Assembly (NCBI RefSeq): GCF_003987395.1
Contig: NZ_PIPT01000001.1
Location: 372,001 to 436,000, forward strand
Source: Pseudidiomarina aquimaris
Lineage (GTDB): Bacteria; Pseudomonadota; Gammaproteobacteria; Enterobacterales; Alteromonadaceae
Direction of reading: 5' to 3'
Length of the DNA: 64,000 bases
The position numbers and the translations under genes are program-made. Below, piece after piece: positions 1-64,000 of the stretch (positions are counted from its first letter, which is position 1; every line of letters begins with the position of its first letter). The notes under the pieces are model-generated. The model was not told where the DNA came from and ran no database searches. It was given only the letters and a program-made list of their open reading frames with translations.

Positions 1-702
<702 letters not shown>

Positions 703-706
703 GCTG

Positions 707-1852
707 ATGCAATTACAACTCAACTCTAGCGCTTTCCTCGCCGATCATTGGCAGAAAAAACCGTTACTTATTCGTAACGGTTTTGCTCAGTTTGCCGACT
801 TGATCGAACCTGAGTTACTCGCAGGCTTAGCCATGGAAGAAGCGGTCGATGCCCGAATTATCCGGCAAGTTGGCGAACAATGGGATGTCGAACATGGTCC
901 GTTTGAGGACTATGAGCGCTTTGGTGAGAGCGATTGGACCTTGTTAGTGCAAGCGGTGAATGAATGGTTTCCCGAAGTCCAAGAGCTGTTGAGTGCGTTT
1001 CGCTTTCTACCGGACTGGCGTGTCGATGACATTATGGTCAGTTTTGCCACTGAAAATGGTGGTGTAGGCGCTCATCTCGACCAATACGATGTGTTTATCA
1101 TCCAAGGTGGTGGACGCCGTCACTGGCGCGTGGGTGAACGCAGTGCAAACCTTGCGGAGTATTGCCCACATCCTGATCTCAAACAACTTAAAGATAGCCA
1201 ATTCGATGCGGTTATTGATGCGGTGCTGGAGCCTGGCGATGTGCTGTACATTCCAGCTGGATGCCCGCACCATGGCATAGCTCTCGAGCCGAGTATTAAT
1301 TATTCAGTTGGCTTTCGGGCACCCAACAGCGCTGAATGGATGGCACAGATAGCCGATCAATTTCTCGCCTCAGAACTGCCTTTTCCACGCTACCAAGATC
1401 CGCAGTTAAACGCTCAGACTCCATCGTATCAACTGCAGGAAACCGAGCTTGAGCAAGTACGCAACCTACTGGTGCAACAATTGCAAACGCCAGAAGGTGC
1501 CGATGCTATCGCGCGCGTAATGTCGCAATCGAAGCGCCCACTAGCTGGAGCTGAAGACACCCTGAGCGTGACCGAACTGTTGAGTTACGCTGCTACGGAT
1601 ATGCTGATCGGCCGTACACCCGGCGCTCGAATTGTCCGCAGCCCTAACGGTGAACTTTATGCCAACGGTGAAGCTCTGCCCGCCTTATCAGCTGACGCAG
1701 CAAAACAATTGCTTGAACTGCGCGGTGAACAATTGCTAGCAACGCAATCGGATTTACTGGCTGATAGCCAAGCGTGTGAATGCCTCGTCGATTTAATTCA
1801 GCAAGGTGTGTTGTATTTAGTACGCGAGATTTCGGAAGAGAATGACAGCTAA
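707..1852 (+). CDS. roxA: Ribosomal protein uL16 arginine hydroxylase (YcfD/RoxA), JmjC family
   Basis: This 381-residue protein matches the YcfD/RoxA family of 2-oxoglutarate and Fe(II) dependent oxygenases, which hydroxylate an arginine of ribosomal protein L16. The JmjC core shows the iron-binding HxD motif in AHLDQYD near residue 126 and the distal histidine region in GCPHHGIALEP near residue 187, followed by YSVGFRAP. The length is close to the E. coli protein (373). The ATG lies 4 nt after the purB stop, so the two are probably translated from one message. Family assignment is strong; substrate is inferred from family knowledge. Confidence 0.9.
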   Translation: MQLQLNSSAFLADHWQKKPLLIRNGFAQFADLIEPELLAGLAMEEAVDARIIRQVGEQWDVEHGPFEDYERFGESDWTLLVQAVNEWFPEVQELLSAFRFLPDWRVDDIMVSFATENGGVGAHLDQYDVFIIQGGGRRHWRVGERSANLAEYCPHPDLKQLKDSQFDAVIDAVLEPGDVLYIPAGCPHHGIALEPSINYSVGFRAPNSAEWMAQIADQFLASELPFPRYQDPQLNAQTPSYQLQETELEQVRNLLVQQLQTPEGADAIARVMSQSKRPLAGAEDTLSVTELLSYAATDMLIGRTPGARIVRSPNGELYANGEALPALSADAAKQLLELRGEQLLATQSDLLADSQACECLVDLIQQGVLYLVREISEENDS

Positions 1853-1870
1853 CTTTAATGGTTAGCTGTC
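1844..1870. terminator. Stem-loop at the end of roxA (possible terminator)
   Basis: A perfect 10-bp inverted repeat, GACAGCTAAC (1844-1853) and GTTAGCTGTC (1861-1870), with a 7-nt loop, covers the roxA stop codon between convergent genes. No U-tract follows on either strand, so intrinsic termination is uncertain; it may simply protect the 3' end. Confidence 0.45.
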
Positions 1871-1893
1871 GACCAGCTCGTTGCTAATAATAG

Positions 1894-2316
1894 TTATTGC
1901 TGCCACAAACTCTCGGTTTGCACGGCATCATGAATACCTTCGGCACGACTGATCAGATACTGTGCGTATTTGATCTGCTCGTCATCTTGTTGCGCTTTCG
2001 GATCATCAATAATTGACTGTGCTTTGAGTTGCCATTGCAAGGCGATATGACGCAGTGCTTCACGCGCGTCTTTCGCTGCTTTCGCCCCGACGACATCGGT
2101 CGGCACATCACCATTTACGAGCCATAGTTCTTTTTTGTCTTGCGTGGTGAATTTCCACACCGCTACGTAAGGAACCAAGTAACGTGACTCTTTGGTTAAC
2201 ACACGATCGGTGATAATACCGTTCTCGGCAAGATACTTATTGGCCGCTTGAAATTGCTCGCGCACCCACGTAGATGCTTCTTCATCGGTCATTTGAGGCT
2301 GTTGTTGTTCCGCCAT
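1894..2316 (-). CDS. Small conserved protein of unknown function (DUF4826-like)
   Basis: This 140-residue soluble, acidic protein has no signal peptide or membrane segment. From memory it resembles the DUF4826 family found in Alteromonadales and relatives, but I cannot confirm this without a profile search. The N-terminus is glutamine-rich (MAEQQQPQMTDEEA), the middle contains a beta-rich YVAVWKFTTQDKKELWLVNGD stretch, and the C-terminus is helical. It is a single-gene unit between roxA (convergent) and leucine dehydrogenase (divergent). No function can be assigned. Confidence 0.7.
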   Translation of the reverse strand: MAEQQQPQMTDEEASTWVREQFQAANKYLAENGIITDRVLTKESRYLVPYVAVWKFTTQDKKELWLVNGDVPTDVVGAKAAKDAREALRHIALQWQLKAQSIIDDPKAQQDDEQIKYAQYLISRAEGIHDAVQTESLWQQ

Positions 2317-2412
2317 TGGTGTACTACTTCCTTTCTTAATTACAGTGCCTCAATACTAACTCGAAAGTGCAGGCTGGCAAAGTGCGAATTACTGTAAACT
2401 TAGCTTGCAATG

Positions 2413-2430
2413 GTTTACGTTGACGTAAAC
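2413..2430. promoter_or_regulatory. 18-bp palindrome upstream of leucine dehydrogenase (candidate LiuR-type operator)
   Basis: GTTTACGTTGACGTAAAC is an 18-bp palindrome with 8-bp arms (GTTTACGT / ACGTAAAC) around TG, 86 nt before the preferred ATG at 2517. A further GTAAAC half-site lies at 2394-2399. The ACGT-centred arms resemble, from memory, the operators described for the MerR-family branched-chain amino acid regulator LiuR in gammaproteobacteria, which often control leucine dehydrogenase. The palindrome is seen directly; the regulator is inferred. Confidence 0.6.
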
Positions 2431-2516
2431 GTATTATTTTCTCGGATTCACTAGCGCAGACAAATTGAAAATGCTAATGTGCGCGCAATTTTGGGATGAA
2501 CGAGGAAACATCACTC

Positions 2517-3569
2517 ATGTCTCTATTTGAGCATCAAGAGTTCGACCAACACGAGCAAGTCGTGTTTTGTCATGATAAGGAAACCGGTCTTAAGGCCATT
2601 ATTGCCATTCACGACACGACCTTGGGTCCGTCATTAGGTGGTACCCGTTTATGGAACTACGCTAATTCAAGTGAAGCGCTGACGGATGTGTTACGTTTAT
2701 CACGCGGTATGACCTATAAAAGCGCCCTCGCCGGCCTCCCTCTTGGTGGCGGTAAAGCAGTCATCATCGGCGATGCCAAGACCATCAAATCGCCAGAGTT
2801 ATTCCGTGCCTATGGACGTTTCGTTGAATCATTAAGCGGCCGTTATATCACTGCTGAAGACGTTAATATTCGCACCAGTGATATCGCTATCGTTGCTGAA
2901 GAAACCTCTCACGTAGCGGGTACTGAAGGTAAAGCGGGTGATCCATCACCCCACACAGCCCTCGGCACCTATTTAGGCTTAAAAGCAGCGGCGAAGCATA
3001 AGTTTGGCTCTGACGACCTCAACGGGATCAAAATTGCCGTACAAGGTTTAGGGGCAGTCGGCTACGACTTTGCTGCGTATTGTGCCAAAGAAGGCGCGCA
3101 ACTTTGGGTCACTGATATTAATGAAGAAGCCTGCCAGCGCGCGGAACAAGAACTTGGCGCAACGGTGGTCGGTCTTGATGATATCTATGGCCTTGACGTT
3201 GATGTTTACGCGCCATGTGCACTGGGTGCAACGGTCAACGATGCTACCTTACAACAAATCAAAGCGAAGATTATTGCGGGTAGTGCCAATAATCAGCTCG
3301 CGACACCTGCTCATGACAAGAAAGTCATGGACATGGGCATTCTTTACGCCCCTGACTATGTGATCAATGCCGGTGGCGTAATTCACGTTTGTAGTGAAGC
3401 AGCACAAATGAGCCGTGAAGAAACCGACAAGCGTGTGCGTGACATCTATAACACCTTGGATACCATCTTCACCCGTTCAACAGCTGAACAACGCCCTACT
3501 GGCGAAATTGCTGACGAGCTGGCGCGTGAAGTGATTGCTAAGGCAAAAGCAGCCAAACAAAGCGCTTAA
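2517..3569 (+). CDS. ldh: Leucine dehydrogenase (Glu/Leu/Phe/Val dehydrogenase family)
   Basis: The enzyme oxidatively deaminates branched-chain amino acids to their 2-oxo acids with NAD+, the first step of leucine, valine and isoleucine breakdown. The dimerisation domain contains the catalytic-lysine region LPLGGGKAVIIGD near residue 79, and the nucleotide-binding loop VQGLGAVG follows near residue 178. Length (350) is normal. An in-frame ATG exists at 2496, but the ATG at 2517 has a good ribosome site (GAGGAA, 2502-2507, 9 nt away) and gives the family-typical N-terminus MSLFEHQEF. It is monocistronic, and the 3' end is convergent with ydiJ. Phenylalanine or valine preference cannot be excluded from sequence alone. 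Confidence 0.9.
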   Translation: MSLFEHQEFDQHEQVVFCHDKETGLKAIIAIHDTTLGPSLGGTRLWNYANSSEALTDVLRLSRGMTYKSALAGLPLGGGKAVIIGDAKTIKSPELFRAYGRFVESLSGRYITAEDVNIRTSDIAIVAEETSHVAGTEGKAGDPSPHTALGTYLGLKAAAKHKFGSDDLNGIKIAVQGLGAVGYDFAAYCAKEGAQLWVTDINEEACQRAEQELGATVVGLDDIYGLDVDVYAPCALGATVNDATLQQIKAKIIAGSANNQLATPAHDKKVMDMGILYAPDYVINAGGVIHVCSEAAQMSREETDKRVRDIYNTLDTIFTRSTAEQRPTGEIADELAREVIAKAKAAKQSA

Positions 3570-3585
3570 ATTTAATTTAAGCGCT
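3561..3585. terminator. Palindromic stem-loop shared by convergent stops of ldh and ydiJ
   Basis: AGCGCTTAAAT (3561-3571) and ATTTAAGCGCT (3575-3585) form an 11-bp perfect stem with a 3-nt loop. The repeat supplies both stop codons and the last codons of the two convergent genes, which are only 2 nt apart. There is no long U-tract, so bidirectional termination is an inference. Confidence 0.5.
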
Positions 3586-6500
3586 CGGCCAAAAGCTGTA
3601 GTGGGTGTTGCACCTGCTGCAGCTTTTTCGTATCTGCACCCGCTTGTTGATTAAAGCGCCCCGCCTGACAACGGCACGAAAACCCTGTGAGTAGAGGTTG
3701 CTGACTTTCGGCAAGCGGTTGACGCCAACTCAACTCAAATAGTTTTCGACTCGACGTTTGCTGGTCAGCTTCGTGACCATAGGTCCCCGCCATACCACAG
3801 CAGCCAGTGGCAACGGCTTGAGCTTTTACACCAACGCGCTGCAACACCTGTTGCCATAGCTTTGCACTCTGCGGAACAGCCGTTTGCTCTGTACAGTGTA
3901 AAAACAACTCAGCTGACTCGCCATGCGCTTCAGACTCAGCTTTAGGCATCACCTTCGCCAACCACTCCTGTGGTAGTTCTACTTCGAAGTTGACAGGTAC
4001 TTCTGCATAATCGTGGTATTCATCGCGCAGACAAAGGACAGTTGAGGCATCAACGCCAACCAATTGAAAATCGGCTTGTGCTAACTTATTTAGTTCGTGC
4101 GTTACCCGCGTTGCAGTGCGTTTGAACTGTTCTAAAAAGCCTTTCACATGCTGCGCCTTGCCGTTACCGATAAAGTCTAGCAAATAAGGTTGATAGCCAA
4201 GCTTTTCGATAACTTCAGCGAGCGCCTCAACGACTTCGGCTTGGTAAAAGCTCGTGAACGGATCTTGCACGATAACAATTGTCTTTTGGCGTGCCTCGCT
4301 CGGTAAACCCAGAAGCTTCTCGCTACCGCCCTTCAACCAATTTTTTTGGCTGCGCCAACGCTGCTGAAGACTAGGCACCGATAGCTTCGGTGTATCCACA
4401 TAGCCAAGCGTCTTCGTCATGAGCCATTGACTCACGGAATTGTGCGTTAGGCTATTAAACAGTCGTGGAAGTTTGGCCATCAGCGGTGCGGTGCGTTCAA
4501 TGCTTGCCACCAAATAGTCACGTTGTGGACGGCGATACAATTGATAATACCAGGCTAGGAATTTCGACCTAAACGACGGTACATCAACTTTCACTGGGCA
4601 TTGGCTCGCACAAGCCTTACAAGCTAGGCAAGCGTCCATAGAAGCTTTCACCTGATGGTTAAAGTCGCGTGAGTAGCGTGGTTTCTTCTCTTTGAATAGT
4701 TCCCAGCGTGATGCTGGCTTTTGGCTGATATCAAGCCCCTGCTCACTGTTTAAGCGCAGCCACTCGCGGATCAGGGTTGCCCGGCCTTTCGGCGACATAC
4801 GGCGATCACCGGTCGCTTTGAACGAAGGGCACATGGGAGATTCAGGCGCATAGTTGAAACACAAGCCATTGCCGTTACAGTTCATCGCCGCTGCATATTC
4901 ATCGCGCACATTGAGCGGAATTTGCCGATCAAAAAAGCCACGCTTACGGGCATCGACGGAGACCAATGTTGCCGTTGGGTGACCATAAGGTGTCGCTAAT
5001 TTACCCGGATTGAGACGATTGTCTGGGTCGAATGCGGCTTTGACCTTTTGAATTTCTGGGTAAAGCTCGTCACCGAAAAACTGCGGGGCGTATTCCGAAC
5101 GGTAGCCTTTACCGTGCTCGCCCCACATCAAGCCCCCGTATTTAGCCGTCAGAGCGGCAACTTGGTCGCTGATTTTGCGTAATAAGGTTTCATCTTCCGG
5201 CTGTTTCATGTCGAGCGCTGGGCGTACGTGAAGAACGCCAGCGTCGACATGCCCAAACATTCCGTAATGGAGGTCGTGTGCATCCAGTAATTGCCTAAAT
5301 TCGACAATAAAATCAGCGAGCGAGTCCGGTGGTACCGCGGTATCCTCGGCAAAGGCGATTGGCTTACGTTCACCTTTTACGGCGCCAAGTAAACCCACTG
5401 ACTTCTTACGCATCGCATAGACTGTTTGAATGCTCGCGCTGTCGCGGCACACCTTATAACCCACAACCCCATGTGTTGCAGGACCACCGGCTAATTCGTT
5501 ATCAAGTGTCTCCAACAGTGCGGCGAGTTTATCTTCTAATTCAGCAGCCTCAACAGCGGTATACTCGACCATGTTGATCCCAGCCATCGTTTCGCCGGCT
5601 TTACCTTCGGCAACGAATTCCGCAACTTGATGCCAAATAATATCGTTGCGTGCAAGATCCAATACCGTGCTATCGATGGTTTCCACCGAGGTCGCTTGGG
5701 CCTTGACCAATACCGGCGCATGCCGCAACGCTGCATCAAAATCGCGATAGGAGATATTCACGAGCACCTTGCAGCGCGGAATTGGCGTTAGATTGAGTTT
5801 GGCTTCAGTAATAAAAGCAAGCGTTCCTTCCGAACCAGCGAGCAAGCGCGATAAATCGATCGTTTGCTGCTCGGGATCGTAACAATGCTTGAGGTCATAG
5901 CCGGTCAGAAATCGATTCAACGGTGGGAATTTCGCTTCAATGGCTGCACGTTTACCAACACAGCTGGCTAACGCCTGGCGATAAAGTCCGGCCTCTAGAC
6001 TTTCGCCTGCAGCAATACTTTCTGCTTCAGTTACCGTTACGGGCTGAGTTTTGATCACTTCGCCATTGATCAATACCGCTTCAAGCTCCAGTAAATGATC
6101 GCTGGTTTTACCGTAAACCAATGAGCCCTGACCCGAAGCGTCAGTGTTGATCATGCCACCGATCGTGGCACGGTTACTGGTCGAAAGATCGGGCGAGAAA
6201 AACCAACCATACTCGCGTACGGCGTCGTTCAATGCGTCCTTGACCACGCCCGTTTGGCAACGCACCCAGCCCTGCTCCGCACTGCTCTCATGGATATTGG
6301 TGAAGTAGCGACTTAAGTCGACAATAATGCCATTGCTAAGGCTCTGACCGTTGGTCCCTGTGCCACCGCCGCGAGGGCTAAAACTTAGGGATTGATAATC
6401 GGTTTCTTGGCCAAGTTGCAATGCCAGCTGCAAGTCGCTGCGGTTACGCGGATAGATAACAACCTGCGGCAGTTGCTGATAAACACTGTTATCGGTTGCC

Positions 6501-6643
6501 GCAATCAAACGTCCGGCGTAACTATCGTCGATGTCACCGGCAAATCCTGCTTGCTCTAAAGCAAATACGTAGCGACGGTACAGAGGCTCGGTGGCCGGAT
6601 AACTATCAAGTGCCGTCAATTCGCCTACTTCAGGATTTGCCAA
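3572..6643 (-). CDS. ydiJ: YdiJ-type FAD-linked D-2-hydroxyacid dehydrogenase with Fe-S/CCG domain
   Basis: This is a large fused flavoprotein: an N-terminal FAD-binding PCMH/GlcD-like domain (SPRGGGTGTNGQSL, about residues 90-105), a C-terminal oxidase domain, a 4Fe-4S cluster region with CLACKACASQCPVKV near residue 670, and a C-terminal CCG domain with TGCCGMAGTYGHE near 945. E. coli YdiJ, of the same layout and 1018 residues, is reported to act on D-2-hydroxyglutarate. I place the start at a TTG (6641-6643) preceded by AGAGGTG 6 nt upstream, giving 1023 residues; the longer frame to 6724 would overlap ppsA. It follows ppsA by 46 nt on the same strand and may share its transcript. Confidence 0.88.
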   Translation of the reverse strand: MANPEVGELTALDSYPATEPLYRRYVFALEQAGFAGDIDDSYAGRLIAATDNSVYQQLPQVVIYPRNRSDLQLALQLGQETDYQSLSFSPRGGGTGTNGQSLSNGIIVDLSRYFTNIHESSAEQGWVRCQTGVVKDALNDAVREYGWFFSPDLSTSNRATIGGMINTDASGQGSLVYGKTSDHLLELEAVLINGEVIKTQPVTVTEAESIAAGESLEAGLYRQALASCVGKRAAIEAKFPPLNRFLTGYDLKHCYDPEQQTIDLSRLLAGSEGTLAFITEAKLNLTPIPRCKVLVNISYRDFDAALRHAPVLVKAQATSVETIDSTVLDLARNDIIWHQVAEFVAEGKAGETMAGINMVEYTAVEAAELEDKLAALLETLDNELAGGPATHGVVGYKVCRDSASIQTVYAMRKKSVGLLGAVKGERKPIAFAEDTAVPPDSLADFIVEFRQLLDAHDLHYGMFGHVDAGVLHVRPALDMKQPEDETLLRKISDQVAALTAKYGGLMWGEHGKGYRSEYAPQFFGDELYPEIQKVKAAFDPDNRLNPGKLATPYGHPTATLVSVDARKRGFFDRQIPLNVRDEYAAAMNCNGNGLCFNYAPESPMCPSFKATGDRRMSPKGRATLIREWLRLNSEQGLDISQKPASRWELFKEKKPRYSRDFNHQVKASMDACLACKACASQCPVKVDVPSFRSKFLAWYYQLYRRPQRDYLVASIERTAPLMAKLPRLFNSLTHNSVSQWLMTKTLGYVDTPKLSVPSLQQRWRSQKNWLKGGSEKLLGLPSEARQKTIVIVQDPFTSFYQAEVVEALAEVIEKLGYQPYLLDFIGNGKAQHVKGFLEQFKRTATRVTHELNKLAQADFQLVGVDASTVLCLRDEYHDYAEVPVNFEVELPQEWLAKVMPKAESEAHGESAELFLHCTEQTAVPQSAKLWQQVLQRVGVKAQAVATGCCGMAGTYGHEADQQTSSRKLFELSWRQPLAESQQPLLTGFSCRCQAGRFNQQAGADTKKLQQVQHPLQLLAERLN

Positions 6644-6689
6644 GTGAATCACCTCTTTCGTTGTTCGTTGTTTGCTGTTCGAGCCAAGC

Positions 6690-9068
6690 CTAGCCTTGTT
6701 TTGCGAGGTAGAGCCAAGTGTCAACGACGGTGTCTGGATTCAACGAGACGGAGTCGATACCTTGTTCTACGAGCCACTGGGCGAAGTCTGCGTGGTCCGA
6801 TGGGCCTTGCCCACAGATACCGACATACTTGCCCTTCTTCTTGGCTGCTTGAATTGCCATGGCGAGCATCGCTTTGACAGCTTCATTACGTTCGTCAAAC
6901 AGGTGTGCGATCACCCCAGAGTCACGATCAAGACCCAAGGTTAACTGGGTCAGATCGTTAGAGCCGATTGAGAAGCCATCGAAAATGTCCAAGAATTGAT
7001 CTGCCAGCAGTGCATTCGATGGTAATTCACACATCATGATGACACGCAGACCATTTTCGCCCTGCACCAGCCCCTGCTCCGCCAGTAATTCAATGACTTT
7101 ACGACCTTCTTCAAGGGTACGTACGAATGGAATCATGATCTCGACATTGGTCAAGCCCATATCGTTACGGACACGCTTGATGGCTTCACATTCCATTGCA
7201 AAACAGTCACGGAACTCTTCAGAGATGTAGCGTGACGCGCCGCGGAAGCCAAGCATCGGGTTCTCTTCGTGCGGCTCGTACTGACGGCCACCGAGCAAGT
7301 TGGCATATTCATTCGATTTGAAGTCGGACATCCGCACAATAACGCGCTCCGGAGAGAATGCCGCACCCAGCGTCGCGATACCTTCGGTAAGTTTTGTGAC
7401 GTAGTACTCGCGCGGCGATTCATAACCGGCGATGAAGGCGTTAATTTGCTCCTTCAACTCATCGCTTTGTTGGTCGAAGTTCAACAAGGCTTTTGGATGC
7501 ACACCGATCATGCGGTTGATAATGAACTCGAGTCGCGCTAAACCGACACCCGCGTGCGGCAGACCGGCAAAATCAAAGGCGCGGTCTGGGTTACCGACGT
7601 TCATCATAATTTTTAATGGCAAATTCGGCATATCGCCGATATCTGAACGGCTGACATCAAAGGCCAACTCGCCGTCATAGATATAACCGGTATCACCTTC
7701 AGCACAAGAAACTGTGACGGCTTGACCGTTTTTGATCAGGTCGGTGGCATCACCACAACCGACCACCGCAGGAATTCCCAATTCACGCGCAATGATTGCC
7801 GCGTGGCAGGTACGGCCACCGCGGTTGGTAACGATCGCGGCAGCACGTTTCATGATCGGTTCCCAATCAGGATCGGTCATGTCGGTAACCAGCACATCAC
7901 CGGGCTGCACTTGGTCCATTTCGGAAATATCATTCAGAACGCGGGCAACACCAGCACCGATGCGCTGACCGATGGCGCGGCCGCTGGCGACCAGTTCACT
8001 CTTTTGCGAAAGGCTAAAACGCTCTACCGATTGGCTATTTTTGTTCGACTGCACGGTTTCAGGGCGGGCTTGCACGATATAGAGCTTACCGTCGATACCG
8101 TCTTTGGCCCATTCGATATCCATCGGACGACCATAATGTTGTTCAATAATCACCGCTTGGCGCGCCAATGCTTCGACCTCGGCGTCGGTGATGGAGAAGG
8201 TTGCACCTTGTGCTGCTGGAATATCGATAATTGAGGTTTGCTTGCCATGCTCAGGGCTATCTGAGTACACCATCTGGATTTTCTTGCTACCCAGATTACG
8301 ACGCAACACTGCTGGCTTGTCAGCTTTCAACGTTGGTTTGTGGACGTAAAATTCATCTGGGTTCACTGCGCCCTGCACGACCATTTCGCCCAAACCAAAG
8401 CTCGAAGTGATAAATACCACGTCGTTGAAGCCTGATTCAGTGTCAATGGTGAACATCACGCCAGAGGCGGCAATGTCGCTGCGTACCATGCGTTGAATAC
8501 CCGCCGATAACGCGACACCGCGATGGTCGTAACCTTGATGCACACGGTAAGAGATGGCGCGATCATTAAATAATGAAGCGAAGACATGTTTAATCGCTTC
8601 CATAATGGCATCGATTCCGCGCACGTTAAGAAACGTTTCTTGTTGGCCGGCAAACGAAGCGTCTGGCATGTCTTCAGCGGTTGCAGAGCTACGTACTGCA
8701 AAACTGATCTCGTCGTTACCACCGCTCAATTGCTCATAGGCATCACGGATAGCCTGATCGAGGGCCGGTTGAAAAGGCGTGTCGATGATCCATTGCCGGA
8801 TTTGCTGTCCCGCTTGCGCCAAGGCTTTTACATCATCGGTATCTAAATCATCGAGCAGACTGTGGATGCGCTCGTTGACGCCCGATTGCTCGAGGAATTC
8901 GTTAAAGGCTTCAGCGGTGGTTGCAAAACCATTGGGAACATCAACTCCCACACCAGCGAGGTTACTTATCATTTCGCCAAGCGACGCGTTTTTTCCTCCC
9001 ACGCGCCCTACATCATTCATCCCTAAGTGATCATACCAAAGTACGTAGTCGGTTACCGTTTGTTGCAC
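6690..9068 (-). CDS. ppsA: Phosphoenolpyruvate synthase
   Basis: PpsA converts pyruvate, ATP and water into PEP, AMP and phosphate, allowing gluconeogenesis from amino acids and other C3 sources. The 792-residue length equals E. coli PpsA. The N-terminal ATP-grasp-like domain carries [10 protein letters not shown] and [12 protein letters not shown]; the swivelling phosphohistidine domain carries [19 protein letters not shown] with the catalytic His near 421; the C-terminal PEP-binding barrel ends with [10 protein letters not shown] and SLNPDTV. The start is GTG with GAGGAA 7 nt upstream. It is divergent from its regulator ppsR, and ydiJ follows downstream. Confidence 0.97.
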
Positions 9069-9174
9069 GTCAAGTTCCTCGTCGTTGGGGGGGCTTAAGC
9101 ATGGCTCACCATTTTACACACATGCGCCGAAAAGGTTAAGATTCATCAAGCATTTCTACCCTGAGAAACCATTC

Positions 9175-10002
9175 ATGCGAACTATTTTCTATATTTCCGA
9201 CGGTACCGCGCTGACTGCAGAGGCGTTCGGACGCGCGATGTTGTCGATGTTCCCGCTCAAAGTGGAACACAAAACGCTCGCTTTTATCGACTCCGAAGCA
9301 AAAGCCGAACAAGCTGTAGCCAAAATCAGTGCGGCCCATGAGGCCAGCGGCGAGCGCCCTATTATCTTTCATACTTTTGTAAGTTTGGATTTGAAACGCA
9401 TCATTACTGGGTCAACGGGAAGTTGTTTTGATTTTCTTGATTACTTTGTCGAGCCACTGAGTCGCGAGTTAAATATCAGTGCCCAGCCGAAAACCAACCG
9501 AACCCACGGCATTCAAGACAATGGTTCCATTCGTGATAGCTATGACAGTAGGATTGAAGCGGTCAACTATTCGTTAGCCAACGATGATGGCAGTAACATC
9601 GCCGATTATGATCAAGCCGACATAATTCTGTTGGGTGTTTCGCGTACGGGTAAGACACCCACAAGTCTTTATTTGGCGCTCCATTACGGTATCAAAGCAG
9701 CAAATTACCCACTGACTGAAGATGACGATATGGAAAACTTGCAGTTGCCAAAAGCCTTAAAACTGCATCGCCACAAGATCTTTGGTCTAACGCTCGAACC
9801 TCAGCGTTTGCACGAAATTCGCAGTAAACGACGTGAGGGCTCGCGTTATGCATCGATGCAGCAGTGTCGTTTTGAATTACAAGAAGTGGAAAAGATGTAC
9901 CGACGTGAAGCGATTCCATTTTTGGATTCTACACGCTTCTCGGTTGAGGAAATTGCCGCCAAGATCCTCGCTGAGACGAATCTTGAGCGGCATCACTACT
10001 AA
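9175..10002 (+). CDS. ppsR: PEP synthase regulatory kinase/pyrophosphorylase (DUF299)
   Basis: PpsR switches PEP synthase off by ADP-dependent phosphorylation of a threonine next to the catalytic histidine and on again by phosphate-dependent dephosphorylation. The 275-residue protein starts with the family-typical [16 protein letters not shown] and has the P-loop [17 protein letters not shown] near residue 150. An in-frame ATG at 9085 would add 30 residues that do not look like the family, so I use 9175. It is divergent from its target ppsA with a 106-nt gap, the usual arrangement in gammaproteobacteria. Confidence 0.93.
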
Positions 10003-10021
10003 AGTTACGAGTGGGTAACTT
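10002..10021. terminator. Short stem-loop between convergent ppsR and DUF1338 gene
   Basis: AAGTTAC (10002-10008) and GTAACTT (10015-10021) can pair over a 6-nt loop, overlapping the stop codons of both convergent genes. The stem is only 7 bp and lacks a U-tract, so this is a weak terminator candidate. Confidence 0.35.
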
Positions 10022-10838
10022 AGTTATCTTGTTCGGCACTGGCGCGTGCGTCAGTGCTTTCAAAGATTTTGTCTGCCGAAGCAGCAACAAAGCCAGTATA
10101 GAGTTTGTTTGGCGCTATTTCGTAGCGTTTGGCAAACTCATAGAAACAGCTAGGGATCACCTTCTCCATGTCGCTAAAGCGCACTGGAGCGTGGTCCGCC
10201 ATCGTTGACGACTGCTCGAGGTACACCTCTGGTGAGCCTTTGATTTCGCCACCCGATGTATTTAAACGGAAGCCAGCTGTTTTCAGCGTTGCATTCACTT
10301 GCTCGAGTGACTCGAAGTCCGGCAAGTGATTTACATTCACGGTAAAGTGGTTGGCACGGAAACCAAAGGCCGCCATCCACGCCGCATACTCGCTTTCTTC
10401 GAGCAAACGCTCATAGTCGTTACTACTGATCTGCCAATACTTGCCTGAATACAAGAACTCTGGCTTCTCAACGGCTGCTGGGTCAATTTGGGCAACCAAC
10501 TCTTTGACGATGCTCTGTAACTCTGGCGAAAACTCCTCAACCAGCAATTCACTGATGAAAATCTTCGGCAACGTCGGATCTTCATGCTCGTAATGCTTCG
10601 CGACGAGGCGCTTCGCTTCAAAATGATAATCACCGCAAGCTTTGTAACCCATCGCTTCAAAGTGCTTAGCGAGCGTCTCTAAGCGCACTGGCGCTTGGTT
10701 AAAGGTACGAAAGGCAACGTGATCGTTAATGATGTCACGTCCCTGCCCTAAGACCTCATGCACTTTTGCTGCTGACGGCGTAAGTTTGATGTAATCGTTC
10801 CAAAGGTTCTCGAAAAACTGCTCAACCTGTTGTGACAT
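10020..10838 (-). CDS. Short DUF1338 family protein (putative VOC-fold metalloenzyme)
   Basis: The 272-residue protein shows DUF1338 hallmarks: NDHVAFRTF near residue 38, FRANHFTVNVN near 161 and SCFYEFAKR near 230; the two histidines and the glutamate are the expected metal ligands. Longer DUF1338 proteins (about 460 residues, YdcJ/HglS) are 2-oxoadipate dioxygenase/decarboxylases of lysine breakdown. This is the short form, so the same reaction is not assured. It is followed 27 nt upstream by the DAHP synthase gene on the same strand. Fold and metal site are well supported; the substrate is unknown. Confidence 0.75.
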   Translation of the reverse strand: MSQQVEQFFENLWNDYIKLTPSAAKVHEVLGQGRDIINDHVAFRTFNQAPVRLETLAKHFEAMGYKACGDYHFEAKRLVAKHYEHEDPTLPKIFISELLVEEFSPELQSIVKELVAQIDPAAVEKPEFLYSGKYWQISSNDYERLLEESEYAAWMAAFGFRANHFTVNVNHLPDFESLEQVNATLKTAGFRLNTSGGEIKGSPEVYLEQSSTMADHAPVRFSDMEKVIPSCFYEFAKRYEIAPNKLYTGFVAASADKIFESTDARASAEQDN

Positions 10839-10865
10839 ATACTACTAAAACCTCGAAAATGTCAG

Positions 10866-12224
10866 TTAACCGCGGCCTTGACGTGCCTCACGGAGAGAAT
10901 CTGCCACCAAGAATGCTAGTTCTAAAACTTGGTCGGCATTCAAACGCGGATCGCACTGCGTACGATAGCGTTGCGTCAAATCTTGTTCACTAATCTGATA
11001 TGCACCACCGGTACACTCAGTTACGTCTTCGCCCGTCATCTCTAAATGCACGCCACCTGGGTAAGTGCCTTCCGCTTGATGAACTGCGAAGAACTGGCGT
11101 AACTCCTGATGTATGGCGTCAAAATTACGGGTTTTCAAGCCATTTTCGGCTTTTACCGTGTTGCCATGCATCGGGTCGCTAGACCAGACCACGTGACGAC
11201 CTTCGCTTTTTACTTTGCGCACAATTGCTGGCAAAGCAGCGGCTAGATTATCGGCGCCCATACGCGTAATAAAGGTCATACGACCTGGTTCGTTTTCTGG
11301 GTTCAACGCATCTAACAGCGCAATAACGTCATCAGGTTTAGTGGTCGGACCTATTTTAACACCAATTGGGTTATGAATGCCACGCATGAACTCAATATGC
11401 GCATGATCCAACTGGCGCGTCCGTTCGCCTATCCACACCATATGCGCCGAACAGTCGTACGGTAGCCCGGTTAGCGTGTCAGTGCGTGTTAGTGCTTCTT
11501 CGTAGGGTAGCAACAAAGCCTCGTGAGAGGTAAATAGCTGCGTTTCATGAATCGTCGCGTTAGTATCTGCAGTAATACCCACAACTTCCATGAACTTTAG
11601 CGCTGACTGAATCTGCTCAGCCACCTGTAAATACTTGTCTTTAAGCGGGTTTGCGGCGACAAAACTCATATTCCACTTGTGCACTTTATGCAAATCGGCC
11701 AGGCCACCTTGCGCGAACGCGCGCAGCAAGTTCAACGTTGCCGCCGAGTGGTGATAGGCTTGCAGCATCCGTTGCGCGTCTGGCACGCGCGCCGCTTCAG
11801 TAAATTCAGGACCGTTGATGATATCCCCACGATAACTAGGTAAGGACACACCATCGATGGTCTCAAGATCACTTGATCGTGGTTTTGCATACTGCCCTGC
11901 CATACGCGCCACTTTAGTGACCGGACACGAGCCAGCGAAAGTTAAAACAATCGCCATTTGCAGAATCACTTTAAAAGTGTCACGAATTTTCGGTGCATTA
12001 AAATCGGCGAAAGACTCGGCACAGTCGCCGCCTTGCAACAAAAATCCCTGCCCTTGACTCACTTGGCCTAACTGCCGTCTCAGCGCACGAATTTCTTCGG
12101 CAAAAACCAACGGCGGGAACATTTTTAATTGTTGTTCAACGTTGCTTAGCTGCGCGGGGTCTGGGTAATTCGGCTGTTGTTGGATCGGTCTATCGCGCCA
12201 ACTACGCGCACTCCAGTTTGTCAT
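10866..12224 (-). CDS. Class II (plant-type) 3-deoxy-7-phosphoheptulonate synthase
   Basis: DAHP synthase condenses PEP and erythrose 4-phosphate, the first step to chorismate and the aromatic amino acids. The 452-residue protein is of the class II type seen in plants, Mycobacterium and some proteobacteria, unrelated in sequence to E. coli AroFGH. Family-typical stretches are [11 protein letters not shown] near residue 63, GQYAKPRSS near 110, [12 protein letters not shown] near 258 and [15 protein letters not shown] near 400. The ATG has AAAGGA 6 nt upstream. It lies between htpX and the DUF1338 gene on the same strand. Confidence 0.92.
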
Positions 12225-12251
12225 GATGATCCTTTCTACTTCATTTAATAA

Positions 12252-13133
12252 TTAACGTTGCGATAGTTGCTCAAGCGCAGCGATGCGTTTAGCTAACGGC
12301 GGGTGACTCATAAAGAGTTCACTCTTACTCCGCTTACTTTGGATACCAAAGGCAACCATGCTGCCATCAAGTTGTGACTCGTGGGCATTTTGCAGGCGCT
12401 TAAGTGCGGCAATCATTTTATGTTTGCCAACCAGCTGCGCTGAACCGAAGTCGGCTCTGTATTCACGCTGACGCGAGAACCACATAACGATAATACTTGC
12501 GAGAATTCCAAACACAACCTCTAAAACAATGACAATACCAAAATAAGCGAGCCCACCAAGACCGCGACCGTCTGAGGAGTTACTTCGAGTGGCATTATCG
12601 ATGATCCCTGCAATGACCCGCGCAAAGAAAATTACAAAGGTATTTACCACGCCCTGAATCAGCGTCAAGGTCACCATATCGCCATTGGCAATGTGGCTCA
12701 CTTCGTGCGCCAGCACCGCTTCAACTTCATCTTGATTCATGTTTTGCAGCAGTCCAGTGCTTACTGCCACCAAGGAGCTTTTCTTACTCGCACCGGTAGC
12801 AAAAGCATTGGGTTCTGGTGAGTTATAAATCGCCACCTCCGGCATAGGAATACCCGCCTGTTGCGCTTGCCGAGCAACGGTTTGTAACAACCATTGTTCA
12901 CTGTTATTGCGCGGACGCGTGATCGTCTGGGCTCCGACGCTGCGCTTGGCGAGCCATTTGGACATTGCTAACGAAATGAACGCGCCACCGAAACCAAATA
13001 TTGCGGCAAACACTAATAGACCTGCGTAGCTCGACGGATCAACACCAAACGCGGGCAGCACAATGCTCATGACCACGCTAAGTACCAATAAAATCGCTAA
13101 ATTCGTAGCTAAGAACAAAACGATGCGTTTCAT
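12252..13133 (-). CDS. htpX: Membrane zinc protease HtpX
   Basis: HtpX is an inner-membrane M48 metalloprotease that works with FtsH in quality control of membrane proteins. The 293-residue protein has two N-terminal membrane helices (about residues 5-28 and 36-58), the zinc motif [11 protein letters not shown] near residue 139, two further hydrophobic helices around 155-215, and the third zinc ligand region [13 protein letters not shown] near 222. The start ATG has AGAGGA 8 nt upstream. A small GGGG/CCCC hairpin sits directly before the ribosome site. Confidence 0.95.
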
Positions 13134-13146
13134 TTTTATATCCTCT

Positions 13147-13159
13147 AGGGGTTTCCCCT
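13147..13159 (-). promoter_or_regulatory. Hairpin directly 5' of the htpX ribosome-binding site
   Basis: On the minus strand AGGGG-AAA-CCCCT forms a 5-bp GC-rich dyad that ends next to the AGAGGA Shine-Dalgarno sequence of htpX. Such a position could affect ribosome access or message stability. Function is speculative. Confidence 0.3.
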
Positions 13160-13273
13160 GACAGCAGTGATAACAACTTTTATATGGTGCTTATTGTAAC
13201 TCAGTTCAATCGCACGGGCGGTGAATTTTTGCTATTCTTGCCGCCTCTTTGTTCCTGCTTAAAAGGTTTTAGA

Positions 13274-13987
13274 ATGTCTCGACAATTACTGCTTTGTTCC
13301 AGTTCCAAAGCTGGCGATAGTGCTTATCTCGAACCGGTAATTCCACATTTGCAAGAACGCCTACCGAACCCCTGTACGCTTATGTTTGTGCCGTATGCGG
13401 GCGTGGGCATGAGTTACGACGATTACACTGCGAAAGTGGCTGAGGCACTGGTTCCACATGGTTATCAAGTAAAAGGTTTGCATAATGAAGCCGACCCACA
13501 AGCGGCTATCGCGAACGCAGCGGCGATCTTGGTCGGTGGTGGCAACACTTTCCACTTGCTGGCACAACTGCAACAACTCGATTTAATCGAGCCTATCCGC
13601 GCTGCTGTCGCTACAGGTGTGCCCTACATCGGTTGGAGTGCTGGCTCGAATATCGCCGGACTAACGATTCGAACCACCAATGATATGCCGATTGTACAAC
13701 CGCCATCATTCGATGCACTCGCGCTCGTTCCGTTTCAGCTTAATCCGCATTACAGCGATTATCAGCCACCGGGTTTTCATGGCGAAACCCGTGACCAACG
13801 CTTAGCTGAATTTATGGCGATTGAGCCGAACACGCCGATTCTCGCTATTCGTGAAGGTACCGCATTGAAAGTCGATGGCGAGACCATGACTCTGCTCGGA
13901 GCAAGCGATGGCTGTGTTTTCAAAAAGGGTCAGAAGTCGGCGTTACCCTGTAATACGGACATCAGTGCATGGCTTTCAGCGAAATAG
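13274..13987 (+). CDS. pepE: Peptidase E (alpha-aspartyl dipeptidase)
   Basis: PepE is a cytoplasmic S51 serine peptidase that cleaves dipeptides with N-terminal aspartate. The 237-residue protein carries ILVGGGNTFHLL near residue 80 and the nucleophile motif IGWSAGSNIAG near 117; LNPHYSDY near 157 contains the expected active-site histidine. The ATG at 13274 has AAGG upstream and gives the family-typical MSRQLLLCSSS; an earlier in-frame start at 13184 is unlikely. Its last 58 nt overlap bioD on the opposite strand. Confidence 0.92.
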   Translation: MSRQLLLCSSSKAGDSAYLEPVIPHLQERLPNPCTLMFVPYAGVGMSYDDYTAKVAEALVPHGYQVKGLHNEADPQAAIANAAAILVGGGNTFHLLAQLQQLDLIEPIRAAVATGVPYIGWSAGSNIAGLTIRTTNDMPIVQPPSFDALALVPFQLNPHYSDYQPPGFHGETRDQRLAEFMAIEPNTPILAIREGTALKVDGETMTLLGASDGCVFKKGQKSALPCNTDISAWLSAK

Positions 13988-14655
13988 TCTGCCACACGCT
14001 TCGCATCCGCTTGCTGTTGAAATGGAATGCTGGCCAATAACGGAGCCTTGTGATGGGCGGAAAAATAGTGTTCCAACCACACTTGATTCTCTTCAGCCAG
14101 CGCCATCGTCTCGGCTTGCGCTTGATTAGCTACCCAGCCGACTAAGTTAAGGCCGCGGCGCTCAATATCCGCTGCGGTCAACAAGGCGTGGTTTAAGCAG
14201 CCCAGCTTCATGTTCACCACTAACACCACATGGGCTTGCAGTTCTGACGCCAAGTCAGCGAGGGTTTCCTGATCATTGAGCGGCACTAGCCAACCGCCCG
14301 CCCCCTCAACCAACATTAAGTCTTGGTCATGCTCACTCAGCTGTTGATAGGCCTTATGTAGCCCAGTAACCGTGAGCGATATACCTTCATCGACCGCAGC
14401 TAAATGGGGGGCCACTGGGGCTGCTAAACAAACTGGGTTGACCTGCTCATAGCTAACGCCTCGACAACTCATTGCCAACTCCAGCTGTAAGGCGTCATTG
14501 TTGCGCATGCCGAGTTCCGTCTTTACCGCGCCAGCGGCGACCGGTTTCATTGCAAGGGTACGGAAACCGCCCTCACCAAGCCGTTCCAGTAGTGCACTGC
14601 TTACCAACGTCTTACCTGCATCGGTATCAGTTCCAGTGACAAATACGCAAGTCAT
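13930..14655 (-). CDS. bioD: Dethiobiotin synthetase
   Basis: BioD closes the ureido ring of dethiobiotin from 7,8-diaminopelargonate, CO2 and ATP. The 241-residue protein starts with the P-loop FVTGTDTDAGKTLVSSALL and has the conserved VEGAGGWLVPL near residue 116. It is the last gene of the bioB-bioF-bioC-bioD operon; its start overlaps the bioC stop by 4 nt (ATGA), so translation is probably coupled. Its 3' end overlaps the convergent pepE by 58 nt. Confidence 0.95.
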   Translation of the reverse strand: MTCVFVTGTDTDAGKTLVSSALLERLGEGGFRTLAMKPVAAGAVKTELGMRNNDALQLELAMSCRGVSYEQVNPVCLAAPVAPHLAAVDEGISLTVTGLHKAYQQLSEHDQDLMLVEGAGGWLVPLNDQETLADLASELQAHVVLVVNMKLGCLNHALLTAADIERRGLNLVGWVANQAQAETMALAEENQVWLEHYFSAHHKAPLLASIPFQQQADAKRVADYFAESHALMSVLQGNADF

Positions 14656-15461
14656 ATTTCACTTTCCTCTATTGGCTTAACGCCATGAATGGTGCCGATC
14701 ACCCAATTAAGTTCGAGCATCCCTTTGCTATTTCGGTGTTCTTCTAAGGCTTCCTGCAATTTTTTATAGCGCGTTCGACTGAGCAAGCCAACAGTGGCCC
14801 GTGCGGTATAGTTTGCCCCGACCCCTTTCAGTTCCCGCAGCATCGCCTCGACCGAAGGAAACTCCTGCACAATATGATGTTGCTCGCACTGAACCTGCCA
14901 AGGCAACGTTTGTACTTGCGCCGCGAAACGAGCAAAATCAGGCCATTGATTGGTATGAGGTCGGCCATCTAGCGCTGCAAAACAGTCGCCAAGCGGCTGC
15001 AATGAGCCTGCGAGTACGGTTGACGCAGCAATTTGCCCGGCAGGCGCCAGCACGCGGTCCCACTCAGCAAGCAACGCTGCTAAATCGTTGCCCCATTGCA
15101 TCGCCAAATTGCTAAACAAGATGTCAACGCTGGCAGCGGCCAGCGGTAAATTCTCCATATCAGCAACAATAAGGCTTTTTGGCTGTACGTCTTCTGACTT
15201 TGCTTTTTGCAACATTGCGGGCGCTAGATCGATACCCACGTAGTAGTCAGCGAACTGCTTTAGGGCGCTGTGATGATGTGCGGGACCACAACCCACATCC
15301 AGCACGCATTGCGTTGCCCCACTCAGCGGCCGAAGGCGCCGTATTAAGTGTTCGGCAATTCCGCGTTGCAGCCGATCGTTGTTGACGTACGAGTCAGCCG
15401 CACGACCGAAATACTGGGCAACCCTTTGTTTATCGTAGAGCTGTTTTTCGTAATCAATCAC
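14652..15461 (-). CDS. bioC: Malonyl-ACP O-methyltransferase
   Basis: BioC methylates malonyl-ACP with SAM so the fatty acid machinery can build the pimeloyl chain of biotin. The 269-residue protein has the SAM-binding motif VLDVGCGPAHH near residue 54 and the class I methyltransferase motif DILFSNLAMQW near 108, which is BioC-typical. It overlaps bioF by 4 nt upstream and bioD by 4 nt downstream. No bioH or other pimeloyl-ACP esterase gene is found in this window. Confidence 0.92.
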   Translation of the reverse strand: MIDYEKQLYDKQRVAQYFGRAADSYVNNDRLQRGIAEHLIRRLRPLSGATQCVLDVGCGPAHHHSALKQFADYYVGIDLAPAMLQKAKSEDVQPKSLIVADMENLPLAAASVDILFSNLAMQWGNDLAALLAEWDRVLAPAGQIAASTVLAGSLQPLGDCFAALDGRPHTNQWPDFARFAAQVQTLPWQVQCEQHHIVQEFPSVEAMLRELKGVGANYTARATVGLLSRTRYKKLQEALEEHRNSKGMLELNWVIGTIHGVKPIEESEI

Positions 15462-16642
15462 AAGTTGACGTCCTCAAAGCCTGCTGCAAGCGCTGCGACC
15501 AATTGACGTATGTCGTCATCGTTATGCGCTGCCGTTAGTGTGATGCGCAAACGTGCGGTGTTTTCTGGTACTGTCGGAGGCCGAATAGCGCTGCACCAAA
15601 TACCAGCATTACGCAAAGTTTCACTCAATTGCAGTGCCTTAGCGTCCGCACCCACCTGCAGGGTCTGAATCGCGTGTTCTGAAGTCGACACTGGGAGCTG
15701 TGCGGAGCGACAAAGTTCGTGGAAATAAGCGACATTTACGGCAAGTTTCTCGCGTAAATGCTGACCTTCAGCTGAAGTAATGATCTCAACTGCTGCCTGA
15801 ATTGCTGCCGCCTGCGCGGGCGGCATCGCGGTTGAATAGATCAGCTCAGGGCAAAAGTTGATCAGGTAATCAGCGCTCCATTCATCAGTGGCGATGGCAC
15901 CACCCGCCACGCCGCACGCCTTGCCAAAAGCCAAACTTAGCAAGCCCACCTCAGCAACCGAGAACTGTTCAGCAACCCCACGACCGTCACTGCCACAAAC
16001 ACCAAAACCGTGTGCATCATCGATCATAACGTCTGCATTTTTTACATGACTCAAGAGCCCAGCAAGCGCGTCCTGCGGCAGCACATCGCCATCCATACTA
16101 AAAATGGACTCACTTACCACCAAACAACTGTCGTTATGAGCCGCGGTCCACTTTTGCGCAGTACGCAGGTCGTTATGTTGAAAACGGCGCCAACGGTAGC
16201 CGGTTTGGCGCGCGCCTTGCAACGCTCCTTGCAATAGAGACGCATGCGCTAAACGATCAAGATAGAGTTCCGAATACAGCGGGCCGAGCGTTCCTAACGC
16301 GCCTACATTGGCGGCAAACGCCGAACTAAATAACAGTACGCTCGGGCGTTCAAGCACCTCAGCGAGTACTCCACAAAGGTTGGCGTGTGCATCGCTGTAG
16401 CCGGTAACCAAAGTTGACGCGCGCGCCCCTATTGACCGCGACGCGGCGTAACTCCCCAGCACCTTAGGATGCTGGCTTAGGCCTAAATAATCGTTACTTG
16501 AAAAGTTTAGATAGCGGTTGCCAGCTACGGCAATCTCTCGGCTCGTGAGCGGTACAACGACTTGTAAGTTGCGCTTACGCTGCTGCGCAGCCCGTTGCTC
16601 GAGCTGCTGTGCCATTGCCCTTCTCACAGACTCTAACGGCAT
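15458..16642 (-). CDS. bioF: 8-amino-7-oxononanoate synthase
   Basis: BioF is a PLP enzyme that condenses pimeloyl-ACP with L-alanine. The 394-residue protein shows the fold I alpha-oxoamine synthase landmarks: NYLNFSSNDYLGLSQHP region near residue 45, MIDDAHGFGVCG near 206 and the PLP-lysine segment LSLAFGKACGVAGGA near 234. It is 12 nt downstream of bioB and overlaps bioC by 4 nt. Confidence 0.95.
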   Translation of the reverse strand: MPLESVRRAMAQQLEQRAAQQRKRNLQVVVPLTSREIAVAGNRYLNFSSNDYLGLSQHPKVLGSYAASRSIGARASTLVTGYSDAHANLCGVLAEVLERPSVLLFSSAFAANVGALGTLGPLYSELYLDRLAHASLLQGALQGARQTGYRWRRFQHNDLRTAQKWTAAHNDSCLVVSESIFSMDGDVLPQDALAGLLSHVKNADVMIDDAHGFGVCGSDGRGVAEQFSVAEVGLLSLAFGKACGVAGGAIATDEWSADYLINFCPELIYSTAMPPAQAAAIQAAVEIITSAEGQHLREKLAVNVAYFHELCRSAQLPVSTSEHAIQTLQVGADAKALQLSETLRNAGIWCSAIRPPTVPENTARLRITLTAAHNDDDIRQLVAALAAGFEDVNL

Positions 16643-16654
16643 CGACTTGCGCTG

Positions 16655-17698
16655 CTAATTTACTTCGTAATAACGCACTGGCTGCGCTTGTTCTTGCAGC
16701 GCATCTTCAATAACCGCTTCGTGTACATCGTCACTGTAGCCATCATGCTGTAACGGCTCGATACCTAAACGCTGAAACAGCAACTGATCCTTATCAGCCT
16801 CAGGATTAGGTGTGGTAAGCAGTCGTTCGCCATAAAAAATCGAATTTGCGCCAGCAAAGAAACACATGGCCTGCAACTCATCGCTCATTGTTTCGCGGCC
16901 CGCGCTTAGACGGACAAAAGAGGTTGGCATTAGGATCCGCGCGACGGCGATGGTGCGGACGAATTCAAAGGGATCGAGGTCATCGAGCTCGGCAAATGGC
17001 GTTCCCTTTACTTTTACCAGCATATTCACCGGTACACTTTCAGGGTGTTTTGGCAAGTTAGCTAGCTGCTGCAACAGTCCGGCGCGATCGGCGCGGCTTT
17101 CGCCCATACCGACAATACCACCAGCGCAAACTTTCATCCCAGCATCTCGCACATTGCTCAAGGTCTGCAGACGGTCATGGTAGGTTCGCGTACTAATAAT
17201 CTCGCCGTAAAACTCTGGTGAGGTATCAAGATTATGGTTGTAATAGTCGAGGCCCGCTTGCTGCAACGCCTGTGCCTGCTCTGCTGATAACATGCCTAAC
17301 GTCATGCAGGTTTCGAGGCCTAATTCTTTCACGCCTTTGATCATTTCGATGACGTAAGGCATATCGCGATCTTTCGGGTTACGCCAGGCCGCACCCATAC
17401 AAAAACGACTGGCGCCCTGGGCTTTTGCTGCTTCCGCTTCACGCAATACCTTCTCGACGGCCATTAAGCGTTCACGATCGACGCCAGTGTGATAATGCGC
17501 ACTTTGCGGACAGTATTTACAATCTTCGGGACAAGCACCGGTCTTGATAGACAACAAAGTACTGACTTGTACTTTGTTACTGTCAAAATGTTGTCGATGG
17601 ACTTGTTGCGCTTTGAATAACAAATCATTCATTGGTAGCGCAAACAGCGCTTCAATTTCTTCCCGTTGCCAGTCATGGCGTAAATTAGCGGTTGTCAT
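16655..17698 (-). CDS. bioB: Biotin synthase (radical SAM)
   Basis: BioB inserts sulfur into dethiobiotin using a SAM-binding 4Fe-4S cluster and a sacrificial 2Fe-2S cluster. The CxxxCxxC motif is in [11 protein letters not shown] near residue 57, after [15 protein letters not shown] choose the ATG at 17698 (347 residues, matching E. coli BioB at 346) over an in-frame start at 17758 that adds 20 non-family residues and would reach into the bioA promoter. It is the first gene of bioBFCD, divergent from bioA. Confidence 0.95.
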
Positions 17699-17774
17699 CG
17701 GTCTATCCCAATTGTTCAGTCGAGCTTTTACGGCAAATGAATTCTGCTCGAAGAGCATACCTTGATGAGGTAGA

Positions 17775-17807
17775 CTGTCAACTTATTAAGCGATGATAAA
17801 TTAACGA
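17775..17807. promoter_or_regulatory. Candidate BirA operator between bioB and bioA
   Basis: CTGTCAACT (17775-17783), 15 nt spacer, AATTAACGA (17799-17807) partly matches the gammaproteobacterial BirA operator TTGTAAACC-N15-GGTTTACAA (6/9 and 5/9 positions), with exact spacing, in the divergent bioB-bioA gap where this operator is expected. The match is degenerate, so confidence is moderate and rests mainly on location and spacing. Confidence 0.45.
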
Positions 17808-17820
17808 CTGATTATTATTT

Positions 17821-19110
17821 ATGCAATTATCCGATCTCGAATTTGACCGCAAGCATATCTGGCACCCGTACACGTCACTTCATGAGCCGCTCCCTGTCTA
17901 TCCAGTTGCGAGCGCCTCCGGTTGTGAGATTCAACTAACTGATGGCAAACGCCTCGTCGATGGCATGTCTTCCTGGTGGGCGGCTATCCATGGTTATAAT
18001 CATCCGCGCCTGAATGCCGCGCTGAACGAACAAGTCGCGCAAATGAGCCACGTGATGTTTGGCGGACTCACGCATCAACCTGCAGTGGAGCTCTGTCGAC
18101 GCCTGTTACACCATGCGCCAGCCTCATTACAACACGTCTTTTTGGCGGACTCTGGCTCGGTCGCTGTTGAAGTCGCTATTAAAATGGCGGTGCAATACTG
18201 GGCTGCAAAAGGTCGCCCAGCAAAAAATCGTATGGCGACCGTGCGTGGTGGTTACCACGGCGATACCTTTGCCGCAATGTCGGTTTGCGATCCGGTCAAC
18301 GGCATGCACACGCTCTTTCGTGGCAGTCTACGCGAGCAACTCTTTGCGCCGGTACCAACCATTACACCAGCGCAAACATGGCAACCTGAGGCGCTGCAAC
18401 CACTACGGGAGTTGTTCGAGCGGCACCACCACGAGCTCGCCGGCTTTATTATTGAGCCAATTGTGCAAGGTGCTGGCGGCATGCGTTTCTATCACCCCGA
18501 ATTCTTGCGCGGCGCCAAGGCCTTATGTGAAGAATACGAGCTTCTCCTCATTGCCGATGAAATTGCCACCGGATTCGGTCGCACCGGTCGTTGGTTTGCT
18601 TGTGAACACGCCGCGATAGAGCCCGACATTATGTGCCTCGGCAAAGCGCTTACCGGTGGTTATATGACGCAAGCCGCGGTGCTCGCCAGCGCCCAAGTTG
18701 GCAGCGCTATCAGTGCAGGACCAGCTGGCGGTACTTTTATGCATGGCCCGACGTTTATGGGCAATCCACTCGCTTGCGCAGTTGCTAACGCAAGCCTGTC
18801 ATTGCTTGAAGAAGGGAACTGGCAACAGCAAGTCAATGCCATTCATACCCAACTTGAACGCGAACTCCGCCCCTTAGCTGACTTAACGAGCGTTGCTGAT
18901 GTGAGATGTTTTGGTGCCATTGGCGTGGTAGAAATGCAGCAGCCAGTTGATGTGGCCGTTGTTCAACAAGCATTCGTCGAGGCTGGCGTATGGATTCGTC
19001 CCTTTGGCAAGCTCGTCTATTTAATGCCGCCATTCATTATCCAACCTGAGCAACTGACAAAATTAACCCAAGCCGTTAGTAATCTGGCTCAGCAGGCCGC
19101 GAAACGGTGA
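17821..19110 (+). CDS. bioA: Adenosylmethionine-8-amino-7-oxononanoate transaminase
   Basis: BioA transfers the amino group of SAM to 8-amino-7-oxononanoate, forming diaminopelargonate. The 429-residue class III aminotransferase has the BioA-typical HIWHPYTSL at residue 12, [16 protein letters not shown] near 47, [15 protein letters not shown] near 242 and the PLP lysine in [11 protein letters not shown] near 275. It is divergent from bioBFCD with a 122-nt gap containing a BirA-like site. Confidence 0.96.
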
Positions 19111-19189
19111 TTTTCACTTGAGTCTTGGGCAAAGCAAGGTAACATAGACGCTCTTTTTTTAATTGGTGTCTACACGGAGTTTAAGACGT

Positions 19190-20590
19190 ATGTCCTTCGC
19201 AACAGTTGTCGATGTATTAGCGGGTAAAATCGCTGTTGGTGAACAAACCACAGTCCGCGGTTGGGTACGCACCCGCCGTGACTCAAAAGCAGGTATTTCG
19301 TTCATCAATATTCATGACGGTTCATGCTTTGATCCTATTCAAGCCGTGGTGCCTAATGAACTCGACAATTATGACAGTGAAGTCTTAAAACTCACCACTG
19401 GTGCCAGCGTGGCGATTACCGGTACTGTGGCCGAATCCGCCGGTAAAGGCCAAGCTTTTGAACTGCAGGCAACCAAGGTAGAAGTCTACGGCTTCGTTGA
19501 AGACCCTGACACCTACCCGATGTCACCTAAACCACACTCAATGGAATATTTGCGCGAGTATGCTCACCTGCGTCCGCGTACCAATGTTACCGGCGCGGTG
19601 ATGCGTGTGCGCAACTGTCTCTCGCAGGCGTTACATCGCTTCTTTCACGAGCGCGGCTATATGTGGGTTGCCACACCGATCCTTACCGCCTCAGACGCTG
19701 AAGGCGCGGGCGAGATGTTTCGCGTTTCGACCTTGGATATGATGAACTTGCCACGTGATGAGCAAGGCAGTATCGATTACAGTAAGGACTTCTTTGGCAA
19801 AGAATCTTTTCTTACCGTTTCCGGTCAGTTGAACGTCGAGACTTATGCGTGTGCACTTTCCAAAGTTTATACCTTCGGCCCTACTTTCCGCGCTGAGAAC
19901 TCGAACACCAGTCGCCACTTGGCTGAGTTCTGGATGGTTGAACCGGAATTGGCCTTCGCTGACTTAAATGACATCGCCTATCTTGCCGAAGATATGCTCA
20001 AGTATTGCATCAATGCCGTGTTAACCGAACGCGCTGACGATATGGCGTTCTTCCAGCAGCGGATTGACAAAAACGTTCTGGAACGCCTCAACCACGTGGT
20101 TAGCAACAAGTTCGTCCATATGGACTACACGGATGCCGTGGAGATCCTGCAAAACTGCGGGAAGAAGTTTGAATACCCTGTCGAATGGGGTACGGACTTG
20201 CAATCAGAGCATGAGCGCTATCTTGCCGAAGAACACGTCGGTGCGCCGATTGTCCTGAAGAACTACCCGAAAGGCATCAAAGCTTTCTATATGCGGCAAA
20301 ACGATGACGGTAAAACCGTCGCAGCGATGGATATTCTCGCCCCTGGCATCGGTGAAATCATCGGCGGCAGCGCGCGTGAAGAGCGCTTAGACAAACTTGA
20401 TACGCGCATGGAAGAAATGGGCTTGCCGGTTGAACACTACGGTTGGTACCGCGACCTGCGTCGTTACGGTACCGTGCCGCATGCTGGATTTGGTTTGGGC
20501 TTCGAACGCTTAGTAACCTATGTGACCGGCATGACCAATATTCGCGATGTGATTCCGTTCCCACGGGCGCCGAAAAACCTCGAATTTTAA
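19190..20590 (+). CDS. asnS: Asparaginyl-tRNA synthetase
   Basis: AsnS charges tRNA-Asn with asparagine. The 466-residue length equals E. coli AsnS. An N-terminal OB-fold anticodon domain ([12 protein letters not shown], near residue 20) is followed by a class II catalytic core with [19 protein letters not shown] (motif 2, near 225) and [10 protein letters not shown] (motif 3, near 435). The ATG at 19190 gives the family N-terminus [10 protein letters not shown]; an in-frame upstream start at 19163 is not needed. The 3' end is convergent with a nitroreductase gene 7 nt away. Confidence 0.97.
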
Positions 20591-20597
20591 CAGGCCA

Positions 20598-21146
20598 TTA
20601 GCCATCGCTGAATTTGTCAGCGATGGCTTTCTCCGGCTTGATGGGAGTTGGTACAGCCGGTGTACCAACATATAAAAAGCCGACAATCGTATCTTCCGAT
20701 TTGGCATCTAATGCCGCCTGCACCGATGCATCCTCAGCAAACCAACCCGTCCGCCATATTGCTCCCAACCCTTGGGCAAAAGCAGCTTGTTGCAGCAGTA
20801 ATGTCGCACAAGCGGCACTTGCGAATTGTTCGTCGCGAGGCACCTTTTCATGCGCTTGGTAGTCGAGTAGACAGGCGATGACCATGGGTGCCCGCAAAGG
20901 CATCTGACTTGCTTGGATGCAAGCCTCCTCGCTCAGCCCCTTCGCTTGCGCGGCGGCTTGAAAGATGCTGCCTAAACGCTGGCGCTGCTCGCCTTGAAAC
21001 ACCACGAATCGATACGGCATCAACGCCATATGATCAGGTGCGCGCCCCGCGGCTTTTTGCATCACGGCAAATTGTTCCGCTGTCGGACCTGGCTCGATCA
21101 GACGCGGCATAGATGAGCGAGTCGTTAAGAGTTCTAAAGCTTGCAT
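20598..21146 (-). CDS. YdjA-like nitroreductase family protein
   Basis: This 182-residue FMN-dependent nitroreductase family protein matches the small E. coli YdjA (183 residues). It begins with the FMN-binding segment LLTTRSSMPRLIEPGP and ends with a typical GFLYVGTPAVPT. The physiological substrate of YdjA proteins is unknown. Its last 10 codons lie within a strong stem-loop that probably ends asnS transcription from the other strand. Confidence 0.85.
   Translation of the reverse strand: MQALELLTTRSSMPRLIEPGPTAEQFAVMQKAAGRAPDHMALMPYRFVVFQGEQRQRLGSIFQAAAQAKGLSEEACIQASQMPLRAPMVIACLLDYQAHEKVPRDEQFASAACATLLLQQAAFAQGLGAIWRTGWFAEDASVQAALDAKSEDTIVGFLYVGTPAVPTPIKPEKAIADKFSDG
20600..20630 (+). terminator. 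Terminator of asnS embedded in the end of the convergent nitroreductase gene
   Basis: AGCCATCGCTG (20600-20610) pairs perfectly with CAGCGATGGCT (20618-20628) over a 7-nt loop and is followed by TTT on the plus strand. It lies 10 nt after the asnS stop, inside the coding sequence of the opposing gene. Confidence 0.6.
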
Positions 21147-21293
21147 AAATAGGATTCACTTCCTCAAAGCATCAATCTGCCAGTAGCTTAGCAAAGGATC
21201 ATGCTCTGTTACATTGTCAGGCTAGTTTATTTCATTAATGTTCAGTATTCTTCATCATTAACTAAATTAAGTGCAAGTAAAGGTGCTGAACAC

Positions 21294-23153
21294 ATGAGTG
21301 GTATCGCAAACGTCTTTAAGAAGCTTCTCGGACTGATCAATGGGATCCGTAAGGTTCTTTTAAATGTCATCTTTTTCCTTCTTCTGTTCTTCGTCGTAGC
21401 GATTCTCGTTGCTGATGATGAACCTATTATGGTGCCCGAAAACGGCGTTCTCGTAGTCAAATTGAACGGTACCTTGGTCGAAGAGGAAACCTGGGTTGAC
21501 CCCATGGATCGTTTCTTCAACGATGCCTTAGGTTCACCAAGTACACCACCGGAAACGCTGCTTAGTTCAGTGGTCGAAAGTATCGACCGTGCCGCAAACG
21601 ATCAGCGTATTAGCGGTATCTACCTGGACTTAAGTCGTTTCGCTGGTGGCGGTTTGAATAAGATGGAGCAAGTTGCCGAAGCCTTACTGCGCTTCCGTGA
21701 ATCAGGTAAGCCTGTCTACAGCTACGCGGATTATTACACGCAATCACAGTATTACCTCGCTGCGCATGCCGATGGTATTTACCTTAATCCATTGGGAGCG
21801 ATGATGTTTGAAGGCATGGGCGGCTACCGCTTGTACTTCAAAGATCTACTCGAGAAACTCAAAGTCAGCACTCATGTATTCAAAGTTGGCGCCTACAAAT
21901 CAGCCGTCGAGCCCTACACCCGCAACGATATGTCTGAGCAAGCGCGTGAAGCGAACGCCGAGCTGTATGACGCATTGTGGCAGACCTTTGTTGGCCGTAT
22001 AGAACAGCAACGCACGATTGATCCTCGTCTGCTCAGTGGCACCATTGATGACTTCCAAGCGATGCTAGCTGAGAATAACGAGGACATGGCACAAGTTGCA
22101 CTCAACGGCGGTCTCGTCGATGAGTTGCTGACGCGCGAGGCCTTCCGTAGCCAGATGATCAATTTAACTGGGCTAGATGAAGACGAGAAAAGCTGGCGCC
22201 GTATCAATCATGAAAACTATCTCGAAGCCAAAGCGATGCAACTTGAACTGGCTACAGAGCAAGAAGCAAGTGCCAACGAAATCGCGGTGGTTGTTGCCCG
22301 TGGCGTCATTGTTGACGGATACCAAAAGCCTGGTGGTGTGGGTGGCGATTCGACCGCTGAGTTACTTCGCCGCGCCCGTTTAAATGACAATACGAAGGCA
22401 GTGGTGCTGCGCATCGATAGTCCTGGTGGTAGTGGTTTTGCCTCTGAAGTGATTCGCCAGGAAGTCCTCGAATTACAAGCTGCTGGTATTCCTGTCATCG
22501 CCTCGATGTCATCGGTTGCCGCCTCGGGTGGTTACTGGATCGCTGCAAGCGCCGACCAAATTTGGGCAACGCCAACCACCATCACTGGTTCTATCGGCGT
22601 TTTTGGTATGTTCTTTACCATTGAAGACTCGCTTGCTCACATTGGCGTCTATAACGATGGTTATCACACCACCGAAATGCCGGTGATGGATATTACCCGC
22701 CCACTACCTGAAGAGGCTAAAGTGGTCGTACAAAGCTCGATTGAGAAATTCTATCGTGACTTTGTCAGTATGGTAGCCGACAGTCGTGGCATGACGTATG
22801 AGCAAGTCCATGAGGTTGCTCAGGGTCGCGTTTGGACCGGAACGAAAGCCCAAGAGCTCGGTTTGGTTGATAACCTTGGTGACCTCGATGCCGCCATCGA
22901 TGCCGCTGCGCAGGTCGCCAACCTTGACGACTATCAGGTGGTCAGCGTTGAACCTGAATTAAGCGCACGTGAGCGCTTCTTGCGCGACTTCTTTGGTCAG
23001 GCCGAAGTTTTCTTGCCTGTCACCACGACTCCACGTACCATCGACCCGATTAAACAACAGCTGCAAGGTGTGTGGAGTGAAGTGCAGATGGTCTCCAAGT
23101 TTAATGACCCGCAAGGCGTCTACTTGTTATGTGAGCTCTGCCCATTGCCTTAG
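21294..23153 (+). CDS. sppA: Signal peptide peptidase SppA, 67 kDa type
   Basis: SppA is an inner-membrane serine protease with a Ser-Lys dyad that degrades leftover signal peptides. The 619-residue, double-domain form matches E. coli SppA (618). A membrane helix lies at about residues 22-43 (VLLNVIFFLLLFFVVAILVA). The catalytic lysine is in GAYKSAVEPYTRNDMS near residue 205 and the serine in SSVAASGGYWIA near 405. The ATG at 21294 is preceded by AAGGTG and is preferred over an in-frame ATG at 21201. It is followed 28 nt later by ansA, as in E. coli. Confidence 0.95.
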   Translation: MSGIANVFKKLLGLINGIRKVLLNVIFFLLLFFVVAILVADDEPIMVPENGVLVVKLNGTLVEEETWVDPMDRFFNDALGSPSTPPETLLSSVVESIDRAANDQRISGIYLDLSRFAGGGLNKMEQVAEALLRFRESGKPVYSYADYYTQSQYYLAAHADGIYLNPLGAMMFEGMGGYRLYFKDLLEKLKVSTHVFKVGAYKSAVEPYTRNDMSEQAREANAELYDALWQTFVGRIEQQRTIDPRLLSGTIDDFQAMLAENNEDMAQVALNGGLVDELLTREAFRSQMINLTGLDEDEKSWRRINHENYLEAKAMQLELATEQEASANEIAVVVARGVIVDGYQKPGGVGGDSTAELLRRARLNDNTKAVVLRIDSPGGSGFASEVIRQEVLELQAAGIPVIASMSSVAASGGYWIAASADQIWATPTTITGSIGVFGMFFTIEDSLAHIGVYNDGYHTTEMPVMDITRPLPEEAKVVVQSSIEKFYRDFVSMVADSRGMTYEQVHEVAQGRVWTGTKAQELGLVDNLGDLDAAIDAAAQVANLDDYQVVSVEPELSARERFLRDFFGQAEVFLPVTTTPRTIDPIKQQLQGVWSEVQMVSKFNDPQGVYLLCELCPLP

Positions 23154-23181
23154 ACTTGCCATAATTGGGTTTGAATGAGAC

Positions 23182-24198
23182 ATGACACAACAACGTAAGC
23201 GCATTTATGTCGCCTACACTGGCGGTACCATAGGTATGCAAAAATCGGCGCAGGGCTATGTTCCTGCGCCGGGCTTTTTAACCGCCTGCGTAAACAAAAT
23301 GCCAGAGTTCTTCCGTGCCGAAATGCCGCTATTTGATATCCATGAGTATCACCCGCTTATGGATTCGTCTGATATGTCGCCGGAGGACTGGCAGCGCATT
23401 GCTGATGATATTCAGGCAAACTACGCCGACTATGATGGCTTCGTGATTCTCCATGGTACCGACACCATGGCCTACACTGCATCAGCACTATCCTTTATGT
23501 TTGAGAACCTCGGCAAACCGGTGATTATTACCGGTTCACAAATCCCGCTGGCAGAACTTCGCTCCGATGGGCAAACCAATTTGTTGAATGCCCTCTATAT
23601 CGCGGCAAATTATCCCATTCACGAAGTTGGATTGTTCTTTAACAACCGTTTGTATCGTGGCAATCGCGCCACGAAAGCCGATGCCAACGGCTTTAATGCC
23701 TTCGAGTCACCCAATTTCCGTCCGCTCCTCGAAGCCGGTATTCAAATCAGCGTCAAAGCTGGCACGGTCAAACCACTCGATACGACTCCATTGCGAGTAG
23801 CACCCGTGACACCGCAAGCCATCGGGGTACTCACACTTTATCCAGGAATATCACCGGTGCTATTTGACCACTTGCTGCAACAACCGGTGAAAGCCTTGAT
23901 TATGCAAAGCTACGGCGTTGGCAATGCACCGCAAAACCGTGAACTGTTGGCCAGTTTGGAACGTGGTGTGAACGCTGGGGTTACCGTGCTCAACTGTACC
24001 CAATGCTTTAAAGGTAAGGTCAACATGGAAGGCTATGCAACGGGCAACGCCTTGGCTGAGATCGGCGTCATTAGCGGTTACGATATGACCATTGAAGCGG
24101 CGTTGACTAAGTTACATTATTTGCTGTCGCAAAATCTACCACAAGCAGAGCTTGAACGCTGCTTGCAGACTGATCTACGCGGTGAACTTTCCGCGTAA
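23182..24198 (+). CDS. ansA: Type I (cytoplasmic) L-asparaginase
   Basis: AnsA hydrolyses asparagine to aspartate and ammonia. The 338-residue protein equals E. coli AnsA in length and has both catalytic threonine motifs: YTGGTIGMQKS near residue 13 and LHGTDTMAYTA near 89, with conserved GSQIPLAELRSDG near 117. No signal peptide is present, so it is cytoplasmic. It probably shares an operon with sppA. Confidence 0.95.
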   Translation: MTQQRKRIYVAYTGGTIGMQKSAQGYVPAPGFLTACVNKMPEFFRAEMPLFDIHEYHPLMDSSDMSPEDWQRIADDIQANYADYDGFVILHGTDTMAYTASALSFMFENLGKPVIITGSQIPLAELRSDGQTNLLNALYIAANYPIHEVGLFFNNRLYRGNRATKADANGFNAFESPNFRPLLEAGIQISVKAGTVKPLDTTPLRVAPVTPQAIGVLTLYPGISPVLFDHLLQQPVKALIMQSYGVGNAPQNRELLASLERGVNAGVTVLNCTQCFKGKVNMEGYATGNALAEIGVISGYDMTIEAALTKLHYLLSQNLPQAELERCLQTDLRGELSA

Positions 24199-24250
24199 GT
24201 CAGTTATGCTATCTGCTTAACACTTAAAACAACAACGATAAGAATAAACT

Positions 24251-25594
24251 ATGGCTGCAACCTCTCCAGCATTCTCTTCACGTATCGGCTTCATTCTTGC
24301 GGCGGCAGGTTCAGCCGTTGGCGTCGGCAATATTTGGGGCTTTCCTACGCAAGCTGCAAGCAATGGCGGTGGTGCCTTTTTACTCGTCTATTTAGTGATG
24401 ATCCTCGCCCTAGCCTACCCCATGCTGGTGGCGGAACTTACTATTGGGCGTTTACGTCAGCAGAATCCGATTGAAGCCTTGCGGAATCTGAGCGAGCGCC
24501 GCGGTTGGCGCTTTTTTGGCGCCTTTACCGGTATCGTTGCATTGATCGTGCTGTCGCTGATTTTGAGCTTTTACGCTATCGTCTCAGGCTGGCTATTAGC
24601 CTTTATGTTTGCGCCTGCTGCTGAATTAGCCGGCTTTCCTGCTGCGGCTGAGTGGTTAACCGCCTTTAGTGTCGAGCGCAACCTCATCATGATGGCGCTG
24701 TTTTTATTACTCACCATTCATGTAGTACGCTCCGGTGTGACCGAGGGTATCGAGCGTTGGTCGAGCCGGCTTATGCCATTACTGTTCGTTCTATTGGTGG
24801 CAATGGTGATTTATATCCTGACCCTTCCAGGAGCGACCGACGGCTTAAAAATGTATCTTACACCGGACTTTTCGCGGGTGTTTGACCCTAATTTGATTAT
24901 TCGTGCCATGGGCCAAGCTTTCTTCTCGCTTTCCATTGGTGCTGCTTGCATGATGACCTATGGCGCCTATCTGTCTAAACAAGAGAACCTGCCTCGTACC
25001 GCAGGCTGGGTAGCAGGTCTTGATACCTCGGTTGCCTTTTTGGCGGGCTTACTCATTCTACCGGCGATGTTCGCCGCACAAGAACTAGGTGTTGTCATTT
25101 ATGATGACGCGGGCGCTTTACTATCATCCGATACGCTGGTCTTCGCAGTGCTTCCGGCAATGTTTGACTCGATGGGAAGTGCTGGCCTTTGGGTTGCCTT
25201 TGCCTTTTTCGCCTTAATGGTCATTGCGGCGATTACCTCATCGATTTCGATGCTTGAAGCCCCCGTCAACGCTTTACGCGAAGAAACCGGTCAACCACGT
25301 TCTCAAATGGCTTGGCTTGTTGGCCTCAGTATTGGTGCCATTTCGGCGCTGATTATTCTGAAGTTTAATACTTTGTTTGGTCTCGTAATTACAGTGACGA
25401 CCGTCTACATGCAGCCGCTCTTGGGTCTTACCTTTGGTGTTATGCTGACTTGGGTCTTACGCCAAAACTATTTGCTAAAAGCCTTGCAAGAAGGCGCCCC
25501 AGACATCCAGAAGTCATGGTTCTGGAAAATCTGGCCATGGTACGTGAAGTTCGTTTGCCCAGTACTGATTTTACTGGTGATTTGGCGCGGCTAA
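24251..25594 (+). CDS. Sodium-dependent transporter, NSS/SNF family
   Basis: This 447-residue membrane protein belongs to the neurotransmitter:sodium symporter family (LeuT/YocR-like). TM1 shows the unwound substrate and sodium site in [20 protein letters not shown] (residues 12-31), followed by [15 protein letters not shown] in TM2; about eleven hydrophobic segments follow. Bacterial members transport amino acids with Na+, but substrate cannot be read from the sequence. It lies 52 nt after ansA and its stop overlaps the convergent prpD-like gene by 4 nt. Confidence 0.9.
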
Positions 25595-27075
25595 ATAACT
25601 AATAATTGCATTAGTTCGGTCACGGACGTTTTACAAAAGCGTTCGTGATCGCCGCATAACTCCTCTATTTGCGCCACTCGCGCTGCCGGAAAGCGCGTCG
25701 CTAAATTCGCACTGAACTTCTTCTCTAAAACTGGGATCCCCTCTTTGCGACGTTGACGATGTCCAATCGGATAGTGCACGGCAACTTGCTCGGTCTGTGT
25801 GCCGTCTTTAAAAAACACTTGCAGGGCATTGGCAATCGAACGCTTATCACGGTTTAGATAATCTTCACTGTAAGAGCTATCTTCGACCACCTCCATGCGT
25901 TCACGCAGCGCATCAATTTCCGGATGTGCCTGATGAAAACTATCCTCGTAATGGTCGGCAGTTAACTCACCAAACAACAATGGCACCGCAACCATGTATT
26001 GCAAACAATGGTCGCGATCTGCCGGATTCGCCAGCTTCCCTTGTTTCGAAATAATACGAATTGCCGACTCATGGGTAGTGATCACAATTTTATCGATCGC
26101 ATCGATACGGTCTTGTACCTCAGGATGGAGCGTCATTGCAGCCTCACAGGCGGTTTGGGCATGAAATTCAGCAGGGAAAGAAAGCTTAAAGAGAATGTTC
26201 TCCATGACATAACTACTGTAGTCTTGCGGCACACTAAAGCGCCATTTTTCCTGGGGCTTTAATTGCTGGTCCTTATTGGTTTTATTGAAAGAAACCTCAT
26301 AGAATCCCCATTGCTGAGCTGATAACGCACTAGGGATCCCCATTTCGTCACGCATGGCAATATCGGCGAGGCGCACCGCACGACTGGTCGCATCCCCTGC
26401 CGCCCACGATTTTCGCGAACCGGCATTCGGTGCATGGCGGTAGGTACGCAAAGCCTGCCCGTCCACCCACGCATGGGAAATGGCTGCTAACAGTTGTTCA
26501 CGAGTGCCGCCCATAAGCCAGGTAGCCACGGCGGTCGAAGCCACTTTCACCAGAACCACATGGTCAAGGCCCACGCGATTAAAGCTATTCTCCAGGGCAA
26601 GTATTCCCTGTATTTCATGGGCCTTAATCATTGCTTCAAGGACCGTTTTCATCCGCAAGGCGGGCTTACCAACGGCCTCACGCTGCTGCGAGATAAAGTC
26701 GCAAAGGGCTAAAATAGCGCCTAAATTATCGGAAGGATGCCCCCATTCAGCCGCAAGCCAAGTGTCGTTGTAATCAAGCCAGCGCACGCAACAGCCAATA
26801 TCCCAAGCCGCTTTGACTGGATCAAGCACATGCGAAGTGCCTGGCACACGGGCCCCATGTGGCACCTGAGTCCCTGTCACGAGCGGCCCCAGATGCTTCG
26901 TACATTCTGGATAACGGAGGGCTAGCAAGCCGCAGCCTAGGGTATCCATAAAGCAATGACGTGCGGTTTGCCAAGCGGTCTCGCTATCGATCTGAGCATA
27001 TAATACATAGTCAGCGATAGCCTGAATTTCGGCATCATAATCAGGACGATCGGTTCGATCAAAAGTGGATCCCAT
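25591..27075 (-). CDS. prpD: MmgE/PrpD family protein, probable 2-methylcitrate dehydratase
   Basis: PrpD dehydrates 2-methylcitrate in the methylcitrate cycle that disposes of propionyl-CoA from valine, isoleucine, methionine and odd-chain fatty acids. The 494-residue protein resembles E. coli PrpD (483), with [18 protein letters not shown] near residue 43, [21 protein letters not shown] near 100 and the [16 protein letters not shown] segment near 225. The ATG at 27075 has a very strong AGGAGGAA 6 nt upstream; an in-frame start at 27138 is unlikely. No prpB, prpC, acnD or prpF lies in the window, so it is solitary here. Confidence 0.85.
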
Positions 27076-27118
27076 AGCGTTCCTCCTGCTCTTTCCGTTA
27101 CGAAATATCATGGTAGAT

Positions 27119-27153
27119 AAAAAAACGCTCGGGACCAATTAAGAGTCCCGAGC
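27119..27153 (-). terminator. Rho-independent terminator downstream of tatD
   Basis: On the minus strand a perfect 9-bp stem (GCTCGGGAC at 27145-27153 with GTCCCGAGC at 27127-27135, 9-nt loop) is followed by seven U residues (27119-27125). It closes the pabC-mltG-tmk-holB-pilZ-tatD transcript before prpD. Confidence 0.85.
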
Positions 27154-27163
27154 CTAGGGGAAT

Positions 27164-27181
27164 GGCTCAAGGGATTGAGCC
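27164..27181 (-). other. Second small stem-loop in the tatD-prpD gap
   Basis: GGCTCAA (27164-27170) and TTGAGCC (27175-27181) form a 7-bp stem with a 4-nt GGGA loop, just before the main terminator on the minus strand. It may back up termination or stabilise the 3' end. Confidence 0.4.
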
Positions 27182-27278
27182 GTGCGCTAACTCGATAAAA
27201 TTCGAAGGTAAGATTCAGTGTAGACAACAAAAAAAACTTTGCTAAATTTTTTTGCGATCTTTGCACACTTTTTTGTAA

Positions 27279-28070
27279 TTAAATCGACTGCGGCGTGACA
27301 CGCTTGAAGAGTTCGAAGAAATTCTGCGTTGTTTGGGCCGCCACTTCTGCCAACGTGAGACCTTTGATATCGGCGACACATTTGGCTACATCTGCAACAT
27401 AAGCGGGCTGGTTTTGTTTGCCACGATGCGGTACTGGCGCTAACCATGGACTATCTGTCTCAATCAACAACTTGTCCAACGGTAGTTTTTTAACCACGTC
27501 GCGTAACTCACTGGCATTGCGAAAACTGGCAATACCGGAAATTGAGATAAAGAAATCAAGATCATCAATGGCTTGGCGCGCCATTTCGTACGATTCAGTA
27601 AAGCAATGCAACACTCCACCACATCGCTCTGCATGGCCATCGCGCAGCAGTCCGAGGGTGTCGTCACGTGCATCGCGGGTATGAATAATAAGCGGTTTAT
27701 CGACTGCGTTTGCGAGTTCAATGTGATAAGCAAAGCTCTCTTGCTGAACCTGTTTACTATCGGGATCGTAAAAATAATCAAGTCCGGTCTCACCGACCGC
27801 AACCACCTCTTCTTCGCGGACATACGCAGCTAACTGATCTTTGATCAAAGCATGTTTGGCGATATATAGAGGATGCACACCACAGGAAATGGCGACTTGA
27901 GGAAAGCGCGCGACGAGCTCACGCATGCTTGGAAAATCTTCGAGCGTCACACCGATACAGAGCATTTGCTGCACGCCAGCCTGTTTCGCGTTGCTTAAAA
28001 CCTGCTCTATGGAACCGTCGAACTCATCGAGTTTTAATTTATCGAGATGACAGTGTGAATCTATAAACAC
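27279..28070 (-). CDS. tatD: TatD family metal-dependent hydrolase
   Basis: This 263-residue TIM-barrel hydrolase of the TatD/YcfH family (metal-dependent deoxyribonucleases) begins with the metal motif MFIDSHCHLDKL and has GETGLDYFYD near residue 93, IIHTRDA near 128, HCFTES near 155 and ETDSPWLAPVPHRGK near 204. It is the last gene of the tmk-holB-pilZ cluster, matching the YcfH (rather than tatABC-linked) position in E. coli. Confidence 0.92.
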   Translation of the reverse strand: MFIDSHCHLDKLKLDEFDGSIEQVLSNAKQAGVQQMLCIGVTLEDFPSMRELVARFPQVAISCGVHPLYIAKHALIKDQLAAYVREEEVVAVGETGLDYFYDPDSKQVQQESFAYHIELANAVDKPLIIHTRDARDDTLGLLRDGHAERCGGVLHCFTESYEMARQAIDDLDFFISISGIASFRNASELRDVVKKLPLDKLLIETDSPWLAPVPHRGKQNQPAYVADVAKCVADIKGLTLAEVAAQTTQNFFELFKRVTPQSI

Positions 28071-28096
28071 AGCGACTCCTTAACGGTGTGTTGGAT

Positions 28097-28423
28097 TTAC
28101 ATGGTCGCCGTTGGTGCGCTCGACTCCCCTAAATGCCCAAGCAGGGTTTCAATACGGTTACGCAAGTGCGATTTATCTTCAGTAAATTGCACGCCGACCC
28201 CGCGTTGGTCTGCGCGACCCGGGCGTAACGGCGCTAACCAAACGACTTTGCCTTTGACCAGAGTTTCCTCTGAATCACCTGGCAATTGTACCAACAACGC
28301 CATCTCGTCACCAATAGCATAGGGTTCATCGGTAGCCACAAAAATGGCCCCACCTTTGATGAAGGGCATATACAAGCGACGCAGTTGTTCTTCTGATTTT
28401 AAATGAATTCGCTTTGCAGCCAT
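28097..28423 (-). CDS. pilZ: PilZ domain protein (type IV pilus-type PilZ)
   Basis: This 108-residue single-domain protein resembles Pseudomonas PilZ, needed for type IV pilus assembly: RRLYMPFIKGGAIFVATDE near residue 15 and GKVVWLAPL ... GVGVQF in the middle. Like that protein it lacks the full RxxxR and D/NxSxxG c-di-GMP motifs. Its location between holB and tatD is the same as in Pseudomonas. I choose the ATG at 28423 (GAGGTG 9 nt upstream, 2 nt after the holB stop) rather than the GTG at 28435. Confidence 0.9.
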   Translation of the reverse strand: MAAKRIHLKSEEQLRRLYMPFIKGGAIFVATDEPYAIGDEMALLVQLPGDSEETLVKGKVVWLAPLRPGRADQRGVGVQFTEDKSHLRNRIETLLGHLGESSAPTATM

Positions 28424-28425
28424 GG

Positions 28426-29379
28426 CTAGAGCCACCTCATCCAGAGTTCTTGTAATAATAGTGGGCCATTTAGACCGCTCTGTTCATTGGTTTGCTGTCG
28501 GATACCATAACATAATTGTAACCAAGAACTTAAATCTGTCACGTTATAATTCTTATTACGTAAAAATTGTTGCTGCGCTGGGCGTTGCTCTGGCATCAGT
28601 AAATCTTGATCGGCGAGGCCTTGCTGCACCCGAATTAGCTCTTGTAGCCATTGTTCAGTCGCTAGTAACCACTCCTGAAAGTCGGTTTTGCTGACACTTG
28701 GCAAAGGCGCATCAGTAAGCACTGCCGTACTCAACTCTGCGACATAATCGCGCGGGTAGTCACCACTTTTGGCCCACTCTAATAGCGCTAAAGGCCGTTG
28801 TCGATAGCGTTGACAGGCACGTAACTCAGCTTCACTGAGAACACGGCCAAGCTTTTGTGCAAGCCATTGCTCGATTTCTGCAACCGCCGGGATATTCATC
28901 CGTAATAGCTGCATACGACTGCGCAAGGTTGGTAGCAGCCGTTCAATGCGCTCTGGTGTGACAATAAAATAGGTATCGCGGGTCGGCTCTTCGAGTGTTT
29001 TTAATAACGCATTGGCCGCCGTTACGCTGAGCTTTTCGGCATCTTGCAGCCATACTACTTTGGCCCCGGCCTGATTGGGAGTGTGTTGCAATTTAGCTAG
29101 CAGCTCACGAACTTGATCAACACTAATCGCCCGTCCTTCATTGCTGCCGACCGCATAAAAGTCTGGGTGATTGCCCGCTTTATGCAACAAGCAACTCTTG
29201 CACTGACCACACGCACGCTTCTGTGGCTGGGTGCAGAGTAATAACTTGATCCACTCCTCGACAAAGGCTGCGCTGCCCAGGTCGAGCTGCCACGGCACAC
29301 AATAGGCATGCGCTAGTTTGCCTTGTTGTTGCTCGCGCACAACTTGTTGCCAATTCTCCCTTAACCACGGCAGACTCAC
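28426..29379 (-). CDS. holB: DNA polymerase III delta' subunit
   Basis: HolB is the delta' subunit of the clamp loader, which places the beta clamp on DNA. The 317-residue protein has a zinc-binding module (CGQCKSCLLHKAGNHPDF, near residues 57-75), the AAA+ region ANALLKTLEEPTRDTYF near 127 and sensor/arginine-finger-like LRSRMQLL near 153. As in other delta' subunits the Walker A loop is degenerate. It is 3 nt after tmk and 2 nt before pilZ. Confidence 0.92.
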   Translation of the reverse strand: MSLPWLRENWQQVVREQQQGKLAHAYCVPWQLDLGSAAFVEEWIKLLLCTQPQKRACGQCKSCLLHKAGNHPDFYAVGSNEGRAISVDQVRELLAKLQHTPNQAGAKVVWLQDAEKLSVTAANALLKTLEEPTRDTYFIVTPERIERLLPTLRSRMQLLRMNIPAVAEIEQWLAQKLGRVLSEAELRACQRYRQRPLALLEWAKSGDYPRDYVAELSTAVLTDAPLPSVSKTDFQEWLLATEQWLQELIRVQQGLADQDLLMPEQRPAQQQFLRNKNYNVTDLSSWLQLCYGIRQQTNEQSGLNGPLLLQELWMRWL

Positions 29380-29382
29380 GCT

Positions 29383-30015
29383 CTATCCCCTTCCATAGGC
29401 AAATAATTCGGCTTCTAACGCATTGATCAGCGCTTGATGCACATCAGCCATCGGCTGGTCGGCGGCAATGACTTTAATGCCGCGTTCTTGTTCAGCGATT
29501 TCGAGATAGCGCGCCCGCGTGCGTTGGAAAAATGCCATTGCTTCTTGTTCAATACGGTCCAACTCGCCTCGCGCTCGCGCGCGTTCGAGGCCAATTTCCG
29601 GGTCAAGATCAAGTAACAAAGTAAGATCCGGTGAAAAATCACCCAAGACAAGCTGCTTCAACGCTTGCAGTTTGGCGTCACCAAGCTGCCGGCCTCCCCC
29701 TTGGTAAGCCCGTGAAGATAAATCATGACGATCAGCAATCACCCATTTGCCGGCAGCTAACGCTGGGCGAATCACGTTGTGTACCAGTTGCGCGCGGCTT
29801 GCATACATCAACAATAGCTCTGTTTCTGCAGTGACCTCTTCTTGCCATTGCTTTTTAACTAAGTCACGCAAGGCTTCTGCCAACGGAGTACCACCTGGCT
29901 CTCGTACCGTTAGGGTCGGTATACTTTTTGCCTGTAAATGGCTTACCAGGCTCGCAATCGCGGAACTTTTACCAGCGCCTTCTAAGCCTTCCACTACAAT
30001 AAACTTGCCCTGCAT
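29383..30015 (-). CDS. tmk: Thymidylate kinase
   Basis: Tmk phosphorylates dTMP to dTDP. The 210-residue protein has the P-loop VVEGLEGAGKSSAI at residue 7, the DRHDLSSRAYQGGGR motif near 96 and a basic LID region ERARARGELDRIE near 145. It sits in the mltG-tmk-holB order conserved in gammaproteobacteria, with 3-nt gaps on both sides. Confidence 0.95.
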   Translation of the reverse strand: MQGKFIVVEGLEGAGKSSAIASLVSHLQAKSIPTLTVREPGGTPLAEALRDLVKKQWQEEVTAETELLLMYASRAQLVHNVIRPALAAGKWVIADRHDLSSRAYQGGGRQLGDAKLQALKQLVLGDFSPDLTLLLDLDPEIGLERARARGELDRIEQEAMAFFQRTRARYLEIAEQERGIKVIAADQPMADVHQALINALEAELFAYGRG

Positions 30016-30018
30016 GGG

Positions 30019-31041
30019 TTAATTCATCCCTCGTTGATAGCGATTTACGGCTCTATTATGTTCTTCGAGCGTACGCGAGAAAACGTGTCCACCCGACCCG
30101 TCGGCAACAAAGTAAAAATACTCTGTTGTTGCCGGATGTGCTGCTGCTCGAAGACTTGCCAAGCTTGGCATAGCAATGGGTGTCGGCGGCAAGCCATCGA
30201 TACGATAGGTGTTAAACGGTGTACTTTCGCGCAAATGTGCACGGGTCAAATTACCGTCGAAATCTTTAATCCCGTAAATGGTGGTTGGGTCTGACTGTAG
30301 CCGCATACCAGTACGCAAACGATTAACAAAGACCGAGCTTACCACGTCGCGCTCACCACTCAGCCCCGTCTCTTTTTCGATAATAGACGCCATGATAAGC
30401 AACTCATAGGGCTCTGTATAGGGCAAGTCCAGTGCACGATCCTGCCAAACGCTTTGTAAACGCTCTTGCTGCGTGGCGTAGGCCTTACGTAGAATTTCAA
30501 GTGCGGGCGTAGCGGCAAAGAAATGATAGGTATCAGGTGCTAGCAGCCCCTCTAAACTCTTAACCGCGGAAGCGCCTGCAATGGCTTCGCCTAAGTTTTC
30601 AGGCGCTAAATCGATAGGCTTAAGGTAATCATGGGACTGTAGCAAGCTCAGCCATTGCGATAAGGTCTGTCCCTCAACTAGGGTTACCGCAAATTGATGT
30701 TGCCGCCCTGCCGCTAACTGCTGCCAAAACTGCGTTAACGTTTGTCCAGGCTGTAATTGGTATACTCCAGCTTGCAGATGTTGTGGATTAGCCCACACGC
30801 GGCTGGCAAGATAACTCACATCACTGGAATGATGCCAAAGGCCCTGTTGCTGAAGTTTTTGCAGTACGCTCTTCGCATGCATCCCACTCATCACTTCGAA
30901 CAGCACCGGTTGCTCGGTCACCTGCAAAGGTGTGTCAACGAGCCGCTGACTCCAATAGGCGCCGATAAGCACCAATAATGTGGCCAGGATAACCATGGTT
31001 ACACTGCCGATGAGTAAGAATCGTTTTAGCTTTCCCACCAA
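30019..31041 (-). CDS. mltG: Endolytic murein transglycosylase MltG
   Basis: MltG cuts nascent peptidoglycan strands and is thought to end glycan polymerisation. The 340-residue protein has one N-terminal membrane helix (about residues 8-30, FLLIGSVTMVILATLLVLIGAYW), a LysM-like region, and the catalytic glutamate in IMASIIEKETGLSGERD near residue 218, followed by VFVNRLRTGMRLQSDPT. Its start overlaps pabC by 16 nt. Confidence 0.94.
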   Translation of the reverse strand: MVGKLKRFLLIGSVTMVILATLLVLIGAYWSQRLVDTPLQVTEQPVLFEVMSGMHAKSVLQKLQQQGLWHHSSDVSYLASRVWANPQHLQAGVYQLQPGQTLTQFWQQLAAGRQHQFAVTLVEGQTLSQWLSLLQSHDYLKPIDLAPENLGEAIAGASAVKSLEGLLAPDTYHFFAATPALEILRKAYATQQERLQSVWQDRALDLPYTEPYELLIMASIIEKETGLSGERDVVSSVFVNRLRTGMRLQSDPTTIYGIKDFDGNLTRAHLRESTPFNTYRIDGLPPTPIAMPSLASLRAAAHPATTEYFYFVADGSGGHVFSRTLEEHNRAVNRYQRGMN

Positions 31042-31799
31042 GATGTTAGCGCCTTAGGAAGTTGTTGCTCGGGTAACCTATGGTCGCCGATTTGCGCTAG
31101 TGGACGCAAGCCCAAAACACTATTAGTTACGAAGGCTTGGTCAATATTGGTAAGACATGATAACGGCAGATGAGAGACCTGCGTACTGCCAAGCGCCTGA
31201 CTCGCCAATAATTGCTGACGCACAACACCTGCGACCCCTGCGTGTTCAAGTCCAGGCGTGTGCCACGCGCCGTCAATGCGCAAAAATAGATTACTTGAAG
31301 TTGCCTCGATGAGGTTTCCTGCACTATCGCAGACCACCAACTCATCTACTGCACGCTGTTGGCGCTCGCGACTTAACATCACCTGCTCTAAACGGTTCAA
31401 GGTTTTCAAGCCAGCAAAGAAAGGAGAACGCGCCAGGGTAAACTCAGCAACAGCGCAGGTAAGTGGCTCTTGCTTACGTTCCGGAAGTTCGGCAGCGGTC
31501 ACATACCAATTCGCTTTGATAGCATCGGAAAAACCGTAACCACGCGCACTATCGCCACGGGTGATAATTATTTTTATAACCGCATTGGGTGCTTCTATTT
31601 GTTCGAGACATGCGAGGACTTCACTTTCGTTTGGCAACTGCATTGCCAACCGGTAGCTCGCTTCTTGGAGTCGCTGCCAGTGGGCTGACCACCAGCGTAA
31701 TTGGCCCTGTTCACGTGTTAACGTGGTGAAGTGACCATCGCCAAATTGCAAACCGCGATCAAGTTGCGTCGAGGTAAGTTTATTTCCGTTGCACCACAT
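31026..31799 (-). CDS. pabC: 4-amino-4-deoxychorismate lyase
   Basis: PabC is a fold IV PLP enzyme that releases pyruvate from aminodeoxychorismate to yield p-aminobenzoate for folate. The 257-residue protein has RGLQFGDGHFTT at residue 15, IIITRGDSARGYGF near 100, the PLP lysine region FFAGLKTLNRLEQVM near 138 and EATSSNLFLRIDG near 173. It is the first gene after the acpP terminator; in E. coli fabF comes between acpP and pabC, but here it does not. Confidence 0.92.
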   Translation of the reverse strand: MWCNGNKLTSTQLDRGLQFGDGHFTTLTREQGQLRWWSAHWQRLQEASYRLAMQLPNESEVLACLEQIEAPNAVIKIIITRGDSARGYGFSDAIKANWYVTAAELPERKQEPLTCAVAEFTLARSPFFAGLKTLNRLEQVMLSRERQQRAVDELVVCDSAGNLIEATSSNLFLRIDGAWHTPGLEHAGVAGVVRQQLLASQALGSTQVSHLPLSCLTNIDQAFVTNSVLGLRPLAQIGDHRLPEQQLPKALTSWWES

Positions 31800-31828
31800 G
31801 GGAGGAGTGTTTTATCGCAGCCAGATAC

Positions 31829-31854
31829 AAAAAAGGCGGAATTTTCATTCCGCC
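31829..31854 (-). terminator. Rho-independent terminator after acpP
   Basis: On the minus strand ATTCCGCC-loop partner GGCGGAAT forms an 8-bp stem (31835-31842 with 31847-31854, 4-nt loop) followed by six U residues (31829-31834). It lies 17 nt after the acpP stop and separates acpP from pabC. Confidence 0.85.
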
Positions 31855-31871
31855 CTTTGCAACCTGTTAGC

Positions 31872-32111
31872 TTAGTCGTTTGCGTGATTGGTCACGTAAT
31901 CGATAGCCGCTTGAACGGTTTTAATTTTCTCGGCTTCTTCGTCTGGAATTTCAGTTTCGAATTCTTCTTCCAGCGCCATCACCAATTCAACAGTATCAAG
32001 TGAATCTGCACCAAGGTCGTTTTCAAAAGAAGCTTCAGGTTTTACTTCTTCTTCTTTTACGCCCAACTGTTCAATGATGATTTTCTTTACGCGTTCTTCA
32101 ATAGTACTCAT
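31872..32111 (-). CDS. acpP: Acyl carrier protein
   Basis: AcpP carries growing acyl chains on a phosphopantetheine arm. The 79-residue, very acidic protein has the attachment serine in [13 protein letters not shown] (Ser37). It follows fabG by 126 nt, leaving room for its own promoter, and is followed at once by a strong terminator, fitting a highly expressed single-gene message. Confidence 0.98.
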
Positions 32112-32157
32112 TGTTACAATGTCCCTTCATTTAGGTATCGAGTTCAAATTTGCGCTT

Positions 32158-32186
32158 AGTGTAGTGAATGCGGCGGCATTAATAAA
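32158..32186 (-). promoter_or_regulatory. Possible sigma-70 promoter of acpP
   Basis: On the minus strand TTTATT (32181-32186), a 17-nt spacer and TACACT (32158-32163) lie in the 126-nt fabG-acpP gap, about 47 nt before the acpP ATG. The hexamers match consensus only partly (3/6 and 4/6), so this is tentative. Confidence 0.35.
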
Positions 32187-32237
32187 GGAAAAAATGCCCA
32201 AATGCCTAGAGGTCATACCCCTTGCCGCGCTCTTCAC

Positions 32238-32978
32238 TTACACCATGGCGAGACCACCGTTCACATGGATAGTTTCGCCAGTGATATAGGCTGCTCCAGC
32301 TGATGCCAGGAAAACCACGGTTGCCGCAATTTCTTCTGGCTGCCCCAGTCGGGCTGCTGGAATATTAGCAAAGATTGCCTGTTTTTGGTCTTCGGTCAAG
32401 GCTTTGGTCATATCCGTATCGATAAAACCAGGTGCGACACAATTCACGGTGATGCCGCGCCCCGCAACTTCCTGTGCGAGAGCTTTACTAAAACCAACTA
32501 AACCAGCCTTTGCTGCACAGTAGTTAGTCTGCCCAGGGTTACCGGTAGTTCCCACCACCGAAGAAATATTAATAATACGGCCAAAACGACGCTTCATCAT
32601 ACCGCGTAAGACGGCCTTACTCAGACGATAGACCGACTTAAGATTGGTGTCCAATACAGCATCCCAGTCGTCGTCTTTCAAACGCATTAAGAGATTATCT
32701 TTGGTGATACCGGCGTTGTTTACCAAGATATCAAGTTGACCGTATTTTTCATCGATGGCTTTCAGTGTTTCGGCAACGCTATCAGCGTCGGTCACGTCGA
32801 GCTGCCGACCTTCGCCATGTTCGCCTAAATAGGCAGAAATTGCAGCTGCACCTGAATCACTCGTGGCGGTGCCGATTACTTTGACTCCTTGAGCCGCGAG
32901 TTGTTCGGCGATAGCTTTACCAATGCCACGGCTGGCACCCGTGACAAGTGCGACTTGTCCTTGCATTGTCGTTGTCAT
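32238..32978 (-). CDS. fabG: 3-oxoacyl-[acyl-carrier-protein] reductase
   Basis: FabG reduces 3-ketoacyl-ACP with NADPH in fatty acid elongation. The 246-residue short-chain dehydrogenase has VTGASRGIGKAIAEQL at residue 13, NNAGITKDNLLMRL near 87 and the catalytic Ser-Tyr-Lys set in NISSVVG and NYCAAKAG near 138 and 151. Its start overlaps the fabD stop by 4 nt (ATGA), so translation is probably coupled. Confidence 0.96.
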   Translation of the reverse strand: MTTTMQGQVALVTGASRGIGKAIAEQLAAQGVKVIGTATSDSGAAAISAYLGEHGEGRQLDVTDADSVAETLKAIDEKYGQLDILVNNAGITKDNLLMRLKDDDWDAVLDTNLKSVYRLSKAVLRGMMKRRFGRIINISSVVGTTGNPGQTNYCAAKAGLVGFSKALAQEVAGRGITVNCVAPGFIDTDMTKALTEDQKQAIFANIPAARLGQPEEIAATVVFLASAGAAYITGETIHVNGGLAMV

Positions 32979-33895
32979 TCTTGCACCTTTTGAATACTTT
33001 CAACTGTATTGACCGCATCGCTCTGCAAAGCTTTATCGATGCGCTTCGTGAGGCCACTGAGCACTTTGCCTGGACCAATTTCATAAAGTTCTGTTACGCC
33101 CTGCTCGGCGAGCTGCTGTACTGTTTCAGTCCAACGTACGGGCGAGTATAGCTGGCGCACCAGTGCATCGCGAATGGCATCCGCTTCACGCTCGACCTTC
33201 ACATCGACGTTGTTCACCACGGGCACATTTGGCGTACGCAGGGTAATTTTACCCAGTTCAACCGCTAATTTTTCCGCTGCCGGTTGCATCAGTGCACAAT
33301 GCGACGGCACACTCACCGGCAACGGCAACGCGCGCTTAGCGCCTGCTTCTTTACAAGCTTCACCGGCACGCTCCACCGCTTCAGCGTGGCCAGCAATCAC
33401 CACCTGCCCCGGTGAATTGAAGTTTACAGCGCTTACCACTTGGTCACCGGCGGCGGCTGCACATGCCTCTTCCACCCGCGCATCATCTAAACCAATAATC
33501 GCGGCCATGGCGCCTACACCGGCAGGCACTGCTTCTTGCATCAACTCACCACGCTTGGCAACCAGCTGAATTGCATCCGCAAAATCCATTGCACCACTGC
33601 ACACCAGTGCCGAATACTCACCTAAACTGTGTCCCGCCATCCATTCGGGCGCGGCTACGCCTTGCGCTTCAAGCACTCGATAAATCGCAACACTGGCAGC
33701 GAGCAAGGCTGGCTGGGTGCGCTGCGTCTCATTTAACTTTTCTGCTGGCCCCTCTTGCACGAGTTGCCATAAGTCATAACCTAGGGCGTCGCTCGCTTGC
33801 GCAAACGTCTCTTCAATTAACGGATATTCAGCTGCTAAATCAGCCAACATTCCCACGCTTTGAGAGCCTTGCCCTGGGAAAATAAATGCGCGCAT
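32975..33895 (-). CDS. fabD: Malonyl-CoA:ACP transacylase
   Basis: FabD loads malonyl groups onto ACP. The 306-residue protein starts with FIFPGQGSQSVGML and contains the nucleophile motif AGHSLGEYSALV near residue 90 and the histidine region PVSVPSHCALM near 200. The ATG at 33895 has AAGGA 8 nt upstream; a longer frame to 34018 runs into fabH and is not used. It is 13 nt after fabH and overlaps fabG by 4 nt. Confidence 0.96.
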   Translation of the reverse strand: MRAFIFPGQGSQSVGMLADLAAEYPLIEETFAQASDALGYDLWQLVQEGPAEKLNETQRTQPALLAASVAIYRVLEAQGVAAPEWMAGHSLGEYSALVCSGAMDFADAIQLVAKRGELMQEAVPAGVGAMAAIIGLDDARVEEACAAAAGDQVVSAVNFNSPGQVVIAGHAEAVERAGEACKEAGAKRALPLPVSVPSHCALMQPAAEKLAVELGKITLRTPNVPVVNNVDVKVEREADAIRDALVRQLYSPVRWTETVQQLAEQGVTELYEIGPGKVLSGLTKRIDKALQSDAVNTVESIQKVQE

Positions 33896-33908
33896 AATTC
33901 GATCCTTG

Positions 33909-34877
33909 CTAATAATTAATAAGTGCAGACCCCCAGGCAAATCCTCCGCCGAAGGCCTCCAATAATAAGTTTTGTCCGCGTTTAATACGCCCGTCGCGAA
34001 TCGCCACATCAAGTGCAATGGGGACCGATGCCGCCGACGTATTGCCAGTGTCCTCGAGCGTTGTAATGACCTGCGACATTGGCATTTTCAATTTTTTCGC
34101 CGTAGCCTTGATGATGCGTAAATTCGCCTGGTGAGGCACCAACCAATCAAGGTCTTCAGCCGACATAGCATTGGCCGCCAAGGTCTCGCTCACCAATTCG
34201 CTCAACTTACTCACGGCAACTTTAAACACTTCGTTGCCCTTCATGTACATCCACGCTTCACTTAGCGCTTCGGCGCTTTCATCGCTATGGCGCTGGACAT
34301 GGTTCACACCCAATAGATCAGCAAATTCACCTGCACTGTAAAGGTGTGTCGATAAGATACCTGGTTGCGGACTGGCTTGCAGCACCGCGGCTCCAGCTCC
34401 ATCCCCAAACAGAATAATGGTATTGCGATCATCCGGTCGACACAAGCGCGAGAGCACATCGGTACCAATAACCAAGACGTTTTTGTAGGTACCGCTACGG
34501 ATGTACTGATCAGCCACACTCATGGCGAATAGAAAGCCTGAGCATGCTGCAGCAACATCAAATGCGGGAATATTTTGTTCGGTAAGTGCGGCTTGTATTT
34601 CACAGGCAACACTTGGGAAAGCGCGATCATTCGACGTGGTCGCCACCACAATGAGGTCAATTGCGTCAATCGCTAGATTCGCGGCTTCGAGTGCCCGACG
34701 GGCAGCAACCACGCCCATGGTGACAGCATTTTCACTGGCACTCGCAATGTGACGTTGATGAATACCCGTGCGTTCGACAATCCATTCATGACTGGTTTCG
34801 ACACGTTGCTCAAGCATAGCATTGGTCAGACACTGCGCCGGTAAGTAATGGCCAGTCCCTGCAATTCTTGCAAACAT
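33909..34877 (-). CDS. fabH: 3-oxoacyl-ACP synthase III
   Basis: FabH starts fatty acid synthesis by condensing acetyl-CoA with malonyl-ACP. The 322-residue protein has the catalytic cysteine in [13 protein letters not shown] near residue 113, histidine in [12 protein letters not shown] near 249 and asparagine in [13 protein letters not shown] near 279. It lies between plsX (7-nt gap) and fabD. Confidence 0.96.
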
Positions 34878-34884
34878 AAGAACC

Positions 34885-35910
34885 TTATTCTTGCTCTAAG
34901 AGAACTTTTTCCACCTGATCACGAATACGTGTCGGGAGGTCCTGCTGCGTCTCTTCCACGGCTTGCGTTATGGCACTTAAAAATGCCTTAGCATTGGCGT
35001 CACCGTGACTTTTAATGACAACGCCTCGCAATCCTATCAAACTTGCACCATTGTAGTGGTCGGGCTTCAACCAGTCCCACGAACGTTGCAGACGATGATA
35101 GAATAATTTTACAAACCAACGAGTAAGCCAATGTGCGTTGATATTGGCACGAATATTGTTGAGCAGGAGTTCAGCAAGTCCTTCACAGCTTTTCAGTGCA
35201 ATGTTACCGACAAAACCGTCACAAACGATCACATCTGCTTTGTCAGCGAACAGGTCATCCCCTTCAATAAAACCGATATAATTGATCGAACTCGACTGCT
35301 GAAACAGTTGTGCGGTGGATTTCACCACATCATTGCCTTTAATGTCTTCTTCACCCATGTTCAAAAGTGCAACGCGCGGGTTTTCAATACCTAAAACCTC
35401 GCGAGCGGCAACGGCACCCATGATGCCGAATTGAAACAAGGTATCTGAATCGCAAACCGGGTTAGCGCCTAGGTCGAGTAAGAATGCACTCTTCCCCGAG
35501 GCTTGCGGGATCGCGGACATTAATGCTGGGCGCAATACGCCAGGCAGAGTTTTTAAGGAAAAATACGCTTTGGTCATCAACGCACCGGTGTTCCCGGCAC
35601 TGATGCAGGCGGCAGCTTGTTCGTCGGCAATCAGTTCTAGCGCAACGCGCATCGAAGAGTCAGGTTTTGCACGCAGCGAATAACCCGGCTTATCCGACAT
35701 CGTGACCGTTTGACTGGCATGTTGCAGCCTGACGCGTTGGTGTTCAAGAAGGTTTTTTGCTTGTAAGAGAGGTTTGAGCTCGGCTTCGTCGCCGACCACA
35801 ATAAAATGGTGTTGGGGGAATAGTTTTAACGCATCGTGCAATGCGTCAATAACAATAGAGGGGCCATGATCGCCCCCCATTGCATCAAGTACCAGTGTCA
35901 GTGCGGCCAT
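34885..35910 (-). CDS. plsX: Phosphate acyltransferase PlsX
   Basis: PlsX makes acyl-phosphate from acyl-ACP for phospholipid synthesis. The 341-residue protein begins with the family-typical [13 protein letters not shown] and contains [12 protein letters not shown] near residue 104 and [15 protein letters not shown] near 227. It lies 20 nt after rpmF, in the conserved rpmF-plsX-fabHDG order. Confidence 0.96.
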
Positions 35911-35930
35911 GCCTCACTACCGTTGCTGGC

Positions 35931-36101
35931 TTACTTGTTTACGACTTTACGGCCTTTATAGAAACCGTCAGCTGTTACGTGGTGACGACGATGCGTTTCA
36001 CCAGAGGTAGAGTCAACCGACAGTGTAGGGCCGCTCAGTGCATCGTGAGAACGACGCATGTCGCGCTTCGAACGACTTTTCCGATTCTGTTGTACAGCCA
36101 T
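35931..36101 (-). CDS. rpmF: Ribosomal protein bL32
   Basis: This 56-residue, very basic protein is L32 of the large ribosomal subunit. It begins [20 protein letters not shown] and ends with [17 protein letters not shown], matching the family (57 residues in E. coli). It lies between yceD (18-nt gap) and plsX, the standard position. Confidence 0.97.
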
Positions 36102-36119
36102 TTACGCTATCTCCTAAGT

Positions 36120-36644
36120 TTATTTACGCTTTAATTCTTGCAATACAGCGAAAGGATTTTCCTTGTCACTCGGAGCGTCATCAATTTCGCCCCATTGCAT
36201 TGCATTACTATCTACCCGACATTCGCGCTCGTCGTGTTTGACCACTACAGGCATCGCCAATATCAGCTCATCTTCAATAATTCGATGCAGTTGGATCTCA
36301 CCAAGCTCATCTAATTCAATGGCTTCGTAATCACTCGGCATATCGGTGGCCGTTTGGCGCTTGGTCACCGGCGCATAAACAAAGTTACTTACCAGTGTCA
36401 CGTCCATCGGCTCCCCACAGCGCTCGCAAGCGACCGTGACTGAGACCGTAGCGTGCCCTTTCATATGCTTGATGTTTTGCGCATCTTGATCGAACTCTAG
36501 TTCCGCATCAACATCTGCACAGGGCTCTACCAAAAGCTCTTGTAAACGTGTCATCGACTTACCTGGGACTAAGCCCACGTAACTCAATTGTTTACCGGCA
36601 CTTTTGACCGGATCGACCGAAATAGGAATACGAACCTTCTGCAT
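36120..36644 (-). CDS. yceD: YceD/DUF177 family protein (23S rRNA accumulation protein)
   Basis: YceD proteins are nearly always encoded just before rpmF and have been linked to 23S rRNA accumulation. The 174-residue protein has the CERCGEPMDV pair of cysteines near residue 91 and a conserved C-terminal ENPFAVLQELKRK. The molecular role is not established. A 45-nt gap separates it from maf upstream. Confidence 0.92.
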   Translation of the reverse strand: MQKVRIPISVDPVKSAGKQLSYVGLVPGKSMTRLQELLVEPCADVDAELEFDQDAQNIKHMKGHATVSVTVACERCGEPMDVTLVSNFVYAPVTKRQTATDMPSDYEAIELDELGEIQLHRIIEDELILAMPVVVKHDERECRVDSNAMQWGEIDDAPSDKENPFAVLQELKRK

Positions 36645-36689
36645 AGGGCGCGAATGTTAAAGGATTCAGCGTCCGAAAACAAGTGGTTT

Positions 36690-37277
36690 TCAGCTTTTTA
36701 TCAAGGGATTCACGCCCCATTTTCGCAGCATTTCTAGCAGTCGTATCAGTGGTAAGCCAATAAGCGTATTCGGATCATCTCCCGACAGGCGTTCAAACAA
36801 ACTAATGCCGAGCCCCTCACTTTTAAAACTTCCCGCACAGTTGAGCGGCTGCTCTAGCGCCACATAACCTTGGATCTCTTCATCGGTTAAGTCGCGAAAG
36901 TGTACGTCAAAGGGCTCCACGCAGCTCTGTACGCGTTGTTGCTCACTATCGAATACGGCGAGGCCGGTATAGAAGGTTACCACTTTACCGCGCGCTGCCT
37001 GCAGTTGCTTAACGGCATTCTCCGTCGTGCCCGGCTTACCCAGAATCACCCCGTCAACCACTGCAACTTGATCCGAGCCAATCAGGAAATGTTCCGGATA
37101 GGCTGCTGCCAACGCCTTTGCTTTGGCGATGGCTAACCGCTCAACCAGTGCCGGAGCAGCTTCGTTCGCTTGTGCCGTCTCGTCGGTGTGCGGTGCCGCA
37201 CAAATGAAATCTGGAATTACTTTTTCAAGCAGCATGCGTCGATAAGGCGACGTCGACGCCAATACGAGTTTACTCAA
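36690..37277 (-). CDS. yceF: Maf-like nucleotide pyrophosphatase (YceF type)
   Basis: Maf proteins remove pyrophosphate from non-canonical or methylated nucleotides; the YceF branch prefers 7-methyl-GTP. The 195-residue protein has [17 protein letters not shown] at residue 3, the DET motif in [11 protein letters not shown] near 40 and [11 protein letters not shown] near 70. The start is TTG (37275-37277) with AAAGGAG upstream; this gives the family length (E. coli YceF 194) and overlaps the HAD gene stop by 8 nt. Assignment to the YceF branch rests on its place beside rluC and yceD. Confidence 0.9.
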
Positions 37278-37962
37278 ACCCTGCTCCTTTGCTCGTCTTA
37301 CTCTTAATACCTTGCTGTAAAAATGAGTCCAACTGTGACCAATCACTGAGCACAGCCCGTGGCTCACAAGTTAATAATAGCTCAGCAGAATGTGCACCAA
37401 AGTCAACTCCGAGTGCGTCAACACCCGCAGCTTGCGCCATTCTTAAATCGTGCATCGAATCACCAATCATCAGCGTTGCGCTTTGTGCTACGCCCGTATG
37501 GGTCATAATTTCATGCAACATATGCGGATCAGGCTTAGAACGACTCTCATCGGCACAACGAGTAATGGTGAAGAGGTCGGTTAACTCACTCTCTTGCAAT
37601 ACGCGGTCGAGCCCTCGGCGCGCTTTACCGGTAGCAACAGCGAGTTGGTAACCCTGGGCAGACAGTTTATTGAGCATTTCGCGCACCCCTGCAAACAACG
37701 GTGTCGGCGTCGTATCGAGCTCTACATATTGCGCACGATAGGTCTCGAGAAAGAGCTCATACTGGGGCGCTGGTAGCTTGCCAAACAGACGACCGATCGC
37801 CGGCTCTAAACTAAGACCAATGATATCGCGCACCGCAGCGGCCTGCGGCACAGGTAGATGTAACGCTGTTGCCGTCGCTTGCATCGATGAAACGATGCGC
37901 CCGATGGAATCCATCAGGGTGCCGTCCCAATCGAAGATCAGCAATTCATAGGGTTTTGTCAC
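37270..37962 (-). CDS. HAD-superfamily phosphatase (Gph-like)
   Basis: This 230-residue HAD hydrolase has motif [11 protein letters not shown] at residue 10, a four-helix cap, lysine motif region [10 protein letters not shown] near 115 and motif [18 protein letters not shown] near 167. It resembles phosphoglycolate or pyrophosphatase-type family members; the substrate cannot be fixed. It lies 2 nt after rluC and overlaps yceF by 8 nt; a HAD gene in this place is also known from Pseudomonas. Confidence 0.85.
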
Positions 37963-37964
37963 CG

Positions 37965-38954
37965 TTAGGCTCCGAGTTTACTTAGGGCTTTTTCTGCGCC
38001 ACCAAGTGCGTGCAACGTCTTTTGCAATACCGCGTCTATCGGTGCATTAACCGTGATGGTCTTGCCGGTCTGCGGATGTTGAAAACGCAACTGGTGAGCA
38101 TGCAGGAACAAACGGTTCAAACCAAGCTCTTGCATAACACTGTCAAACACCCGGTCACCGTATTTATCATCGCAGGCAATAGGATGCCCAGCGTGCAGCG
38201 CATGGACACGGATTTGGTGCGTGCGTCCGGTTATCGGTGACGCCTCGACCAAACTACACTGCGCAAATGACTGCAGCACGCGAAAACGTGTCTCGGACGC
38301 CTTCCCCGCGGCATCCACGCGCACCACCCGCTCACCCGACTTTAAGGTGTTCTTCTGTAGTGGTGCTGCGATGAGTTTTACATGCGGCTGCCATTGTCCA
38401 CGTACCAATGCCAAGTAGCGTTTATCCATGGTCTTCAAGCGCAGTTGTTCATGCAAAGAGCGCAGCGCCGAACGGCGTTTTGACACTAAAATACAACCAC
38501 TGGTTTCACGGTCAAGCCGATGCACTAACTCAAGGTGTTTGGCGTCGGGACGTAGCGCCCGCAAACTTTCAATGAGGCCAAACTGCAAACCTGAACCACC
38601 ATGCACGGCAAGACCAGCGGGCTTGTTTAGCACCATCAGTAAATCGTCTTCGTACAGAACTTGTTGATTCAAGGCTTGCACTTGTTCGAGGTTCGCGGAA
38701 GGCAGCGGATTGCGCTCGGCGACACGCACGGGTGGGATTCGCACCTCATCACCGGCACGCAAACGATAGTCAGGCTTCGCCCGCTTTTTATTTACGCGTA
38801 CCTCGCCTTTGCGCAAAATCCGATACACCAATGACTTAGGCACACCTTTTAACTGCGCAAGCAAAAAGTTATCAATGCGCTGCTCGGCATAATCGGCTTC
38901 GATCGTCACCAAACGCACTTTGTGTTGAATTGTATTATCGGAGGTCTCTTTCAT
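37965..38954 (-). CDS. rluC: 23S rRNA pseudouridine synthase RluC
   Basis: RluC makes pseudouridines 955, 2504 and 2580 of 23S rRNA in E. coli. The 329-residue protein has an N-terminal S4 RNA-binding domain (about residues 18-75) and the RluA-family catalytic motif [17 protein letters not shown] near 143 with the active aspartate, then [18 protein letters not shown] near 243. It is divergent from rne, as in E. coli. Confidence 0.93.
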
Positions 38955-39015
38955 AGGCGCTATATTAACATTTTGATTTTCGCCTGACTGCTCTTTTTGC
39001 TTACTTTAATTTAGC

Positions 39016-39045
39016 TTGTACTGTAGTTGGGTTTCGTGGGATAAT
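39016..39045 (+). promoter_or_regulatory. Putative sigma-70 promoter of rne
   Basis: TTGTAC (39016-39021), an 18-nt spacer and GATAAT (39040-39045) form a good sigma-70 promoter reading toward rne. A transcript from here would carry about 420 nt of leader. The rest of 38955-39015 holds nothing I can name apart from the divergent rluC upstream region. Confidence 0.6.
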
Positions 39046-39052
39046 GACGCTT

Positions 39053-39472
39053 CCGGCAAAAGCCGCACCGGAGTCTAGCGTAAATTGTAAGCGGTTCGCG
39101 AGCTGATAACAGCCTAGTACGCGAGAGAACAAACAAAAATTAGTTGTGGCTTGGCGCCAAGCTATTCATAGCGACACAACCTCCACTTCACGATACAAAG
39201 AGTGCAAGACACTGCTTTGAGATCCTGATGGCATGGAACTAAACGAGACCAAGCCACGTCATGTTAACGCATATTTGCGACAACACGGTACGAACACAAG
39301 CGTATTTCGGCTTGGTGACCAATTGCGTACCTCACGTGAGAGCTAAAGAGCACCACGGGAGGTGTCATTCTACGCTGCGATAGCGCGATGGCAGTCTACA
39401 AAACAATCTCGAAATAGCGATGGCGAAGGCGCCCTCGTACCCTGTTGTGGCACGAAAATAAGAGTCACAACC
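39053..39472 (+). other. Long structured 5' leader of rne
   Basis: About 420 nt separate the promoter from the rne ATG without a convincing gene. It holds dyads at 39143-39180: GTTGTG/CACAAC as outer stem, with CTTGGCGCCAAG and GCTAT/ATAGC inside. In E. coli the 361-nt rne leader folds into hairpins that RNase E uses to sense and destroy its own message. A similar autoregulatory leader is inferred here from length, position and folding potential. The frame open from 39362 upstream of the ATG is not counted as protein. Confidence 0.55.
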
Positions 39473-42400
39473 ATGAAAAGAATGTTGATCAACGCAACAC
39501 AGCAAGAAGAGCTACGTGTTGCTTTGGTGGACGGGCAACGACTGTATGATTTAGACATCGAAAGCCCTGGCCACGAACAGAAAAAAGCAAATATCTACAA
39601 GGGTAAAATCACCCGCATCGAACCAAGTCTTGAAGCTGCATTTGTTGATTATGGCGCTGAGCGTCACGGCTTCTTACCTCTCAAAGAAATTGCCAAAACC
39701 TACTTCCCGAAAGGCTACACGTTTTCAGGTCGGCCAAACATCAAGGACGTGGTCTCTGAAGGCCAAGAAGTTATCGTGCAAATCGATAAAGAAGAACGTG
39801 GCCAAAAAGGCGCAGCACTGACCACTTTCATTTCTTTGGCGGGCAGCTACTTGGTATTAATGCCAAACAACCCGCGTGCGGGTGGTATCTCGCGCCGCAT
39901 TGAAGGCGACGAGCGGACCGAGCTCAAAGAAGCGATGAAAAACCTGCAGTTGCCGGATGGTATGGGGTTAATCGTACGCACCGCAGGCGTAGGCAAATCA
40001 GCTGAAGAGCTTGAATGGGACCTTAACGTCTTAGTGCATCATTGGAGCGCTATCGAAAAAGCCGCAGGCGAACGCCCTGCTCCATTTTTGATTCACCAAG
40101 AAAGTAACGTGGTGTTCCGGGCAATCCGTGATTACTTGCGTCGCGATATCGGTGAAGTGCTCATCGACAATCCGAAAGTATTCGCCCAAGTGCGTGACCA
40201 CGTTACCTTGATCCGCCCAGACTTCGTTAACCGTGTCAAAACCTATCAAGGTGATGTGCCACTGTTTAACCACTATCAAGTGGAAAGCCAGATTGAGTCA
40301 GCCTTCCAACGCGAAGTACGCTTACCTTCAGGTGGGTCAATTGTCATTGACCCAACCGAAGCATTAACTTCAATCGATATTAACTCTGCACGGGCGACCA
40401 AAGGTGGCGACATCGAAGAAACCGCCTTCCAAACCAATTTGGAAGCGGCTGAAGAGATAGCCCGTCAACTGCGCTTGCGTGATGTGGGTGGCCTCGTTGT
40501 CATCGACTTCATCGATATGACCCCAGTGAAGCATCAACGCGAAGTTGAAAACCGCCTACGGGATAGCTTGAAGCAAGACCGTGCTCGTATCCAAGTGGCA
40601 CGTATCTCACGCTTTGGTTTGTTAGAAATGTCACGTCAACGCTTGCGCCCGTCGTTAGGTGAGTCGTCGAATCACGTGTGCCCGCGTTGTAATGGCCACG
40701 GCACCATTCGCTCGGCGGAGTCTCTGGCACTGTCGATTCTACGTTTGATCGAAGAAGAAGCGCTGAAAGACAACACCATTCAAGTGCAAGCACAAGTGCC
40801 AGTGACTGTGGCAACCTACTTGCTCAACGAAAAACGTAGTGCAATTAACGAAGTCGAAAAACGCCACTCGGTGTCGGTTTTGGTGATCCCGAACCCGCAT
40901 TTGGAAACGCCGCATTTCGACGTGAAGCGTTTACGCAACGATGAAGTTGACGAAGCGAATAGCTTTACCTTGATCGAGAAGCCGGAAGACACTGCAACTG
41001 AAGTTGTGTTGAATAAAGATAAGCCAAGCTTTGAAGAGCCGGCTTTGAAAGGCCTACAAGCACCTGCTGCACCTGCGCCAACGCCTGCTGCAGCGGCAAC
41101 CGAAAAAGCTTCAGGTCCTTCGCTGTTGCAACGATTGGGCAAATGGCTCAGTTCACTGTTTAGCAGTGAAGATGACGGACAAGAAAAGAAAAAGCAGCAA
41201 GGTTCTTCGCGTCAACGCCCGAATAACCGTCGTGGCGGCCGTAATAACCAGCGCGGAAACAATCGTCGTCGGGGTAATAATCGTCAACGCAATCGTGACG
41301 ACGACAAGAAAACCGCTGACAAAGCAGAAAACGCAAAATCATCAGGCAAAGACGCTGCGACTGAGCAAAAGCAAGAGCGCGGCGGTCAACGCCGTGGTGG
41401 ACGAGGTCGTGGCCGTGGCCGCCAGAATGCCAATGCGAATAAACAGGAGCAAGCGGCAACAGCGAACACGCAAGATACCAAGAGCGACAGCAGTAATGCT
41501 GCTCCAGAGAAAGAAGCGGCACCTAAACCGCGTCGCCAGCGTCGTAAGCTTGAGAAGTCTGTGCGCATGAGCAAGGATGCGCAAACGTCGAAGTCGAATG
41601 CCAATACGTCGGAGCAAGCCGAAGTAAAAGCTGAAGCGAAGACAGAGGCCAAGACTGAAGCTAATACGGAAGCGAAAGCAAGTACCCAAGCCAAAGCTAA
41701 AGCTGAACCAAAGGCTGCAGCGCAAGCTGAACAAGCAGTAAAAGCTGAGGTGCAAGTCAAGGAACAAACGGAAGAGCAAGTTCCAGATATTAGCTTAGAC
41801 GAGTCATCAAGTGCTGATGCTACCGACGCAAATGCGAGTAAAGCTGCTGACTCAGAAAAACGTGAAAGCCGTAACCGCTCGCGTCGCAGCCCACGTCATC
41901 AGCGTGCTGCAGGTCAACGCCGCAAGGAAGAGAAAGCAGCAGAAGCAGAAAACGCTGATGCGGTACAAACTGAACTTTCACTCTCTGAGCCAAGCTCAGC
42001 GGAAACGTCAAAAGCCGACGCTGTGAGCGACGAAAAAGTCGAAGTCACCGAAGCTGAAGCTAAAGAAGTTGAAACTAAAGAAGCTGAAACTAAAGAAGTT
42101 GAGACTAAAGAAGTTGAGACTAAAGAAGCTGAGACTAAAGAAGTCGAAGCCGAGGAAGTCGTAGCTGACAAGGTTGAGAGCCCTGAAGCGGACGCTCCTG
42201 TTGCTGAGACTGAGAGTTCTGCGTCTGAACAGGAGCAAAAGCCTAGTGAAACGAAAGCCACTAAAGCTGATGTTGATACGACAGCTGAGACTGCAGACCC
42301 AGTCGTAGAAGCTGAGAGCAAACCGCGTGCGAAAGCCAAAGGCAAAGTAGTTACAGCGCCAATGGCGAAAGCATCGCCAGTCGCGCGAACCGACGCTTAT

Positions 42401-42526
42401 GCGCCGCTCGCTATCGCTGACGACAGTGCGCGTGCAACCTTCCATAAAGCCTCATGGGTTGCAAGCTTTAGCCAAGCACGGGCAACTGCACAGTCAGAGG
42501 TGACCAAATGCTCGCCAAACGCGTAA
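39473..42526 (+). CDS. rne: Ribonuclease E
   Basis: RNase E is the main endonuclease of mRNA decay and rRNA/tRNA processing and the scaffold of the degradosome. The 1017-residue protein has the S1 domain (about residues 35-125), the DNase I-like core with [20 protein letters not shown] near 290-310 and [14 protein letters not shown] near 345 holding the metal aspartates, and the zinc-link [10 protein letters not shown] near 403. A probable amphipathic membrane helix [15 protein letters not shown] lies near 547, then an Arg-rich RNA-binding stretch (about 578-610), a long acidic Ala/Glu/Lys-rich tail with five 15-nt repeats, and a C-terminal [11 protein letters not shown] segment like that near the PNPase-binding end of E. 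coli RNase E. The ATG at 39473 gives [10 protein letters not shown]. Confidence 0.96.
42065..42139 (+). repeat. Five tandem 15-nt repeats in the RNase E tail
   Basis: Five near-identical copies of GAAGTTGAAACTAAA encode [10 protein letters not shown] in the disordered C-terminal half of RNase E. The repeat differs between copies at two positions (GTT/GCT and GAA/GAG). Confidence 0.9.
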
Positions 42527-42546
42527 GCATTTAACCCAGGGAACAG

Positions 42547-42582
42547 AAAAGCCGGACAGTGTCACCACTGCCCGGCTTTTTT
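42547..42582. terminator. Terminator between convergent rne and S9 peptidase genes
   Basis: GCCGGACAGTG (42551-42561) pairs with CACTGCCCGGC (42566-42576) with one mismatch and a 4-nt loop, flanked by AAAA before and TTTTTT after (42577-42582). It is a strong terminator for rne and may weakly serve the opposite strand. Confidence 0.85.
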
Positions 42583-42598
42583 ATTTCTTGCTGCTTGC

Positions 42599-45091
42599 TT
42601 ACTTCAAGTTTTCGTCAAACAACTTAAAGATCCGACGGTATTCGTCTAACCAACTTGATGGCTGACGGAAACCATGTGGCTCGACTGGGAAGATTGCCGT
42701 TTCAAAATCTTCTTTTTCGTGCTCAATCAAACGCTGTACCAAACGCACACTGTCTTGGAAGAATACGTTGTCATCGACCATAGGTGAGTTGATAAGCAAC
42801 GCGTCCTCTAAGCCCTCGGTAAAGTAGATCGGCGAACTACGACGATAGGCAATAGGGTCATCGCTCGGTAAGTTAAGAATATTCGAGGTATAACCCGTGT
42901 TGTAATGTGCCCAATCAGACACTGGACGTAACGCCGCGCCGGCCTTAAATAAGCCAGGTTCTTTGAACAATGCCATAAAGGTCAAGAAACCGCCGTAGGA
43001 CCCGCCATAAGTCCCCATACGATCCGTGTCCACATTGGTGTTCTCACCCGCCCACTTCACAACATCAACCAAGTCTTCGACTTCAGGCGTACCCATTTGG
43101 CGATACACAGCGGTTCGCCAGTCACGGCCATAACCTTTAGAGCCACGATAATCCAAATCGAATACCACATACCCCTGTTGATTCAAGAAGGTATGGAACA
43201 TGAATTCGCGCTGATAACCTGACCAGCCAGCATGCGCGTTCTGCAGATAACCAGCGCCGTGAATGAAGACGACCGCTGGGTACTGTTCCGCACGCTCGGC
43301 ATCGTATCCCTCAGGATAGTAAACGCGGGTATAAATAGGCTCGTCAACATGGCTTGAAGGTACCGGGACGATCTCTGGTACGGTCCAAGCATAACTCTGG
43401 AAAGTATCAGTGACCGTTTCTGTTAGGCGCTCGGCAGTAGCATTTTCGCCTAAAGTAACGCTATACAGCTCGCTTGGCTGTAATGCACTCGAATAATTGA
43501 AGAGTACGCGCTCACGGTTGGGGCTCAGCTCGAACGACTCAACCATGCCATTTAGGTCGGTCAGTGTTTCCATCTCACCGCCAGCGAAGCCTACGCGGTA
43601 GAGTTCATAAATTCCTGGGTGCTCTTGGTTCGCTGTAAAATACAGACTGTTCGTGACCGGATCGGCAATTGGATTCTCGGTGACAAATTTGCCCGCGGTC
43701 AATTGCTTTTGTGCACCGCCAAGCTTTTTCGTGTAAAGGTGCGCATAACCATCTTCTTCACTCTGGAACCAAATGGTATCGGCGCTGCCCGGTACGAAGC
43801 CAAATTCGTTATGGGTATAGTTGATCCACGCATCATCGTGCAAGCGATGCTGACTCACCAGTTGCTTACCAGCAAAGTCCACCGAAGCAATCCAGCGATC
43901 TTTGTTATCCCACGCTTCGAGCATCACAACAGCATTTTCGCCTTGTGCCGACCAACGGATAGCGCCACTACTCCAGCCCCAGTCTTGCATCATGGTAATC
44001 GCGCGCGGAGCTTGCTTACTTTCGTAAGTCTTTCCTTCAGCTGCGTAGTTTTCCGCTTTTACCTCGGCTAACACATCTTCGTTCCAACCGGGCAACGTAT
44101 TGTACGTAACCTGTGTCTGCTCACCGCTTGTCAGATCAAGCAACAACACTTGATGCTCGACTGGCTTCGCATCCGCGACCCGACGACGCACTGACTCTGC
44201 TTTCACGCGACCGTCTTCTGCCACATAGTTAGGCATAATGTCGCCGTCATCACGCCAGCTTTGTGGGGTGGTAATCGCCACAATCATTTTATCGCCAGCC
44301 GGTGACAAGCTCGCTGCCACGATTTGTTTGTTATCGCCTAAATAGAACGGTTGCGGTGCTAAAGAATCATTCGCTGCGGCTAATTCAGCATCATGGTCAG
44401 CGCGATCTTGACGATCACGACGTTCCTTTTGCACGAACTGAATCAGTTCAACTTGTTCCTGAGCAATAAAATCCTTCGGTTCACTGACCGCTTCCGGCTT
44501 GCTGCGGGTCGCCAATGTAGCGAGCTGAACGGTTAAACCAGTGCCAACATCCACAGCAAAGAAATCATTTCCTTCACGGTAGGCCAAACGACCGTCGGTT
44601 AAAAAGACTAATTGCGATTGTCGCGCATCATCACGGGTCAATTGGCGCGTCTCGCCAGCGGCCAAATCGCGGACAAAAACATTGCCCTCAAAGGTATACG
44701 CTAAAAGGCTGCGGTCGGCATTGTACACGCCATCGTTGTAGGCGTAATTGTGCAGTTTCTCGAGTGGTACTTTATGCGCTTCCTCACCACCTAAGGGTAA
44801 GTGATACCAATCGCTTACCACGCTGCCTGCGCGTTTTTGCTGATAGAGCACACCGCTACTGTCAGCCATCCAGTAGGCAGAACTTGGCGAACGTGCAACC
44901 CAGTCCTGATCCGCCATGATTTGCTTAATTGTCAGCTCGCCTGAAGCAGCTTCTGCTTGCGTCGCTGGCGCCTGCAATTCAAGTGTCGTTGGCGCTGGTT
45001 GTGCGGCAGCGCTGGTCGCGGTCGGCTGAGTAGCTGCGCAGGACGCTGTAACAAACGCTGCTAGCAGTGAAACGGCAAATTTTGTTTTCAT
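42599..45091 (-). CDS. S9 family prolyl oligopeptidase, exported
   Basis: This 830-residue serine peptidase has an N-terminal signal sequence, a DPP-IV-type beta-propeller (about residues 80-560) and a C-terminal alpha/beta hydrolase with the nucleophile motif TYGGSYGGF near 670, the aspartate in NSPMVDDNVFF near 757 and the histidine in VEPHGFRQP near 805. It probably clips dipeptides from proline-rich peptides outside the cytoplasm. Cys18 in VTASC could be a lipobox cysteine, but threonine at -3 is unusual. The gene is monocistronic, convergent with rne. Confidence 0.88.
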   Translation of the reverse strand: MKTKFAVSLLAAFVTASCAATQPTATSAAAQPAPTTLELQAPATQAEAASGELTIKQIMADQDWVARSPSSAYWMADSSGVLYQQKRAGSVVSDWYHLPLGGEEAHKVPLEKLHNYAYNDGVYNADRSLLAYTFEGNVFVRDLAAGETRQLTRDDARQSQLVFLTDGRLAYREGNDFFAVDVGTGLTVQLATLATRSKPEAVSEPKDFIAQEQVELIQFVQKERRDRQDRADHDAELAAANDSLAPQPFYLGDNKQIVAASLSPAGDKMIVAITTPQSWRDDGDIMPNYVAEDGRVKAESVRRRVADAKPVEHQVLLLDLTSGEQTQVTYNTLPGWNEDVLAEVKAENYAAEGKTYESKQAPRAITMMQDWGWSSGAIRWSAQGENAVVMLEAWDNKDRWIASVDFAGKQLVSQHRLHDDAWINYTHNEFGFVPGSADTIWFQSEEDGYAHLYTKKLGGAQKQLTAGKFVTENPIADPVTNSLYFTANQEHPGIYELYRVGFAGGEMETLTDLNGMVESFELSPNRERVLFNYSSALQPSELYSVTLGENATAERLTETVTDTFQSYAWTVPEIVPVPSSHVDEPIYTRVYYPEGYDAERAEQYPAVVFIHGAGYLQNAHAGWSGYQREFMFHTFLNQQGYVVFDLDYRGSKGYGRDWRTAVYRQMGTPEVEDLVDVVKWAGENTNVDTDRMGTYGGSYGGFLTFMALFKEPGLFKAGAALRPVSDWAHYNTGYTSNILNLPSDDPIAYRRSSPIYFTEGLEDALLINSPMVDDNVFFQDSVRLVQRLIEHEKEDFETAIFPVEPHGFRQPSSWLDEYRRIFKLFDENLK

Positions 45092-45127
45092 TCGATGATT
45101 CCCTGTAGTTAATTCTGACTCATTAAA

Positions 45128-45160
45128 GCAAAATGCCCAGCAACTTACGAGCTGGGCATT
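45128..45160 (-). terminator. Terminator of the hpd-hmgA-fahA-maiA operon
   Basis: AATGCCCAGC (45132-45141) and GCTGGGCATT (45151-45160) form a perfect 10-bp stem with a 9-nt loop, followed on the minus strand by TTTTGCTTT. It lies just after the maiA stop. Confidence 0.75.
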
Positions 45161-45193
45161 GTCGGCATGCGATGAAGTTCTAATTTCTTGCGA

Positions 45194-45835
45194 TCAGGCT
45201 TCTGCATCAGGCTGCTTACTGGGGTGCGCAGCAGCCACAAAGGGTAACTCTACTAAACGTTCATAAACCCCCATCAAGATGGGGTAGTCATCAAGCTTAA
45301 TACCGAAACGTTGTGCGCTGAAGACCTGTGGGACCAAACACACATCAGCCAAACTAAACGTATCGCCAACGCAATAGGTATCAGCAACTTCTTCCAGGTT
45401 TTTCTCGAAAGCGCTAAAACTCTCGGCAAACCAATGATCCAGCCAAGCTTGCTTCTGGGCGTCTGTTACCTCGAGCTCTTGTTTTAAGTATTGCTGCACA
45501 CGCAAATTAATAAGTGGCTGTAACTCACTTGCTAAATCGAGCGCGAGCGCTCGAATAGCGCCCCGTTGACGGGGTGAACCGGGTAATAGGCTAGGTTCCG
45601 GATGCTTGTCTTCAAGATACTCAATGATCGCCAACGACTGATGCAAAATCACCTGCCCATCAACTAACGTTGGAACCAGGCCATTTGGGTTCAATTGCCG
45701 ATAAGCACGTTGGTGCTGCTGTCCGCCATCTTTAAGCAAATGAACTGGCAAATAGTTGTAGTCGAGCTCTTTAAAGTTTAGTGCAATACGTGTGCGATAA
45801 CTGGCGCTTGAGCGCCAGTAACCATAGAGTTCCAT
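45194..45835 (-). CDS. maiA: Maleylacetoacetate isomerase (zeta-class GST)
   Basis: MaiA isomerises maleylacetoacetate to fumarylacetoacetate with glutathione, the penultimate step of tyrosine breakdown. The 213-residue protein has the zeta-class motif RSSASYRTRIAL at residue 8, LNPNGLVPTLVDG near 48 and LADVCLVPQVFSAQRF near 164. It is the last gene of the hpd-hmgA-fahA-maiA operon, 24 nt after fahA. Confidence 0.93.
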   Translation of the reverse strand: MELYGYWRSSASYRTRIALNFKELDYNYLPVHLLKDGGQQHQRAYRQLNPNGLVPTLVDGQVILHQSLAIIEYLEDKHPEPSLLPGSPRQRGAIRALALDLASELQPLINLRVQQYLKQELEVTDAQKQAWLDHWFAESFSAFEKNLEEVADTYCVGDTFSLADVCLVPQVFSAQRFGIKLDDYPILMGVYERLVELPFVAAAHPSKQPDAEA

Positions 45836-45859
45836 AGTGCAGACTCCAATTAAAAAACG

Positions 45860-46879
45860 TTATTCAGGCTTATACTGTACGACCTTTTGGTCAATACTGC
45901 CAAAAATACTCTTTCCATCGGCGTCTTTCATTTCCATTTTAATGGTATCGCCAAACTGCATAAATCCTGTTGCTGGCTTACCATCACGGATCGTCTCGAT
46001 CATCCGCACTTCGGCAATACAGCTATAGCCAACGCCGCCTTCGCTTATTGCACTGCCGTGATCGGTGCCCTGCTTGTTGGATACCGTTCCTGAGCCGATA
46101 ATAGCGCCGGCACTTAAGTGACGGGTTTTCGCCGCATGAGCGACCAATTGTGCGAAATCAAACGTCATGTCTTCGCCGGCATTAGGTTTTCCGAAGTCGT
46201 TGCCGTTATAAACACTCAGCAGCGGTAAATGCACTTTGTTATCACGCCACGCATCGCCTAGCTCGTCTGGCGTCACTGCAACTGGCGAGAACGCTGAGGA
46301 TGGCTTCGATTGGAAAAAGCCAAACCCTTTGCCCAATTCATTCGGAATCAAGCCACGCAATGACACATCGTTCACCAACATTAAGAGCCGTATGTATTGC
46401 CCTGCATCGTCGGCGCTAACGCCCATGGGTACGTCATCAGTGATGACCGCAACTTCGCCTTCGAAGTCGATACCCCATGACGTGTCGGCCATTTCGATAT
46501 CATCCTTCGGCCCAAGAAAATCGTCCGAGCCACCTTGATACATAAGTGGATCGGTCCAGAAGCTCGGTGGCATTTCAGCATTCCGCGCACGGCGCACGAG
46601 CTCAACGTGGTTCACGTAAGCACTACCATCAGCCCATTGATACGCACGCGGTAAAGGTGATTCACACAGACTCTCATCAAATGTGACAGCATCGCTAAGC
46701 TCGCCGCTGTTGAGTGCGGCGTAAGCCTTTTCTAATTCTGGCGCGAGGCCTTCCCAGTCATCAAGAACTTCCTGTAAGGTCGCAGCCAACGCTGGAACCG
46801 CAACAGCTTTCGTAAGATCACGACTGACCAACATGAGTTGACCATCGCGTGTACCATTTCGATAGGTTGCAAATTTCAT
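45860..46879 (-). CDS. fahA: Fumarylacetoacetate hydrolase
   Basis: FahA splits fumarylacetoacetate into fumarate and acetoacetate, the last step of tyrosine breakdown. The 339-residue FAH-fold protein is of the shorter type common in Vibrio and Shewanella; the metal-binding residues lie in WGIDFEGEVAVITDDVP near 145 and the conserved GSGTVSNKQGTDHGSAI near 262. It is 3 nt after hmgA. Confidence 0.9.
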   Translation of the reverse strand: MKFATYRNGTRDGQLMLVSRDLTKAVAVPALAATLQEVLDDWEGLAPELEKAYAALNSGELSDAVTFDESLCESPLPRAYQWADGSAYVNHVELVRRARNAEMPPSFWTDPLMYQGGSDDFLGPKDDIEMADTSWGIDFEGEVAVITDDVPMGVSADDAGQYIRLLMLVNDVSLRGLIPNELGKGFGFFQSKPSSAFSPVAVTPDELGDAWRDNKVHLPLLSVYNGNDFGKPNAGEDMTFDFAQLVAHAAKTRHLSAGAIIGSGTVSNKQGTDHGSAISEGGVGYSCIAEVRMIETIRDGKPATGFMQFGDTIKMEMKDADGKSIFGSIDQKVVQYKPE

Positions 46880-46882
46880 AAA

Positions 46883-48028
46883 TTATTTAGCCTTTTCGTC
46901 TTTTGCTTGCCAACTGTATACATAGTCCGGATTTTCTACTCCGGCACAAACCTCACCCATTTCAAGTGGGTTGCGGGTATCGAGCATCACCGCAACTTCA
47001 TCGGTGAACTTTTTGCGATACTCTAGGCCAGCTTGGAATGCTTTTGGATGCGGGCCATGGGTAAAGCCTGCCGGGTGGAAGGTTACCATGCCTTTATCAA
47101 TGTTATCACGGCTGAAAAAGTCGCCTTCGTGATAGAACAGCACTTCATCGTAATCGTCGTTGTTATGATAGAACGGCACTTTCAAAGCACCCGGGTCAGA
47201 TTCGATCGGGCGCGGTACAAAAGTGCAGACCACAAAGCCATCGGCTACAAAAGTTGTATGGGCCGAAGGCGGAAGATGATAACGATGGCTCATTAATGGA
47301 CGGATGTCGCGCCAATTGATACGTACCGGCGCTAAGTCACCATGCCAGCCCACCGCGTCTAACGGATTAAACGGATAGGTGATCCGCGAAACCTTACCAT
47401 GACGCTTTACTTCAACCTGCCATTCTTCTTCGCTGTATTGTGCTTTAAAGGCTTCATCAATGTCAGGCGTATCGAGGCACGCCGGATCAAAGATCGCATG
47501 GTTACCAACGAGGCCTTTTTCGGGCAGTTGGTAGGCGCCATTAGTCGCCTCAATCATCACAACTTGTAACGGTTCAATAGGCTCTAAGCGCCATGAAGTT
47601 GAGCGCGGAATACTAAAATAATCACCTTTTTCAAGTGTGATATGCCCGTAATCACAGAACAGCTCAGTACGACCTTCATGAATGAACAACAGCTCGTCAC
47701 CATCGGCATTACGGACGAGAAAATCCATTTTTTCGCTGCAGTGCCAAATACGGAATTTACACTGCGTATTATGCAGCAGCATAGGCACTTGCCACGGTGA
47801 CGCCGTGGCTACATTATCAAGTTTGTTAAAGTCGAAGTTCCGCGGGCGTAGATCCCCTTCCCACTCGCTCCAACCCGTTGGGGCATGGCGATGATGAAAG
47901 TGCGTAGCTGGGCCAAAAAAACCACTACGCCCAACTTCACGTTCATAGATCGCCTGCTCCGGGAAGTCCGCATGCGCCTGTTTCGACGTCACACCGACTT
48001 GCTTCGGAAAGCTGATCCATTTACGCAT
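46883..48028 (-). CDS. hmgA: Homogentisate 1,2-dioxygenase
   Basis: HmgA opens the ring of homogentisate with O2 and Fe(II). The 381-residue protein is the shorter bacterial form; it shows LFIHEGRTELFCDYG near residue 132, VLFYHEGDFFSR near 317 and the histidine-rich FHPAGFTHGPHPKAFQ near 333, which supply iron ligands. The start overlaps the hpd stop by 8 nt, so the two are probably translationally coupled. Confidence 0.9.
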   Translation of the reverse strand: MRKWISFPKQVGVTSKQAHADFPEQAIYEREVGRSGFFGPATHFHHRHAPTGWSEWEGDLRPRNFDFNKLDNVATASPWQVPMLLHNTQCKFRIWHCSEKMDFLVRNADGDELLFIHEGRTELFCDYGHITLEKGDYFSIPRSTSWRLEPIEPLQVVMIEATNGAYQLPEKGLVGNHAIFDPACLDTPDIDEAFKAQYSEEEWQVEVKRHGKVSRITYPFNPLDAVGWHGDLAPVRINWRDIRPLMSHRYHLPPSAHTTFVADGFVVCTFVPRPIESDPGALKVPFYHNNDDYDEVLFYHEGDFFSRDNIDKGMVTFHPAGFTHGPHPKAFQAGLEYRKKFTDEVAVMLDTRNPLEMGEVCAGVENPDYVYSWQAKDEKAK

Positions 48029-49097
48029 CGCTTAGCACTCCTCGACGGATTTGATCTTCTTCAATTGATTCAAACAAGGCCTTGAAATTACCTTCACCAA
48101 AGCCTTCGTTGCCTTTACGCTGAATAATCTCAAAGAATACTGGACCAATCACCGTTTGGGTGAAGATCTGTAATAAAATACCGTCTTTCATCGGTGCACC
48201 ATCGATGAGGATCTGCAGCTCGCGAAGTTCATCAACGTTCTCTTCGTGGCCTTCCACGCGCTCATCGATCTTCTCGTAGTAAGTATCAGGCGTTGGCATG
48301 AAATCCATACCGATTTTGCGTAAGTCACGAACTGTCTGATAGATGTTGTCTGAAGTCAGGGCAATATGCTGGATCCCTTCACCTTTGTACTCGCGCAGGT
48401 ACTCTTCGATTTGTGACTTGTCATCATGAGATTCGTTGATTGGAATACGAATCTTGCCACAAGGCGCGGTCATTGCGCGGCTCAACAAGCCTGTCAACTT
48501 ACCTTCAATGTCGAAGTAACGAATTTCACGGAAATTACCGATACGCTCGTAGAAGCCTGCCCAGGTATCCATATTGCCGCGGAAAACGTTGTGCGTTAAG
48601 TGATCAACTTCATATAAACCGGCAGCGTGCTCACGCATTTTTTCTTCCCAGTTATCGTAGAAGTCGAAGTCATCGGCGTAAACGCCTTGGCCTTCATAGT
48701 TATCGATGAAGTAAAGCACGCTTTCACCGATACCATAAACGGCTGGAAAATCAGCTTCGTTGGCGCCTAGCTGACGTTGAAATGGCTTTGCGCCATTTTC
48801 GACCGCATGTGCAAAAGCATGTTTTGCGTCTTTTACGCGCCACGCCATACCACACACGCTCGGGCCATGGTCTTTGGCAAACGCTTCGGCCTGACCGCCG
48901 GTTTCAGCATTGACGATGAAATTAATGTCATTTTGCTTGTATAACCAAGCTTCTTTTGTTTTGTGCTTGGCTACTTCGGTGAAGCCCAACTTGTCGAACA
49001 GATCTTTGAGCGCCGCGATACCTTCAGCATTAGGCGCTGTATATTCAACAAACTCAAAGCCATCGGTTTGTAGTGGGTTATAGTTAATGTCAGTCAT
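48021..49097 (-). CDS. hpd: 4-hydroxyphenylpyruvate dioxygenase
   Basis: Hpd converts 4-hydroxyphenylpyruvate, made from tyrosine by transamination, to homogentisate. The 358-residue two-domain VOC protein carries the iron ligands in VDHLTHNVF near residue 162, GIQHIALTSDNI near 241 and VFFEIIQRKGNEGFGEGNF near 323. It is the first gene of the hpd-hmgA-fahA-maiA operon. Two TyrR-box-like sites lie 140-220 nt upstream. Confidence 0.95.
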   Translation of the reverse strand: MTDINYNPLQTDGFEFVEYTAPNAEGIAALKDLFDKLGFTEVAKHKTKEAWLYKQNDINFIVNAETGGQAEAFAKDHGPSVCGMAWRVKDAKHAFAHAVENGAKPFQRQLGANEADFPAVYGIGESVLYFIDNYEGQGVYADDFDFYDNWEEKMREHAAGLYEVDHLTHNVFRGNMDTWAGFYERIGNFREIRYFDIEGKLTGLLSRAMTAPCGKIRIPINESHDDKSQIEEYLREYKGEGIQHIALTSDNIYQTVRDLRKIGMDFMPTPDTYYEKIDERVEGHEENVDELRELQILIDGAPMKDGILLQIFTQTVIGPVFFEIIQRKGNEGFGEGNFKALFESIEEDQIRRGVLSDA

Positions 49098-49238
49098 TCT
49101 GTAGTCCTCGTTCTTGCTACGCCAGTATTCGCCATGGCGGTAGCGAATGGGTTTGTAATACCCTAAGTTCTACTATGGGACTGTGAGAAGTGCCAGTGAC
49201 ACGATGGAGATAGTCCTGCACCCCTATGATGAGTTATT

Positions 49239-49256
49239 TGTAAAGGTTTTGATACA
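49239..49256. promoter_or_regulatory. Candidate TyrR box 1 upstream of hpd
   Basis: TGTAAA-GGTTTT-GATACA matches TGTAAA-N6-TTTACA at 10 of 12 positions and keeps the essential G and C separated by 14 nt. It lies 142 nt before the hpd ATG. Confidence 0.55.
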
Positions 49257-49300
49257 GATCAATCAATTTGCAGAATGCTTGAGCAGATCGACGAATACAC

Positions 49301-49318
49301 TGTAGCTAAACAGTTACA
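49301..49318. promoter_or_regulatory. Candidate TyrR box 2 upstream of hpd
   Basis: TGTAGC-TAAACA-GTTACA matches the TyrR box at 9 of 12 positions with the essential G and C conserved. Its start is 62 bp from box 1, about six helical turns, so two dimers could sit on the same DNA face. Confidence 0.5.
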
Positions 49319-49346
49319 TTCGCCGACCCTTGTCGTCAAGATATCT

Positions 49347-50918
49347 TTACTTATTGGCAGTTTTGGTGGTTTTCCGACGCTGCTTGCCGATACCATAATC
49401 ACGCAATTTATTTGCCACAGCGGTGTGCGATAGCCCTAGTTTTTTCGCTAATTGACGGGTACTTGGGTAGCTCGGGTACAAACGTCGCAAAATCGTTGCT
49501 TCAAACTTTTTCACCGCTTCGTCCAAACTACCTTCTTCGAGATCGACCGCAACATTTTCCTGCAGCGCCCCCGCCTCAGGTAGGTGCAAGTCATCCGCGC
49601 TCAGGCGTTCACCCTCAAGCATCGATACCGAGCGGAACAGCACGTTTTCTAATTGACGCACATTACCCGGCCACTGATAGCGTTGTAGTAGCTCGCGGCA
49701 ATCGGCCGTCAACAACACCAAGCTACGGCCTAAGCGCTGACACGCCTGCAAGGTGAAATGGTCTGCTAACAAGGGAATATCGCTCTTGCGTTCGCGTAAT
49801 GGCGGCAATAGTAACGTCAGCACATTCAAGCGATAATAAAGGTCTTCGCGGAAGTTGCCCGCTTCGACGCGCTCCAAAAGGTCATCCCGCGCAGAACAAA
49901 TAATCCGCACATCAACGGTAACCTCAGCCTCTTCACCGATGCGGCGAAACTTGCCATCTTGAATAAAACGTAACAGCTTTGCCTGCAAACCATTGGACAT
50001 CTCACCGACTGCATCAAGCAGCACGGTACCGCCATTAGCTTGCTCAAAAATGCCCTTTTTGGCTTCGGTATGCGGGCCTAAACTGCCTTTGCCGTGACCG
50101 AACAATTCACTTTCGGCGACGTTATCCGGCAAGGCTGCGCAATTCACTGCAAGAAACGGCTGCTCAGCGCGCGGACTCGCTTGGTGACAGGCGCGGGCTA
50201 AGAGTTCCTTACCGACACCTGTTTCGCCTTGAATTAGCAACGGCACGTTCAATTCAGCCATGCGACGCGCTTCTTTGATCAGCTTGCGCATACTGGCATG
50301 CTCACCCAACAGTTGATGGAACGCATCGTGCTGACCGGTGCGCTGCCACTGCTGACTCAAAGGTTGCGGTTTACAGGTCAAAACGGCTCCAGCAAAGCTG
50401 GTGGCCTCATGCTCATCTTTGACCCAAATTGGCATCAGCTCAGCGAAATATTTCGCACCATTAACGGTGACTTGCGTGGTATGCGGTTCGGTCGGCTCAC
50501 GCTCTAACCAGCGTTGCACATTAAAGCCACTTAACCATTGGGCTATGGCTGTGCCTGGCAAATGTTGACGGGTATCAGACAGCAACAGCACAGCAGCATC
50601 ATTGGCAATATCTATGGTGCCTTTGGCATCGACTGACAAGACAGGATCAGGAAGCTTATTAAGCAGCAGGCTGAACTCGAAATGCTCGCGTTCGGACGGC
50701 ATAAAAGCGACAGTTTTGACGTCTTTTACATTCGGAATACGACGTATTTCCGGCATTAAATGCTGAAAGTCTTTGAATTCTAACTCAGGGAAATTGAGGA
50801 AGATTTTCCCTTTCGGATCCACTTCGATACCGCGAAGATCAATTTCACGGTCGCGTAAAATCTGCAAAACATCTTGGCATAAGCCCAAACGGTCATCACA
50901 AGTAATCTCGAGACGCAT
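49347..50918 (-). CDS. tyrR: Aromatic amino acid regulator TyrR
   Basis: TyrR senses tyrosine or phenylalanine and ATP and activates or represses aromatic amino acid genes. The 523-residue protein has an N-terminal ACT domain (1-75), a PAS domain (about 80-190), an AAA+ domain with Walker A GETGVGK (231-237) and a C-terminal Fis-type helix-turn-helix (STRQLAKKLGLSHTAVANKL, near 490). The sigma-54 contact loop GAFTGA is replaced by GSLGPHT (278-284), as in E. coli TyrR. The Walker B is LLDAVGEM, with Ala303 where E. coli TyrR has glutamate. It lies between its likely target operons and has a strong TyrR box just upstream. Confidence 0.95.
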   Translation of the reverse strand: MRLEITCDDRLGLCQDVLQILRDREIDLRGIEVDPKGKIFLNFPELEFKDFQHLMPEIRRIPNVKDVKTVAFMPSEREHFEFSLLLNKLPDPVLSVDAKGTIDIANDAAVLLLSDTRQHLPGTAIAQWLSGFNVQRWLEREPTEPHTTQVTVNGAKYFAELMPIWVKDEHEATSFAGAVLTCKPQPLSQQWQRTGQHDAFHQLLGEHASMRKLIKEARRMAELNVPLLIQGETGVGKELLARACHQASPRAEQPFLAVNCAALPDNVAESELFGHGKGSLGPHTEAKKGIFEQANGGTVLLDAVGEMSNGLQAKLLRFIQDGKFRRIGEEAEVTVDVRIICSARDDLLERVEAGNFREDLYYRLNVLTLLLPPLRERKSDIPLLADHFTLQACQRLGRSLVLLTADCRELLQRYQWPGNVRQLENVLFRSVSMLEGERLSADDLHLPEAGALQENVAVDLEEGSLDEAVKKFEATILRRLYPSYPSTRQLAKKLGLSHTAVANKLRDYGIGKQRRKTTKTANK

Positions 50919-50943
50919 CGCTACTTCTTCATGAAACGGAAAA

Positions 50944-50961
50944 TGTAAACAATAGTATACA
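50944..50961. promoter_or_regulatory. Candidate TyrR box upstream of tyrR (autoregulation)
   Basis: TGTAAA-CAATAG-TATACA matches the TyrR box at 11 of 12 positions, with the essential G and C 14 nt apart. It lies 26 nt before the tyrR ATG, a position suited to repression. Confidence 0.7.
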
Positions 50962-50962
50962 C

Positions 50963-50994
50963 AAAAAAGCCTCTACCCGTCACTAGGTAGAGGC
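50963..50994 (-). terminator. Terminator of the mgl-phhA-phhB operon
   Basis: On the minus strand GCCTCTACC (50986-50994) and GGTAGAGGC (50969-50977) form a 9-bp stem with an 8-nt loop followed by six U residues (50963-50968). It ends the operon just upstream of the tyrR promoter region. Confidence 0.85.
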
Positions 50995-51025
50995 TCTTTA
51001 ATTCGCGTTTTGCGGCTAATGCACT

Positions 51026-51370
51026 TTATTCTGCGTCTAGTACTGCGTCGGTGCGCGCTGCCATAATGAAATCGTTTTTGTGCAGGCCATTGATAGCATG
51101 CGTCCACCACGTAACCGTCACTTTGCCCCACTCGGTAACTAGAGTCGGGTGATGAAATTCATCTTCTGCTATTTCACCTACACGATTAGTGAACGCCAAT
51201 GCCTTTTTGAAATTCTTGAACTTGAACTCACGTTCAAGCTGCATCACGCCATCGCGCGATACCGGCGTCCAATCAGGTATCTCGCGCATCAACTCCGCAA
51301 GCTCTTCGTCGCTCACTTTTGGGGCTTCTGCATTACATGCTTCACATTTTTGCTGTTTTAAATCAGACAT
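51026..51370 (-). CDS. phhB: Pterin-4a-carbinolamine dehydratase
   Basis: PhhB dehydrates the 4a-hydroxypterin made by phenylalanine hydroxylase so the cofactor can be recycled. The 114-residue protein has the family motif [21 protein letters not shown] (about residues 68-88). The N-terminus has a CEACNA pair of cysteines. I choose the ATG at 51370 (GGAG 7 nt upstream) over a TTG at 51382. It is 37 nt after phhA and is the last gene of the operon. Confidence 0.93.
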
Positions 51371-51407
51371 TTCTGACTCCAAATTGTCTTTACTGAAAAG
51401 AGTTTAC

Positions 51408-52202
51408 TCAAGCGGCGTCTTTGGGTGGGAACTTCGGCTCAAACAAACCGAGCTCCATCGCTTCGTGAACCAGCGCCATAATGTCGAGGTCAGCAATATC
51501 AAACAATTGCTCTGTAGACTCGAGAGTGTAGTAGATAGGTTGCATGATATCGATGCGGTACGGTGTACGCAGCGCATCAAGTGGCACTAAAGGTTTGCGC
51601 TCCGGCTTGTCGCTGTGAATTGCGTATTCTGTTTCACCTGGCGAGGAGAGAATACCGCCACCGTAGATGCGCAGCCCATCCGCAGTGTTCAGCAAGCCGA
51701 ACTCGACGGTAAACCAATACAAACGGGCCAAATAGACACGCTCTTTCGGTGTTGCATTAAGACCGAGCTTGCCATATTGATGGGTGAAGTGGGCAAACGC
51801 TGGGTTCGTCAGCAACGGGCAGTGACCAAAGATTTCGTGGAAGATATCTGGCTCTTGTAAGTAATCAAATTCTTCACGGGTACGAATAAAAGTTGCTACC
51901 GGAAACTGCTTGTTCGCCAAGAGTCGAAAGAACTCGTCGAATGGAATGAGTGCCGGAACTTGGGCCACTTGCCACCCCGTACTCGCTTCCAGAACTTCAT
52001 TTATTTCATGAAGTTGCGGAATACGATCTTGCGGCAAATCGAGTAACTCAAGGCCATGCATATACTCATCACAGGCCTTACCTGGAATATGTTTTAACTG
52101 GCGAGCAACCAAATCGCGCCATACCGCGTTCTCTTCGTCACTCCAGTCGATAATACCCGTGTCGTCTGGCTGGCGCGAAACGTATTGGCTTTGTTTACCC
52201 AT
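51408..52202 (-). CDS. phhA: Phenylalanine 4-monooxygenase
   Basis: PhhA hydroxylates phenylalanine to tyrosine with tetrahydropterin, O2 and Fe(II). The 264-residue monomeric bacterial form has the iron ligands in HEIFGHCPLL near residue 121 and the glutamate in YWFTVEFGLL near 166. Its ATG lies inside the end of the methionine lyase gene (8-nt overlap) with AAGGGGAA upstream, so it is probably co-expressed with it. Confidence 0.96.
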   Translation of the reverse strand: MGKQSQYVSRQPDDTGIIDWSDEENAVWRDLVARQLKHIPGKACDEYMHGLELLDLPQDRIPQLHEINEVLEASTGWQVAQVPALIPFDEFFRLLANKQFPVATFIRTREEFDYLQEPDIFHEIFGHCPLLTNPAFAHFTHQYGKLGLNATPKERVYLARLYWFTVEFGLLNTADGLRIYGGGILSSPGETEYAIHSDKPERKPLVPLDALRTPYRIDIMQPIYYTLESTEQLFDIADLDIMALVHEAMELGLFEPKFPPKDAA

Positions 52203-53457
52203 AAGTCAAAGGTTCCCCTTGTTGTTCTGTTTGTTCTGTTTGTTCTATCGTTTTTAGTTGTTGTGCTTTAGTAAATGCTTGTTCCAAATCTGCGATAATA
52301 TCTTCGACCGCCTCTAAACCTACTGAGATACGCACCAAGGTGTCGCTAATACCCGCTTTGGCACGGGCTTCTGGGGTATAAGGCGAATGCGTCATTGAAG
52401 CCGGATGCTGAATTAAAGTCTCGGCATCACCAAGACTCACCGCTATGGTGATAAGTTCTAAACTATCGAGTACCTGTCGCGCAGTTGCGATATCACCATC
52501 CAATTCAAACGCTATAACGGCGCCGGGGCCATGCATTTGCGTGCCCATAAGACGCTGTGCTGGATGCTCCGCCAACCCTGGATAGTAGATACTGCGCACC
52601 ATTTGATGCTGCTGTAAATAAGCGGCCACACGCATGGCATTGTTGCAATGTCGTTCCATACGCACATCAAGCGTTTTTAGACCACGCAAGATCAACCACG
52701 CATCATGCGGGCTCATCGTCGCCCCCATATCTTTCAGCGTTGTCATCTTAATCAATTCGATGTCTTCAGCGCTGCCACAAATGAGCCCTGCGACAACATC
52801 ACCATGCCCATTCAAATATTTTGTCGCACTGTGAATCACGATATCGGCACCCTGCTCGCGTGGACGCTGCAATAGGGGTGTCATAAAGGTATTGTCGACA
52901 ATCACCCGTGCTTGCTGACGGTGCGCGATTTCACTTACCGCAGCAATATCAATAATTTTCAGATGTGGATTCGCTGGCGTTTCAATAAATACCATTTTGG
53001 TATTACTACGCATCGCAGCAGCTACATTGTCAGCATTAGTCATGTCAACAAAGTCGACGCTAATGCCAAACTTGGCAAACAAATGTGAGAATAAGGCAAA
53101 GCTACAGCCATAGATGGCATCCGCCACCACTACATGATCACCTTGTTCTAGAAATGCCAACATCGCTGCTGATACTGCACCCATGCCCGTTGCACAAGCG
53201 GCACCCGCTGGATAGCCCTCGAGCTGCGCTATACGCGCTTCTAACTCGTCGGTGGTTGGATTACCTAAGCGTGAATAGATGTAGCCAGCTTCCTCGCCAG
53301 CAAAACGTGCAGAGCCCTGCGCCGTGTTTGAAAAAGCAAACGTCGCAGTCTGATAGAGCGGTGCAACCAAGGCGCCATGTTCATCACGCTGTTTACCACC
53401 GTGAATCGTCATCGTCGCTGGCTGCCATTGCGGTTTGTCGTTATGGTTATTGCGCAT
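52195..53457 (-). CDS. Methionine gamma-lyase-type PLP enzyme
   Basis: This 420-residue Cys/Met-metabolism PLP enzyme probably splits methionine into methanethiol, 2-oxobutyrate and ammonia. The PLP lysine is in HSATKYLNGHGDVVAG near residue 208. The cysteine in AIYGCSFALF near 115 is at the position of Cys116 of Pseudomonas putida methionine gamma-lyase, and KDMGATMSPHDA and HPASMTHSPYTPE also follow that enzyme closely. Cystathionine gamma-lyase or synthase is the alternative. The C-terminus has an EQTEQTEQ repeat. It heads the operon with phhA and phhB. Confidence 0.85.
   Translation of the reverse strand: MRNNHNDKPQWQPATMTIHGGKQRDEHGALVAPLYQTATFAFSNTAQGSARFAGEEAGYIYSRLGNPTTDELEARIAQLEGYPAGAACATGMGAVSAAMLAFLEQGDHVVVADAIYGCSFALFSHLFAKFGISVDFVDMTNADNVAAAMRSNTKMVFIETPANPHLKIIDIAAVSEIAHRQQARVIVDNTFMTPLLQRPREQGADIVIHSATKYLNGHGDVVAGLICGSAEDIELIKMTTLKDMGATMSPHDAWLILRGLKTLDVRMERHCNNAMRVAAYLQQHQMVRSIYYPGLAEHPAQRLMGTQMHGPGAVIAFELDGDIATARQVLDSLELITIAVSLGDAETLIQHPASMTHSPYTPEARAKAGISDTLVRISVGLEAVEDIIADLEQAFTKAQQLKTIEQTEQTEQQGEPLTYG
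52223..52246 (-). repeat. Short 9-nt tandem repeat in the 3' end of the methionine lyase gene
   Basis: The 9-nt unit TGTTCTGTT (plus strand) occurs 2.7 times and encodes EQTEQTEQ at the protein's C-terminus, just before the phhA ribosome site. Copy number could vary without frame change. Confidence 0.8.
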
Positions 53458-53485
53458 TGGCAGTTTTTCCTCCTTGCGTCGAGCA

Positions 53486-53504
53486 CTTTGTCGACATTAC
53501 AAAG
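53486..53504. promoter_or_regulatory. CTTTGT-N7-ACAAAG dyad upstream of the methionine lyase gene
   Basis: A perfect 6-bp inverted repeat with a 7-nt spacer lies 29 nt before the start codon of the methionine lyase gene. It could be an operator or part of a leader hairpin; no known regulator is assigned. Confidence 0.4.
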
Positions 53505-53526
53505 AGTGCATGCTGGCCATGCGCAA

Positions 53527-53554
53527 CGCAACTTGTCAGACTGACGAAGTTGCG
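53527..53554. other. Near-perfect 28-nt palindrome between pspC and the methionine lyase gene
   Basis: CGCAACTTGTCAG (53527-53539) and CTGACGAAGTTGCG (53541-53554) are complementary over 13 bp with one unpaired G at 53546 and a single central A. No U-tract follows on either strand. It may be an operator, or the end of the psp transcript acting as a non-canonical terminator. Confidence 0.5.
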
Positions 53555-53561
53555 CTGCGGG

Positions 53562-53579
53562 TGTAACGCAAATTTTCCA
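53562..53579. promoter_or_regulatory. Candidate TyrR box upstream of the methionine lyase-phhA-phhB operon
   Basis: TGTAAC-GCAAAT-TTTCCA matches the TyrR box at 10 of 12 positions and keeps the essential G and C 14 nt apart. It lies 105 nt before the start of the first gene of the operon, a distance suited to activation. Confidence 0.55.
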
Positions 53580-53602
53580 CTTGCGTATTGCGCCGGATCA
53601 AC

Positions 53603-54004
53603 TTAGAGGTTTTTAAGCTCGCGATCGACCTTGTAGGCGTTTGAGGTGATATAGCGTTCCATCGCTTGTAGGCGACCTTCAAGTTCACGATACTCTTCAT
53701 CGATATCGTGAAACGCTGCGCGCGGTGGTTCGCCCGCTTGGTAAACTTTGGTTTTCACCCCTACCGGCTTATGTCCATTGTTGGCTTGCGGGGCTTGCAC
53801 TTCATCTAAAATCATCCACGCTGCAATATAAAGTATGACGACAAAACCGTGACCAAAAATCACCGCTGTTACGACAATTATCCGCACTAACCATGCTTCA
53901 ATATTGAAGTAGTTCGCGATACCGGCACAGACGCCGGCAACTTTGGCATTTGCTTTGTCGCGCAATAATTGCTTGCGCGGTTTCTTGTCGTTGTCATAAC
54001 TCAT
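53603..54004 (-). CDS. pspC: Phage shock protein C
   Basis: PspC is an inner-membrane protein that, with PspB, senses envelope stress and draws PspA away from PspF. The 133-residue protein has the PspC domain with VAGVCAGIANYFNIEAWLVR near residue 27, a membrane helix at about 44-66 and a C-terminal coiled segment. The ATG at 54004 overlaps the pspB stop (ATGA), with GGAGAG upstream; a longer frame to 54019 is not used. Confidence 0.93.
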   Translation of the reverse strand: MSYDNDKKPRKQLLRDKANAKVAGVCAGIANYFNIEAWLVRIIVVTAVIFGHGFVVILYIAAWMILDEVQAPQANNGHKPVGVKTKVYQAGEPPRAAFHDIDEEYRELEGRLQAMERYITSNAYKVDRELKNL

Positions 54005-54240
54005 TTGCGTTCTCTCCAAGTTGGAGCGTCGGCATCAAGAATAGCTTCAAGGGTCTTGATGCGCTCACGCATCTGTTCTGCTTTTTGGGCTAATTGCTGC
54101 AAATCATGAATTTCTTCTTGCGATAGCCCCTGGCTAATTTTCTTCTTACTGCGGTAGTGCATGATGACCCAGATCGGTGCCACGAAAATCATGAACAAAA
54201 TCAGGGGCACTGCAATCATCGGTACAAGTACATCGGCCAT
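54001..54240 (-). CDS. pspB: Phage shock protein B
   Basis: PspB is a small inner-membrane partner of PspC. The 79-residue protein has one N-terminal membrane helix (about residues 3-27, LVPMIAVPLILFMIFVAPIW) followed by a basic, coiled-coil cytoplasmic tail (LQQLAQKAEQMRERIKTLEAIL). It is 86 nt after pspA, with a hairpin in the gap, and overlaps pspC by 4 nt. Confidence 0.93.
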   Translation of the reverse strand: MADVLVPMIAVPLILFMIFVAPIWVIMHYRSKKKISQGLSQEEIHDLQQLAQKAEQMRERIKTLEAILDADAPTWRERK

Positions 54241-54287
54241 AATAAGGGTTCCCTATACTCACTTCTGGTCACTTCGCTGCTGGCGTA

Positions 54288-54306
54288 CACCCGCTGAATG
54301 CGGGTG
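54288..54306 (-). other. Hairpin in the pspA-pspB gap
   Basis: CACCCGC (54288-54294) and GCGGGTG (54300-54306) form a 7-bp GC-rich stem with a 5-nt loop, without a U-tract. It may stabilise the pspA 3' end or lower pspBC expression relative to pspA. Confidence 0.45.
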
Positions 54307-54326
54307 ATGCCATGCCTGCGAATCAA

Positions 54327-54998
54327 TTACTCAGCTTTTTTATCTTTTTTCACACGAGCTTTCATTGCTTCCAACTCGTCAGAAATTTGGTCTTCGCCTT
54401 CAAGCTCTGCGAACTCGTCGCGTAAGCTCTTTTTACCCATATCATAGGCTTCAACCTGCGACTCTAAGTCATCAATTTTAGACTCGTAGCGTTCGAAACG
54501 TAGCATTGCATCATCAATTTTTCCGCTATCGATGCGTTTTTTCACTTCCAAACGGCTGCTGGCAGCGCGCTGACGCATGATAATGGTTTTTTGACGTGCT
54601 TTAGCATCGGCGAGCTTCTCTTGTAACTGGCCAACTTCTTCGTTGAGCTTGTTCAAGTGCTCGTTGATACGCTCGATATCACTTTCTAAGCTCGTGACAG
54701 CGTCGTTTGCTTTACGCTTTTCTACCAGAGCCAAGCGCGCTAGGTCGTCACGGTCTTTGCTTAACGCAAGTTCCGCTTTCTTTTCCCACTCGCTTTGCTC
54801 AGTTTGGAAGCGCGCCATTTGGCGTTCAGTGTCTTTCTTTTCAGCGATTAAGCGCGCTGAAGTAGAACGTACTTCCACCAAGGTGTCTTCCATTTCTTGA
54901 ATAATCAAACGTACCATTTTTTCTGGATCTTCTGCTTTGTCCAAAATGGCGTTGATGTTCGAATTTACGATATCAGTAAAACGTGAAAAGATACCCAT
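54327..54998 (-). CDS. pspA: Phage shock protein A
   Basis: PspA (ESCRT-III/Vipp1 family) binds stressed inner membranes and inhibits PspF in their absence. The 223-residue protein starts MGIFSRFTDIVNSNINAILDKAEDPEKM, with the N-terminal amphipathic helix, and is otherwise a long coiled coil. The length matches E. coli PspA (222). It is the first gene of pspABC, with a sigma-54 promoter 56 nt upstream and GAGGA before the ATG. Confidence 0.97.
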   Translation of the reverse strand: MGIFSRFTDIVNSNINAILDKAEDPEKMVRLIIQEMEDTLVEVRSTSARLIAEKKDTERQMARFQTEQSEWEKKAELALSKDRDDLARLALVEKRKANDAVTSLESDIERINEHLNKLNEEVGQLQEKLADAKARQKTIIMRQRAASSRLEVKKRIDSGKIDDAMLRFERYESKIDDLESQVEAYDMGKKSLRDEFAELEGEDQISDELEAMKARVKKDKKAE

Positions 54999-55053
54999 GT
55001 TCGTGTCCTCATCTTGTGATTCGAAACTGTTACTTTACGGTCGCTAATAACAA

Positions 55054-55069
55054 TGCAGATAGCGTGCCA
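55054..55069 (-). promoter_or_regulatory. Sigma-54 promoter of pspABC
   Basis: On the minus strand TGGCACG-CTAT-CTGCA matches the sigma-54 consensus TGGCACG-N4-TTGCA with one mismatch. The predicted transcript start is near 55043, about 45 nt before the pspA ATG. The adjacent divergent gene encodes the sigma-54 activator PspF. Confidence 0.85.
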
Positions 55070-55087
55070 ACTTTTTCAAATCGCATT

Positions 55088-55176
55088 AATTGACTGATTT
55101 TTAGCTATTTATCAGCACAAAGCAAATTTTTGTTTGACCCACCAGCGTTATCAAATACACTAATAATTAGTCAATT
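55088..55176. promoter_or_regulatory. Possible PspF upstream activating region
   Basis: AATTGACT (55088-55095) recurs as its exact inverse AGTCAATT (55169-55176), about 45 to 133 nt upstream of the predicted pspA start. This is where PspF would bind to activate pspA and control its own gene. The pairing is seen; the binding role is inferred. Confidence 0.35.
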
Positions 55177-55226
55177 TAACCACCATACGCAGTTGCCAGC
55201 ACACAACAACTATAAAGGGGCTCTTC

Positions 55227-56324
55227 ATGCGTCGCTCAAGAGAAGCGGATAACCTTATCGGCGAGGCGAATAGCTTTCTCGCGGTCTTAGAACAAGTATC
55301 GCAAATTGCACCGCTCACCAAGCCGGTTTTAATTATCGGTGAACGTGGTACGGGTAAAGAGCTCATCGCTGCGCGTCTGCACTTTCTTTCCGAGCGTTGG
55401 GAACAAAGCTATGTGAAGCTCAATTGTGCGGCACTCAGTGAAAGCTTGCTAGAAAGCGAACTCTTCGGCCATGAAGCCGGGGCCTTTACCGGCGCACAAA
55501 AACGACATGAAGGACGTTTCGAGCGCGCCGACCAAGGCACACTTTTTCTCGATGAATTGGCTAATACCTCAGCGCTGGTGCAAGAAAAGATACTTCGCGT
55601 CATCGAATACGGTGAATTTGAGCGCGTCGGCGGTAGTAAAACCGTCTGTACTGACGTGCGTTTAATTGCCGCAACCAATGAGGATTTGCCAAGCCTTGCT
55701 GAGCGCGGTGAGTTTCGTGCCGATTTACTTGACCGTCTCGCCTTCGACGTCATTACCCTACCACCGCTACGTGAGCGTCGTGAAGATATCATGGTGCTCG
55801 CCGAGCATTTCGCCATTCAAATGGCGCGCGAGTTACAATTCGAGCTCTTCAGTGGTTTCACCGAACGCGCGAAAAAAGCGCTTCTAGATTACCATTGGCC
55901 GGGGAATATCCGTGAGTTAAAGAACGTAGTTGAACGTTCGGTGTATCGTCTCGGAAGCGGTGCCGTACCGCTCGACCACATCATCATTGATCCTTTCGCT
56001 AGCCCATGGCGCCCAAAAGCTGCGACGCACCGCAGTAAAACAACTGCCAATACAGGACGAGATTCAATAAGCGAAGTGTCCCATAATGCGGCGGAGAATG
56101 CGGCGGAGAATGCGACGGATAGCGCCGCAACAACTGTTGATTTCAGCAAAGGACCAATTGAGTTTAAAGACGCAGTGGCCAACTTTGAAACTGAAGTTTT
56201 ACAACAGGCGCTAAGCCATGCACAATTCAATCAAAAGAAAACTGCGGAAATGCTGGGGCTCACCTATCATCAATTACGTGGTTACTTAAAAAAATACTCA
56301 TTATTGGACGGGTCAACGAGCTAA
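55227..56324 (+). CDS. pspF: Sigma-54-dependent activator PspF
   Basis: PspF opens sigma-54 promoters of the psp genes and is held inactive by PspA. It has no N-terminal sensor domain. The 365-residue protein has Walker A GERGTGKE near residue 32, the sigma-54 contact GHEAGAFTGAQ near 84, Walker B GTLFLDEL near 107, and a Fis-type helix-turn-helix at the end (KKTAEMLGLTYHQLRGYLKK). It is longer than E. coli PspF (325) because of a linker of about 40 residues with AAEN repeats. Its stop is followed directly by the sapA ATG. Confidence 0.94.
   Translation: MRRSREADNLIGEANSFLAVLEQVSQIAPLTKPVLIIGERGTGKELIAARLHFLSERWEQSYVKLNCAALSESLLESELFGHEAGAFTGAQKRHEGRFERADQGTLFLDELANTSALVQEKILRVIEYGEFERVGGSKTVCTDVRLIAATNEDLPSLAERGEFRADLLDRLAFDVITLPPLRERREDIMVLAEHFAIQMARELQFELFSGFTERAKKALLDYHWPGNIRELKNVVERSVYRLGSGAVPLDHIIIDPFASPWRPKAATHRSKTTANTGRDSISEVSHNAAENAAENATDSAATTVDFSKGPIEFKDAVANFETEVLQQALSHAQFNQKKTAEMLGLTYHQLRGYLKKYSLLDGSTS
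56085..56120 (+). repeat. Three 12-nt tandem repeats in the PspF linker
   Basis: Two exact copies of AATGCGGCGGAG and a third with two changes encode NAAE repeats between the AAA+ domain and the DNA-binding domain of PspF. Confidence 0.85.
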
Positions 56325-57983
56325 ATGCGCTTCGCTAAACTTGGAATTGTGCTCCCCCTGGCAACAGTATCTGCTTTACTCAGTGGCTGCAGCCCCGCTG
56401 CGCATGAGGTGGCGCCCCTGCAGGAGGGGATTGTGTACTGTTCAGAAGGGAATCCGGAGAGCTTCAACCCACAGCTAGGCACCTCAGGTACCACCATTGA
56501 TGCAAGTTCGGCGCAACTTTACGATCGCCTTATCGACTACGACGACGAACAACAAACTTTTGTTCCGGCGCTGGCGACCGCTTGGCAAGCCCTTGATAAC
56601 GGCAGGCGCTACCGCTTCACCTTACGCAAAGACGTTGCCTTTCACGATACGCCCTGGTTTACACCAAGCCGCACCCTCAACGCCGAAGATGTTGTCTTCA
56701 GCTTTCGCCGTTGGCTAAATGAAGAACACCCTTATCACGAAGTCAACGGCGGTAACTATCCATTTTTCACCGCAAGCGGACTCAATAAACTTATTACCGA
56801 TATTCGCGCGGTGGACACTCACACGGTCGAATTTTCGCTAGCGCGCAGCGATAGCTCGTTTCTAGCCAATCTCGCTACTGACTTTGCGATTGTTCTTTCC
56901 GCAGAATATGGTGCTGAACTTTTAGCACGTGGAACCCCAGAACAGCTCGACAAACGCCCTATCGGTACCGGGCCTTTCGTCTTTGAAGATTTTCGCAAAG
57001 ACTTGATCATTCGTTACACGCGACATGATGACTACTGGCGTGAACCCGCAGCGATCAAGCAATTGGTGTACTCAATTACGCAAAGTGCAAATAAACGCAT
57101 GCTGAAACTTCTCACCGGAGAATGCGATGTGATCCCCTACCCACTCGTCGAAGAACTTGCACTTCTTGATACCGGTGACGAAATTAAAATCACTAGCACG
57201 GTGAACCCGAATATCGCTTTCTGGGCTTTCAATACTGAACGTCCGCCATTCGATAATGAAAAGGTCCGGCGTGCCCTCGCTCATGCCATCAACCGCCAAG
57301 CGATTATTCAAACCATCTATAACGGTAACGCGCGCCTTGCCACCGGTGTTTTGCCAGAAACGTCCTGGGCATATAGCCCCGTCGACTTGACTTATGGCTA
57401 CAATCCCGAGCGCGCACGTGAGTTACTCATCGAAGCGGGTTATAGCGACGGTTTTAGCTTTGATATCTGGGCGATGCCAGTGCAACGCGCCTACAACCCC
57501 AATGCACAAAAAATGGCGGAGCTCATCCAAGCCGACCTTGCCCAGGTCGGTGTGCAAGCGAATATCGTTTCCTACGAGTGGAATGCCTTTCGACGGCGCC
57601 TTGCCCGCGACGAACATGAGAGTGTTTTAATTGGTTGGATTGCCGATAATGCCGACCCGGATAACTTTTTCCGCCCATTACTCAGTTGCGCAGCGCTCAA
57701 TGTTGGCACTAATCGTGCCAATTGGTGCGACCCCAAATTTGATGACCTCTTACTGCGGGCAATTACCGTCGACAGCCTTGAAGAACGGAAAAGCCTTTAT
57801 CACGAGGCAGAAAATTGGGTTTATCGCGAAGTTCCCCTGGTACCGATTGCTAATTCGATGCGCTTTCAAGCCTTTCGAAGTGACATCCACGGTGTTGAAG
57901 TTCCTGCCTATGGCGGTCTGAATTTCCGCCATGCCTATCGGCAAAGCCAACAACACGAGACCGCTACCGGGGGGCAACGATGA
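56325..57983 (+). CDS. sapA: Peptide ABC transporter substrate-binding lipoprotein SapA
   Basis: SapA is the family 5 solute-binding protein of the Sap system, linked to resistance to antimicrobial peptides and to peptide or polyamine transport. The 552-residue protein has a signal sequence ending in a clear lipobox LSGC (residues 19-22), so it should be a lipoprotein. Family segments include GTGPFVFEDF near 218 and VRRALAHAINRQAI near 315. It begins with no gap after pspF and overlaps sapB by 4 nt. Confidence 0.9.
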   Translation: MRFAKLGIVLPLATVSALLSGCSPAAHEVAPLQEGIVYCSEGNPESFNPQLGTSGTTIDASSAQLYDRLIDYDDEQQTFVPALATAWQALDNGRRYRFTLRKDVAFHDTPWFTPSRTLNAEDVVFSFRRWLNEEHPYHEVNGGNYPFFTASGLNKLITDIRAVDTHTVEFSLARSDSSFLANLATDFAIVLSAEYGAELLARGTPEQLDKRPIGTGPFVFEDFRKDLIIRYTRHDDYWREPAAIKQLVYSITQSANKRMLKLLTGECDVIPYPLVEELALLDTGDEIKITSTVNPNIAFWAFNTERPPFDNEKVRRALAHAINRQAIIQTIYNGNARLATGVLPETSWAYSPVDLTYGYNPERARELLIEAGYSDGFSFDIWAMPVQRAYNPNAQKMAELIQADLAQVGVQANIVSYEWNAFRRRLARDEHESVLIGWIADNADPDNFFRPLLSCAALNVGTNRANWCDPKFDDLLLRAITVDSLEERKSLYHEAENWVYREVPLVPIANSMRFQAFRSDIHGVEVPAYGGLNFRHAYRQSQQHETATGGQR

Positions 57984-59011
57984 TTCGTTATACCCTGCGG
58001 CGTTTGGTCCTGCTTTTTGTCACTTTGTGGCTGCTAACACTCTTTTTATTCGCACTTAATTATTTTTTTCCGGGCGACGCCTTAACCAACATGACCGGCG
58101 TTCGTGCGAGCGACACCCTGATGTACCAGCGATTGCTGAGCGAACGTGGTTTCGACGCATCACTTTTTTCGCAGTATATCGCCTTTCTCGGCCATTTTAT
58201 TAGTGGTGATTGGGGGCAATCACTATCCACGCAACGCGATGTGTTCCAAGAGCTTTTACCGCTGCTAGGCGCAACACTAGAATTAAGTATATTGGCAATG
58301 ATAATCGCCATGCTTATAGGTGCACCACTGGGTTTGTATGCTGCCGGGCAACAACGCGGTAGCATGGATCGCGTGGTTATGGGAGTTTCGCTCAGTGCTT
58401 ACTCGATACCGGTGTTTTGGCTAGCGCAGCTATTCATTCTCTTTTTTGCCGTCAAACTTGGCTGGACACCCATTTCGGGCCAAGTGAATCCACTTTTTAA
58501 TATCGAAGTGCAAAGCGGTGCAATTCTACTCGATATTTTAGTCAGTGATTCGCCTTATAAAGGTGCTGCGCTGGCCGACGCTATTCAACATTTGTGGCTG
58601 CCGGTCATTGTGCTAGCTATTATGCCAGCCACGATGCTGATGCGTATTACGCGCAATAGCATGCTTGAAGTATTACAACAAAACTTCATCCGCGCAGCAC
58701 GCGCGCGTGGCCTTACTGAGACACGCATCTTGTTACGCCACGCACTTCCGAATGCGATGCAACCGGTAGTGCGACAGTTGGGCCTCATGTTTAGTATTCT
58801 GATGAGTAACATCATCGTGACTGAAGTGATATTTAATTGGCCAGGTGTCGGTAGTTGGCTGGTGAAAAGTATTTACGAGCGAGATTACCCAGTCATGCAA
58901 GGCGGTTTGTTCACCATTGCAGCGCTAATTTTGCTAGTCAATGTGGCCGTCGAGCTCTTTCATGCTTGGCGCTACCCGCAAGTGCGTAAGGAACTTTATG
59001 CCGAACGCTAA
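57980..59011 (+). CDS. sapB: Peptide ABC transporter permease SapB
   Basis: This 343-residue permease of the DppB/OppB type has an N-terminal membrane helix (about 9-28), the large periplasmic loop, and five further helices. The EAA loop that contacts the ATPases is ARARGLTETRILLRHALPNAMQP near residue 235. It overlaps sapA by 4 nt (ATGA) and sapC by 14 nt. Confidence 0.92.
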   Translation: MIRYTLRRLVLLFVTLWLLTLFLFALNYFFPGDALTNMTGVRASDTLMYQRLLSERGFDASLFSQYIAFLGHFISGDWGQSLSTQRDVFQELLPLLGATLELSILAMIIAMLIGAPLGLYAAGQQRGSMDRVVMGVSLSAYSIPVFWLAQLFILFFAVKLGWTPISGQVNPLFNIEVQSGAILLDILVSDSPYKGAALADAIQHLWLPVIVLAIMPATMLMRITRNSMLEVLQQNFIRAARARGLTETRILLRHALPNAMQPVVRQLGLMFSILMSNIIVTEVIFNWPGVGSWLVKSIYERDYPVMQGGLFTIAALILLVNVAVELFHAWRYPQVRKELYAER

Positions 59012-59894
59012 TATTTACTTCCAACAGCGGGAACCTTCACCATTACGCCAACTTTGGTTGCACGTAAACAGCAACCCTTTTGCCGTTGCCGCGTTTTATA
59101 TTCTCGCCATCGCCTTATTGGTGATGCTGTTCTCACCGTGGCTAACGCCCTACAGCCCCGATGCGCAGTTTGCCGATGCGATTTTGCAACCACCAAGTTG
59201 GGATGACGCCGGCGAAATCCGCTATCTATTTGGCACCGATGATCTCGGCCGTGATATCCTCTCACGCATCATTGCCGGGTCTGTTTACAGCCTAGGTTAC
59301 CCGCTTATCGCGGTACTTGTTGCGGCAGTGATTGGCATCAGCATTGGTGCTTGGGCGGGGATGTCACGCGGGGTGCAGTCATCGACCTTGAATCACCTAC
59401 TTGACGTGATTCTTTCGATTCCATCTTTGCTATTAGCCTTGGTGATTATTGCCATGCTCGGGCCTTCGTTAGTCAATGTCATGTTTGCCATCACTTTGGT
59501 CCTAATTCCGCAATTTATTCACGTCGTCCATAACGCCATTTACGATGAGCGCTATAAAGAATATGTTACGGCCTCGCGGCTGAATGGCGTGACGCGCTGG
59601 TATATGCTGACACGTGTTATTTTTCCGAATATTACCAGTGTTTTGGTAATGCAAACCTCCTTTGCCCTGTCGACCGCCATTTTGGACATCGCCGCCTTGG
59701 GCTTTCTCGGGCTTGGGGTACAAGCGCCGGCGCCTGAGTGGGGAACCATGCTGGCGCGCAGCCTCGACCAGGTCTACGTTTCGCCGTGGATGATGGTACT
59801 ACCTGGGCTTGCGCTATTCTTGACCATACTATCCATTAACGTGCTCGGCGATAGCATCCGTGCAGCCATCGCTGAGCGAGTGAGAAACTCATGA
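58998..59894 (+). CDS. sapC: Peptide ABC transporter permease SapC
   Basis: This 298-residue permease of the DppC/OppC type starts with the SapC-typical MPNANIYFQQREPSP, has LFGTDDLGRDILSRIIAG near residue 77 and the EAA loop TASRLNGVTRWYMLTRVIFPN near 195. The ATG at 58998 has AAGGA close upstream and lies inside the end of sapB; an in-frame start at 58941 is less likely. It overlaps sapD by 4 nt. Confidence 0.92.
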   Translation: MPNANIYFQQREPSPLRQLWLHVNSNPFAVAAFYILAIALLVMLFSPWLTPYSPDAQFADAILQPPSWDDAGEIRYLFGTDDLGRDILSRIIAGSVYSLGYPLIAVLVAAVIGISIGAWAGMSRGVQSSTLNHLLDVILSIPSLLLALVIIAMLGPSLVNVMFAITLVLIPQFIHVVHNAIYDERYKEYVTASRLNGVTRWYMLTRVIFPNITSVLVMQTSFALSTAILDIAALGFLGLGVQAPAPEWGTMLARSLDQVYVSPWMMVLPGLALFLTILSINVLGDSIRAAIAERVRNS

Positions 59895-60889
59895 GTGCTA
59901 TCTTAGACGTGCGCAATTTATCGATTGAAATCGAAACGGATAACGGTCCGGTGCGCGTCCTCGATCGCTTTAATTTGCAGCTGGCTGAAGGCGAAATTCA
60001 TACCCTCGTCGGTGAGTCTGGCTCAGGGAAAAGCCTCCTCGCAAAGGCTATTTTGGGCTTTATTAATCCACGTTGGAAAATCACCGCCGATCGCCTGTGG
60101 TGGCGCCACTACGATTTACTCGCGCTGAATGCTGCGCAACGGCGGATTGTCACCGGGCGCGACATGGCGATGATTTTTCAGGATCCGAGTAGTTATCTCG
60201 ACCCTAATGATAAAGTCGGTGCTCAGTTGCGCGAGAGTATCCCAAGCGGTGAACTTAGTGGCGTTTATTTGAAACGCCGAGCCGACCGTCAAACCCGCGC
60301 CGAACGCTTGCTTCATCGAGTGGGAATCAAAGATACCGCCGATGTGATGGAACGTTACCCGCACGAGCTGTCCGAGGGCTTAGCACAGAAAGTTAGCATT
60401 GCTATGGCAATTGCCCACAATCCTAAGCTGTTAATTGCTGATGAGCCGACCACCGCTATGGAGCCGAGTACCCGAGGGCAAATCTACCGACTGCTGGCCA
60501 AGTTAAGCGCCGGTCAAGGTATGTCGATTCTGATGATCACCCAAGATCTCACCGCGGTGATTCCCGAAAGTCAGCGTATTAGTCTCATCTATTGTGGCCA
60601 ATTAATGGAAACAGGCCCTACCGAAGAAGTTATGCAAGCGCCCTATCATCCGTATACCGACGCCATGTTGAGCATGAGTCTCTCGGGCCAAAACATTGCA
60701 CCCAGAACGCGTTTACCGACCCTCTCGGGCGCGATTCCAACGTTACAACATATGCCTATAGGGTGCCGCCTTGGACCACGCTGTCCCTATGCAAGACGCG
60801 CATGTATCCAACAACCGCCCTTAAGCAAACAACAACAGGTGCAATTCGCGTGTCACTATCCGCTGCATAATGGTGATGACAATGAGTAA
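59891..60889 (+). CDS. sapD: Peptide ABC transporter ATPase SapD
   Basis: This 332-residue ATPase (E. coli SapD 330) has Walker A GESGSGKSLLA near residue 38, a signature LSEGLAQKVSIA near 155 (LSEG in place of LSGGQ), and Walker B LLIADEPTTAM near 180. The C-terminal oligopeptide-transporter extension contains GCRLGPRCPYARRAC near 297, with cysteines that may bind a metal cluster. It overlaps sapC by 4 nt and sapF by 8 nt. Confidence 0.92.
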   Translation: MSAILDVRNLSIEIETDNGPVRVLDRFNLQLAEGEIHTLVGESGSGKSLLAKAILGFINPRWKITADRLWWRHYDLLALNAAQRRIVTGRDMAMIFQDPSSYLDPNDKVGAQLRESIPSGELSGVYLKRRADRQTRAERLLHRVGIKDTADVMERYPHELSEGLAQKVSIAMAIAHNPKLLIADEPTTAMEPSTRGQIYRLLAKLSAGQGMSILMITQDLTAVIPESQRISLIYCGQLMETGPTEEVMQAPYHPYTDAMLSMSLSGQNIAPRTRLPTLSGAIPTLQHMPIGCRLGPRCPYARRACIQQPPLSKQQQVQFACHYPLHNGDDNE

Positions 60890-61682
60890 ACTTCTCGAAG
60901 TCAAAGACATCTGTAAGTATTACGTCCATAAAGATGGTTGGATGCCAGGGAAACGTGTCGTTGCACTTGAGCCTTTGAGCTTCAGCCTAAACCGTGGCGA
61001 AACACTGGCAATCATGGGCGAGACAGGGTCTGGGAAATCAACCATCGCAAAACTTATCGCGGGTGCTGAACGTCCCTCAGGCGGCGATATTTTTCTCAAT
61101 GGCCAAGCCATGTCGAGTATGAGCGACCAACAACGCTGCCGACATGTGCGGATGATTTTTCAAGACAGTTTGCGCTCATTAAACCCGCAGATCACCGTCG
61201 GTAAACAACTGTGCGAGCCGCTGATTTTTAATAGCCAACTCAACCATGAAGAGCAAAAGCAACGGGTCCACGAAGTGCTACGAAAAGTCGGTTTGTTACC
61301 TGACCATTTTCACTTTTATCCGCACATGCTCGCAAGTGGTCAGCAACAACGTGTTTGCATTGCCCGCGCGATTGTTCTGGAGCCACAAATTGTTGTTGCC
61401 GACGAAGCCTTTGTGGCACTTGACCCATCGATTAGAGCTCAAATCATTAACCTTATTCTAGATCTTCAGGAAGATATGGGAATTTCGTTCATTTTCGTCT
61501 CACATTCGGCGGAGATCGTGAAACATGTTTCAGACAAGATCTTAATAATGCATCGTGGTAAAATGATCGAGTTTGGAACCACTAAGGCACTGATAAATCA
61601 TCCGGAAGAGCAGTTAACGAAGACGCTGCTACATTCGGAACATAAGTATAAAGTGCCATTACATTCAACAACGAAGGAGTAA
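60882..61682 (+). CDS. sapF: Peptide ABC transporter ATPase SapF
   Basis: This 266-residue ATPase (E. coli SapF 268) has Walker A GETGSGKSTIA near residue 46, signature LASGQQQRVCIARAI near 153 and Walker B IVVADEAFVALD near 174, where DEA replaces the usual DEP as is common in SapF. The ATG at 60882 lies inside sapD (8-nt overlap); an earlier in-frame start at 60870 is possible. It is followed 4 nt later by putP. Confidence 0.92.
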   Translation: MSKLLEVKDICKYYVHKDGWMPGKRVVALEPLSFSLNRGETLAIMGETGSGKSTIAKLIAGAERPSGGDIFLNGQAMSSMSDQQRCRHVRMIFQDSLRSLNPQITVGKQLCEPLIFNSQLNHEEQKQRVHEVLRKVGLLPDHFHFYPHMLASGQQQRVCIARAIVLEPQIVVADEAFVALDPSIRAQIINLILDLQEDMGISFIFVSHSAEIVKHVSDKILIMHRGKMIEFGTTKALINHPEEQLTKTLLHSEHKYKVPLHSTTKE

Positions 61683-61686
61683 AGCT

Positions 61687-63210
61687 TTGGAAACAGGTAC
61701 GCTTATATCATTAGCGCTCTATTTCATAGCAATGCTGGGGATTGGTCTGTACGCGTATAAAAAATCGACCGATGATGTTTCAGGTTACATGCTCGGTGGC
61801 CGACGCTTAGGCCCAGGTGTAACAGCCCTATCTGCGGGCGCATCAGACATGAGCGGTTGGATGCTTATGGGCTTACCCGGTGCGATTTATGTTTCTGGTG
61901 TATCCCAGCTTTGGATCGCAGTGGGTTTGGTCGTAGGTGCCTACCTCAACTATATCATCGTAGCGCCACGCCTACGGATGTATACAGAGGTCGCAAACGA
62001 CTCGATTACCATCCCTGATTATTTTGCCAACCGTTTTGACGACAAAGCGCGTCTTCTGCGTGTGTTTTCGTCGGTGGTTATCATTATCTTCTTTACCCTC
62101 TATACATCAGCCAGCTTGGTCGCAGGTGGCAAGCTCTTCGCCAGCTCGGCATTTGGTCTAGATTACAGCTTAGGGCTCTGGGTCACCGCTGGTGTCGTCT
62201 GTGCGTACACCCTCTTCGGTGGGTTCTTGGCAGTCAGTATGACCGACTTCGTGCAAGGTTGTATTATGTTTGTCGCACTGGTGTTAGTCCCCATTGTGGC
62301 GATTTTTGACCTTGGCGGTATGGCTTCTGTGACCGACCAGGTTCGCTCCATTAACCCAGACTTCCTCGATTATTTCCGCGACGGCTCTATTGCTGATTCA
62401 ACCATGAATCAATTATCGTTCTTGGGAATTATCTCGCTACTAGCATGGGGTCTAGGCTATTTCGGGCAGCCGCATATTATCGTGCGTTTTATGGCGATTC
62501 GCTCGGTGAAAGATATCAAAGCGGCGCGTCGTATCGGCATCTCATGGATGACAGTTTCGATTATCGGCGCAATGGTGACTGGTTTTGTCGGTATTGCCTA
62601 TGTTGCCGAAACCAAGATGACCCTGAACGATGCAGAGACAATTTTCATTATCTTCTCGCAGTTCTTGTTCCATCCGCTTATTGCTGGCTTCCTTCTTGCG
62701 GCAATCTTGGCAGCGATCATGAGTACCATTTCATCGCAGCTGTTAGTGACCTCTAGTTCACTGACTGAAGACTTTTATAAAGCTTTCTTGCGCCGTGACG
62801 CAAGCGATAAAGAATTGGTGCTCGTGGGACGAATTTCAGTGTTAATCGTCTCACTAGTGGCAATCGCGCTCGCTTGGAACCCTGAGAACACTATCCTAGG
62901 TCTCGTTGCAAATGCATGGGCAGGCTTTGGTGCCGCATTTGGTCCAGTGATTATTCTAAGCTTGTTCTGGAAACGTATGAACCGTCACGGTGCCCTTGCG
63001 GGCATGGTCGTCGGCGCGGCAACCGTCCTCTTCTGGATTTACGCGCCTGTGGTCGACGGTGAAGCACTCAGTACCTATGTTTATGAAATCATTCCAGGCT
63101 TTATTCTTTGCACACTTGCCATCATCGTGGTGAGTTTGGCAACGGCTAAGCCTGCAAAAGAACTCGAAGACACCTTTGATGAAATGGAACGTCAACTTGA
63201 GCAAAACTAA
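61687..63210 (+). CDS. putP: Sodium:proline symporter (SSS family)
   Basis: This 507-residue transporter of the sodium:solute symporter family resembles PutP, which imports proline with Na+. It has about thirteen membrane helices; the early segment YMLGGRRLGPGVTALSAGASDMSGWM (about 35-60) carries the Na+-binding serine/aspartate region of PutP. The start is TTG (61687-61689) with AAGGAG 7 nt upstream, placed inside and just after the sapF end, which suggests read-through from sap. No putA lies in the window. Confidence 0.9.
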   Translation: METGTLISLALYFIAMLGIGLYAYKKSTDDVSGYMLGGRRLGPGVTALSAGASDMSGWMLMGLPGAIYVSGVSQLWIAVGLVVGAYLNYIIVAPRLRMYTEVANDSITIPDYFANRFDDKARLLRVFSSVVIIIFFTLYTSASLVAGGKLFASSAFGLDYSLGLWVTAGVVCAYTLFGGFLAVSMTDFVQGCIMFVALVLVPIVAIFDLGGMASVTDQVRSINPDFLDYFRDGSIADSTMNQLSFLGIISLLAWGLGYFGQPHIIVRFMAIRSVKDIKAARRIGISWMTVSIIGAMVTGFVGIAYVAETKMTLNDAETIFIIFSQFLFHPLIAGFLLAAILAAIMSTISSQLLVTSSSLTEDFYKAFLRRDASDKELVLVGRISVLIVSLVAIALAWNPENTILGLVANAWAGFGAAFGPVIILSLFWKRMNRHGALAGMVVGAATVLFWIYAPVVDGEALSTYVYEIIPGFILCTLAIIVVSLATAKPAKELEDTFDEMERQLEQN

Positions 63211-63237
63211 TGCTCTGATTTGACCTCCTGAGAAACT

Positions 63238-63270
63238 AAAAAGCCGCATTCGATTAATGCGGCTTTTTTT
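63238..63270. terminator. Bidirectional terminator between putP and the patatin-like gene
   Basis: AAGCCGCATT (63241-63250) and AATGCGGCTT (63256-63265) form a 10-bp stem with a 5-nt loop, with a run of A before and seven T after. It can terminate both convergent transcripts. Confidence 0.9.
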
Positions 63271-63294
63271 ATCTCAGCAAAACTTACTTAGCTA

Positions 63295-64000
63295 TCAACC
63301 ACGGCGCTCAGCATAGAGTTCTAACTCACTCAGAATATAATCCTTCATCCGCATGGTCGTCTCGTAGCCAATATCAATTGCTTCATTACCCCGCTCAAAC
63401 TCTAACAGGCCAATGTGACCCAACTTAGGTTGAACTAGGATATCTGGCGGATCGCCTGCAATACGCGCCTTAGTAATCCGTTCTTGCATGATATCGATAG
63501 CGCCCGCCATCACACCAAACATACCAGGCGCCTTATGGGAAGGACCACTGAACTTATCGACGACATTGTCCCAGTATTGCCCGCTGGCGGTCAGGAAGTT
63601 TTTGAAGAAGCCTTCTTCATCCTGATTTTCCTGTTGTTTAGCTAAATCTGACTTTTCGCTGGCTTGGCCGGTATCCACCGCTGTCGTATGCGCTTTGGTG
63701 GAAACGCCGTGAATATCGGCTTGTGGTTCAGGACGCGGAGGCTTGTGTTTACCTCGCGCTTCAATTGCAGCAGCATTGAGTTGTGAGTTCAGATGGACTG
63801 CAATGACAAAGTCGGCACCGAGTGCCCGGCAAAGCGACACGGGAACCGGGTTCACTAAGCCACCATCAACCAACCAGCGACCATTTTGGGCCGTCGGAGC
63901 TAGTAAGCCCGGCATCGCGCACGAAGAGCGAGCAGCGTGATAAATATCGCCTTCACGTAACCAGACTTCACGCCCCGTGTAAAGGTCCGTTGCTACGGCT
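63295..64000 (-). CDS. Patatin-like phospholipase family protein (RssA-like), 5' end outside window
   Basis: This is the C-terminal part (about 235 codons) of a patatin-like serine hydrolase. The reading frame stays open to the window edge; the ATG at 63915 is internal, since upstream codons give TGREVWLREGDIYHAARSSC, matching E. coli RssA. The catalytic aspartate is in LVDGGLVNPVPV, and AGDPPDILVQPKLGHIGLLEF is RssA-like. The GxSxG nucleophile lies outside the window. A polar insert of about 70 residues between these blocks is longer than in RssA. Substrate unknown. Confidence 0.85.
   Translation of the reverse strand, partial: AVATDLYTGREVWLREGDIYHAARSSCAMPGLLAPTAQNGRWLVDGGLVNPVPVSLCRALGADFVIAVHLNSQLNAAAIEARGKHKPPRPEPQADIHGVSTKAHTTAVDTGQASEKSDLAKQQENQDEEGFFKNFLTASGQYWDNVVDKFSGPSHKAPGMFGVMAGAIDIMQERITKARIAGDPPDILVQPKLGHIGLLEFERGNEAIDIGYETTMRMKDYILSELELYAERRG

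Follow-up and report, generated by a model that had tools for sequence, protein, structure and literature searches.

According to passages of PMC4374768, which deal with the TyrR of E. coli and with akr-ipdC of E. cloacae, the TyrR box is TGTAAA-N6-TTTACA with an essential G and an essential C spaced by 14 nt; boxes with at least 10 matches are graded strong and those with fewer weak, and in E. cloacae a box on the -10 represses and activation comes from a strong one 33 bp ahead of the -35. For other Gammaproteobacteria, published work already predicts phhAB, hpd/hmg genes and mdeA to be TyrR targets, and passages of PMC3223726 and PMC5343134 assign phhAB, hmgCB, mdeA and others to the predicted TyrR regulon of the Shewanellaceae. 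P. aeruginosa typically makes Hpd and HmgA only under aerobic conditions, and failure of ANR derepresses both (PMC3963858); ANR may repress hpd/hmgA indirectly (PMC4529145). The passages of these two papers report the shut-off without a site-level explanation.

The locus described here lies in a 64,000-nucleotide stretch of the Pseudidiomarina aquimaris genome (the window), which was analysed as a whole. Like the Shewanellaceae system in those passages, it appears to place TyrR over genes of phenylalanine, tyrosine and methionine breakdown; unlike it, the targets adjoin tyrR, the phhA operon begins with mgl, an FNR box interlocks with the hpd box, and TyrR boxes head hpd/hmgA, for which the same passages give HmgQ as the predicted regulator in Shewanella. 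It resembles the Pseudomonas PhhR regulon (phhABC, hpd), compared by its description in a passage of PMC5343134 only, in having a TyrR-family candidate activator of phhA and hpd, and differs from it in a three-box hpd array and the FNR overlap. With enterobacterial TyrR, as the passages of PMC4374768 present it, the locus shares the box definition, the occurrence of strong and weak boxes and, here by prediction, a repressing box on the -10 and an activating one upstream of the -35. As with ANR in those passages on P. aeruginosa (PMC3963858, PMC4529145), an FNR-type anaerobic regulator would be involved in repressing this same O2-requiring pathway; whereas the ANR effect is possibly indirect (PMC4529145), the FNR site predicted here falls within a TyrR box. 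The published, mostly predicted catabolic TyrR regulon is thus extended to Pseudidiomarina with site-level conservation, and two predicted features go beyond the published predictions: a tyrR box over its own candidate -10, directly after the phhB terminator, and an hpd box sharing 8 bp with an FNR box.

Results

The gene order mgl-phhA-phhB-tyrR-hpd-hmgA-fahA-maiA is unchanged in 25 genomes of the same genus; the window and these 25 Pseudidiomarina relatives form the genus sample (n = 26), in every member of which tyrR lies inside the block (26/26). The genes are:

45194..45835, minus strand: maiA, maleylacetoacetate isomerase (TIGR01262, 266.8 bits; cut-off 171.05)
45860..46879, minus strand: fahA, fumarylacetoacetate hydrolase (PF01557 and PF18288, over cut-off)
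46883..48028, minus strand: hmgA-like, short (381 aa) homogentisate 1,2-dioxygenase (PF20510, 56.3 bits, over cut-off)
48021..49097, minus strand: hpd, 4-hydroxyphenylpyruvate dioxygenase (TIGR01263, 432.9 bits; cut-off 277)
49347..50918, minus strand: tyrR, TyrR regulator, 523 aa (NF008085, TIGR04381 HTH; PDB 2jhe, 1g2h)
51026..51382, minus strand: phhB, pterin-4a-carbinolamine dehydratase (NF002016, 198.9 bits; cut-off 133)
51408..52202, minus strand: phhA, phenylalanine 4-monooxygenase (TIGR01267, 356.7 bits; cut-off 264.75)
52195..53457, minus strand: mgl (mdeA), methionine gamma-lyase (TIGR01328, 564.2 bits; cut-off 549.7)

The mgl and phhA reading frames overlap by 8 nt, and the hmgA-like protein reaches only 79.9 bits against TIGR01015, far under the cut-off of 510.75. 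Full-length TyrR passes NF008085 (660 bits against a cut-off of 576) and carries a TyrR-type HTH (TIGR04381, 98.7 bits; cut-off 30); its N-terminal ligand-binding region matches residues 1-182 of PDB 2jhe (E 4.8e-54), and Pfam ACT scores 25.9 bits, slightly short of the 27-bit cut-off. The GAFTGA loop is a mark of sigma-54 activators, and in this TyrR the residues GSLGPH align at its position, leaving the protein without the sigma-54 loop.

The original prediction held that four TyrR-box matches lie in the intergenic regions heading three transcription units. All four 18-mers were recovered, with 10, 9, 11 and 10 of 12 matches and a G/C spacing of 14 nt: two before hpd, one before tyrR and one before mgl. 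It had missed a further box (C), a member of the same hpd array as A and B. The regulatory features are:

49167..49196, minus strand: tentative candidate hpd core promoter, CTGGCA-N18-TAGAAC
49239..49256, minus strand: TyrR box A, the main hpd box, TGTATC-N6-TTTACA on the gene strand, 142-159 nt before the hpd ATG
49249..49262, no strand assigned: perfect FNR box TTGATACAGATCAA, of which 49249-49256 is common to TyrR box A
49301..49318, minus strand: weak TyrR box B, 62 bp upstream of A
49334..49351, minus strand: TyrR box C, weak in the window (3 mismatches), overlapping the tyrR end, 33 bp upstream of B
50944..50961, minus strand: TyrR box of tyrR (TGTATACTATTGTTTACA), 26-43 nt before the ATG
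50954..50983, minus strand: candidate tyrR promoter, -35 GTGACG (50978-50983), 18 nt, -10 TATACT (50954-50959)
50968..50995, minus strand: hairpin, probable intrinsic terminator of mgl-phhA-phhB
53505..53531, minus strand: tentative candidate mgl core promoter, TTGCGT-N15-TGCACT
53562..53579, minus strand: TyrR box of mgl-phhA-phhB (TGGAAAATTTGCGTTACA), 105-122 nt before the mgl ATG

Under the published grading the boxes at 49239, 50944 and 53562 are strong and those at 49301 and 49334 weak; the predicted site at 49301 is present as a weak box with 9/12 matches.

Match counting alone carries no proof, and position and conservation decide the TyrR-box question. Window-wide, 28 matches with at most three mismatches were found against 29.5 expected, a count reached in 64 of 100 shuffles, and the genome holds 94 matches with at most two mismatches against 97 for a reversed-pattern control. 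Within the three gaps (501 bp), however, four matches at up to three mismatches compare with 0.31 expected from gap shuffles and three at up to two mismatches with 0.03, and none of 5000 gap shuffles equalled either observed count. Matches in coding DNA were mostly not kept: at up to three mismatches, the decoy at 53740 was retained in 4 of 21 covered relatives, that at 55635 in 0 of 22 and that at 52613 in 0 of 7. Two decoys were excluded because coverage was too thin, 56186 (covered in just one relative, and retained there) and 49334 (three relatives); the latter proved to be hpd box C.

The original prediction had looked to the same gaps in related genomes, and there the boxes are kept: the tyrR gap has a 1-mismatch box in 26/26 genus members, and boxes with at most three mismatches occur in 26/26 hpd gaps and 25/26 mgl gaps. 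Each gap's main box tops the conservation ranking over its 12 positions (1/90 windows for tyrR, 1/232 for hpd and 1/128 for mgl). Position and conservation together support TyrR control of aromatic breakdown and of tyrR itself, the direction of which we infer below.

In the tyrR gap all 12 box positions are invariant, and the candidate -10 falls within the box, an overlap absent from the original prediction; this -10 reads TATACT in 24 of the 26 genomes and TATATT and TATAAT in one each. The candidate -35 lies in the phhB terminator loop and is weak and variable among genomes. A consensus promoter scan lists the tyrR candidate, yet yields fewer promoter-like sites than shuffles (2 vs 5.5). The T-tract of the probable terminator (fold z -5.5) adjoins the -10, its T-run being short in relatives L035 and L055, and the same scan lists the hairpin on the plus strand only.

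Upstream of hpd, box A has a 12-position conservation of 0.955 and is kept throughout the genus. Box B is found with at most three mismatches in 10/26 genomes and with exactly four in 13 more; the resulting 23/26 at up to four mismatches compares with a shuffle mean of 1.55 and maximum of 7. The terminal TGTA and ACA of the box are kept in 88-100% of genomes and its inner positions are free; its 12-position conservation ranks 10/232. Box C is present at up to three mismatches in 24/26 (shuffle mean 0.06, maximum 2), and B and C occur jointly at these thresholds in 21/26 genomes, which are related, against 0 in 300 shuffle rounds; both boxes were picked as the best match within range, and the shuffles were given identical picking. 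The candidate hpd -35, from a search range set by eye, is centred 54 bp (5 turns) downstream of box A, a spacing of 53-55 bp in 25/26 genomes, with none in L044.

Across the genus the third position of the mgl box deviates from consensus, and in a gap comparison the box was lost in Idiomarina loihiensis. The candidate mgl promoter pattern, chosen by eye, occurs in 25/26 genomes, its -35 centred 42 bp (4 turns) downstream of the TyrR box; the spacing is 42-43 bp in 24 of the 25 genomes with the pattern, and in the 25th (L040) the script took the wrong box. The hpd and mgl promoters are both weak, tentative candidates picked by eye. The mgl box was also inspected by eye for a sigma-54 promoter, an idea discarded because there is no GG-N10-GC.

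The FNR consensus is TTGAT-N4-ATCAA, and the perfect FNR box that overlaps hpd box A by 8 bp was absent from the original prediction. It is exact and in the same register in 15/26 genus members (the window and 14 of the 25 relatives); P. homiensis, for example, has the FNR box and P. indica lacks it. Of the 11 genomes in which it is missing, 10 possess fnr and four carry TGTATC, so that the half-palindrome can exist without the other half. Presence and absence are clustered on the tree, with four changes, a number as low being obtained in 1 of 500 shuffles. The genome encodes an Fnr over the profile cut-off, with CxxC-x5-C and a fourth Cys; four cysteines of Fnr hold its cluster. Twelve exact FNR boxes occur in the genome against two for a reversed control. 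Others adjoin nrdG-nrdD and an OmpW-like gene, and one, overlapping a small ORF, lies 312 bp before ccoN; some of these neighbours we take to be typical FNR targets. Four of the 12 lie inside long ORFs, and a first guess of nirK-like and norB-like genes at FNR boxes failed on gene identification.

Outside the genus, support for the TyrR boxes appears mixed. Near-consensus boxes are present in Aliidiomarina maris at each of the three equivalent places: those before hpd lie at 0, 61 and 94 bp, compared with 0, 62 and 95 in the window, the one 61 bp upstream of A having two mismatches, and the mgl-equivalent box, TGTAAAATTTAAGTTACA, is at -121. Among 15 relatives from the order, the tyrR gap contains a box with at most two mismatches in nine, one with three only in two, and none at up to three in four. 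Ten Rheinheimera-type loci (L095-L103 and L107; eight named Rheinheimera and two from MAGs) share the gene block and carry boxes before phhA and tyrR, and have no box at up to two mismatches before hpd.

Discussion

We consider it probable that TyrR does use these boxes as operators of a local catabolic regulon, and that hpd box A has also been recruited by FNR as an off-switch. This scheme starts from computed sequences, positions, conservation and the presence of TyrR and Fnr, from which binding, ligand, activation or repression, promoters and the effect of FNR are predicted. With aromatic amino acids, TyrR would occupy its own -10 and repress tyrR, and from boxes about 4 turns (mgl) and 5 turns (hpd) upstream of the candidate -35 it would activate, working at hpd through the three-box array A-B-C. 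The activated mgl-phhA-phhB and hpd-hmgA-fahA-maiA units would then take phenylalanine through tyrosine to fumarate. FNR may later have recruited the bases of this box A as a site of its own, such that FNR, when oxygen is lacking, would compete with TyrR there and turn the O2-requiring pathway off. As Hpd and HmgA use O2 and their anaerobic repression is linked to ANR in Pseudomonas, a TyrR/FNR switch at the hpd promoter is plausible. Slightly short of an even call, in our judgement, is the fuller proposal of a two-input hpd promoter at which TyrR and FNR contend for 8 shared bases as an AND-NOT gate (aromatic, not anaerobic), which would have arisen within the genus on a TyrR box already in place and been lost in a few lineages, one subclade adding a second FNR-like box close to the phhA operon.

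That the TyrR matches arose by chance in AT-rich gaps, as the window and genome counts by themselves would allow, is hardly credible given the gap shuffles and conservation in 25-26 of 26 genomes. It is also very improbable that the hpd sites serve another regulator of tyrosine breakdown, HmgS (MarR family) or HmgQ (LysR family): both are predicted in related lineages according to passages of PMC5343134, but the same motif also heads tyrR and mgl, and tyrR sits in the block throughout the genus.

The TyrR boxes may be real and used while the FNR-like palindrome is a mere by-product of box A with no role, a reading we take seriously but lean against. Box A without an exact FNR box in 11/26 genomes, TGTATC among them in four, speaks for it; against it, the gene-strand TTGAT is not part of the TyrR box and recurs unaltered, always in one register, in 15 genomes, exact copies of the palindrome are few in the genome, some of the others lie at presumed typical FNR targets, and its presence is tree-clustered. 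Activation of hpd by FNR under microaerobic conditions, rather than repression, seems unlikely. The site is well upstream of the candidate promoter, a position open to class I activators, which can act from such distances; however, Hpd, HmgA and PhhA require O2, and the 8 shared bp would shut out TyrR. The aerobic-only expression of Hpd and HmgA in P. aeruginosa and their derepression when ANR fails, in the passage of PMC3963858, and the possibly indirect ANR repression in that of PMC4529145, likewise point away from activation. Repression by FNR at box A would offer a candidate mechanism for the anaerobic shut-off of O2-requiring aromatic-degradation enzymes, and the natural series of TyrR box alone, TyrR box with FNR box, and FNR box lost offers a direct test of how an existing operator gains a second input.

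That the regulon is local, as originally proposed, holds as tested: unlike with enterobacterial TyrR, the regions upstream of tyrA, pheA and the class II DAHP synthase have no TyrR box at up to three mismatches. Class I DAHP synthase had no match in 26/26 genomes; since a class II enzyme is present in this genome, and TyrA-type matches occur in 26/26 and PheA-type matches in 23/26 (one a fragment), no auxotrophy is claimed. A stricter core, TGTAA-N8-TTACA, had zero matches in the genome (control 1) and is thus unusable for defining a wider regulon. Such a regulon beyond the block may nevertheless exist. Besides tyrR, the genome has four 1-mismatch sites: two well within ORFs, a third at the 5' border of a peptide deformylase ORF with an uncertain start, and a fourth between divergent penicillin-binding protein and PilM genes. 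Among six regions with 2-mismatch sites that were inspected, out of the 94 matches, one site lies 14 bp before a gamma-glutamyltransferase ORF (L191).

Results

The genes concerned, and the sites predicted in the gaps that head them, are as follows (TyrR boxes scored over the 12 positions of TGTAAA-N6-TTTACA).

Minus strand: eight-gene block mgl-phhA-phhB, tyrR and hpd-hmgA-fahA-maiA, adjoining pspA and pspC
49239-49256: TyrR box A, hpd gap, 10 matches
49249-49262: FNR palindrome TTGATACAGATCAA, exact match, sharing 49249-49256 with box A
49301-49318: TyrR box B, hpd gap, 9 matches
49334-49351: TyrR-like box C, overlapping the end of tyrR
50944-50961: tyrR box, 11 matches
Minus strand: candidate tyrR promoter GTGACG-18-TATACT, from a consensus promoter scan
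53562-53579: mgl box, 10 matches

Block order is the same in 25/25 same-genus genomes fetched; fahA was matched only partially in one (L053), and pspA/pspC had no match in three (L044, L051, L052). The window lies in a Pseudidiomarina genome, and its TyrR shares 97% identity with the P. homiensis protein. HmgA (46883-48028) is a short form of 381 aa that scores far below the NCBIfam hmgA cut-off, its N-terminal domain being the sole Pfam match. The methionine gamma-lyase gene mgl (52195-53457) precedes phhA in all 26 genus members, in Aliidiomarina and in ten Rheinheimera-type loci, and was not found in nine phhA-bearing loci from other genera of the same family or order.

The four 18-mers of the original prediction are present. 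Match numbers, one of the refutation tests set with that prediction, were compared with chance: the window contains 28 of such quality versus 29.5 expected, and the genome 94 sites with ≤2 mismatches versus 97 with the reversed pattern. Both counts are at chance frequency, and thus match numbers alone give no support. The three gaps combined (501 bp) hold 4 matches versus 0.31 expected, a number reached in 0/5000 shuffles of the same gaps.

Conservation of the boxes in orthologous gaps, which would support the prediction, was borne out across 26 genomes (the window and 25 relatives), where the box positions of the three main boxes outrank all other windows, ranking first of 90 (tyrR), 232 (hpd) and 128 (mgl). 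Mean identity over the 12 aligned box positions is 1.000, 0.955 and 0.952, respectively, the corresponding medians over all windows of each gap being 0.61, 0.50 and 0.61; conservation drops at the six inner bases (0.70, 0.58 and 0.76). The best box has 1 mismatch in 26/26 tyrR gaps; 1 (4 genomes), 2 (21) or 3 (1) in hpd gaps; and 2 (17), 3 (8) or 6 (Idiomarina loihiensis, L050) in mgl gaps. Five further matches of the neighbourhood were traced as decoys in covered relatives: three keep ≤3 mismatches in 4/21, 0/22 and 0/7, one was covered in, and kept by, a single relative, and that at 49334 proved to be box C. Among 15 order relatives outside the genus, 9 carry a tyrR-gap box with ≤2 mismatches, 2 have nothing better than a 3-mismatch box there, and 4 have none. 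A ≤3-mismatch box precedes phhA in 9/9 order relatives where phhA leads the operon, and hpd in 2/2 where hpd adjoins tyrR (2 and 3 mismatches). Published predictions place phhAB, hmgCB and mdeA under TyrR in Shewanella; of the TyrR/PhhR members, tyrR, phhAB, hmgABC and hpd are listed with the best conserved (PMC5343134, PMC3223726).

The predicted site at 49301 (box B) is present as a weak box. The two nearest relatives each show 4 mismatches there, but the TGTA and ACA at its ends are 88–100% conserved. Box B lies 62 bp upstream of box A in the window and these two relatives, and 50–52 bp upstream in 22/23 remaining genomes; in the other (L049) the position is at 55 bp and no real box was seen there. 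Box C, ~30–33 bp further upstream, completes a three-box array. With boxes B and C picked as the best match in range, and the identical choice applied to shuffles, B has ≤4 mismatches in 23/26 genomes (shuffles: mean 1.55, maximum 7), C has ≤3 in 24/26 (mean 0.06, maximum 2), and both hold jointly in 21/26 (0 in 300 shuffle rounds). Aliidiomarina maris has three good boxes (1, 2 and 2 mismatches) at 0, 61 and 94 bp, resembling the 0, 62 and 95 bp of the window.

Elsewhere, the regions upstream of tyrA, pheA and the class II DAHP synthase gene (10881-12215 in the window) contain no ≤3-mismatch box, and class I DAHP synthase (AroFGH) had no match in 26/26 genus genomes. Of five 1-mismatch sites in the genome, that of tyrR alone heads an aromatic gene; the 94 sites with ≤2 mismatches were examined in part. 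One 2-mismatch site (L191:1612-1629, same genome) lies 14 bp before a gamma-glutamyltransferase ORF.

Discussion

Using patterns and search ranges set by eye from the alignment, a candidate mgl promoter, TTGC(G/T/C)T-15-TGCA, was found in 25 genomes, 42–43 bp after the box in 24 (in L040, the exception, a wrong box was selected by the script), and -35 candidates of the CT type occur 53–55 bp beyond hpd box A in 25/26. These spacings correspond to about four and five helical turns, respectively. As the TyrR-activated ipdC has a spacing of 33 bp, or three turns (PMC4374768), activation of mgl and hpd by TyrR would be the likelier mode.

The candidate tyrR promoter is one of 2 consensus-scan matches in 4.7 kb, versus 5.5 in shuffles, and thus is not significant by itself. 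Its -10, which falls within the TyrR box's left arm, keeps the same register in 26 genomes (TATACT in 24, TATATT and TATAAT in one each). By analogy with E. cloacae akr, where a TyrR box over the -10 was shown to be repressive (PMC4374768), this is a repressive geometry. At the -35, TTGACA is not kept in these genomes; this element sits in the loop of a hairpin, the probable phhB terminator (66 nt fold, -26.7 kcal/mol, z -5.5), which the scan reports as a terminator on the opposite strand only. This hairpin (50968-50995) ends beside the tyrR -10, and by eye its loop retains TGAC or TTAT in many relatives; the loop may serve as the tyrR -35.

Only one exact FNR palindrome occurs in the window, and box A overlaps it. 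The genome has 12 such palindromes versus 2 with the reversed control: one lies between nrdG-nrdD and an unassigned ORF, one before an OmpW-like gene scoring below its cut-off, four inside long ORFs, and one, a 14-mer identical to that at hpd and overlapping a small ORF, 312 bp before ccoN (L152:1501-1514). At hpd the FNR box is exact in 15/26 genus members, and the TyrR left arm is TGTATC in all 15, so wherever the FNR box occurs its ATCAA half dictates both mismatches of box A. Six kinds of left arm are seen among the other 11 members (TGTATC in 4). On a TyrR+Hpd+HmgA tree the FNR box requires 4 changes, as low in 1/500 shuffles. A single gain in a clade of 19 members (support 98/98) with three losses would fit, several forks being weakly supported; in the 7 members that fall outside the clade only the TyrR box is present.

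Hpd, HmgA and PhhA need O2. In P. aeruginosa, expression of Hpd and HmgA is reported to be typically confined to aerobic conditions and to be released from repression when the FNR-type anaerobic regulator ANR is impaired (PMC3963858); PMC4529145 also mentions that hpd and hmgA undergo ANR-linked anaerobic repression. Given this oxygen requirement and these ANR reports, we prefer a reading in which FNR, without oxygen, would exclude TyrR from the putative shared site at hpd; that FNR instead activates hpd from its predicted site seems quite improbable. Among the top-ranked matches listed, no title or abstract describes overlapping TyrR and FNR sites, and no paper on Pseudidiomarina and homogentisate was found. 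Fnr itself was found in 25/26 genomes, and the single genome without it, P. aestuarii (G009), also lacks the FNR box. The window has no FNR-like box before mgl; a further one lies near -80 before mgl in 8 genomes (7 with 1 mismatch, 1 exact), and at -143, with 1 mismatch, in two others.
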